Positions 1 through 38,957 of a stretch of 38,957 nucleotides of DNA are shown piece after piece (position 1 is the stretch's first letter; each line of letters starts with the position of its first letter). Made by a program: the position numbers and the translations under genes. Origin of the DNA: Myxococcales bacterium (lineage in GTDB: Bacteria; Myxococcota; Myxococcia; Myxococcales; JAKAPL01); the NCBI GenBank assembly GCA_021783235.1, contig JAJXUD010000042.1, positions 1-38,957 of the forward strand, given 5' to 3'. The notes beneath the pieces were generated by a model. The model was not told the origin of the DNA. It made no database searches and was given only the letters and a program-made list of their open reading frames with translations.

Positions 1-1
1 G

Positions 2-67
2 CTCGTGGTGACCACGCATCGTGGCCTCAAGTGTTACGAGCAGCCAGGCTTTGCAGAGGCCGCGTAA
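2..67 (+). CDS. Possible 3' end of an unidentified gene
   Basis: One frame is open from the left edge and stops with TAA at 65-67, ending in the residues YEQPGFAEAA. It could be the last 21 codons of a gene that begins outside the window. It overlaps the open frame of the RHS gene, so it may equally be chance. I do not recognise the sequence and no function is assigned. Confidence 0.15.
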   Translation, partial: LVVTTHRGLKCYEQPGFAEAA

Positions 68-1965
68 TGCGGACGTCGCGCTCTGCCAGGGAGGGCTTCG
101 ATGCAATCAGTTTCAGACTTGCACCCAGCGCCGATCAGGTCCTGACGAGGGACGTCTGCGCGCTGGGGAGCGGGACGCCGCAGCGGGAGACGTTCGACCC
201 AGCGGACTTCCAGTACGACACGGGCAAGCCGGGCTACGACCGGCTGCTGCGCTTCGAGCACGCCGAGATGCCGAACCGCGCGGTGAGCGGCGGCCCGTAC
301 GCGGCGCGGGACATCGGCTGCCTGGCGACGGGGACGTGCGGGGGCGGGCCGGGCTACGACGGGCGCGGCAACCCGCTGATGGACGTGACGCTGGACATCA
401 ACGGCAACGACGGCGGGACGGCGGGTATGGTCCCAACCTACGCGGGCGCGATCTTCCCCGACGAGCTGACCCGATGGGCGGCGGCGAGCTCGACCTCGGC
501 CATCAACTACCAGCTCGGCTACGACGCCGACGGGAGGGCGACGTCCAAGAAGTGGGCGCTGGACTCCACCGGCAGCCCGGCGCACTCCATCGCCCTCACC
601 TACGGCCTCGACAGCGGCAACTCGGGGCTGGAATCACTGAGCACGGTGACGGTGCAGGACGGGAGCAGCAGCCCGGTGTTCAACTACTACTACGACGCCT
701 TCCAGCGGCGGCGGCTGAAGGCGTATCCTACGAACGGCGTGACGGACGAGTACTTCTACGACCTGGGGCACCAGCTCCTCGAAGACCGAGGGTCGTACTC
801 GTCGAGCAGCTCGGCGCCGTACCCGGAGGACGACTACGTCTGGCTGGGCGGCCGGCCGGTGGCCTACGTGCGTGGGCAGATCTCGAGCACTTGGACGCGG
901 ACGAACGAGCTGAGCTCACCCGCGCCGACCTGCTCGCGGATGGGCGACAACCTGTCCTGCGGCATCTACTTCGTGGTGACCGATCACATCGGCAAGCCGG
1001 TGATGGCGCTGAACCCGAGCATGCAGGTGGCGGGGCTCTACGACTACGATGTCTTCGGCGGGATGAACCGGCAGCCGATCCAGGGCGACAGCCCGCACCC
1101 GCACGGGTCCGGCGAGGGAACAGGCACGTGCGCGACGAACCCGAACGTCATCGCGGAAGTGACGCAGAAGGCGGTGGCGAGCGGTCTCGTGGTGGACGCG
1201 CGCGCCCGCTTCCACTACGTCGACACGAGCGCCGCGGACGCCTGGGCGAGCCTGCGAGACGGGGACAGCTCCAACTGCCTCGAGGACCAGATCGGCGGCG
1301 CCCACCTCGGGGCGTTCGTCGGGAGCTGGCTGACGCCGCAGGCCGGCCACTTGCAGGCGACGTTCTACTCAGACGCCACGTCGAACACGACCGACGACGG
1401 GGCCTCGCTCGAGTCGATCGACTACCGCGAGTACCAGGCCGGCGCCACCCCGCTCGCGCTCCCCCTGCGCTTCCCCGGCCAGTACTACGACCCCGAGACC
1501 GACCTCCACGAGAACTGGCACAGGTTCTACGACCCGAGCCTGGGGAGGTATCTCGAGCCGGAGCCAAACTGGCTCACCCCCGATCTCCTCCTCCACGATG
1601 AGCGGGCGCAATTCGCCGATCCGGTCTGCGCCCATGCCCTCGACAACCTACTTGGCTTCGAGGATCCAAGCGGAGTGCAGGCGGCAGCGGGCGCAGAGCT
1701 GGGTGGGGAACTCGGCAGCGAGTCTGGTCCAGTTGGCGCGGCTGCGGTAGGAGCTGCAGCTGGTGCTGCGGCCGGGGCGTGCATGTCGAAGGCGCACGGC
1801 CAAGGGCAGTGCGGCCAAGCGGGAAGGAACCAAGATCCAGATAGGGCCGCGAAGGGTTGGCAGGCAGCCCCCGACGGAGGGTCTGGGTGGTGGAAGAAGC
1901 GGAACGATCAAACCGAGAAGTGGGACCTTAAGCATTGTGGCCCACGCGGACCACAAGGGCAATGA
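31..1965 (+). CDS. RHS-repeat core protein with variable C-terminal tip (probable polymorphic toxin)
   Basis: RHS/YD-repeat proteins form a hollow shell that carries a C-terminal toxin for delivery to competing cells. Tyr-Asp rich stretches such as LGYDADGRA and YYYDAFQRR occur through residues 60-330. The RHS core signature is at about residues 480-515, where FYDPSLGRYLEPEP matches the usual DP-x-LGRF-x-PDP boundary. After it come an Ala/Gly-rich linker and a tip with GWW and KWDLKHCGPRGP that I cannot assign to a toxin family. At 644 residues it is far shorter than full RHS proteins, and convincing RHS sequence starts only near residue 45. The frame is open to the left edge, so GTG at 31 is only nominal and the gene may be 5'-truncated or frameshifted. 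It ends in an ATGA overlap with the next gene, the usual toxin-immunity arrangement. Confidence 0.72.
   Translation: MLRAARLCRGRVMRTSRSAREGFDAISFRLAPSADQVLTRDVCALGSGTPQRETFDPADFQYDTGKPGYDRLLRFEHAEMPNRAVSGGPYAARDIGCLATGTCGGGPGYDGRGNPLMDVTLDINGNDGGTAGMVPTYAGAIFPDELTRWAAASSTSAINYQLGYDADGRATSKKWALDSTGSPAHSIALTYGLDSGNSGLESLSTVTVQDGSSSPVFNYYYDAFQRRRLKAYPTNGVTDEYFYDLGHQLLEDRGSYSSSSSAPYPEDDYVWLGGRPVAYVRGQISSTWTRTNELSSPAPTCSRMGDNLSCGIYFVVTDHIGKPVMALNPSMQVAGLYDYDVFGGMNRQPIQGDSPHPHGSGEGTGTCATNPNVIAEVTQKAVASGLVVDARARFHYVDTSAADAWASLRDGDSSNCLEDQIGGAHLGAFVGSWLTPQAGHLQATFYSDATSNTTDDGASLESIDYREYQAGATPLALPLRFPGQYYDPETDLHENWHRFYDPSLGRYLEPEPNWLTPDLLLHDERAQFADPVCAHALDNLLGFEDPSGVQAAAGAELGGELGSESGPVGAAAVGAAAGAAAGACMSKAHGQGQCGQAGRNQDPDRAAKGWQAAPDGGSGWWKKRNDQTEKWDLKHCGPRGPQGQ
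342..389 (+). repeat. 48-bp direct repeat, copy 1 (inside the RHS gene)
   Basis: This 48-bp segment codes for GPGYDGRGNPLMDV in the RHS gene and recurs without mismatch at 2565-2612, just beyond the immunity-like gene. The identity ends sharply on both sides. Such duplications are typical where RHS C-terminal cassettes have been exchanged or stacked by recombination. Confidence 0.9.
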
Positions 1966-2564
1966 AGAGCCGGGCAGGGCCGATCCGCGTGCCTCCCAAG
2001 GGCGCAGACGAGCGGAAATGTGAAGAGATGGAGCGCAGGGCGAGTCAGTTGGCCGGAGCAGGCCGTCATGGCGAGGCGTTCAAGCTCTTTCGGCGCCTTG
2101 CCATGCAGGACAATGCGTTCGGGCTCTTCTCGGTTGGGTACTGTTATGATGTCGGCGAAGGCGTCAAGCGGTCGCCAGACCGAGCGCTGCTTTGGTACCG
2201 TCGGGCGTTCGCAAAGCACCCAGATTGGATTCCTGCACACAATATTGGGACCATCTACCGAGATCTTGGGCGCCCGAGGCTTGCCCTTCGATGGTTTCAG
2301 AAGTCAATTGAGCTGGGCGGCGAAGACAGTCGCTTCGAGATCGCGAAACTATACCTTGGGCCTCTCGAGGATCGATTGGCAGCGAGGAAGACGCTGGAAG
2401 GTTTGCTGCGGCGACCGATCTACCTGGACTTCCCAGAGACAATCGAGGATGCGCGTGCCCTCCTCGAAAAGATGGACCAAGAGGAGGAGAGGGACGGTTC
2501 GAGGCAGCGGCGAGGCTTCAGCGGATCGAAGAGGCAGGTGGCGCGTGCTCGACGGGCACGGTGA
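1962..2564 (+). CDS. Sel1/TPR-repeat protein, probable immunity protein of the RHS toxin
   Basis: The ATG at 1962 overlaps the RHS stop codon (ATGA), so translation is probably coupled. The product of about 200 residues contains tandem helical repeats: GRHGEAFKLFRRLA, then AFGLFSVGYCYDVGEGV (Sel1-like), then PDRALLWYRRAF, then RPRLALRWFQKSIELGG. This alpha-solenoid type is common among immunity proteins and adaptors. No signal peptide is visible, so it should be cytoplasmic, as expected for protection against an incoming toxin. The Arg-rich tail (after about residue 165) may be extended past the natural end, because sequence copied from the RHS gene begins at 2565. The immunity role is inferred from position and coupling. 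A later in-frame ATG at the MERRASQ segment is an alternative start. Confidence 0.6.
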   Translation: MKSRAGPIRVPPKGADERKCEEMERRASQLAGAGRHGEAFKLFRRLAMQDNAFGLFSVGYCYDVGEGVKRSPDRALLWYRRAFAKHPDWIPAHNIGTIYRDLGRPRLALRWFQKSIELGGEDSRFEIAKLYLGPLEDRLAARKTLEGLLRRPIYLDFPETIEDARALLEKMDQEEERDGSRQRRGFSGSKRQVARARRAR

Positions 2565-2612
2565 GGGCGGGCCGGGCTACGACGGGCGCGGCAACCCGCT
2601 GATGGACGTGAC
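2565..2612 (+). repeat. 48-bp direct repeat, copy 2 (orphan RHS segment)
   Basis: This is a perfect copy of 342-389, placed directly after the stop codon of the Sel1/TPR gene. It encodes the same GPGYDGRGNPLMDV peptide but has no RHS gene around it; homology stops after GACGTGAC and is followed by unrelated sequence. It looks like the seam of a past recombination event. Bases 2613-2689 hold no feature that I recognise. Confidence 0.9.
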
Positions 2613-2689
2613 TGTTGCCACCGGCGGTTGAAGGGGACCGATTCCACCGGGATCACCGGGACCAGGGGACCACCCAGCGTAGGGCGTAG

Positions 2690-2884
2690 GTGACTTGCCG
2701 CAGCCGCGAGCCGGGCCGGCTGTACTGCGCGGAGTGCTCGCTCGCGGCGCGGAAGGAGCGGGAGAAGAGAGCGCGGCGCAACTACCGGGCGCAGGACTAC
2801 GGCAAGGAGCAGCACAAGGACGAAGAGGCCGAGCGGCGCGAGCGGCTTCGGCTCCGCAGCGTGGGGGATCGCTGGGGCGGTTGA
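2690..2884 (+). pseudogene. Remnant ORF with zinc-ribbon-like cysteines and a very basic charged tail
   Basis: This 64-codon frame begins with GTG directly after an in-frame TAG, so any natural upstream part is lost. It starts TCRSREPGRLYCAEC, which looks like the second half of a zinc ribbon (C-x2-C preceded by another Cys). A long Arg/Lys/Glu-rich helix follows (ARKEREKRARR, KDEEAERRERLRLR). Its 3' end runs into the first IS1595 fragment at 2872. I do not recognise the family. It is most likely a decayed mobile-element accessory or nucleic-acid-binding gene. Confidence 0.35.
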
Positions 2885-2912
2885 AGCGGAAGGCGAACTC
2901 GTCGACCACCAC
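2872..2912 (-). mobile_element. Scrap of IS1595-family transposase 3' end, copy 1
   Basis: On the minus strand this reads VVVDEFAFRFNRP, matching the conserved DEF-x-FRFNRR near the C-terminus of ISXO2/IS1595 transposases. A 34-bp stretch (2872-2905) is identical to 3462-3495. On the plus strand the sequence runs without a stop into the RHS fragment that follows. Only a scrap remains, with no terminal repeat or intact gene. Confidence 0.55.
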
Positions 2913-3209
2913 GTGACGAGCGTGACCGAGACGCTGCCGGGGGCGAGCGCTCCCGTCCAGACGCGGATGGCCTACGACTCCAACGGCAACGTCTGCGCCG
3001 TCACCGTCGGGGCGTCCCCCTCCTGGGTGGCGAGCTGCACGAATACCGGCTCGGCCGACGATCCGGTGACCGCCTACTACCAGTACGACGACTTCGGGAA
3101 TCTCCTCACCGCGACCCTCCCCGACACCGGCGCCACCGCCAAGGGGGTGACCCGGTACGTCCCAAGCGACCGCTACCTCCGAAAGTTGCTCGACCAGGAT
3201 GACGACTGA
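2904..3209 (+). pseudogene. Orphan RHS/YD-repeat fragment
   Basis: About 100 codons of RHS sequence: MAYDSNGNVCAVTV and YYQYDDFGNLLTATLPD are clear YD repeats. The fragment then switches to a short unrelated end, GVTRYVPSDRYLRKLLDQDDD. It has no upstream RHS body, because its 5' end abuts the transposase scrap at 2905. It overlaps the start of the next small ORF by 11 bp, so it may be the end of an older toxin cassette with its own immunity gene. It is not expected to be functional alone. Confidence 0.6.
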
Positions 3210-3474
3210 ACGTTTAATCGCGAGCCTCAAGAAGAACCTGGGCTCAGACGACGCACGCGCCACGAAGCGCCTCGCCATCGCCGAGGCATATCTGCAGGCA
3301 GGCGACAAGCGCTCGGCGATGGAATGGTTCCTGAAGGCTGCCGCGCATGCCGAGTTCTCTGAGCCGTTTGGCGCGCCGCTTGTGTACCTATCGATAGGTC
3401 ATGGGTTCGACTGCCACGGCTTGTTGCCTCAGCCGGAAGGATCTTGCCGCGGTGCTTCGACCTGGGGCGGTTGA
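3199..3474 (+). pseudogene. Truncated TPR-like ORF, possible orphan immunity fragment
   Basis: The ATG at 3199 overlaps the end of the RHS fragment. The first 50 residues (KRLAIAEAYLQAGDKRSAMEWFLKAA) form a convincing TPR-like helical pair, resembling the probable immunity protein at 1962-2564 in type. After about residue 55 the sequence loses this character, and the frame ends inside the second transposase scrap, so the 3' part was probably replaced. The arrangement repeats the RHS-then-TPR order seen at 31-2564. Confidence 0.4.
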
Positions 3475-3534
3475 AGCGGAAGGCGAACTCGTCGAGGTAG
3501 TAATCCAGATGCTTGGCGCTGACGGAACCCGGGG
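3462..3534 (-). mobile_element. Scrap of IS1595-family transposase 3' end, copy 2
   Basis: The minus strand reads PGSVSAKHLDYYLDEFAFRFNRPR, the well-conserved C-terminal part of ISXO2/IS1595 (DDE) transposases. It includes the 34-bp block identical to 2872-2905. The fragment ends about a dozen bases before the 3' end of the TonB-like gene. Together the two scraps bracket the orphan RHS/TPR pair. Nothing else of the element is present. Confidence 0.65.
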
Positions 3535-3546
3535 GGCTGATCCTCG

Positions 3547-4755
3547 TCAGTAGACGCGCAGCAGCTTCGCGTCGACCACGAAGTGGGCCGCGCGCAGGTC
3601 GACGAAGGTCGGATCGGCGGAGCCGACGTCGAAGCTGCCCGCCATCGTGCCGGTGGCGACGGCGAGCGGCAGGTACCACCAGTCGTCCGAGAGCTTCACG
3701 TCCTTCGCGTCTCGCAAGAAGCTCAGCCGCCCCTCGAAGGCCCAGAGCGCGCGGCTCCCGACGGGCGAGAGCCCCTCGCCGCTCGCCGGCGGCGGCGCGA
3801 GCTTCGCGAGTCCGAGGGGTATCCGGGCGAGGACCCACGCGTCGAACCCGCGGTCGCCGGACGAGCGCTGGAGCGTCGCGCCCAAGAGCTCGCCCCGAGG
3901 GCCCTCCCGGATCTCGACGAGCGCGACCAGGGCGGCGCCGTTCTCGCCGGAGAGGCCGCTCATGGTCTGCATCGCGTCGATCGCGCCCTGGTTCGGCGCC
4001 CACGGGGCGCGCGGGTCGCCCGGCGGGCCGCCGAGGTTCGGGAGCTCCTCGCGATGCGCCAGATCGTCCACCGCGCCCGGCCCGCGCGGCGAGCCGTTCG
4101 CGCCGTAGCGGCGGGCGGCCGAAGACCAGCTCTTCACGAAGTCGGCGAGGAGGTGGGGCGAGCCGCGCCGCAGCTCGCTCGCGAAGGCGCCCTCGAGGGC
4201 GAGCTTCTCGCGGGAGAAGTAGGGATCGACGAGGCCGCGCTCGACGCGCGCCTCGGCGCGGGCGTCCGCGAGCCAGCCGTCGACGGTCGCCTTCGCCCGA
4301 ACGGCCTTGGCCTCGGCCGACTCGGCGATCGGCTCGCCGACGTCGAGCCGGCCGCGGGGGTCGTGGAGCGTCGGCGCGGTCGAGGGGGAGAAGGGGAGGG
4401 AGAGATCGGGGACGCGGGGCGAGTCGCCGGCGCTCCCCCAACTCGTCGACGATCGGGAGCCCGGCTCCGCTGCCCTCGCCCCGGTCGCGCGAGCCCCGTG
4501 CTGCCCCCCGCGCTGGAGCTGGGGCGAGGTCCGCGAGGGGGGCGGCGGGCGCGTGGCCCCCGCTCCGGGCCTCGCCCTCTGCGCGCGCGCGGCAGGAGGG
4601 CTCTTGGGTGTCGGCAGCTCGACCTCGATCTCGACGACCTCGCGCGGTCGCGGGGGCGCGGGGAGGCCTCGAGGCAAGAGCAGCCAGAGCGACGCGTGGA
4701 GGAGCGCCGAGAGAAGCAGCGCGAGGAGCAGCGCTGGAGGCCTTCGCCGACGCAT
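3547..4755 (-). CDS. TonB-like / energy-transducer family protein
   Basis: A 402-residue envelope protein of TonB architecture. It has a basic N-terminus and one membrane segment (ALLLALLLSALLHASLWLLL, residues 8-28). A Pro/Arg-rich periplasm-spanning region with VVEIEVELPTPKSPP follows (30-130). The C-terminal part (about 255-330) holds a TonB-box-binding-like domain with ALVALVEIREGPRGELLGATLQRSSGDRGFDAWV, the beta-alpha-beta pattern of TonB C-terminal domains. TonB proteins pass proton-motive energy from an ExbBD motor to outer-membrane receptors; no exbB or exbD lies here. It starts 18 bp after dnaE2 on the same strand and could be read through from the imu operon. The last 70 residues after the TonB-like domain are unusual and unassigned. 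Confidence 0.65.
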   Translation of the reverse strand: MRRRRPPALLLALLLSALLHASLWLLLPRGLPAPPRPREVVEIEVELPTPKSPPAARAQRARPGAGATRPPPPSRTSPQLQRGGQHGARATGARAAEPGSRSSTSWGSAGDSPRVPDLSLPFSPSTAPTLHDPRGRLDVGEPIAESAEAKAVRAKATVDGWLADARAEARVERGLVDPYFSREKLALEGAFASELRRGSPHLLADFVKSWSSAARRYGANGSPRGPGAVDDLAHREELPNLGGPPGDPRAPWAPNQGAIDAMQTMSGLSGENGAALVALVEIREGPRGELLGATLQRSSGDRGFDAWVLARIPLGLAKLAPPPASGEGLSPVGSRALWAFEGRLSFLRDAKDVKLSDDWWYLPLAVATGTMAGSFDVGSADPTFVDLRAAHFVVDAKLLRVY

Positions 4756-4773
4756 GCCGTCGAGCCTAGCGGG

Positions 4774-7700
4774 CTACCTGAAGTCGTGCGAGCGCGGGCC
4801 CTTCTCGACCTGCCCGAACGGCGTCAGCTTTCGAGCGTCGACCGTGGCGACGCCGTCCACGTTCTGGAGCGGCCCCTCGAGGACGAGGAGCGGCGCGCCG
4901 AGGACCAGGGCTCGCTCCTTCGCGAAGATCTCGGGACGGACGACGGCGTTCGCCTGGCCGGTCTCGTCCTCGACGGTCACGAAGACGAGCCCCTTCGCGG
5001 TGGCGGGTCGCTGGCGCGTGATGACGAGGCCGCCGATGCGGGTCCAGGCGCGGTTCGGCCGGCCGCGCACGTCGCTCGCGCGCACCACGCCGAGCCGCTC
5101 CAGCTCGGGGCGGAGGTGGGCGACGAGCTGTGGGCCGACGGTGAGCCCGTGGGTTCGGTAGTCGGCGAGGGTCTCTTCGAAGGGGGCCATCTCGGGCAAC
5201 GGCGAGGCCTCGCCGTTTCCTCCCCCCTTCCACGGCGGAGCCGCGGGGGAGGGGCGGGGGGCCGCGGCGAGCAGCTCGCCCCCACTCGCCCAGCTCCGGC
5301 GCAGCTCCCAGAGCGCGGCGCGCCGCTCCTGGCCAAAGCAGGCGAAGGCGCCGGCCTCGGCGAGCGATTCGAGCTGCGCGAGCGAGAGGCCCGCGCGCGC
5401 CGCGAGGTCGCCGATCGAGGAGAACGGCCGCTCCGCCCGCTCCGCGAGGAAGCGAGTCCCCGCCTTCGCGCCGAGGCCGCGCACGGTCCCCAGGCCGAGC
5501 CGCACCGCGTCTCCTTCGAGCGCGCTGCCCCAGCCGCTCTCGCGCACGCAGGGCGGCAGGACCCGGACGCCGTGGCGCTGCGCGTCCTTCACCAGGGTGG
5601 CCGGGCCGTAGAAGCCCATCGGCTGCGCGTTCAGCAAGGAGACGAGGAAGACCGCCGGGTGGTGGGCCTTGAGGTAGGCGCTCGCGTAGACCCAGTAGGC
5701 GAAGGCGAAGGCGTGCGACTCGGGGAAGCCGTACTCGGCGAAGCCCGAGAACCACGACCAGGCCTCGCGCGCCGCTTCGGGCGAGACGCCGCGCCGCGTG
5801 GTCCCCTCGACGAAGCGGCGTTCGAAGACGGCCATCCGCTCGCGCGAGCGCTTGTGGGTCATGGCGCGCCGCAGCTCCTCGGCCTCGCCCCCGGTGAAGC
5901 CCGCGAGCGTCATCGCGACGCGCAGGAGCTGCTCCTGGAAGAGCGGGAAGCCGAGCGTCCGCTCGAGGATCGGCGCGAGCGACGGGTGCGGGTAGGTCAC
6001 CGCCTCGCGGCCGGCGCGGCGCCGCAGGTAGGGGTTCACCATCCGGCCCACGAGCGGCCCCGGGCGGATGAGGCCGACCTCGACGACGAGGTCGTAGAAC
6101 CTCCTCGGCTGCTGGCGCGGCAGGGTCGCGATCTGGGCGCGCGACTCGATCTGGAAGACGCCGATCGTGTCCGTGGCGCAGCAGAGGTCGTAGACCGCGG
6201 GGTCGTTCGGCGGCAGGTGGGCGACGTCGAAGGAGGGGCCGAGCAGCCGCTGCGCCTCCTCGAGCGCGGCCAGCATGCCGAGGCCGAGCAGGTCGATCTT
6301 GATGAGGCCGAGCGACTCGGCGTCGCTCTTGTCCCACTGGATGATCGTCCGTCCGGCCATGGCGGCGGGTTCGATGGGGACGACCTCGTCGAGCATTCCC
6401 GCCGCGAGGATCATGCCGCCCGAGTGCTGCGAGAGGTGGCGCGGCAGGTCCTGGATCTCGCCGCACAGCTCCGCCCAGAGGAGCACGCGCGCGTCCGGGG
6501 CGACTCCCGCGGCGCGCAGCCGCTCGGCGAGCGGCACCTCCTCGCGCCACTCGAAGCGCGCGAACTGGCGCGCCAGCCGGTCGACCTGCTCGCCCGAGAA
6601 GCCGAGCGCCTTGCCCACCTCGCGGGCGGCGCTCCGGTCGCGGTACGTGACGACCTCGGCGCACATGGCGGCGCCGCGGCGGCCGTACTTCTCGAAGACG
6701 TGCTGGATGACGCTCTCGCGCGCGTCGCCGGAGGGGAGATCGATGTCGACGTCCGGCCACTCGCCGCGCTCCTCCGAGAGGAAGCGCTCGAAGAGGAGGT
6801 CGTTCGCGATGGGGTCGACCGTGGTGATGTCGAGCGCGTAGCAGACCGCCGAGTTGGCCGCCGAGCCGCGGCCCTTGCCGAGGATGCCGCGCTCGCCGCA
6901 GAAGCGGACGATGTCGGCGACGATGAGGAAGTAGCCCGACAGGCCGAGCTTCTCGATGAGCGAGAGCTCCCGCTCGAGCTGGGCGCGCACGCGCTCGGTC
7001 GGCTTCGGGTAACGGCGGCGGGCCCCATCGGCGACGAGGCGGCGGAGCAGCGCGGGCTCCGTCTCGCCCGAGGGCGTGCGGAAGTCCGGGAAGCGGTAGG
7101 GCAGCTTCGCGAGCGTGAAGCCGCACTCGTGGGCGACGGCGCGGGCCCGGTCGAGCGCCTCGGGCACGTCGGCGAAGCGCTCGCGCAGCTCGGACTCGGG
7201 CCAGAGGTGCCGCTCGGCGTTGCGGGCGAGCCGCGTCCCCGCGAGGTCGAGCGTCGTCTTCTCGCGGATGCAGGCGAGGACGTCGAGGAGCGGCCGCTCG
7301 TCGGCCTCGGCCATGCGCGCGCCCTGCGTCGCGACGACGCCGAGCCCGAAGCGCTCGGCGAGATCCCGGACCCGCCGGTTGCGCCGCTCCTCGCGGGGGT
7401 CGCCGTGGCGCTGGATCTCGCAGAGGACGCTCTCGCGCCCGAAGCAGCGGACGAGCCGCTCGAGGGGCGGGATCGGGTCGGTCTCCAGCGCGCGCGTCAC
7501 GACGCCGGCGTCGTCGCCCGTGAGCGCGAAGAGGCCGCCGGCGTGCGCCTCGAGCTCCTCCCAGGAGACCGCCGGCGACGCTCGCGCGTGGGCGAGCGTC
7601 GCGAGCCGGCAGAGGTGGCGGTAGCCCTGCGAGTCCTTGGCGAGGAGAAGAAGGCGGCCGTGGTCTCCCCGCCCTGGGCCCTCCCCGCCGCGCGGGGAAG

Positions 7701-7923
7701 GGGCGTCGGCGAGCGCGAGGTCCGCGCCGACGATGGGCCCGAGCCCGAGCGGTCGGGCGGCCTCGAAGAAGCGGGGGGCGCCGTAGACGCCGTCGCGGTC
7801 CGCGAGCGCGAGCGCCTCGTAGCCGAGCGCCGCCGCCCGCTCGGCCAGCCGCTCGGGGAGCGCGCTCGCCCGCAGGAACGAGAAGGCCGAGGCGGCCCGC
7901 AGCTCGCAGTGGCCCCGCCTAAT
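4774..7923 (-). CDS. dnaE2: Error-prone DNA polymerase DnaE2 (ImuC)
   Basis: C-family polymerase alpha subunit for SOS mutagenesis, working with ImuA and ImuB on damaged DNA. The frame covers 1049 residues, the usual DnaE2 length. An N-terminal PHP domain starts HCELRAASAFSFL; its usual metal-binding histidines are largely replaced, as in other DnaE2. The polymerase palm shows GKGRGSAANSAVCY and the catalytic aspartates PDVDID (390-395). An HhH/OB part follows, and the protein ends SHDFR, typical of DnaE2. No ATG, GTG or TTG lies within 60 nt upstream in frame. The first ordinary start, GTG at 7500, would delete the whole PHP region, whose homology is continuous up to 7918. An ATT at 7923-7921 sits 6 nt after AAGGAG and overlaps the imuB TAG, so AUU is the probable start. 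Two palindromic repeats lie in frame (residues 74-87 and 888-902). Confidence 0.93.
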   Translation of the reverse strand: MRRGHCELRAASAFSFLRASALPERLAERAAALGYEALALADRDGVYGAPRFFEAARPLGLGPIVGADLALADAPSPRGGEGPGRGDHGRLLLLAKDSQGYRHLCRLATLAHARASPAVSWEELEAHAGGLFALTGDDAGVVTRALETDPIPPLERLVRCFGRESVLCEIQRHGDPREERRNRRVRDLAERFGLGVVATQGARMAEADERPLLDVLACIREKTTLDLAGTRLARNAERHLWPESELRERFADVPEALDRARAVAHECGFTLAKLPYRFPDFRTPSGETEPALLRRLVADGARRRYPKPTERVRAQLERELSLIEKLGLSGYFLIVADIVRFCGERGILGKGRGSAANSAVCYALDITTVDPIANDLLFERFLSEERGEWPDVDIDLPSGDARESVIQHVFEKYGRRGAAMCAEVVTYRDRSAAREVGKALGFSGEQVDRLARQFARFEWREEVPLAERLRAAGVAPDARVLLWAELCGEIQDLPRHLSQHSGGMILAAGMLDEVVPIEPAAMAGRTIIQWDKSDAESLGLIKIDLLGLGMLAALEEAQRLLGPSFDVAHLPPNDPAVYDLCCATDTIGVFQIESRAQIATLPRQQPRRFYDLVVEVGLIRPGPLVGRMVNPYLRRRAGREAVTYPHPSLAPILERTLGFPLFQEQLLRVAMTLAGFTGGEAEELRRAMTHKRSRERMAVFERRFVEGTTRRGVSPEAAREAWSWFSGFAEYGFPESHAFAFAYWVYASAYLKAHHPAVFLVSLLNAQPMGFYGPATLVKDAQRHGVRVLPPCVRESGWGSALEGDAVRLGLGTVRGLGAKAGTRFLAERAERPFSSIGDLAARAGLSLAQLESLAEAGAFACFGQERRAALWELRRSWASGGELLAAAPRPSPAAPPWKGGGNGEASPLPEMAPFEETLADYRTHGLTVGPQLVAHLRPELERLGVVRASDVRGRPNRAWTRIGGLVITRQRPATAKGLVFVTVEDETGQANAVVRPEIFAKERALVLGAPLLVLEGPLQNVDGVATVDARKLTPFGQVEKGPRSHDFR
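5219..5262. repeat. C/G-rich palindromic mini-repeat inside dnaE2 (copy A)
   Basis: CCTCCCCC and GGGGGAGG arms enclose a smaller CGGC-GGA-GCCG hairpin, followed by GGGCGGGGGG. It belongs to the same loose family as 7664-7704 and 38497-38533. It is translated in frame as part of PRPSPAAPPWKGGGNGEASP, a linker between the HhH region and the OB fold, where DnaE2 sequences vary. Confidence 0.55.
7664..7704. repeat. C/G-rich palindromic mini-repeat inside dnaE2 (copy B)
   Basis: On the minus strand the arms CCCTTCCCCGC and GCGGGGAGGG flank GCG, followed by CCCAGGGCGGGGAG. It encodes APSPRGGEGPGRGDHG, an insert between the PHP strands GADLALAD and RLLLLAKD that other DnaE2 proteins join directly or with a short turn. 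The reading frame is kept. Compare 38497-38533. Confidence 0.6.
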
Positions 7924-9418
7924 CGTATTCTCCTTGGAGCAGCCAGCCGCCGGCCTGCCGATCGAAGGCGATCCGGTAGGCGCCGCCGTCTCCGAGCGAG
8001 ACGTCCCAGTGCTCGAGCCGCACCGGCCGCTCGGTCCACCAGTCGGCCTCCACCCGGAAGGGGCCGGCGCAGTCGACCACCCGGCCGCGGATCCCCTCGG
8101 CCTGCAGCGCCGCGGGCCGCCCCCGCTCGACGATGACCTCGGCCGGCCGTGGCGGCCGGAAGAGCCGCAGCGCGGCCTGCGGGGAGTCGTCCCGGGCGCG
8201 AGGGGTCTCTTTCTCCCACGCCTCCCGCGGGGGCGGGTCGAAGCGGATCATCCGGGCGCCGCCTTCGCCGGGCAGGTGAGAATCCCGCGGCGCCGGGGCG
8301 CCGACGCGGCCCGCGCCCACCATCGCCTCGACCCGCGCGACGGCCGCGAAGATCTTCTCGGGCGCCGCCTCGGACGGCCCGAAGAGCCTCCCCTGGCCCG
8401 GCCGGGGGCGGGCGGCGTGGGCCTCGAGCCGGAGCCCCACGACCGGCGCGTCGGGCGGGTCGCGCTCGAGCCGCGAGCGGACGAGCGAGAGGAGGACCGA
8501 CGGATCCGACGTCGGCGCGGCGATCTCGACCGCGCGCGCGCAGAAGCCGTGGGGCTCCAGGGCGAGCCGGAGCCCGAGCCCGCCGCAGCGCAGCCCGCGC
8601 TCGCCGAGGCGCGCGAGGATTCGATCGAGCGGCTGGCGCAGCGCGAAGAGGATCGGCTCGACGAGCGCGACGCCCCACTCGAGCTCGACCGATTCGGCGA
8701 GCTCCTCCTCGGGCGCGATCGGCTGGAGCGGCCCTCCCGGCTCCTCGCCGCAGGCGATCCGGTGGAGGGTCGCCCCCGCGGGGCCGAGCCGGGCGCCGAC
8801 GCCGTCGCGCGGCAGCCGGGCGAGATCTCCCACCGTCCGCAGCCCGAAGCGGCGCAGCGTGAGCAAGAGGTCGCCCTCCTCGCAGACGGCGTCGAGCGCC
8901 CGCGGCGCGAGGAAGGCGGCCTCGCCTCCCGGCGGCACGACCTCGATCGGGCCCCGCCGCGCGGCGGCGCGGGCGGCGGCGCGCGTGCCCGCGACCCCCA
9001 CGCGGGCGTCGAGGCGCGCCCGGAGGGCGGCGCGCCGCAGCTCGAGCGCGGCGGCCCGCTCGTCCGGAAAGAGGCGCCCGAGCCCCGACAGCTCGGCGAA
9101 GCAGAGGCCGAAGGGGCCCGGCTCGATCGATGGCGAGACGGCGCCCGCGGCCCGCAGGAGCGCCTCCTGCGCGGCCCGCAAGAGCTCTCTCCCCACCGGC
9201 TCGAGCCGCAGCTCGGGGCAGACGGCGCGCGCCTGCGCGAGGCCCATGCCCGCGCGCACGCCGGCCCGGAGGGCCGCCCGGCTCACCGCCGAGATCGCCG
9301 CCCGGCCGGGATCGACCTCCGCCGGGTGGGTCGCGAGCGCGGCGCCCTCGGCGACTTCGAACGAGCGGGCGAAGGCCTGGAGCGGAAAGCCGGGCGTCCG
9401 GAGGCAGGCGAGGCGCAC
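7919..9418 (-). CDS. imuB: ImuB, catalytically dead Y-family polymerase-like hub protein
   Basis: ImuB links ImuA, DnaE2 and the beta clamp in the mutasome but does not polymerise. The 499-residue frame begins at GTG 9418 (VRLACLRTPGFPLQAFA), where DinB-like homology starts; the frame is open much further upstream but only as antisense to hprK. Palm and finger regions are seen in RAGVRAGMGLAQARAVCPEL. At the place where active Y-family enzymes carry S-x-DE, this protein has PFGLCFAELSGLGRLF and lacks the catalytic acidic pair, as expected for ImuB. Little-finger and C-terminal ImuB regions follow, with RLFGPSEAAPEK, and the typical end GGWLLQGEYD. It is the middle gene of the imuA-imuB-dnaE2 operon and shares one base with the dnaE2 start. 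Confidence 0.9.
   Translation of the reverse strand: MRLACLRTPGFPLQAFARSFEVAEGAALATHPAEVDPGRAAISAVSRAALRAGVRAGMGLAQARAVCPELRLEPVGRELLRAAQEALLRAAGAVSPSIEPGPFGLCFAELSGLGRLFPDERAAALELRRAALRARLDARVGVAGTRAAARAAARRGPIEVVPPGGEAAFLAPRALDAVCEEGDLLLTLRRFGLRTVGDLARLPRDGVGARLGPAGATLHRIACGEEPGGPLQPIAPEEELAESVELEWGVALVEPILFALRQPLDRILARLGERGLRCGGLGLRLALEPHGFCARAVEIAAPTSDPSVLLSLVRSRLERDPPDAPVVGLRLEAHAARPRPGQGRLFGPSEAAPEKIFAAVARVEAMVGAGRVGAPAPRDSHLPGEGGARMIRFDPPPREAWEKETPRARDDSPQAALRLFRPPRPAEVIVERGRPAALQAEGIRGRVVDCAGPFRVEADWWTERPVRLEHWDVSLGDGGAYRIAFDRQAGGWLLQGEYD
7932..7937 (-). promoter_or_regulatory. Strong ribosome binding site for dnaE2, supporting an AUU start
   Basis: The minus strand reads CCAAGGAGAATACGATTAG. 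AAGGAG is placed as for a start at ATT (7923-7921), inside the last codons of imuB, and the TAG of imuB shares one base with the ATT. This is the layout of translational coupling normally seen with ATGA, but with ATT in place of ATG. Confidence 0.6.
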
Positions 9419-9486
9419 GGTCAGAGCCCGTGAACCAATCCCTGGATCGGTCGCCGGGCGACGGGAAGGAGTTGGCTCACGGGCGC

Positions 9487-10230
9487 TCAGCTCGCCGGCG
9501 GAAAGAGCTCCGGGACGCGCCACGACAGCTCGACCGCGCCGGGTGCGTGGCCGAGCTTGCTGCGCGACAGCTCGACCCGGGCGCGAAACCCCTCGAGCGT
9601 CCGGCCGGGGCCGCGGCCCTGCCAGACCGCCCGCAGCCGCCGCAGGGTGAGCCCGAGGGCGGCGCAGAAGCTCGCGCCACCGGGGCCGCCCGCCGAGAGC
9701 GCGAGCAGCGCGGCGCGACTCTGCTCCGCGACGTGGGCGAGCCGGACCCAGCTCGCCTGCGGCAAGGGCGGCCCGTCGGGCGCGGAGGCCTTCGGCCCCC
9801 GGCCGTTCACCGGGGCCCTTCTCCGCGGCAGCTCGAGGATCACGAGGGCGAAGGCGCCGCTGCGCAGCAGGGCGTCCGCGGCCTTGGCGGCGGCCCTGGC
9901 GTCCTCGGGCCGGGCCCAGAGGAGCCGCTCGAGGTCCACCCCGGCCCCCGCGGCGCCGCGCGGGTCGAGGGCATCCTGGCCGTCGACCAGCGCGACGAGC
10001 CGCCCCTGCCGGGTGAGCCGTGCGGCGATCTGGAGCGCGAGCGCCGTCCCTCCGCCGCGGGAGGAGGCGACCTCGGTGATGCGGCCGGCGGGGATGCCGC
10101 CCCCGAGCAGCGCGTCGAGCTCCGGCAGGCCGGTCGCGAGCGGCGCGGGCCGTCGCTCGCGCAGCGCCCCGGGTTCGATCAGCGCCCCGGGGGGGAGTGA
10201 GGCGACGAGCTTGGCTTCGGCGGGCGGCAT
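9487..10230 (-). CDS. imuA: ImuA, RecA-like SOS mutagenesis protein
   Basis: ImuA is a RecA/SulA-related accessory protein of the ImuABC mutasome. The 247-residue product has the RecA-like core TGLPELDALLGGGIPAGRITEV (residues about 33-54). A degenerate P-loop, ASSRGGGTALALQIA, follows; it lacks the Lys of a true Walker A motif, which fits reports that many ImuA proteins do not bind ATP well. ALVDGQDALDP and FALVILELPRR are the following RecA-type strands. It is the first gene of the minus-strand operon. The ATG at 10230 lies 15 bp after a LexA box, and there is no clear Shine-Dalgarno sequence. Confidence 0.88.
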   Translation of the reverse strand: MPPAEAKLVASLPPGALIEPGALRERRPAPLATGLPELDALLGGGIPAGRITEVASSRGGGTALALQIAARLTRQGRLVALVDGQDALDPRGAAGAGVDLERLLWARPEDARAAAKAADALLRSGAFALVILELPRRRAPVNGRGPKASAPDGPPLPQASWVRLAHVAEQSRAALLALSAGGPGGASFCAALGLTLRRLRAVWQGRGPGRTLEGFRARVELSRSKLGHAPGAVELSWRVPELFPPAS

Positions 10231-10245
10231 GGGACGCGGTCGATG

Positions 10246-10262
10246 CTATACGCGCGTTCAGG
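10246..10262. promoter_or_regulatory. LexA box controlling imuA-imuB-dnaE2
   Basis: CTATACGCGCGTTCAGG fits every position of the Myxococcus xanthus LexA box as I remember it (CTRHAMRYBYGTTCAGS). Read on the minus strand it overlaps a likely -10 hexamer TATAGC (10250-10245), 14 nt before the imuA start codon, so bound LexA would block the promoter. The cassette is therefore very probably induced by DNA damage. Confidence 0.75.
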
Positions 10263-10308
10263 GTCGGGCAAGCGCCCCCTCCGACCGGGAGAGGCTGAGT
10301 TTCGACCG

Positions 10309-10346
10309 TTGACATGGGGGACCGCCGCGCTCGACATTGGGGACCG
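10309..10346 (+). repeat. Two 16-bp direct repeats in front of hprK
   Basis: TTGACATGGGGGACCG (10309-10324) and TCGACATTGGGGACCG (10331-10346) agree at 14 of 16 positions and are 22 bp apart, two helical turns. The second copy overlaps the probable GTG start of hprK. They could be an operator, or the terminal repeats of a lost IS21-like element. The first copy also contains a perfect TTGACA, which could act as a -35 hexamer. Confidence 0.5.
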
Positions 10347-11308
10347 TGCAATCGGTGAAGATCGGCGCCCTCCTCGAGGACGATCAGTTCGATCTGCGCG
10401 TCGAGCTGGTCGCCGGCAAGTCCGGGCTTTCGCGCAAGCTCACCTCCTCGCGGATCCAGAAGCCCGGCCTCGCGCTCGCGGGCTTCTTGGGCCACCTCCA
10501 CCGCGAGCGGCTGCAGATCCTCGGCAACACCGAGATCTCCTACCTCGCGACGCTCTCCGCCGAGCGGCGGGCCCAGGCCTGCGGCGACCTCTTCGCCGCC
10601 GACGTCGCGGGGCTCTGCGTCACGAAGAACCTCGAGATCCCGGCCGAGCTCTTCGCCGAGTCGGAGCGGACGCAGATCCCGCTCTTCAAGACGAAGAACC
10701 TCTCCTCCACCTTCATCGCGAACGTCGAGCGCTTTCTCGAGGACGCGCTCACCGCCTCGACGAGCCTGCACGGCGTGCTCATCGACGTCCTCGGCGTCGG
10801 CGTGCTCATCCTGGGCAAGAGCGGCATCGGCAAGAGCGAGTGCGCGCTCGACCTCGTCCTCCGCGGCCACCGGCTGGTCGCGGACGACATCGTCGACGTC
10901 AAGCGCAAGGGCGATTCGGTGTTGGGGGCGGGCTCGGCGATCATCAAGCACCACATGGAGATCCGCGGCCTCGGCATCATCAACATCAAGGATCTCTTCG
11001 GCATCGCCGCGGTCCGCGACCACAAGAAGATCGAGATCGTCGTCGAGCTGATGGAGTGGGACCCGGACGTCGAGTACGACCGGCTCGGCGTGGACGAGCG
11101 GCGCTTCAGCGTGCTCGACGTCGACATCCCGCTGCTCGTCGTCCCGGTCCGCCCGGGCCGCAACATGACGACCATCATCGAGGTCGCCGCCCGCAACCAC
11201 CTGCTCAAGCTCCAGGGCCACCACTCGGCGCTCGAGTTCCAGGAGCGGCTGAACCGCGCCATCGCCGAGGGGCAGACGCGCCGGGTCGTCGGGGGCGAGG
11301 TCGAGTGA
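10346..11308 (+). CDS. hprK: HPr kinase/phosphorylase
   Basis: HprK phosphorylates HPr on a regulatory serine with ATP or pyrophosphate and removes the phosphate again, setting carbon control. The 320-residue product has the N-terminal MurF-like domain, then the P-loop GKSGIGKS (157-164), GHRLVADD, and the family signature MEIRGLGIINIKDLFG. The C-terminal helix contains MTTIIEVAARNHLLK. GTG at 10346 is my preferred start; TTG at 10337 and GTG at 10355 are also in frame, and none has a strong Shine-Dalgarno sequence. It heads hprK-rapZ-ptsH-ptsI, and its stop overlaps rapZ (GTGA). HPr with a matching serine is two genes downstream. Confidence 0.95.
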   Translation: MQSVKIGALLEDDQFDLRVELVAGKSGLSRKLTSSRIQKPGLALAGFLGHLHRERLQILGNTEISYLATLSAERRAQACGDLFAADVAGLCVTKNLEIPAELFAESERTQIPLFKTKNLSSTFIANVERFLEDALTASTSLHGVLIDVLGVGVLILGKSGIGKSECALDLVLRGHRLVADDIVDVKRKGDSVLGAGSAIIKHHMEIRGLGIINIKDLFGIAAVRDHKKIEIVVELMEWDPDVEYDRLGVDERRFSVLDVDIPLLVVPVRPGRNMTTIIEVAARNHLLKLQGHHSALEFQERLNRAIAEGQTRRVVGGEVE

Positions 11309-12201
11309 GCACGAACGACACGCCGCCGCCGCCGCGCCTGGGCCCCCCCCCGAAGATCCTCGTGGTCACCGGGCTGTCGGGCGCCGGCAAGTCGACCGCC
11401 GTCCGCGCGCTCGAGGACGAGGGCTTCTTCTGCATCGACAACCTCCCCGTCCCTTTCCTGCACCGGCTCGTCGAGCTGCTCGCCCGGTCGGGCGGCGACA
11501 TCGACCGGGTGGCGCTCGTGGTCGACGCCCGCGAGGGGCGCTTCCTCGAGGAGGCGCCCGAGGTCATCGCCGAGGCGCGGCGGATGGGCACCGAGATCGA
11601 GGTGCTCTTCCTCGACTCGCAGGACGACGTGATCCTGCGCCGCTTCAGCGAGACGCGCCGCCGCCACCCACTCGCGCCGGACCGCCCAGTCCTCGACGGC
11701 ATCGCCGAGGAGCGGACGCGCCTCTTGGTCCTGCGCCGGCTCGCGGACCACGTGGTCGACACCTCGCGGCTCACGGTCCACGAGCTGCGTGCCGTCGTCC
11801 ACACCCGCTTCGGCAAGCTCGGCGAGGGGCTCGTCGTGACGCTCCTCAGCTTCGGCTTCCGCTACGGCATCCCGCCGCAGAGCGACGTCGTGCTGGACGT
11901 CCGCTTCCTCGCGAACCCCTACTTCGTCGACGAGCTGAAGGGCCACACCGGCCTCGAATCGCCCGTCTCCCACTACGTCCTCGCGCAGCCCGAGACCACC
12001 GAGTTCCTCGCCCACGCCGAGGGGCTCTGCGGCTTCCTCCTCCCGCACTACCGGCGCGAGGGGAAGAGCTACCTGACCCTCGCGATCGGCTGCACCGGCG
12101 GCAAGCACCGCAGCGTCTCCGTGGCCCACGAGCTCGCGCGGCGGCTCGAGGCGCGGGGCGAGCGGGTGCGCGCCTGGGACCGGGACATCGACAAGGAGTG
12201 A
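11305..12201 (+). CDS. rapZ: RapZ-family nucleotide-binding protein (YvcJ/RapZ)
   Basis: RapZ-type proteins are P-loop proteins. In enterobacteria RapZ is an RNase adaptor controlling GlmS, while in other bacteria the role is less clear. The 298-residue protein has Walker A GLSGAGKST (23-31), FFCIDNLP, the ILRRFSETRRRHPL segment, DVRFLANPYF, and the C-terminal GCTGGKHRSVSVAHELA typical of the family. The GTG start overlaps the hprK stop (GTGA). The location between hprK and ptsH is common and suggests co-regulation with PTS phosphorylation. Confidence 0.95.
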   Translation: MSTNDTPPPPRLGPPPKILVVTGLSGAGKSTAVRALEDEGFFCIDNLPVPFLHRLVELLARSGGDIDRVALVVDAREGRFLEEAPEVIAEARRMGTEIEVLFLDSQDDVILRRFSETRRRHPLAPDRPVLDGIAEERTRLLVLRRLADHVVDTSRLTVHELRAVVHTRFGKLGEGLVVTLLSFGFRYGIPPQSDVVLDVRFLANPYFVDELKGHTGLESPVSHYVLAQPETTEFLAHAEGLCGFLLPHYRREGKSYLTLAIGCTGGKHRSVSVAHELARRLEARGERVRAWDRDIDKE

Positions 12202-12207
12202 CCCGAG

Positions 12208-12489
12208 GTGGACTCCCTTCAGCGACTCGCCCGCGACGTCACCGTCAAGAACAGCCACGGGCTCCACGCCCGCACCGCGGCGCTGCTCGTCAAGGCCGCG
12301 AACCGCTTCGAGAGCGAGATCTCGCTCGAGCGCGACGGCAACCCGGTCAACGCGAAGAGCATCATGGGTGTGCTCATGCTCGCGGCCGCCCAGGGCACGG
12401 TGCTCCGGCTCTCGGCCGAGGGGCCGGACGCCGAGGCGGCGGTGGCCGCGCTGTCGGCCCTCTTCGAGAGGGGCTTCGATGAAACCTGA
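12208..12489 (+). CDS. ptsH: HPr phosphocarrier protein
   Basis: Small PTS carrier receiving phosphate from EI. The 93-residue protein has the active-site histidine in NSHGLHARTA (H20) and the HprK target serine in NAKSIMGVLML (S51). Both regulatory sites are therefore intact. It starts with GTG at 12208, preceded by AAGGAG at 12193-12198, which overlaps the end of rapZ. Its last codons overlap the start of ptsI by 11 bp. Together with HprK this is a fully equipped phospho-switch. Confidence 0.96.
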   Translation: MDSLQRLARDVTVKNSHGLHARTAALLVKAANRFESEISLERDGNPVNAKSIMGVLMLAAAQGTVLRLSAEGPDAEAAVAALSALFERGFDET

Positions 12490-14299
12490 GCCCGACGGTC
12501 TGGCGCCCGCCCACGACGGCGGCCTCGTCCTGCGCGGCATCGGCGCCGCGCCGGGCGTCGCCATCGCTCAGGCCTTCGTCTTCGAGCGCGGCAAGGTGCG
12601 CACGCCCCGCTACCACCTCCCGCCGGAGAAGATCGAGGCCGAGGTGACGCGGCTCTTGGCGGCGCTCGCGCTCTCGGACGAGCAGCTCGGCCGCATCCAG
12701 GCGGCCGCGGGCGGCGAGGCGCCCGACCGGCTCCACCTGAGCGGCGCCCGCGAGTACCGGCTCATCCTCGAGGCGCACCAGGCGATGCTGCGCGACCGGA
12801 CGTTCGTCGCCGAGGTCCTGCGGCTCCTGCGCGAGGAGCGGCTCAACGCCGAGTGGGCGTTTCGGCGGGAGATCCGGCGCATCAAGGGCGCGCTCGGCCA
12901 GGGCGGCGACGAGTACTTCCGCGAGCGGCGGGCCGACCTCGACTTCCTCGCCGACCGCGTCGTGCGCAACCTGCTCGGCCTGACGGTCGACGTCGCCATC
13001 GAGCCTCCGGCGGGCTGCGTGCTCGTGACGCGCGACCTCTCCCCCACCGACGCGGCGCTCCTGCTCGTGCCGGGCAAGGTGGCGGGGCTCGTCATCGACC
13101 TCGGCGGCCGCACGAGCCACGCCGCGCTGGTGGCGCGCGCCCGCGAGATCCCGACGGTCGTGGGTACGGGCGACGCCTCGAGCCGCATCCAGAACGGGGC
13201 CCTCGTCGCCGTGGACGGCGGCCACGGCACCGTGACCCTGCGCCCGACGGGCTCGGTCTTGCGGCGGCTCGAGGCGGGCCGCAGCCGCTACCTCGAGGAG
13301 GAGGTGGCGCTGCGGGCGACGAGCGAGCTGCCCGCCGTCACGCGCGACGGCGTCCACGTCCGGCTCGTCGGCAACCTCGAGTTCGGCGCCGAGGCGCCCT
13401 CGCTCTGGGCCCACGGCGCCGAGGGGATCGGCCTCTACCGGACCGAGTTCCTCTACCTCGACCGGCCGGACCTGCCGAGCGAGGAGGACCACTACCTGGC
13501 CTACCGCGCGCTGCTCCTCGCGGCGGGAGAGCGCCCCGTCACCATCCGCACGCTCGACCTCGGCAGCGACAAGCTGCCCGGGGCGATGCGGCGTCGCGAG
13601 GCGAACCCGGCCATGGGGCTGCGGGCGCTGCGGCTCGCGCTCCGCTCGCCCGCGCTCTTCCGCGCCCAGCTGCGGGCGCTGCTGCGCGCCTCGGTGGCCG
13701 GCCGGCTGCGGCTGATGTTCCCCATGGTGAGCGGCCTCACCGAGATGCGCGAGGCGCGCGCCCAGCTCGAGCAGGCCCGCGCCGAGCTCGCCCGCGAGGG
13801 GCAGCCGATGGCGGCGCACCTACCGGTGGGCATCATGATCGAGCTGCCGGCGGCGGCGGCGATCGCCGACCGGCTGGCGCGCGAGTGCGACTTCTTCAGC
13901 GTCGGCACGAACGACCTCATCCAGTACGCCATGGCGGCCGACCGGGGAAACCCGCTCGTCTCCCACCTCTACCGGCCGCTCCACCTCGGCATCCTGCGGA
14001 CGCTCGAGTTCGTGGTCCGCTCGGCCCACGAGGCCGGGATCCCCGTCGCGATGTGCGGCGAGATGGCGGGCGACGCGGCCCACGCGGCGGTGCTGGTCGG
14101 CCTCGGCTTCGACGAGCTGTCGATGAACGCGACCTCGATCCCCCAGGTGAAGCGGATCATCCGCGCCCTGAGCGCCGAGGAGTGCCGCACGATCGCGCGG
14201 GACGCGATGAGGCTCGGCACCCAGGAGGAGATCGAGCGCTTCGTCCGCGAGCGGATGCGCGAGCGGCTCGGGGACCTCGAGGCGGAGAGCTCGGTCTGA
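12479..14299 (+). CDS. ptsI: PTS enzyme I (phosphoenolpyruvate-protein phosphotransferase)
   Basis: EI takes phosphate from PEP and passes it to HPr. The 606-residue product has the N-terminal domain with the active histidine in [13 protein letters not shown] (H214). Its C-terminal PEP-binding barrel contains [44 protein letters not shown] and the catalytic Cys in AMCGEMAGD (C526). The ATG at 12479 lies within the end of ptsH. A 20-residue extension precedes the usual [13 protein letters not shown] start. No sugar permease (EII) is in the window, so this PTS branch is probably regulatory. Confidence 0.95.
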
Positions 14300-14300
14300 T

Positions 14301-14317
14301 CGACCCCGAGAGGGTCG
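14301..14317 (+). terminator. Small hairpin after ptsI
   Basis: CGACCC-CGAGA-GGGTCG forms a 6-bp perfect stem two bases after the ptsI stop codon. No T-run follows, so if it terminates at all it would be weak. A new promoter for glyQ lies 40 bp further on. Confidence 0.3.
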
Positions 14318-14356
14318 CCGGCCGGAGCGCGCCCGAGCCGTCCTCGCAGCCGCTCG

Positions 14357-14385
14357 TTGACCTCGCGCGCCTCGGGCCCTATCCT
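14357..14385 (+). promoter_or_regulatory. Promoter of glyQ-glyS-accA, short leader
   Basis: TTGACC (14357-14362), a 17-bp spacer, and TATCCT (14380-14385). Transcription should start about 7 nt after the -10 box, leaving only a few bases before the glyQ ATG at 14398. The bases in between (CCCGCCCCCTCT) hold no Shine-Dalgarno sequence, so translation looks leaderless or nearly so. Confidence 0.55.
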
Positions 14386-14397
14386 CCCGCCCCCTCT

Positions 14398-15272
<875 letters not shown>

Positions 15273-15276
<4 letters not shown>

Positions 15277-17585
15277 GCGAGCTTCGTTCGGGTGCTTCGG
15301 CCTCCGGCCTCCGCCCGTCGGTCGGCGGAGCCGATCTCCCCCGTTCGGATGCTTCGGCCTCCGGCCTCCGCCCGTCGGTCGGCGGAGCCGACCTCCTCCG
15401 TTCGGATGCTTCGGCCTCCGGCCTCCGCCCGTCGGTCGGCGGAGCCGATCTCCTCCTCGAACTCGGGAGCGAGGAGCTGCCGGCTCGGTTCGTGAATCCG
15501 GCCGCCGATGCCCTGCGCGAGGCGGTCGTCGCCTTGCTCGCCGAGGCCCGCCTCTCCCACGGCGAGGTCCAGAGCTACGGCACGCCGCGGCGGCTCGCGC
15601 TGCTCGTGAAGGACGTCGCCGAGCGGCAGCCGGACCTCGAGAAGGAGGTGACGGGCCCGCCGGTGAAGGCGGCCTTCGACGCGGACGGCAAGCCGCGCCC
15701 CGCCGCCGAGGGCTTCGCGCGGACCCACGGCCTCGCGCTCTCGCAGCTGACGCGGCTGCAGACGCCGAAGGGCGAGTACCTCGCGGCCCGCGTGCGCGAG
15801 CTGGGCAGGCCCGCGGGCGAGCTGCTCGCTGGGCTCTGCGAGCAGGCGATGGCGAAGGTCGCCTTCCCGAAGGCGATGCGCTGGGGCTCCGAGGAGGTCA
15901 CCTGGGCGCGGCCGCTCCAGTGGATCTGCGCGCTTTACGGGGCCACCGCCCTGAAGCTGCGCTACGGCGACGTCGAGAGCGGCGGCACGACCCGGGGCCA
16001 CCGCTTCCTCGCCCCGGCCCCCTTCGAGCTCGGCGCGCCCGACGCCTACGCGGCGCGGCTCCTCGGGGCCAAGGTGATCGCGAGCTTCTCCGAGCGGCGG
16101 CGGCAGGTCGAGGAGCTCGCCCGCGAGGCGGCGCGCTCGGCCGGCGGCCGGCTGGTCCTGGATCCCGCGCTGCTCGACGAGGTCGCGAACCTCGTCGAGT
16201 GGCCCACCGCCGTGCTCGGCAGCTTCGACCCCGCCCACCTCGCCTTGCCGCGCGAGGTGCTGGTCTCGGAGATGAAGGGGCACCAACGCTACTTCTCGGT
16301 GGAGAAGGAGGGCGGCGAGCTGCTCCCCGCCTTCGTCGCCGTCTCCGCGACCCCCGTGAAGGACCCGAAGGTCTCGCGCCACGGCTACGAGCGCGTGCTG
16401 CGCGCCCGGCTCGCCGACGCCCGCTTCTTCTTCGACGAGGACCGCAAGGCGTCGCTCGATTCTCGCGTCGAGGCGCTCGGGCGGATCGTCTTCCAGCAGA
16501 AGCTCGGCACGAGCCTCGAGAAGGTCGAGCGCTTCTCCGCCCTCGCGCAGTGGCTCTGCTCGGCGCTGAAGCTGCCCGCCGCCGAGGCGACGACGATCGC
16601 CCGCGCCGCCCGGCTCTGCAAGGCCGACCTCACGACGGGCATGGTGGGCGAGTTCCCCGAGCTGCAGGGCGTGATGGGGCGCGAGTACGCCCGCGCCTCC
16701 GGCGAGACCGAGGAGGTCGCCCGGGCCATCGAGGAGCACTACCTGCCGCGCTTCTCGGGCGACCGGCTCCCCTCCGCCGACGCGGGCGCGCTGGTGGGAA
16801 TCGCCGACCGGATCGACACGCTCGCGGGGCTCTTCGGCATCGGCAAGCCTCCCACCGGCGCGGCCGACCCGTTCGCGCTGCGGCGCGCCTGTCTGGGCGT
16901 CATCCACGTGACGCTCGCCCGCGGCTACCGCTACTCGCTCTCGGGCGCGCTCGACCGCGCGCTCGAGCTGGTCGCGTCGAAGCTGACCGTCCCGGCCGCG
17001 CAGGCGAAGCCGCAGCTCCTGGACTTCTTCCGCCGCCGCCTCGAGGCGCTCTGGACGGCGGAGGCCGAAGGCCGCGGCAACCGGCCAGACGTGTTCGCCC
17101 CCGACCTCGTCGAGGCGGTGCTCTCGGCCGGCTTCGACGACCTCTGGGCGGCGCGGCGCCGGCTCGAGGCGGTCGCGGCCATCCGCTCATCCCCCGACTT
17201 CCTGCCGCTCGCCTCGGCCTTCAAGCGGGCCGTGAACATCCTCGAGAAGAGCAGCGGCAAGGAGCCCTTGGGGCCCGAGGGACGCGGCTTCCTCGACCAG
17301 GTCGACCACGACCGGCTCGCCGAGGAGCCCGAGCGGGCGCTCTACAAGGCGGCGCTCGTCGCCCGCCAGCGCTCGGAGCAGGCGCTCGGGAAGGACGACT
17401 TCGCGGAGGCGCTGCGGGCCGCCACCGCGATGAAGCCGGCCATCGACCTCTTCTTCGACAAGGTGCTCGTCATGGCGGACGACCGAGAGGTGCGCGCGAA
17501 CCGGCTGCGGCTGCTCGCGGCGGTGCGCGAGATCTTCGGGCGGGTCGCCGACCTCTCGAAAATCCAGGCGGAGGCCGCGAAATGA
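15273..17585 (+). CDS. glyS: Glycyl-tRNA synthetase beta subunit with N-terminal repeat insert
   Basis: Beta subunit with tRNA recognition (HD and anticodon-binding) domains. The 770-residue product is longer than the usual 690-710. Ordinary GlyS proteins start within a few residues of LLLE-(L/I)-G-(S/T)-EELPA. Here MSEL is followed by three 19-residue repeats (RS-(G/D)[15 protein letters not shown]) before [12 protein letters not shown] at residues 62-73. The rest is normal: [45 protein letters not shown], and the HD/anticodon region to the end. The ATG at 15273 overlaps the glyQ stop, so the repeats must be translated unless an internal start is used; no ATG or GTG start follows between the repeats and LLELGSEE. 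The stop overlaps accA (ATGA). Confidence 0.96.
15285..15455. repeat. Three tandem 57-bp palindrome-bearing repeats in frame within glyS
   Basis: Units start at 15285, 15342 and 15399 and differ at only a few positions. Each contains the near-palindrome CGGCCTCCGCC-N8-GGCGGAGCCG (one bulge). The 57-bp length equals 19 codons, so any copy number keeps the frame. The last unit runs smoothly into the native Leu-Glu-Leu-Gly of GlyS. This resembles the protein-coding palindromic elements known from Rickettsia, but I do not recognise the sequence. Confidence 0.9.
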
Positions 17586-18538
17586 CCGCGCTCGACTTCG
17601 AAAAGCCCATCCGCGAGCTCGAGCTCAAGATCGAGGAGCTCAAGCAGCTCGCGAGCGGCGGCATGGTGGACTTCGGCGACGAGATCGCGAAGCTCGAGCG
17701 CAAGGCCAAGCGGCTGCAGGTCGAGATCTTCAGCGACCTCTCGCCCTGGCAGGTGGTCCAGCTCTCGCGCCACCCCGAGCGGCCCTACTTCCTCGACTAC
17801 GCGAGCCTGTTCCTCACCGACTTCCTCGAGCTGCACGGCGACCGCCGGTTCGGCGAGGACCCCTCGCTCGTCTGCGGCTTCGCCCGCTTCGACGGCGAGC
17901 CCGTCCTCGTCATGGGCCACCAGAAGGGGCGCAACACCAAGGAGAACATGCTGCGGAACTTCGGGATGCCGCGCCCCGAGGGTTACCGCAAGGTCATCCG
18001 GCTCGCCGAGCTCGCCTCCCGCTTCCATCGGCCCATCCTGACCTTCATCGACACGCCGGGGGCCTACCCCGGCATCGGCGCCGAGGAGCGGGGGCAGGCC
18101 GAGGCGATCGCCTCGTGCCTCGAGACCATGGCGGCGATCCCCGTCCCCGTGATCGCGACCGTCATCGGCGAGGGCGGCTCGGGCGGCGCGCTCGCCATCG
18201 GCGTCGGCAACCGCATCCTCATGCTCGAGCACTCCACCTACTGCGTCATCTCGCCCGAGGGCTGCTCGTCGATCCTCTACCGCGACCCCACCAAAGCGTC
18301 GAAGGCCGCCGAGGCGCTCAAGCTCACCGCGAAGGATCTCGAGGGCTTCGGCGTGATCGACGAGATCGTCCCCGAGGCCCCGGGCGGAGCCCACCGCGAC
18401 CCGGCGCGCACCGCCGAGAACCTCGCGCGGGCCCTCCGCAGCCACCTGGCCGAGCTGCGCGCCCTCTCCCCCGACGAGATCGTCGCCGACCGCTACCGGC
18501 GCTTCCGCGGCATGGGGATCTTCGAAGAGGTCGCCTAG
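17582..18538 (+). CDS. accA: Acetyl-CoA carboxylase carboxyltransferase subunit alpha
   Basis: AccA forms with AccD the carboxyltransferase of acetyl-CoA carboxylase, making malonyl-CoA for fatty acid synthesis. The 318-residue product matches the family over its whole length: LDFEKPIRELELKIEELK at the start, SRHPERPYFLDYASLFLTDFLELHGDR, TFIDTPGAYPGIGAEERGQAEAIA, and the oxyanion-forming GEGGSGGALAIGVGNR followed by YCVISPEGCSSILYRD. The start ATG overlaps the glyS stop (ATGA). No accD is in the window. Confidence 0.97.
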   Translation: MTALDFEKPIRELELKIEELKQLASGGMVDFGDEIAKLERKAKRLQVEIFSDLSPWQVVQLSRHPERPYFLDYASLFLTDFLELHGDRRFGEDPSLVCGFARFDGEPVLVMGHQKGRNTKENMLRNFGMPRPEGYRKVIRLAELASRFHRPILTFIDTPGAYPGIGAEERGQAEAIASCLETMAAIPVPVIATVIGEGGSGGALAIGVGNRILMLEHSTYCVISPEGCSSILYRDPTKASKAAEALKLTAKDLEGFGVIDEIVPEAPGGAHRDPARTAENLARALRSHLAELRALSPDEIVADRYRRFRGMGIFEEVA

Positions 18539-18565
18539 CCCCCGGGCTCGTGGCCCGCCGCCCGC

Positions 18566-18595
18566 TTGCCCCCGCGGCGGGCTGGTCGGTAGAGT
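18566..18595 (+). promoter_or_regulatory. Probable promoter of hisC
   Basis: TTGCCC (18566-18571), an 18-bp spacer, and TAGAGT (18590-18595). The 13-mer CGGTAGAGTGGCC around the -10 recurs before the Cys-rich gene at 36699 (36659-36671), which supports it as a real -10 region. The remaining leader to the ATG is about 60 nt and contains GGAG at 18651. Confidence 0.45.
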
Positions 18596-18659
18596 GGCCC
18601 GCCCATCGGAGGAGCGCGGCGCCGCCGCCCGAGGGCCGAAGCAGCCGAACGGAGAGCCC

Positions 18660-19778
18660 ATGTCCCTCGTCGCCCCGTACATCGAGACGCTCTCGCCCTA
18701 CGTCCCCGGCAAGCCCATCGAGGAGGTCGCCCGCGAGTACGGCGTCCCCGACTGCGCGAAGCTCGCCTCCAACGAGAACCCGCTCGGCGCGAGCCCTCGG
18801 GCGCTCGCGGCCATCCGCGACGCGCTCTCGCGCATCCACCTCTACCCCGACGGCGCCTCCTTCGCGCTCAAGGAGAAGCTCGCCGCGCGCCACGGCGTCG
18901 ACCCGCGGGAGATCGTCATCGGGGCCGGCACGAACGAGATCCTGACGCTCCTCGCCCGCACCTTCCTCGCGGAGGGCGAGGAGGCGGTGATCTCGGAGAA
19001 CACCTTCCTCGTCTACCGGATCGCGATCCAGGCCTGCGGCCGGCGCGCCGTCGCGGTGCCGATGAAGGACCACCGCTACGACCTCGAGGCGATGGCGGCC
19101 GCGGTGGGGCCGAAGACGAAGCTCGTCTTCGTCGCGAACCCCGACAACCCGAACGGCAGCTACGTCACGAAGGCCGAGCTCGACCGCTTCCTCGCGAAGC
19201 TGCCCGAGCGGGTCCTCGTCGTCCTCGACGAGGCCTACTTCGAGTTCGTCGACAAGAGCGACTACCCGGACGGCGCCGAGCTGCGCCGCCGCCGGCCGGG
19301 GCTCGTGGTCCTGCGGACCTTCTCGAAGATCTACGGCCTCGCCGGCGCGCGGGTGGGCTACGCGCTCTGCGACCCGGACGTCGCGGGCTACCTCGAGCGG
19401 GTGCGCGATCCGTTCAACGTGAGCTCGCTCGGACAGGTCGCGGCCATCGCCGCGCTCGACGACGCGGCCCACGTCAGCGCCACCCGCGAGGTCACCATCG
19501 AGGGGCGCGCCGTGCTGATGCGCGAGCTGCCGCGCTTCGGCTTCACGGTGGTCCCCTCGGTCGCGAACTTCGTCCTCGCGGAGGGCAAGGACGGCGACGA
19601 GCTCTTCCGCAGCCTGCTCCCCCACGGCGTCATCGTCCGGCCGATGCGGGCCTACGGCATGCCCAACGCCGCCCGCGTCTCGATCGGCAGCCCGCAGGAG
19701 AACGAGCGGCTCCTGCGCGCGCTCGAGAAGCTCGCGGACGGCAGCGGCCCCCTCCACGCGGTCTCCCGGAAGGCCTGA
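18660..19778 (+). CDS. hisC: Histidinol-phosphate aminotransferase
   Basis: PLP-dependent transaminase of histidine biosynthesis (imidazole-acetol phosphate to histidinol phosphate, with glutamate). The 372-residue protein has KLASNENPLGASP at the N-terminus, YPDGASFALKEKLA, GAGTNEILTLLARTF, VANPDNPNGSY, DEAYFEFVD, and the PLP-lysine motif RTFSKIYGLAGARVGY. An upstream in-frame GTG at 18594 exists, but ATG 18660 has GGAG 6 bp before it and fits family length. No other his gene is nearby; relatives of HisC can also act on aromatic amino acids, so the substrate is inferred. Confidence 0.92.
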   Translation: MSLVAPYIETLSPYVPGKPIEEVAREYGVPDCAKLASNENPLGASPRALAAIRDALSRIHLYPDGASFALKEKLAARHGVDPREIVIGAGTNEILTLLARTFLAEGEEAVISENTFLVYRIAIQACGRRAVAVPMKDHRYDLEAMAAAVGPKTKLVFVANPDNPNGSYVTKAELDRFLAKLPERVLVVLDEAYFEFVDKSDYPDGAELRRRRPGLVVLRTFSKIYGLAGARVGYALCDPDVAGYLERVRDPFNVSSLGQVAAIAALDDAAHVSATREVTIEGRAVLMRELPRFGFTVVPSVANFVLAEGKDGDELFRSLLPHGVIVRPMRAYGMPNAARVSIGSPQENERLLRALEKLADGSGPLHAVSRKA

Positions 19779-19784
19779 GCGCCG

Positions 19785-20459
19785 ATGATCGTGGCGATCG
19801 ACGGCCCCGCCGGCGCCGGAAAGAGCACGGTCTCGCGCCGCCTCGCCGCGCGGCTCGGCCTCGCGCTCGTCGACACCGGCGCGCTCTACCGCTGCGTCGC
19901 CCTGGCGGCGCTCGAGTCGGGCGTCGGCTGGGACGACGATGCCGCGCTCGCGGAGCTGCTCCCCCGCCTCGCGATCGGCTTCGGCTGGGAGGGCGGCGAG
20001 CCGAAGGTCTACCTCGACGGCCGCGACGTCTCGGCGGCCATCCGCTCGCCCCAGATCAGCCAGGGGGCCTCGGCGGTCTCGGCCCGCCCCGTCGTGCGCG
20101 ACGGGCTGCTCGGGCTGCAGCGGCGGCTCGGGCGCGCGGCGGTCGGGGGGGCGGTGCTCGAGGGGCGCGACATCGGCACGGTCGTCTTTCCCGATGCCGA
20201 GGCCAAGTTCTTCCTGACCGCCGAGCCGCGCGTGCGCGCCGAGCGCCGCTTCCTGGAGCTCTCGGCGAAGGGCGTTCCGACGAGCCTCGCTCAGGTGCTC
20301 GAGGATCAGGAGCGGCGCGACCGGGACGACAGCAGCCGGGCAGTCGCCCCCCTCGCGCAGGCTCCCGACGCCGAGCTCGTCGAATCGACGCACCTCGGGC
20401 TCGACGAGGTCGTCGAGCAGATGGTGCAGAGTCTGCGGCGCCGCGGACTTTGGGCCTGA
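19785..20459 (+). CDS. cmk: Cytidylate kinase
   Basis: Phosphorylates CMP and dCMP with ATP. The 224-residue protein has the P-loop GPAGAGKST (7-15), LVDTGALYRCVALAAL, the CMP-binding VLEGRDIGTVVFPDAEAKFFLTA, and the lid region RRDRDDSSRAVAPL. It follows hisC by 6 bp and precedes mutM by 4 bp, indicating one transcription unit. Confidence 0.96.
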   Translation: MIVAIDGPAGAGKSTVSRRLAARLGLALVDTGALYRCVALAALESGVGWDDDAALAELLPRLAIGFGWEGGEPKVYLDGRDVSAAIRSPQISQGASAVSARPVVRDGLLGLQRRLGRAAVGGAVLEGRDIGTVVFPDAEAKFFLTAEPRVRAERRFLELSAKGVPTSLAQVLEDQERRDRDDSSRAVAPLAQAPDAELVESTHLGLDEVVEQMVQSLRRRGLWA

Positions 20460-20463
20460 ACGC

Positions 20464-21309
20464 TTGCCCGAGCTGCCGGAGGTCGAGATCGCCCGGCGGA
20501 GCCTCGAGCGCTGGCTCGTCGGCCGCCCGATCGCGCGCGCCTCGGCCACGCCGGGCAAGCCGTTGCGTGGGCTGACGCCGGCCGAGGTCTCGCGGGCGCT
20601 CTCGGGCAGGACCGTCCGCCGCGTCGAGCGGCGCGGCAAGCACCTCCTCTGGGACCTCGGGGCGGGGCAGGGCGCCCACCTGCACCTCGGCATGACCGGC
20701 AAGCTCGTGCGGCGCGAGGGAAAGGAGCCCGCGCCGCCCTACGCGCGCGTCAGTCTCGACCTCTCGGACGGCAGCCGCGTCCACCTCGTCGACCCGCGAC
20801 GCTTCGGCCGCTTCGAGCTCGGCCCCCTGGACGCGCTCCGCGCCTCCCCAACGCTTCGCGAGCTCGGCCCCGACGCCTGGGACGAGGCGCCCACGGCGGA
20901 GCTCCTGCGCGAGCGGCTCGCGGGCAGCCGGCGCGAGATCAAGGTGTCGCTCCTGGACCAGCGCCGGATCGCCGGGCTCGGCAACATCCAGGCGTCGGAG
21001 AGCCTCTTTCGCGCCCGCCTCTCGCCGTTCGCGCGGGCGGATGAGCTCTCCCCCGCCGACTGGCGGCGGCTCGCGAAGGGGATCCACGACGCCCTCTCCT
21101 ACGCCCTCGGCGCCGAGGGGAAGGGGGCCCGGGATCGGGACATCCGCTACGTCGAGGAGCCCGGCGCGCCGAACCCCTTCCTCGTCTACGGCCGGGCGGG
21201 CGAGCCGTGCCCCCGCTGCGGGGGGCCGATCCGGCAAGAGGTCCAGCGGCAGCGCTCGACCTACCTCTGTCCCGTCTGCCAGCCGGGGCCTGCCCCGGGG
21301 AAGAGGTGA
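20464..21309 (+). CDS. mutM: Formamidopyrimidine-DNA glycosylase
   Basis: Base-excision repair enzyme removing 8-oxoguanine and formamidopyrimidines. The N-terminus MPELPEVE carries the catalytic Pro2 and Glu3, which fixes the start at the TTG codon 20464; the initiator Met must be removed to expose Pro2. Other family marks are RRGKHLLWDL (Lys57-type residue), LGMTGKL, DPRRFGR, LLDQRRIAGLGNIQASE (H2TH), and the C-terminal zinc finger CPRC...CPVC. The length of 281 residues is normal. Confidence 0.96.
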   Translation: MPELPEVEIARRSLERWLVGRPIARASATPGKPLRGLTPAEVSRALSGRTVRRVERRGKHLLWDLGAGQGAHLHLGMTGKLVRREGKEPAPPYARVSLDLSDGSRVHLVDPRRFGRFELGPLDALRASPTLRELGPDAWDEAPTAELLRERLAGSRREIKVSLLDQRRIAGLGNIQASESLFRARLSPFARADELSPADWRRLAKGIHDALSYALGAEGKGARDRDIRYVEEPGAPNPFLVYGRAGEPCPRCGGPIRQEVQRQRSTYLCPVCQPGPAPGKR

Positions 21310-21323
21310 CGGGACGGGGTTGT

Positions 21324-21353
21324 TGTCTACTGGCCCCACCGTCGTCTAGGCTG
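21324..21353 (+). promoter_or_regulatory. Probable promoter of the coiled-coil gene
   Basis: TTGTCT (21324-21329), an 18-bp spacer and TAGGCT (21348-21353). A 5' leader with GGAGG (21366-21370) precedes the ATG at 21380. Confidence 0.4.
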
Positions 21354-21379
21354 CCCCTCCTCTCGCTGGAGGCTTTCCC

Positions 21380-22276
21380 ATGCTGACCGTCCTCCTCTTC
21401 GTCGCGCTCGGCGCGCTCATCGCCGGCGCCATCTTCGGCCTCAAGGCCCAGTCCGCCGCCGCGGAGCTGTCGAAGGCGACGGCCGAACTCTCGGCCCTCC
21501 ACGCCGAGGTGGAGGAGCTGAGGTCCGGCAAGGCGCAGAAGCAGGAGAAGGAGAAGGCCCGCAAGAGCGAGCTCGAGGAGCTGCGAGAGAAGAGCCGGGA
21601 GCTGAAGGGAAAGGTCGCCGAGGCGCAGGAGCAGGCCAAGGCCGCCCGCGAGGCCGAGCGGTCCCGCCGCGAGGTCGAGGCCGAGCTGCGCTCCCTGGTC
21701 GAGCAGGCGAGGCGCGAGGCGCAGGCGGCGGCCCAGGAGGCCCGGACGCTCCGCGAGGAGGCCGCGGTCGCGCGCACGAGGCGGGCCGCGCCCGCCGCCC
21801 CGGCCCCAATCGCCCAGGCGCCGGCCGAGGCCCCTTCCACGCCGCAGCCACAGTCTTCCCAGCCGCCCCAGACGATCGACCTCGAGCGGAAGCTCGAGGC
21901 GCTGCGGCAGCGGCTCGGAGAGACCGAGGGGCGGGCCGAGACCGACCACAAGAAGCTCGTCGAGGGGCAGCGCGAGCTCGAGCGGCTCCGCTCGAAGCTC
22001 TCGACCCAGGAGAAGGTCTACCTGGTCCAGAAGAGCGAGAGCGAGCTCTGGAAGGACCGCCACCGCGCGCTCGAAGTGCGCTTCAACAAGCTGATGCTCG
22101 AGGCCACAGCCCTTCGCCGCGGCGTCCTCGCCCTCGAGAAGCGGCTCCCCGAAGCGCAGGTGCAGGCGGCGCGCGAGGAGGCCGACGCGGCCGCGCCGGT
22201 GGCCGCGCCGGTGGTCCCGCCGGTCGAGAAGCCCTCGGAAGCAGCGCCCGAGCCCCAGGCCGTCCAGGTCGGCTGA
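21380..22276 (+). CDS. Membrane-anchored coiled-coil protein
   Basis: A 298-residue protein with one N-terminal membrane segment (LTVLLFVALGALIAGAIFGL, residues 2-21) and no basic leader. A very long charged coiled coil follows (about 28-130), then an Ala/Pro/Gln spacer (130-165), a second coiled coil (168-245) and an Ala/Pro/Glu-rich tail. I know no specific family or enzyme motif. The shape suits a structural or scaffolding protein of the cytoplasmic membrane. It has its own promoter and ribosome site. Confidence 0.75.
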   Translation: MLTVLLFVALGALIAGAIFGLKAQSAAAELSKATAELSALHAEVEELRSGKAQKQEKEKARKSELEELREKSRELKGKVAEAQEQAKAAREAERSRREVEAELRSLVEQARREAQAAAQEARTLREEAAVARTRRAAPAAPAPIAQAPAEAPSTPQPQSSQPPQTIDLERKLEALRQRLGETEGRAETDHKKLVEGQRELERLRSKLSTQEKVYLVQKSESELWKDRHRALEVRFNKLMLEATALRRGVLALEKRLPEAQVQAAREEADAAAPVAAPVVPPVEKPSEAAPEPQAVQVG

Positions 22277-22303
22277 GTCCCGGTGGGGGGGGCCGTTCGC
22301 CCC

Positions 22304-22331
22304 TTGTCATGACAGGGGGGCTGCCTATCCT
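22304..22331 (+). promoter_or_regulatory. Leaderless promoter of the cupin gene with overlapping palindrome
   Basis: TTGTCA (22304-22309), a 16-bp spacer, and TATCCT (22326-22331). The start codon ATG at 22340 sits where transcription is expected to begin, so the mRNA is probably leaderless. The perfect palindrome TGTCATGACA (22305-22314) covers the -35 box and could be an operator. Confidence 0.5.
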
Positions 22332-22339
22332 CTCTGGTC

Positions 22340-22690
22340 ATGTCCCCACACGCGCCAGGAATCACGGTCGATCGCTGGGCCGAGCCCGAGCCGCCGACCG
22401 CGCTCGAGCTCGAGCGGCGGCTCAAGGCCGAGGGACTCCAGCCCTACCGCTACTCCGACCCGCCCGGGACGACCTACCCACCTCACCGCCACCGCTCCCG
22501 CGAGGTCCGCTGGCTCCTCTGCGGCCGGATGCGGGTGCGGCTGTCCGGAGGGGACGGCGAGATCGTCCTCGCGCCTGGCGACCGGCTCGATCTGCCGCCG
22601 GGAGTCGAGCACACCGTCGTCATCGACGGCGACGACCCGGCCGTCTGCGTGGCCGCGGAGGGCGACGGGCGGTTTTCGCCCGTCCAGTAG
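22340..22690 (+). CDS. Small cupin-domain protein
   Basis: A 116-residue single-domain cupin. Motif 1 is PPHRHRSREVRWLLCGRMRVRL (metal ligands H and E), and motif 2 is LAPGDRLDLPPGVEHTVVIDGDDP (ligand H). The conserved beta-barrel with a metal site is clear, but the substrate is not. Such proteins often act as small-molecule sensors or isomerases. It is transcribed from its own leaderless promoter and ends just before the promoter of the cystathionine beta-synthase gene. Confidence 0.8.
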   Translation: MSPHAPGITVDRWAEPEPPTALELERRLKAEGLQPYRYSDPPGTTYPPHRHRSREVRWLLCGRMRVRLSGGDGEIVLAPGDRLDLPPGVEHTVVIDGDDPAVCVAAEGDGRFSPVQ

Positions 22691-22703
22691 TCGAACGGGC
22701 GGG

Positions 22704-22733
22704 TTGACGCCCCATGCCCGCCGGGCCTATACC
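22704..22733 (+). promoter_or_regulatory. Leaderless promoter of the cystathionine beta-synthase gene
   Basis: TTGACG (22704-22709), an 18-bp spacer, and TATACC (22728-22733), with the ATG at 22741 only 7 bp after the -10 box. Transcription should start at or within one or two bases of the start codon. Confidence 0.55.
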
Positions 22734-22740
22734 GCGCGCC

Positions 22741-24105
22741 ATGCGCTACCGCGAGAGCATCCTCGAGGCCATCGGCCACACCCCGCTCGTCAAGCTCAAC
22801 AAGGTCGTCGGCCCGAACGACGCCCTGGTCCTCGTCAAACCCGAGTTCATGAACCCCGGGGGATCGATCAAGGACCGGATGGCGCTGCACATCATCGAGA
22901 AGGCCGAGCGGGAGGGGCTGCTCAAGCCGGGCGGCACCATCGTCGAGAACACCAGCGGAAACACCGGGATGGGCGTCGCGCTCGCCGCGGCCGTCAAGGG
23001 CTACCGCTGCATCTTCACGATGCCGGACAAGATGTCGAAGGAGAAGGTCGACAGCCTCAAGGCCTTCGGGGCCGAGGTGGTCGTCACCCCGACGAACGTC
23101 CCCGCCGATTCGCCCGAGAGCTACTACGAGACGGCGAAGCGGATCGCGCGCGAGACGCCGAACAGCTTCTACCTGAACCAGTACCACAACCCCGAGAACA
23201 TCGCGGCCCACTACCGCTCCACCGGCGCCGAGATCTGGGAGCAGGTGGAGGGGAAGATCGACTGCTTCGTCGCCGGCCTCGGCACGGGCGGCACCATGAG
23301 CGGCGCCGGCAAGTACCTGAAGGAGAAGAAGCCGGGCATCCAGAACGTGGGCGTCGATCCCGAGGGCTCCGTCTACTACGACTACTTCCGCACGAAGAAG
23401 CTGCCGACGCCCCACGTCTACAAGGTCGAGGGGATCGGCGAGGACATGCTCTGCAAGGCGATGGACTTCTCGGTCGTCGACGACGTCCGGCAGGTGAACG
23501 ACAAGCAGTGCTTCCAGATGGCCCGCCGCCTCGCGCGGGAAGAGGGGCTCTTCGCGGGCGGCTCGTCGGGTGGCGCCGTCCACGTCGCCGCCCAGCTCGC
23601 GAAGGAGCTCGGCAAGGGCAAGGTCATCGTCGCGGTGCTGCCCGACAGCGCCACCCGCTACATCTCGAAGTTCTGTTCGGACGAGTGGATGAAGGACAAT
23701 GGCTTCCTCGAGGTCACCGACCGGGGCGCCGTGCGCGAGCTGCTCATCGGCAAGCGCAAGCTCATCTCGGCGAAGAAGGGCGAGGCCATCGAGGGCGTCG
23801 TCGCGCGGATGAAGGAGGTCGGCATCAGCCAGATGCCCGTCTGCGATGCGAGCGGCCACGCCGTCGGCATGATCCACGAGGTCGACCTGCTCCACGGCCT
23901 GCTCGAGGGGCGCGTCCGCAGCCACGAGCCCATCGACGCCCTCGTCGCCCCGCTGCAGGGCGTCGTCACCGCCGACACCCCGATCGCCGAGCTGCAGAAG
24001 GTCTTCGCCGAGGACAACGTCGCCGTCGTCCGCGACGGCGAGCGGCCCATCGGCATCATCACCAAGATCGACTACATCGAGTTCTTGAGCCAGCGGCTGC
24101 GGTAG
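22741..24105 (+). CDS. Cystathionine beta-synthase with CBS-domain pair
   Basis: PLP enzyme joining serine and homocysteine to cystathionine (reverse transsulfuration). The 454-residue protein has the catalytic core IGHTPLVKLNKV, the PLP lysine in NPGGSIKDR (K44), NTSGNTGMGVALAA, and the phosphate-binding loop GLGTGGTMSGAGKYLK. A C-terminal tandem CBS pair (about 345-454) begins at ISAKKGEAIEGVVARMKEVGISQMPVCD and includes the GIITKIDYIEFL repeat. This is the eukaryote-like full-length type, without the heme-binding N-terminus. Cysteine synthase is the alternative for the core, but the CBS pair favours cystathionine beta-synthase. No cystathionine gamma-lyase gene is in the window. Confidence 0.88.
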   Translation: MRYRESILEAIGHTPLVKLNKVVGPNDALVLVKPEFMNPGGSIKDRMALHIIEKAEREGLLKPGGTIVENTSGNTGMGVALAAAVKGYRCIFTMPDKMSKEKVDSLKAFGAEVVVTPTNVPADSPESYYETAKRIARETPNSFYLNQYHNPENIAAHYRSTGAEIWEQVEGKIDCFVAGLGTGGTMSGAGKYLKEKKPGIQNVGVDPEGSVYYDYFRTKKLPTPHVYKVEGIGEDMLCKAMDFSVVDDVRQVNDKQCFQMARRLAREEGLFAGGSSGGAVHVAAQLAKELGKGKVIVAVLPDSATRYISKFCSDEWMKDNGFLEVTDRGAVRELLIGKRKLISAKKGEAIEGVVARMKEVGISQMPVCDASGHAVGMIHEVDLLHGLLEGRVRSHEPIDALVAPLQGVVTADTPIAELQKVFAEDNVAVVRDGERPIGIITKIDYIEFLSQRLR

Positions 24106-24141
24106 CAGGACGGCCGCTCTCCGACCCCCGAAAGGATGCAC

Positions 24142-25923
24142 ATGATCGCCAAGTCCAACCTCGACCAGAACCCGCTCACCAAGAACGAGGCGCTCATCGC
24201 CTGGGTGGACGAGATGGCGAAGCTCTGCAAGCCCGATCGCGTCGTCTGGTGCGACGGCTCGGAGCAGGAGAAGCGGAGCCTCACCGAGGAGGCGGTGGCG
24301 AAGGGGATCCTGACGCCGCTGAACCAGCAGAAGCTCCCGGGCTGCTACCTCCACCGCTCGAACCCGAACGACGTCGCCCGGGTCGAGCACCTCACCTTCA
24401 TCTGCACGAAGACGCGCGAGGCGGCGGGCCCCACGAACCACTGGATGGAGCCGCAGGAGGCCTACCAGAAGCTCGGCAAGCTCTACGACGGCTCGATGAA
24501 GGGCCGCACGATGTACGTGGTCCCCTACCTCATGGGGCCGGTCGGCTCGCCCTACTCGAAGGTCGGCATCGAGCTGACCGACAGCGTCTACGTGGCCCTC
24601 AACATGCGGATCATGACGCGCATGGGCCGCGTCGCGCTCGAGCAGCTCGGCGGCAGGGGCGACTTCAACCGCGGCCTGCACGCGATGCTCGACTGCAACC
24701 CCGATCGCCGCTTCATCTGCCACTTCCCCGAGGACAACACGATCTGGTCGGTGGGCTCGGGCTACGGCGGCAACGTGCTGCTCGGCAAGAAGTGCCTCGC
24801 GCTCCGGATCGGCAGCTACCTCGGCAAGACCGAGGGCTGGCTCGCCGAGCACATGCTGATCCTCGGCGTCGAGAGCCCCGAGGGGCAGATGTCCTACGTC
24901 GCGGCGGCGTTCCCGTCGGCCTGCGGCAAGACGAACTTCGCCATGATGATCCCGCCGAAGCGGTTCGACGGCTGGAAGATCTGGACCGTCGGCGACGACA
25001 TCGCCTGGATGCGGGTCGGCCCCGACGGGCGGCTCTGGGCCGTCAACCCCGAGGCGGGCTACTTCGGCGTCGCGCCGGGCACGAACGAGAAGTCGAACCC
25101 GAACGCGATGCGGACGATCTCGCGCGACACCATCTACACGAACGTCGCGGTGACGCCGGACGGCGACGTCTGGTGGGAGGGCAAGTCCAAGGAGCCGCCG
25201 GACGGGCTGACGGACTGGCAGGGGCGCCCCTGGAAGAAGGGCTCGGCCGAGAAGGCCGCGCACCCGAACTCGCGCTTCACCTCGCCGATGACGAACAACC
25301 CGGTGCTCTCGAAGCAGGCCGACGATCCGCAGGGCGTTCCGATCTCGGCGATCATCTTCGGCGGCCGGCGGAGCAGCACCGTTCCGCTCGTGCTCCAGTC
25401 CTTCAACTGGACCCACGGCGTCTTCCTCGGGGCGACCCTCGGCTCGGAGACCACCGCCGCGGCCACGGGCAAGGTGGGCGTCGTCCGGCGCGACCCGATG
25501 GCGATGCTCCCGTTCTGCGGCTACGACATGGGCGAGTACCTCGGCCACTGGCTCGGGATGCAGAGCAAGATCCCGTACCCGCCGAAGATCTTCCAGGTGA
25601 ACTGGTTCCGGCAGGGCAAGGACGGCAAGTTCCTCTGGCCGGGCTACGGCGAGAACATGCGCGTCCTCAAGTGGATCATCGACCGGGCCCACGGCCGCGT
25701 CGGCGGGCAGGAGACCCTGCTCGGCTGGGTGCCGAAGGCCGGCGATCTCGATCTGTCGGGCCTCTCGATCCCGGCCGAGGCCGTCGACGAGGCCACCTCC
25801 ATCGACGTCGCCGCCTGGAAGGCGGAGTTCGAGAGCCAGCAGGAGTTCTTCGACCAGCTCGGCCGGACGCTGCCGCGCCCGCTCGCCCTGCAGCGCGAGC
25901 TCCTGATGTCGCGGCTCGGCTAG
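24142..25923 (+). CDS. pckG: Phosphoenolpyruvate carboxykinase (GTP)
   Basis: GTP-dependent PEPCK, converting oxaloacetate to PEP for gluconeogenesis. The 593-residue product has the family signature [16 protein letters not shown], the P-loop FPSACGKTN (K263 region), the metal and nucleotide site [10 protein letters not shown], and [15 protein letters not shown] choose ATG 24142 because AAAGG (24131-24135) is 6 bp before it; ATG 24136 directly abuts that sequence. Glyoxylate-shunt genes about 7 kb downstream make a coherent acetate-to-sugar route. The ATP-dependent type would look quite different. Confidence 0.95.
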
Positions 25924-25956
25924 CGCCGGTTACGGTTCGCCGGAGCGCTCGCTAGC
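25919..25956 (+). terminator. Hairpin over the pckG stop, possible terminator
   Basis: GCTAGCG (25919-25925) and CGCTAGC (25950-25956) form a perfect 7-bp stem with an inner CCGG/CCGG pairing, and TTTC follows. The hairpin begins inside the stop codon. The T-run is short, so efficiency is uncertain. A weak promoter (TTACGG-N17-TAGCTT, 25930-25958) for the next gene overlaps it. Confidence 0.4.
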
Positions 25957-25988
25957 TTTCCCGTGGTGCAGGGAAGGCGGGGCGGGCC

Positions 25989-27221
25989 ATGCGGCGGACG
26001 GGATGGGTGTGTCTCGCGGCGTTCTTCGCCGCCTGCGGCGACCGCCGCGTCACCGGCGATCCCGGACTGGGCACGGGGCCTTCCATGGCGCCCCGCCGGC
26101 TCCGCCCCTCCGTCGCCCCTCCCGCGGGCATCGTCGCCTGGCCGCCCGACGCCGGCTTCGTCGAGGCCGCCCACTCGCTTCCGCTCATGACCGATCTCGG
26201 CGGGCCGGTGCTCGACCGGCCGGTCGCCGTCACGATCACCTTCGCGAACGATCCCGACCGGGCCCTCGACGAGGCGCTCGCCGGGTTCCTGTCGACCTCG
26301 ACCTGGCTCGCGACCGTCGGCCCCGAGTACGGGGTCCTGGGGCTCGACCACCTGGAGGTCGAGCTGCCGCAGGACGCGCCCTCGCGGCTCTCGGATCTCT
26401 CCGCCCAGCGGCTGCTCCAGAGCCTCCTCGCGTCGGGGGAGCTCCCCGGCGGGGCGCCCGACGGCGGCGTCGCGCCGGAGTACGTCTACCTGCTCTACGT
26501 GCCGAAGCGCACGGCCTTCGACGTGAGCGGCCAGCCGCTCTGCGACGTCTCGAGCGGCGGCTACCACTTCGAGCTGATCGGCGCCGGGCTGGACGTCCCC
26601 TACGCGGTCCTAAAGGCCTGCGCCTCGCCCGGCGCCACGGACGGGGAGCTCCTGGCGCGGGCCGCCTCGCACGAGCTCATCGGGGCCGCGACCGACCCCT
26701 ACCCCTTCTCGAACCCCGCCTGGCGGATCTTCGACCTGCAGAATCCATACGCCTACTTCGGGGGCGAGGTGGGGGACCTCTGCGAGAACCTCTCGCCCCA
26801 GTGGCAGGAGGGCGCCTTCCAGAAGCTGCAGCGCGTCTGGTCCAACGCCGCCGCGAAGGCGGGCGGCGATCCCTGCCGGCCGGCGGTGGGCAGCTACTTC
26901 GGCGCCGGCGTCTCGCCCGCGACCGCCGTCCAGGCCCCCGCGGGGAGCACCATCCACTTCCAGTTGACCGGCTGGTCGACGGCGCCCGTGCCCAACTGGA
27001 GGCTCTCCGCCTACTCCTTTCCGCTCGCCGGCTCCTTCGACGGCGCGCCGACGCTCAGCCGCGACACCCTCGCCGACGGTGACAGCGCCGACCTCACCGT
27101 GACGGTCCCCCGCGGAACGCCCTCGGGATCGATGGCGCTCATCGGCGTGGATTCGACCCAGGCGACCGGGGCGCCCCAGCCGGCGGTCACCACGGCGCTC
27201 GCGCTCGTGATCGTGCCGTAG
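25989..27221 (+). CDS. Predicted lipoprotein with HEL-x(2)-A-x-TDP motif, copy 1
   Basis: A 410-residue exported protein. The signal peptide ends in the lipobox-like FAAC (C18), so it is probably lipid-anchored. A conserved middle block (about 195-280) contains VSSGGYHFELIG, RAASHELIGAATDPYPFSNPAW, and FGGEVGDLCENLSPQW. The order H-E-L, TDP, W and E-x-GD-x-C resembles a motif in plant EXORDIUM-like and some bacterial exported proteins, possibly a metal site. A beta-rich C-terminal domain follows, including TAVQAPAGSTIHFQLTGWSTAP. A close paralog lies at 27886-29262. Here the second acid of the motif is Gly (HELIG), where copy 2 has Glu (HELIE). The function is unknown. Confidence 0.7.
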   Translation: MRRTGWVCLAAFFAACGDRRVTGDPGLGTGPSMAPRRLRPSVAPPAGIVAWPPDAGFVEAAHSLPLMTDLGGPVLDRPVAVTITFANDPDRALDEALAGFLSTSTWLATVGPEYGVLGLDHLEVELPQDAPSRLSDLSAQRLLQSLLASGELPGGAPDGGVAPEYVYLLYVPKRTAFDVSGQPLCDVSSGGYHFELIGAGLDVPYAVLKACASPGATDGELLARAASHELIGAATDPYPFSNPAWRIFDLQNPYAYFGGEVGDLCENLSPQWQEGAFQKLQRVWSNAAAKAGGDPCRPAVGSYFGAGVSPATAVQAPAGSTIHFQLTGWSTAPVPNWRLSAYSFPLAGSFDGAPTLSRDTLADGDSADLTVTVPRGTPSGSMALIGVDSTQATGAPQPAVTTALALVIVP

Positions 27222-27224
27222 GGC

Positions 27225-27764
27225 CTACGGCGCCTGGCCGCCGAGCAGCTTGTCGGCCTCCTTGCGGAGGAAGCCCTCGCTCGCGATGCCGACGATCCGG
27301 CCGACCACTCGGCCGTCGCGCCGCACGAGGAAGGTCGTCGGCACCTGGTCGACGCCCATCTCGCTCGCGAAGCGGCCGCCGTCGTCCAGCAGCGGCAGGT
27401 GGTCGATGGACTTCGCGCGCGCGACCGAGCGGGCCTGGGCGGCGCCTCCCCAGCCCATGACCGCGAGCACCGAGACCTTTCCAGCGTACCGCTGCGCCAG
27501 CTCGTCGATTCCGGGCAACTCCCGGATGCAGGCCATTCAGCCGGGCGACCAGACGTTGATGATGGCCGGCCTGCCGGCGAGGGCCTGGGAGGTGACGCGA
27601 GGCCCCTCGCCCACGGGCTGCGCGGAGAACGCGGGCAGCGGCCGGTCCTCCGTGCGCACCGAGGCGCAGCCGCCGCCGAGGGAGGAGCCCATGACGATCG
27701 CCGCGGCGACGATGCCGATCCAGGGCAGGTAGGTCTCCGCGAGCCGCCAGAGCTTTCGGGCCAT
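27225..27764 (-). CDS. Thioredoxin-fold (TlpA-like) selenoprotein, UxxC, reading through TGA at 27539-27537
   Basis: Two abutting frames, 75 and 103 codons, are joined by one in-frame TGA and together make a complete 179-residue TlpA-like thioredoxin. The N-terminus has a membrane segment (YLPWIGIVAAAIVMGSSLGGGC), so the domain should face the periplasm. The strand AIINVWSPG leads to U76-M-A-C79; the spacing W-x3-U-x2-C equals W-x3-C-x2-C of TlpA proteins, so the TGA takes the place of the first redox cysteine. The remaining fold is intact: IRELPGIDELAQRY helix, VSVLAVMGW strand, cis-Pro in DQVPTTFLVRRDGRVVG (P142). A 17-nt hairpin placed like a bacterial SECIS follows the TGA. A nonsense mutation is the alternative, but then the fold, position and hairpin would all be coincidence. 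The two flanking genes are the paralogous lipoproteins. Confidence 0.82.
27510..27526 (-). promoter_or_regulatory. Candidate bacterial SECIS hairpin
   Basis: On the minus strand UCCGGG-AGUUG-CCCGGA is a perfect 6-bp stem with a 5-nt loop. It begins 10 nt after the UGA at 27539-27537. Known bacterial SECIS cores are about 17-nt hairpins roughly 11 nt after UGA with a G among the first two loop bases; here the loop begins A-G-U. It lies in coding sequence, as bacterial SECIS elements do. Confidence 0.72.
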
Positions 27765-27824
27765 GGTGCGGTTCTAACACGCGGGTCGCCTCCGCGCTCG
27801 CGTCAGCCGCGCCGAAGCGGCCGG

Positions 27825-27854
27825 TTGCGGACCGGGCAGCGCTGCTGTTAGCGT
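27825..27854 (+). promoter_or_regulatory. Probable promoter of the second HEL-TDP lipoprotein gene
   Basis: TTGCGG (27825-27830), 18 bp, TAGCGT (27849-27854). AAGGAG at 27874-27879 gives a good ribosome site for the GTG start at 27886. Confidence 0.45.
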
Positions 27855-27885
27855 CGCTCGACTTTCGGGGGCGAAGGAGCGGCGC

Positions 27886-29262
27886 GTGCGGATCGAATGG
27901 CTCACTCTGACGGCGCTCCTCGCGGCCGGCTGCAACCCGAAGACCTCGGTCGGGCCGACCGGCCAGAAGAACCCCCTCCCGCTCGGGACCGACGCCGGGA
28001 GCGGGGTCGCGGACGCCGGCGAGGCCGACGCGGGGAGCCCGGACGCCGGCCCCTCCGACGGGGGCTGGGTCGAGAGCCCCCATTCGGTCTCGGCCGTGCC
28101 GAACGAGGGCGGCTCGGCGCTCGCCCGGCCCATCGCCGTGGCGATCACCTTCGCGAACGATCCGAACCGGGCCCACATCGACGCGCTCTCGGCCTTCCTG
28201 CCGGGTTCGACCTGGCTGAAGACCGTGAGCCCCGAGTACGGCATCGGGAGCCTCGGCCACGTCGAGGTCGAGCTGCCGCAGGACGCCCCGTCCGCGATGA
28301 CCGACACCGACCTGCAGAACCTGCTCCAGAGCCTCCTCGCGAGCGGCACCGTCCCCGGCGGGACGCCCGACGGCGGCGCGGCCTCCGGCGGAGCGGACGG
28401 CGGAGGCGCGGACGGGGGAGGCTCGGACGCCGGGATCGCCGACGGTGGCACAATGGACGCGGGGATCTCGGACGGCGGGATCTCGGACGGCGGCTCCGCC
28501 GACGCGGGCTCGCTCGGAGCGCCGCAGTACGTCTACCTCTTCTTCCTGCCGGTCAGCACGAGCTTCACGACGCAGGGCCAGGGGCTCTGCAGCATCTCCG
28601 GCGGCGGCTACCACTCCGAGACCCAGCTGACGAACCTCGACGTGCCCTACGCGGTGATCCAGCCGTGCCCGGGCCAGGGCCTCTCCGACGTGCAGATCCT
28701 CGACCTCGCCGGCTCCCACGAGCTCATCGAGGCGCTCACCGATCCCTACCCCTACACGAATCCCGCCTGGGTGATCCTCGATCCCCAGAGCCCCTGGAGC
28801 TACATCGGCGGCGAGGTCGGCGACGTCTGCTCCTACCTCGCGCCGCAGTGGAAGGAGGGGAGCTTCGACGACCTGCAGCGCGTCTGGTCGAACCGCTCCG
28901 CGACCGACGGCGGCGACCCCTGCCTGCCCGCGGTCGGCACCTACTTCGGCACCGCCATCTCGCCCGCCACCATCGTCCAGGGGCAGCCGGGCGGCAGCGT
29001 CGATTTTCAGCTCACCGGCTGGTCGACCGCCCCCGTCGCCGACTGGACGCTGCAGGCGTTCAACGGCGGCTCGCAGGGCGGCCCCTCCTTCGACGGCACG
29101 CCCACGCTGAGCAGCTACGGGATGAACGACGGCGAGAGCGCGACCCTCACGGTCCACGTGCCGTCGAACGCCGCCTCGCAGTCGTACGCGATGGTCATCG
29201 TGCTCTCTGGCGGGAGCCAGAACGACTACACGGCGAGCGTCGCGATGGTCTACGTGCCCTGA
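27886..29262 (+). CDS. Predicted lipoprotein with HEL-x(2)-A-x-TDP motif, copy 2, with Asp-Gly-Gly linker
   Basis: A 458-residue paralog of the gene at 25989-27221. The signal peptide ends in the lipobox-like LLAAGC (C17). The conserved N-terminal block (RPIAVAITFANDPNRAHIDALSAFL, STWLKTVSPEYGIGSLGHVEVELPQDAPS) matches copy 1 closely. An inserted low-complexity linker of Asp-Gly-Gly/Asp-Ala-Gly repeats (about 165-212) follows. The motif block GSHELIEALTDPYPYTNPAW and IGGEVGDVCSYLAPQW comes next, and the C-terminal domain shares PATIVQGQPGGSVDFQLTGWSTAP with copy 1. The motif HELIE-x(2)-TDP retains the second Glu. A metal-dependent or EXORDIUM-like role is possible but unproven. Confidence 0.72.
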   Translation: MRIEWLTLTALLAAGCNPKTSVGPTGQKNPLPLGTDAGSGVADAGEADAGSPDAGPSDGGWVESPHSVSAVPNEGGSALARPIAVAITFANDPNRAHIDALSAFLPGSTWLKTVSPEYGIGSLGHVEVELPQDAPSAMTDTDLQNLLQSLLASGTVPGGTPDGGAASGGADGGGADGGGSDAGIADGGTMDAGISDGGISDGGSADAGSLGAPQYVYLFFLPVSTSFTTQGQGLCSISGGGYHSETQLTNLDVPYAVIQPCPGQGLSDVQILDLAGSHELIEALTDPYPYTNPAWVILDPQSPWSYIGGEVGDVCSYLAPQWKEGSFDDLQRVWSNRSATDGGDPCLPAVGTYFGTAISPATIVQGQPGGSVDFQLTGWSTAPVADWTLQAFNGGSQGGPSFDGTPTLSSYGMNDGESATLTVHVPSNAASQSYAMVIVLSGGSQNDYTASVAMVYVP

Positions 29263-29278
29263 GGTCCGGCGCCCGGGA

Positions 29279-30730
29279 TCAGGTCGCGTCGACCCGCGCG
29301 TAGAGCGAGACGCCGCGCAGGTTCTCGTCGAGCTGCAGCGGCTGGCGCAGCGACGGGAAGGCGCGCTGCGCGCAGTCCATCCGCTCGCAGAGGCGGCAGC
29401 TCGTCCCCACCGGCACCGCCGCCGCGAGGTCCGTCAGGTCGATGCCGTCCGAGTAGACGAGCTCCTTCGCGTCCTGGAGCCGGCAGCCGAGCGCGAGGGC
29501 CTGCACGGGCGGCTGCGCGTGGTAGCCGCCGCTGTCGTGCTGTAGCGTCCGCGCCACGCAGAAGTAGGCGCTTCCGTCGGTCATCCGCGAGATCTGCGTC
29601 CGGATGAGGCCGGGCGTGAGGAACGCCTGGAAGACGTTCCAGCGCGGGCAGGCGCCCGAGAAGCGCGCGAAGTGGATCCCCGAGGACGAGAAGCGCTTCG
29701 AGAGGTTGCCGGCCACGTCGATGCGCAGCATGTGGAACGGGACGCCCTCCGCGCCGGGGCGGCGCAGCGTCGTCAGCCGGTGGCAGACCTGCTCGAAGCC
29801 CACGCGGAAGCGGCGGCCGAGCACGTCGATGTCGTACCGCTCCTCCCGCGCCGCCGCGAGGAACGGCCCGTAGGGCATGAGCACCGCGCCCGCGAAGTAG
29901 TTCGCGAGCGCCACCCGCGCGAGCGTGCGCGACTCCTCGCTCGTCAGCCGCCCGTCCTGGACCAGCCGGTCGAGCCCCTCGCGCGCCCCGAGGAGCGCGA
30001 GCTGGTGGGCGAGCTGGAAGGTGCGGCTGCGCGTCGGCAAGAGCTCGGAGAGCGTCAGCGTCTTGCGGGCGGCGTCGAAGCGGCGCAGCACCCCGCGCTC
30101 GGCGAGGCCGCGCCCGATTCGCACCTGCACCCCGTGGGCCGCCTCGAGGTGGCGCACGAGCCTCGGCGCGAGCTCCTCCGGGTCGAGCTTCGCCTCCCGC
30201 CAGAGCCGCTCGGCCCCGGCCTCGAGCTCGGGAAAGTGGTTCTGCCGGTCCTGGATGAGGTCGCTCACCTCCTCGGAGGGGAGCAGCGAGTGGGCGGCGC
30301 CCGCCGGCTCGTCGCCCACCACCTGCGAGGCCAGCGTCTCGGCGCTCTGGCGGGCGCTCCGGTAGGCCCGGTAGAGCGCGAGCACCGCGCGGGCGGCGGC
30401 GGGGCTGCCGGTCGCGAGCTCTCGCAGGTCGGTCGTCGTGAGCCCGTGCGACTCGAAGAGCGGATCGGCGAAGGCCTCGAGCAGCTCGGCGGAGAGCCGC
30501 GCCTCCCCGTCGGCGGCGAAGCTCGTCACGTCGAGCGAGAACTGCTGCGCGAGCTTGATGAGCAGCCCCGCCGGCAGGGGGCGCCGGTTCGCCTCGATGA
30601 GGTTCAGGTAGCTCGCCGAGACGCCGAGCCGCTGCGCGAGCTGCGCCTGGCTCAAGTTCTCGCGCCGCCGCAGGGAGCGGACCTTCGCCCCGAGCCTCGG
30701 ATCGGCCTCGCTCTTCTCGGTCTTCGGCAT
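29279..30730 (-). CDS. ScfR/RamB-type XRE regulator with IrrE-like and DUF2083 domains
   Basis: A 483-residue regulator. The N-terminal helix-turn-helix (residues 11-68) contains NLSQAQLAQRLGVSASYLNLIEANRRP. A central IrrE/ImmA-like domain (about 150-260) follows, in which the zinc motif HExxH is degenerate (FQLAHQLAL). The C-terminal DUF2083 domain ends with the cysteine cluster SCRLCERMDC (C445, C448, C453). In actinobacteria RamB, of this family, controls the glyoxylate genes; ScfR-type members respond to short-chain acyl-CoA signals. Here it is divergent from aceB-aceA with a 128-bp shared control region, which strongly suggests the same duty. Copies of TGTAAAG precede both divergent genes, so it may also control itself. 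Confidence 0.88.
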   Translation of the reverse strand: MPKTEKSEADPRLGAKVRSLRRRENLSQAQLAQRLGVSASYLNLIEANRRPLPAGLLIKLAQQFSLDVTSFAADGEARLSAELLEAFADPLFESHGLTTTDLRELATGSPAAARAVLALYRAYRSARQSAETLASQVVGDEPAGAAHSLLPSEEVSDLIQDRQNHFPELEAGAERLWREAKLDPEELAPRLVRHLEAAHGVQVRIGRGLAERGVLRRFDAARKTLTLSELLPTRSRTFQLAHQLALLGAREGLDRLVQDGRLTSEESRTLARVALANYFAGAVLMPYGPFLAAAREERYDIDVLGRRFRVGFEQVCHRLTTLRRPGAEGVPFHMLRIDVAGNLSKRFSSSGIHFARFSGACPRWNVFQAFLTPGLIRTQISRMTDGSAYFCVARTLQHDSGGYHAQPPVQALALGCRLQDAKELVYSDGIDLTDLAAAVPVGTSCRLCERMDCAQRAFPSLRQPLQLDENLRGVSLYARVDAT

Positions 30731-30747
30731 GCGCAGCTCCGGGTCGA

Positions 30748-30855
30748 TTGACAGACTTTACAGCGTGACAGCCTGTCGTTGACAGGCCTCGACGGACGCT
30801 TCCGTGGCTACAGCCATTTGCCCTTGAATCGTCCGCCCGACGAGCCATTGTAAAG
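30748..30855. promoter_or_regulatory. Divergent control region of the regulator and aceB-aceA
   Basis: CTTTACA (30756-30762) and TGTAAAG (30849-30855) form a perfect inverted pair, so TGTAAAG precedes both divergent genes. Between them are three TGACAG words and the palindrome GACAGCCTGTC (30767-30777). These are the natural candidates for binding by the RamB/ScfR-type regulator. TTGACA at 30779-30784 could be a -35 box for aceB, though no good -10 is seen at the right distance. Confidence 0.45.
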
Positions 30856-30858
30856 CTC

Positions 30859-32480
30859 GTGAAAGCGACCACCGTCAAGACCCTCCTCCCCGCGCCGAAG
30901 GGCGCCGAGTCGATCCTCGCGGAGCCGGCGCTCCGCTTCCTCGAGGATCTCGCCCAGCGCTTCGCCCCCCGCGTCCGCGAGCTGCTCGTCCGCCGCCACG
31001 AGCGGCAGGCCCGCTTCGACCGGGGCGAGCGGCCCGACTTCCTCCCCGAGACCGCCGAGATCCGGCGCGCCGACTGGAAGGTCGCGCCGCCGCGCCCCGA
31101 CCTCTCCGACCGGCGGGTCGAGATCACGGGCCCCACCGACCGCAAGATGGTGATCAACGCGCTCAACTCGGGGGCCAGCGTCTTCATGGCGGACTTCGAG
31201 GACTCGAACGCGCCGACCTGGGAGAACCTGCTCCTCGGCCAGAAGAACCTCTGGGACGCCGTGCGGCGCGAGATCGCCTACGAGGCCCCCGAGACGGGGA
31301 GGCGCTACGAGCTCGCCGAGAAGATCGCGACGCTCATGGTGAGGCCGCGCGGCTGGCACCTTCCGGAGAAGCACCTCGAGGTCGCGGGCGAGCCCATCCC
31401 GGGCTCGCTCTTCGACTTCGGCCTCTTCTTCTTCCACAACGCCCGCGAGCTCGTGCGGCGCCAGAGCGGCCCCTACTTCTACCTGCCCAAGATGGAGAGC
31501 CACCTCGAGGCGCGGCTCTGGAACGACGTCTTCGCGCACGCCGAGCGGCTCCTCGAATTGCCCGCCGGCACGGTGCGCGCCACCTGCCTCATCGAGACGC
31601 TGCCCGCCGCCTTCGAGATGGACGAGATCCTCTGGGAGCTGCGCGAGCGGTCGGCGGGGCTGAACTGCGGCCGCTGGGACTACATCTTCAGCTTCATCAA
31701 GAAGCTCGCCCAGGATCCCAAGGCCGTCCTCCCCGACCGGGCGACGGTGACGATGGACCAGGGCTTCCTCGCGGCCTACGTGCAGCTCCTCATCCGAAGC
31801 TGCCACCGGCGCGGCGCCCACGCCATGGGCGGCATGGCGGCCCAGATCCCCATCAAGCACGACTCCGCCGCGAACGAGGCGGCGCTCGCCAAGGTGCGCG
31901 CCGACAAGCTGCGCGAGGCGCGCGCCGGCCACGACGGCACCTGGGTCGCCCACCCGGGCCTCGTCGCGGTGGCGCGCGAGGTCTTCGACCGCGAGATGCC
32001 GGGGCCGAACCAGCTCGACCGGCCGCCCCCCGAGGCCGCGATCCGCCAGGCCGACCTCCTTCGGGTCCCCGAGGGGCCGCGCAGCGAGGCCGGGCTGCGG
32101 CACAACGTCCGGGTCGGCATCCAGTACCTCGAGGCCTGGCTGCGCGGGCAGGGCTGCGTGCCGCTCTACCAGCTCATGGAGGACGCCGCGACCGCCGAGA
32201 TCTCGCGCGCCCAGGTCTGGCAGTGGATCCAGCACCGCGCCCCGCTGGACGGCCTGCGCGTCCTCGGCGCCCGCGACCTCCCGCCCATCGTCGACGAGGA
32301 GCTCGAGAAGATCCGCGGCGAGGTGGGCGAGGAGCGCTTCGCCCGCGGCCGCTTCTCCGACGCGCGCGCCCTCTTCGAGCGGCTCGCCACCGCCGAGCGC
32401 TTCGAGGAGTTCCTCACCCTGCCGGCCTACGAGACCCTGCTCGAGCTCGAGCGGGCTGACCCCGCAACCAGGAGGAGCGC

Positions 32481-32484
<4 letters not shown>
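30859..32484 (+). CDS. aceB: Malate synthase A
   Basis: Condenses glyoxylate with acetyl-CoA to malate in the glyoxylate shunt. The 541-residue product has the A-type features [87 protein letters not shown] and [13 protein letters not shown]. It ends after a C-terminal plug with the Asp-containing [23 protein letters not shown] at 30859 lies 3 bp after TGTAAAG. The stop overlaps aceA (ATGA). Confidence 0.95.
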
Positions 32485-33761
<1,277 letters not shown>

Positions 33762-33830
33762 AAGCGGTTGCAGCTCGGCCCCTCCATGGTTAATCCTCCC
33801 TGGCCCCAGCGGGTCAGGAGGAAAGCCACC

Positions 33831-34817
<987 letters not shown>

Positions 34818-34849
34818 GCGGGCGAGCGCCCTCGAATCTCGTTCGCGCC

Positions 34850-35158
34850 TTACGGCAGCGCCACGTTGCAGTAGCCGAACAGGCAGTTCCCGCTGCAGCA
34901 CTGGCTCGGGAGGAGGCAGGGGATCCCGCCCGCGCGACAGGGGGGGCCGCCGCTTCCGGCGTCGCTCGTCCCTCCGTCCGGGCGGCCGCCGTCGGTCGCG
35001 GGCAGGCTGCAGGCCGAGCTGAGGCAGACGAGCCCCGGGCAGCAGGCGGCCGCCGTCGCGCACGGCAGGGTCGCGCCGTGGCACGTGTACCCCTCCGTCG
35101 CCGGGCCGCAGGCGGCGAGCGTCAGCCCGACGACGACGCCGCAGAGTCCCCTGAGCAT
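34850..35158 (-). CDS. Small cysteine-rich lipoprotein
   Basis: A 102-residue protein with a lipoprotein signal ending LTLAAC (C17). Two small Cys modules, ATAAACCPGLVCLSSAC and LPSQCCSGNCLFGYC, are separated by an Asp-Gly-Gly linker (TDGGRPDGGTSDAG). The C-C-x(3)-C pattern suggests disulfide-linked mini-domains outside the cytoplasm. Such proteins are typical of Myxococcota and have no assigned function. It is convergent with the aldo/keto reductase gene. Confidence 0.75.
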   Translation of the reverse strand: MLRGLCGVVVGLTLAACGPATEGYTCHGATLPCATAAACCPGLVCLSSACSLPATDGGRPDGGTSDAGSGGPPCRAGGIPCLLPSQCCSGNCLFGYCNVALP

Positions 35159-35271
35159 GCGCCTCCCCCTTTGCCCTCGAAAGCAGTATTCACTCGGCGG
35201 GTCGCGCGGCAGGCCAGCCGATCACGCTGGGCTCGGTCCGGGGATGGGTTCACGCGCGCGAAGCCGCTCGG

Positions 35272-36468
35272 TCACACCCGCCCGCGCTTGCGCGTCGCGA
35301 GGAAGTACTTCTCGAAGGCCAGCTTCGCCCAGTGGGCCTCGGGGCCGGGGATGAGCCAGGCGTGCTTGCGCGGCTCGAGGAAGTGGTCGGCGGTCATGAT
35401 GATGCCGGTGTTCCCAGCGTCGAGCACGCACTTCGCGTCGATGCTCGCGGGCGGCAGCTCGACGAGCCTCTCGCCGCGGATGGAGGCCACGACGTTGTGG
35501 GCCACCACCTTCGCCATCTCCTCCGACAGGTAGCCGGTCTTGGGCACGCCGCAGGGGACCGTCGTCTTGTCGGGTGCGCTCATCGCCACCGCGACGCCGG
35601 CCGCGAAGACCTCGGGGTGCGCGGCCGTCCGGTAGTGGCCGTCCACCTTCACGAAGCCCGCCGGGGTGCAGATGTCCTGCCGCGCTCGGACCGCGTCGAC
35701 GCCCAGGAAGGCCGGGACCAGCATCGCGAAGGCGAACGGCAGCGCCCGCCCGTCCGCGAGCCGCAGCTCGCCCGGCACCAGCTCCTCGACGCTCGCGTTC
35801 GTCACCGCCTCGATGCCGAGCTTCTTGAAGAAGTACTCGGTCATCGGGGTCCCGGAGCCGAACCCCCCGATGCCGAAGTGGGCGAGGAACGGCTCGGCCG
35901 TCACGAAGGTGATCGGCGCCTTCTGCTTCAGCCCCCGCTTGTCGAGCTGGTAGGCGAGGTTGAAGAGGAACTCGTAGCCCGCCCCGAAGCACGAGGCGCC
36001 CTGCACCGCGCCGACGATCACGGGCCCCGGCTTCGCGACGAGCTGCTCGAAGGCCGTCCGGCAGAGCTCCGCGTCCTCCCAGTTCATGATCGACTGGCTG
36101 TGGCCGCCGCGCGGCCCCAGGCCCGAAATCGCGGCGTAGTCGAGCTTCGGGCCGGTGGCGATGACCAGGTAGTCGTACGGCTCGGCCCCCTCGGGCGTGA
36201 CGACCTTCCGGCCCTCGAGGTCGAGCGCGGTGGCGGGCGCGTGGCGGAACGCGATCCCCTTCTTCTCGAAGATCGGCCGCACCGGGAAGGTGATCTCCTC
36301 CTTCTCCCGCAGCCCAAACGGGACCCAGATGAGCGACGGGTTGAAGAGGAACTCGTCCGTGCGCGAGACGACCACGACCTCGTGCTCGGCGCCGAGCTTC
36401 CCTTTGATCTCCACCGCGGCGGTCAGGCCCGCGAAGCTCGATCCGACGACGACGATCCGCTTGCCCAT
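35272..36468 (-). CDS. Sulfide:quinone oxidoreductase-like flavoprotein
   Basis: A 398-residue two-dinucleotide-binding flavoprotein. The FAD-binding motif is at the N-terminus (RIVVVGSSFAGLTAAVEI), and YDYLVIATGPKLDY and VPAFLGVDAVR follow. The Cys pair typical of sulfide:quinone oxidoreductases is present: C160 in GAVQGASCFGAGYEFLFN and C306 in VPCGVPKTGYLSEEMAKVVA. A membrane-associating C-terminus fits peripheral quinone reduction. Closely related NDH-2-type enzymes lack the Cys pair, so sulfide oxidation or persulfide chemistry is likely but not certain. It stands alone; bases 35159-35271 between it and the small lipoprotein hold no gene. Confidence 0.82.
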   Translation of the reverse strand: MGKRIVVVGSSFAGLTAAVEIKGKLGAEHEVVVVSRTDEFLFNPSLIWVPFGLREKEEITFPVRPIFEKKGIAFRHAPATALDLEGRKVVTPEGAEPYDYLVIATGPKLDYAAISGLGPRGGHSQSIMNWEDAELCRTAFEQLVAKPGPVIVGAVQGASCFGAGYEFLFNLAYQLDKRGLKQKAPITFVTAEPFLAHFGIGGFGSGTPMTEYFFKKLGIEAVTNASVEELVPGELRLADGRALPFAFAMLVPAFLGVDAVRARQDICTPAGFVKVDGHYRTAAHPEVFAAGVAVAMSAPDKTTVPCGVPKTGYLSEEMAKVVAHNVVASIRGERLVELPPASIDAKCVLDAGNTGIIMTADHFLEPRKHAWLIPGPEAHWAKLAFEKYFLATRKRGRV

Positions 36469-36593
36469 GAGACCCTCGCTTGCTGGCGGGCGTCAGGCCC
36501 GTCACTGGTGAATCTGCAAGCTCGGGACCAAGGGCCAAGTGGCCGGAATCAGGAGCGACGCGACGAAATCGATGCGCGAACCCCCGGGTCATT

Positions 36594-36629
36594 TTTGCAC
36601 CGGCCTCCCATTCTTGCGCCAGCCTCCCA
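36594..36629 (+). repeat. Imperfect 17-bp tandem repeat upstream of the Cys-rich gene
   Basis: TTTGCACCGGCCTCCCA (36594-36610) and CTTGCGCCAGCCTCCCA (36613-36629) agree at 14 of 17 positions with a 19-bp period. The pair could be an operator or a relic of insertion-sequence ends. The rest of 36469-36698 holds only the putative -10 TAGAGT (36662-36667) and the ribosome site GGAGGG before the ATG at 36699. Confidence 0.3.
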
Positions 36630-36698
36630 GCCGCCGCAGCTCGCGCGGCGCTGGCCGTGCGGTAGAGTGGCCTCCGCGCAGCCGCTGGAGGGACCTTC

Positions 36699-37796
36699 AT
36701 GAGACTCGTCGATCTGGCGTGCATCGCCTCTCTCGCTGCCTCCTGCATCCCGGCGGCGCCGCGCGGGACCAACGTCGGCGGCGCGGGCTCGACGGGAGCT
36801 GCCGGATCGTCGGCCGGGGGCGCCTCCTCGAGCGGCGGCACGCCGAGCGGCGGCTCGACCGCGGTCGGCGGCGGCAGCGGCGGCACGTCGGGCGGGGGTG
36901 GCTCGAGCGGCGCGGCCAGCGCGGGCGATGGCGGGGGCCCCTGCGGCTGCGGCGGCGGGGTCTGCGTCCAGAACGGCTGCCGGACCGACTGCGGCGCCGT
37001 GGGCCAGGCCTGCTGCGCGCCGTCCTCCGCCGGCGGCCTGCCGGCCTGCGAGGACGGCCTCTTCGGCTGTAACCTCGCGGACGACGGCGGCACGTGCGAG
37101 CCGTGCGGCGAGCCGGGCGAGAGCTGCTGCCCGGTCGACGGCGTCGCCGCCAGCTGCCAGAGCGGGGTCTGCGTCGCGGCGGCGGGCGGGTCGACCGTCT
37201 GCGAGGCGGAGTGCGGCTCGCCCGGGCAGCCCTGCTGCGCCGGCGACCGCTGCCAGATCTCGATCGGCCACTGCCTCTCGTCCGGCCCCGACGCCGGTAG
37301 CTGCGCCAGCTGCGGAATCGAGGGCTCGCCGTGCTGCCTGGCGCCCGGGACCGGTCTCTGCGAGGCCGGCCTCTCGTGCCTCGCCGCAAGTCCGTGGATC
37401 TGCGCGGTGGCCCCCGACGCCGGGACCACGCCCGGCGGCTACTGCGTCGTCGCCCCGCTCCAGGGCGGCTTCGGAATCCCGACCTGCCACGGCCTCGACT
37501 GCGTCGCCGGCGACGGCGGCTCACGCTGCGAGGAGCCGACCGCGGGCCTCCCCTGCGTCGACGGCAGCTGCGTCGGCGCCGTCTGCGTCGGCGGCGGCTG
37601 CGAGGCGAGCTGCGGCGCGCCCGGTCAGCCCTGCTGCCCCGGCGGCGGCTGCGAGGACGGCCTCTACGGCTGCTCCGCCCTCCCGGACGCGGGCGGCGTC
37701 TGCCTGGCCTGCGGCGGCGACGGGGAGTCGTGCTGCGCCGGCAACCTCTGCCCGAACTCCGCGAGCCAGAGCTGCGACGGCGGAAGCTGCGTTTGA
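36699..37796 (+). CDS. Cysteine-rich repeat lipoprotein with six CGxxGxxCC modules
   Basis: A 365-residue exported protein. The signal peptide ends in the lipobox SLAASC (C16), followed by a Gly/Ser/Ala-rich spacer (20-78). Then come six copies of the motif C-G-x2-G-x2-C-C: CGAVGQACC, CGEPGESCC, CGSPGQPCC, CGIEGSPCC, CGAPGQPCC, CGGDGESCC. Each is followed by 20-40 residues holding further Cys and words such as EDGLFGC/EDGLYGC. Regular spacing implies a chain of small disulfide-bonded modules on the cell surface. I know no function. A 13-bp -10 region identical to that before hisC is found at 36659-36671. Confidence 0.75.
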   Translation: MRLVDLACIASLAASCIPAAPRGTNVGGAGSTGAAGSSAGGASSSGGTPSGGSTAVGGGSGGTSGGGGSSGAASAGDGGGPCGCGGGVCVQNGCRTDCGAVGQACCAPSSAGGLPACEDGLFGCNLADDGGTCEPCGEPGESCCPVDGVAASCQSGVCVAAAGGSTVCEAECGSPGQPCCAGDRCQISIGHCLSSGPDAGSCASCGIEGSPCCLAPGTGLCEAGLSCLAASPWICAVAPDAGTTPGGYCVVAPLQGGFGIPTCHGLDCVAGDGGSRCEEPTAGLPCVDGSCVGAVCVGGGCEASCGAPGQPCCPGGGCEDGLYGCSALPDAGGVCLACGGDGESCCAGNLCPNSASQSCDGGSCV

Positions 37797-37857
37797 CCCC
37801 GCCGCGGCTCGCGCCGCGCGGCGATGGGCGCGCGCCCTCCCCGACCCAAGCCCTGGC

Positions 37858-38412
37858 CTACCCCGAGGCGAGCTCCAGCAGCTTTTGCACCGTGCGCCAG
37901 TTGCGCACCGTGCTCACCGTGGCGAGCCTCGAGTCGATCCAGGCGTTCGTGAGCTTCGTCCGGGCGAAGCCGTTCGGACAGTGAAGAAAGACCTCGCGCC
38001 CCAGCACCGCGAACCGGTCGCCCGGCGATCGGTCGGGATCGAGGGCGGCGACGAGCTTCGCGGCGGGCCGCTCCGCCAGGAAGGCCACGTGGAGCGTCTC
38101 GGGCGCCGCGCCCTCCCGGAGGAACGGGTTGCCGCGCGCGACCTGCCCCAGCTCCCCCGCACTCCGCAGCAGCAGCGGCACGGCGAGGCCGAACCGCTCG
38201 CGGATCGCCGCCGCCACCGCCTCGGGAATCCGCGCGGCCTCCCGCGGCCCCGCCCGGAAGATCACGTTGCCGCTCTGGAGGTACGTCGAGACCTCGCGCC
38301 CCCCGCACGCCGCGAAGAGCGCGGCCAGCTCCTTCATCGGCAGCGGCCTCTTGCCGCCCACGTTGATCCCGCGCAGCAGCGCGACGTAGGGCTCGGAGGC
38401 GGCGGCCGTCAC
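37858..38412 (-). CDS. DUF1697 family protein
   Basis: A 184-residue protein with the family pattern YVALLRGINVGGKRPLPMKELAALFAACG at the start, VSTYLQSGNVIFRA, LHVAFLAERP, and the C-terminal GRTKLTNAWIDSRLATVSTVRNWRTVQKLLEL-like end (here ARTKLTNAWID and TVRNWRTVQKL). DUF1697 has no well-established function. GTG 38412 fits the domain start; an ATG near 38496 would add about 28 atypical Arg-rich residues that come from the palindromic repeat region. Confidence 0.88.
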   Translation of the reverse strand: MTAAASEPYVALLRGINVGGKRPLPMKELAALFAACGGREVSTYLQSGNVIFRAGPREAARIPEAVAAAIRERFGLAVPLLLRSAGELGQVARGNPFLREGAAPETLHVAFLAERPAAKLVAALDPDRSPGDRFAVLGREVFLHCPNGFARTKLTNAWIDSRLATVSTVRNWRTVQKLLELASG

Positions 38413-38496
38413 GCGGGCGAGGATGCAACGGATTCGGCGGCGGCGCCAGCCGCGGAGCGGCCGCGAGGCAGAGGACGACCTCGCGGGATCAATCAT

Positions 38497-38533
38497 CCCT
38501 CCCCCCGCAAAGCGGGGGAGGGAAGGGTGGGGG
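38497..38533. repeat. C/G-rich palindromic mini-repeat between genes (copy C)
   Basis: CCCTCCCCCCGC-AAA-GCGGGGGAGGG with a one-base bulge, followed by AAGGGTGGGGGG. It lies in the divergent space between the DUF1697 gene and the small lipoprotein. It is the intergenic member of the family found in frame at 5219-5262 and 7664-7704. Confidence 0.65.
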
Positions 38534-38561
38534 GTCGCCGAGCGCGGTATTCTGCGTCTCG

Positions 38562-38795
38562 ATGCCGAAGCTGCCCCTGCTCCTCGCCGCGTCGGCCGCG
38601 AGCCTCGTTCTCGGCGGCGCCTGCGCGCGCCCCTCGCCCCCAGGGCAGGGGGCCGTCGCCGAGACCTCGACGTCCTGCCGCCAGACGGACGACTGCCCGC
38701 ACGGATCTCTCTGCGTGAAGCGCCACTGCCTGCGCGAGGCGTCGCGAGAGAACGCGAAGCGGCTCGAGGATCTGCGAGCGGGGTCGCGAAGGTGA
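38562..38795 (+). CDS. Small lipoprotein
   Basis: A 77-residue protein: signal peptide PLLLAASAASLVLGGAC with lipobox LGGAC (C21), a short linker, then SCRQTDDCPHGSLCVKRHCL, a four-cysteine mini-domain like those of other Myxococcota lipoproteins, and a charged helix. The function is unknown. Bases 38796-38831 hold nothing that I recognise. Confidence 0.7.
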   Translation: MPKLPLLLAASAASLVLGGACARPSPPGQGAVAETSTSCRQTDDCPHGSLCVKRHCLREASRENAKRLEDLRAGSRR

Positions 38796-38831
38796 TCGCC
38801 GACCGCGCGTAGGGCGCGACCGCGGGCTTAC

Positions 38832-38957
38832 CCCAATGCCGGTGAGTTAGGGGCGCAAGGTCCGAGAATGACAGATGGTTGCGCGATCGTGCTCTCAAGC
38901 AGAGGAGAGTACGACGATGGGATTGGCCGCAGATCTTGAAGCGACGATGGTGGTGCG
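38832..38957 (+). mobile_element. Possible left end of an IS4-like insertion sequence (truncated by the window)
   Basis: CAATGCCGGTGAGTTAGGGG (38833-38852) resembles the IS4 left end as I recall it (AATGCCGATCAGTTAAGG), and a gene starts about 80 bp inside it, as in IS4-type elements. The other end is outside the window, so this cannot be confirmed here. Confidence 0.35.
38917..38957 (+). CDS. 5' end of a gene cut by the window edge (possible transposase)
   Basis: The ATG at 38917 is preceded by AGAGGAGAG (38901-38909), a strong ribosome site. The first 13 residues read MGLAADLEATMVV. It is too short to classify. The IS4-like end upstream makes a transposase the first guess. Confidence 0.45.
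   Translation, partial: MGLAADLEATMVV

Follow-up and report, generated by a model that had tools for sequence, protein, structure and literature searches.

A probable UxxC selenoprotein of the TlpA/ResA-like thioredoxin type in a Myxococcales genome

In the window analysed here, i.e. the whole stretch of 38,957 nucleotides, a gene for a thioredoxin-like protein is crossed by one in-frame TGA, and the question is whether this codon breaks the gene or is read as selenocysteine (Sec), and what the product would then do. A preliminary description had placed the TGA at the first active-site cysteine of a thioredoxin-fold gene, and both this position and the limits given for the gene were found to be correct; its strand, left unstated there, is the minus strand. 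Translated from 27764 to 27228 on that strand, with U written for TGA, the gene encodes 179 residues, consistent with the product of about 19 kDa that had been expected. The single TGA falls at residue 76, within W72-S-P-G-U76-M-A-C79, and corresponds to the first active-site cysteine position of a ResA/TlpA-like thioredoxin. The thioredoxin fold, a CxxC-type site whose first C is replaced by U, and the cis-proline are all present; V141-P142-T143 is the cis-proline position of the fold. Judged from the sequence evidence set out below, this UGA very probably specifies Sec, and its actual insertion is strongly indicated. The features of the locus are listed in Table 1.

Table 1. Coordinates of the putative selenoprotein gene and its features in the window
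Feature	Position	Strand	Details
TlpA/ResA-like putative selenoprotein gene	27225..27764	-	ATG 27764-27762, TAG stop 27227-27225, 179 aa
In-frame UGA, candidate selenocysteine 76, first position of UxxC	27537..27539	-	read-through translation and alignment column
C79, putative resolving cysteine of UxxC	27528..27530	-	translation; invariant alignment column
Helix of residues 2-30 at the N-terminus, a predicted membrane anchor that ends near C33	27675..27761	-	AlphaFold; anchor role predicted
V141-P142-T143	27336..27344	-	V141 and P142 invariant in alignment
Predicted bSECIS hairpin UCCGGG-AGUUG-CCCGGA	27510..27526	-	6 perfect bp; stem begins 10 nt and loop 16 nt past the UGA

The AlphaFold model (mean pLDDT 91.3) consists of the N-terminal helix and a thioredoxin domain, and the best matching folds in the PDB are ResA (1st9, TMt 0.89), a Geobacter thioredoxin-family protein, CcmG, and TlpA. 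The ResA, CcmG (DsbE), and TlpA reductases are also the best sequence matches and have a membrane-tethered extracytoplasmic domain, as is predicted for the present protein, whereas their active site is CxxC and not UxxC. The curated ResA, DsbE, and TlpA models match far under their cut-offs (ResA, NF002854, 41.5 bits against 170). In the alignment, inspected by eye, a lipobox-like site with Gly/Ala-Cys at its end is seen in most relatives. The same-family gene L107 lacks that Cys; therefore, the tether is probably a helix or a lipid depending on the lineage. The N-terminal helix, the lipobox-like cysteine of most relatives, and ResA as the best fold together support the earlier proposal of a membrane-anchored, periplasm-facing UxxC protein. 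The best reading is that of a membrane-tethered periplasmic Sec thiol-disulfide oxidoreductase, with export predicted from these features.

A possible mechanism can be described as follows. SelB and Sec-tRNA-Sec would recognise the hairpin just downstream of the UGA and Sec would be put in at residue 76. The product would be exported and tethered to the membrane, in the present protein through the N-terminal helix and in most relatives probably through a lipid anchor, with the thioredoxin domain oriented toward the periplasm. The selenolate of Sec76 would attack disulfides of envelope proteins, Cys79 would resolve the selenylsulfide, and a membrane donor of the DsbD/CcdA type would restore the reduced state. 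A DsbD/CcdA-type protein is encoded in the genome, without a link to the selenoprotein gene, and is a possible electron source.

The role of a periplasmic thiol-disulfide reductase, with Sec as the attacking residue, is moderately favoured. The direction of the reaction is not fixed by sequence, Sec chemistry is suited to peroxide reduction, and Pfam ranks Redoxin and AhpC-TSA first for this protein; these points would also agree with an oxidase, an isomerase, or a peroxide-reducing (peroxiredoxin-like) enzyme instead of a reductase of the ResA/TlpA type. However, the UxxC motif occurs together with an invariant VP motif, and ResA, CcmG, and TlpA, the nearest in fold and sequence, are thiol-disulfide oxidoreductases, which makes such an enzyme credible but rather unlikely.

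As for a substrate, the preliminary description had suggested that the protein serves the redox state of the two lipoproteins beside it. The flanking proteins (25989-27221 and 27886-29262, plus strand) are lipoprotein-like and indeed paralogues, as had been claimed, with 47% identity, and they lie close by: one gene ends 3 nt from the selenoprotein stop and the other begins about 120 nt from its start. Adjacency and paralogy would suit a partnership, but the selenoprotein gene is on the opposite strand to both neighbours and the neighbourhood is not conserved. Across 20 loci, no conserved neighbours were found beyond close relatives and no gene recurred at more than four; the homologue of neither lipoprotein stands beside other members, where the neighbours include a kinase, a radical SAM protein, an AraC regulator, and a deaminase. 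The proposed service to these lipoproteins is therefore very unlikely. No confident Pfam domain was found in either of them; the second has a low-complexity insert rich in Gly, Asp, and Ala, and its correct frame is 27886-29262, an ORF at 27897-29303 having been rejected as the wrong frame. The surrounding part of the window (24136-34817) is a glyoxylate-shunt neighbourhood with PEPCK, malate synthase, and isocitrate lyase, as well as a regulator (29279-30730, minus strand) that contains a short-chain fatty acyl-CoA regulator domain.

Whether Sec could be inserted depends on the decoding machinery, and the preliminary description had called for a search for selA, selB, selC, and selD. All four were found in the source genome (4.58 Mb, 133 contigs, 97% complete): a tRNA-Sec whose anticodon is UCA (74.5 bits), SelA, SelD, and SelB, the last with its C-terminal part included. 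SelD has an in-frame TGA of its own at the active site (GGG-U-ACKL; L018 / L065, contig C96) and is, by its sequence, probably a selenoprotein itself; therefore, UGA seems to be decoded as Sec in at least two genes of this genome. Since selA is carried by 50 of 60 relatives, the co-occurrence of the gene with Sec machinery is weak evidence.

Homologues of the gene were found with either TGA or Cys at the same column. The search of 60 relatives that was made first gave TGA-bearing matches, the best being a gene of the same family with 40% identity. When named genomes were searched with a DNA pattern for the Sec motif, matches came almost only from Myxococcales (Myxococcus, Corallococcus, Pyxidicoccus, and several MAGs); a Nocardia match (L070) was rejected as a short chance frame. 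When 145 genomes of the order were searched with a profile, 31 genes formed a clearly distinct group (E below 1e-37): 28 carry TGA at the active-site column, whereas those of G103, G133, and G136 carry Cys. A fourth Cys member is present in G155, outside the order, and all four Cys genes are close homologues. The TGA thus occurs at this column in 28 of the 145 genomes, single-contig genomes among them, and also in a Baikal MAG; the named carriers are Myxococcales. Invariant positions include W72, P74, U/C76, C79, R81, P84, V141, and P142. About 100 codons past the TGA are open and conserved, and dN/dS downstream of it is 0.05-0.32 in eight pairs, some of which have few changes; these ratios indicate that the downstream codons are under purifying selection. 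No other internal stop or frameshift was found in the TGA or Cys homologues, such as the preliminary description had expected of a pseudogene. A TAG in G103 and G155, considered as an internal stop, proved to be the ordinary terminal one.

In the tree, the Sec and Cys labels require seven changes, at least four of which are forced by well-supported branches. The window gene, its same-family relative, and two Cys paralogues from this family fall into one cluster; therefore, Sec and Cys have been exchanged more than once.

Downstream of the UGA, the 6-bp hairpin with an A-G-U loop start that had been reported 10 nt away was recovered as claimed. A published rule for bacterial SECIS (bSECIS) elements requires a G as the first or second base of the loop and then G or U, with the loop 16-37 nt from the UGA (PMC13188914), and the loop AGUUG at 16 nt agrees with it. 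In all 29 Sec genes (29/29), the loop is AGUUG or AGUUU and starts exactly 16 nt after the UGA. The folding energy of the window hairpin is unremarkable (z = -0.42); among synonymous recodings of the gene, 0.14% reach an equally long stem with a valid loop. In 20 distinct sequences the hairpin is conserved with compensatory changes, and two stem pairs covary (UA/CG and CG/UA/GC), which, together with the published rule, bears out the bSECIS reading. Stem cells are paired in 97.1% of cases, compared with 91.6% in shuffles, a control that ignores relatedness, and at most 59% in slid registers, which keep it; double-changed stem cells number 8, against 2.0 in shuffles. Codon choice is likewise biased at the hairpin: the loop Leu codon is TTG in 24/24 (2.5% elsewhere), the Arg codon is CGG in 29/29 (25% elsewhere), and the Ala codon is GCT in 19/23 (5% elsewhere). 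Three Myxococcaceae members (L086, L087, and L089) have weakened stems, and in the Cys homologues the hairpin is weaker or absent, G103 retaining a partial remnant. A search of the source genome with the hairpin model, which covers SECIS of this type, matched this gene only.

A full-length frame would likewise be obtained if the UGA were read by a near-cognate tRNA or reassigned, for instance to Trp or Cys, without Sec. However, the genome has the complete Sec machinery, the UGA column aligns with the catalytic cysteine, and the constraint at the RNA level weakens in Cys homologues; moreover, the same gene ends in TGA in some relatives, and thus TGA remains a stop there. Readthrough or reassignment is, on this evidence, extremely improbable. 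That a nonsense mutation or sequencing error has broken a TlpA-like gene, as one in-frame stop on a draft contig might suggest, or that the stop arose by chance, is excluded in practice: the TGA recurs at exactly this column in 28 genomes without other internal stop or frameshift, the codons beyond it are under purifying selection, and the hairpin is conserved.

With the UGA taken as a probable Sec codon, the gene can be compared with known selenoproteins. UxxC proteins of the thiol-disulfide isomerase-like or TlpA type (cd02966) and of the 'Trx-like 1' type (COG0526) are catalogued (PMC13188914 Table 1, PMC1088965, and PMC2398784), as are UxxC redoxin and Prx-like selenoproteins (PMC13188914, PMC1088965, and PMC2398784). 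As described there, the cd02966/COG0526 proteins have a thioredoxin fold with Sec at the N-terminal active-site position, as here; those in PMC1088965 and PMC2398784 come from marine metagenomes, whereas the present gene is myxobacterial, and the comparison is one of descriptions only. The Redoxin UxxC selenoprotein (PF08534) and the Prx-like thiol:disulfide oxidoreductase (PF00578) belong to the Pfam families ranked first here and share UxxC, a likeness of family and motif and not of aligned representatives. NF041054, a ResA-like WAxxUGC selenoprotein, also has an active-site Sec; however, its motif is UGC and its model longer (354 positions), whereas the present motif is UMAC, and the score is 21.8 bits against a cut-off of 300. 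No curated NCBIfam model, those for selenoproteins included, scored above cut-off. Myxobacteria are not mentioned in the passages of PMC13188914, PMC1088965, and PMC2398784 that treat UxxC selenoproteins of the TlpA, redoxin, and Prx-like types, and in literature outside subscription papers a search that paired selenocysteine with Myxococcus xanthus found nothing relevant. Therefore, the gene appears to be an added member, perhaps a new subfamily, of this catalogued class.

The chances are about even that the genes form an uncatalogued W-x-P-G-U-x-x-C subfamily, mostly lipoprotein-like and largely of Myxococcales, whose SECIS hardly varies and in which Sec and Cys have been exchanged several times, representing a selenium-dependent envelope oxidoreductase missed by annotation pipelines. 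If so, myxobacteria, including cultured predatory ones, would have such an enzyme. As a very probable selenoprotein that recurs reproducibly, the gene is in any case an addition to this group, and of a type that pipelines would split or label as broken. The Sec/Cys series, with intact or decaying hairpins, offers natural material on the gain and loss of Sec, and cultured carriers exist, among them Pyxidicoccus fallax and Corallococcus sicarius.

Other TGA-bearing genes were also observed. L052 (450-1463, plus strand), from a same-family genome, holds a second type of TlpA-like gene with the motif DFWTYGUVNC and a longer C-terminal part, and TlpA-like matches to it exist in the source genome. 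L057, from another family of the order, encodes on its minus strand a more remote protein of TlpA-like type. The UGA, at strand position 570, lies in the motif FLPGULPC, and the product is likely a further UxxC selenoprotein.

Upstream of the selenoprotein start, the minus strand of the window (27765-27782) has a -10-like TTAGAAC about 6 nt before the ATG. The L107 homologue has CTAGAAT as a -10-like box before its ATG, and Myxococcus members have AT-rich boxes at a similar place before the start codon. These boxes hint at leaderless transcripts.
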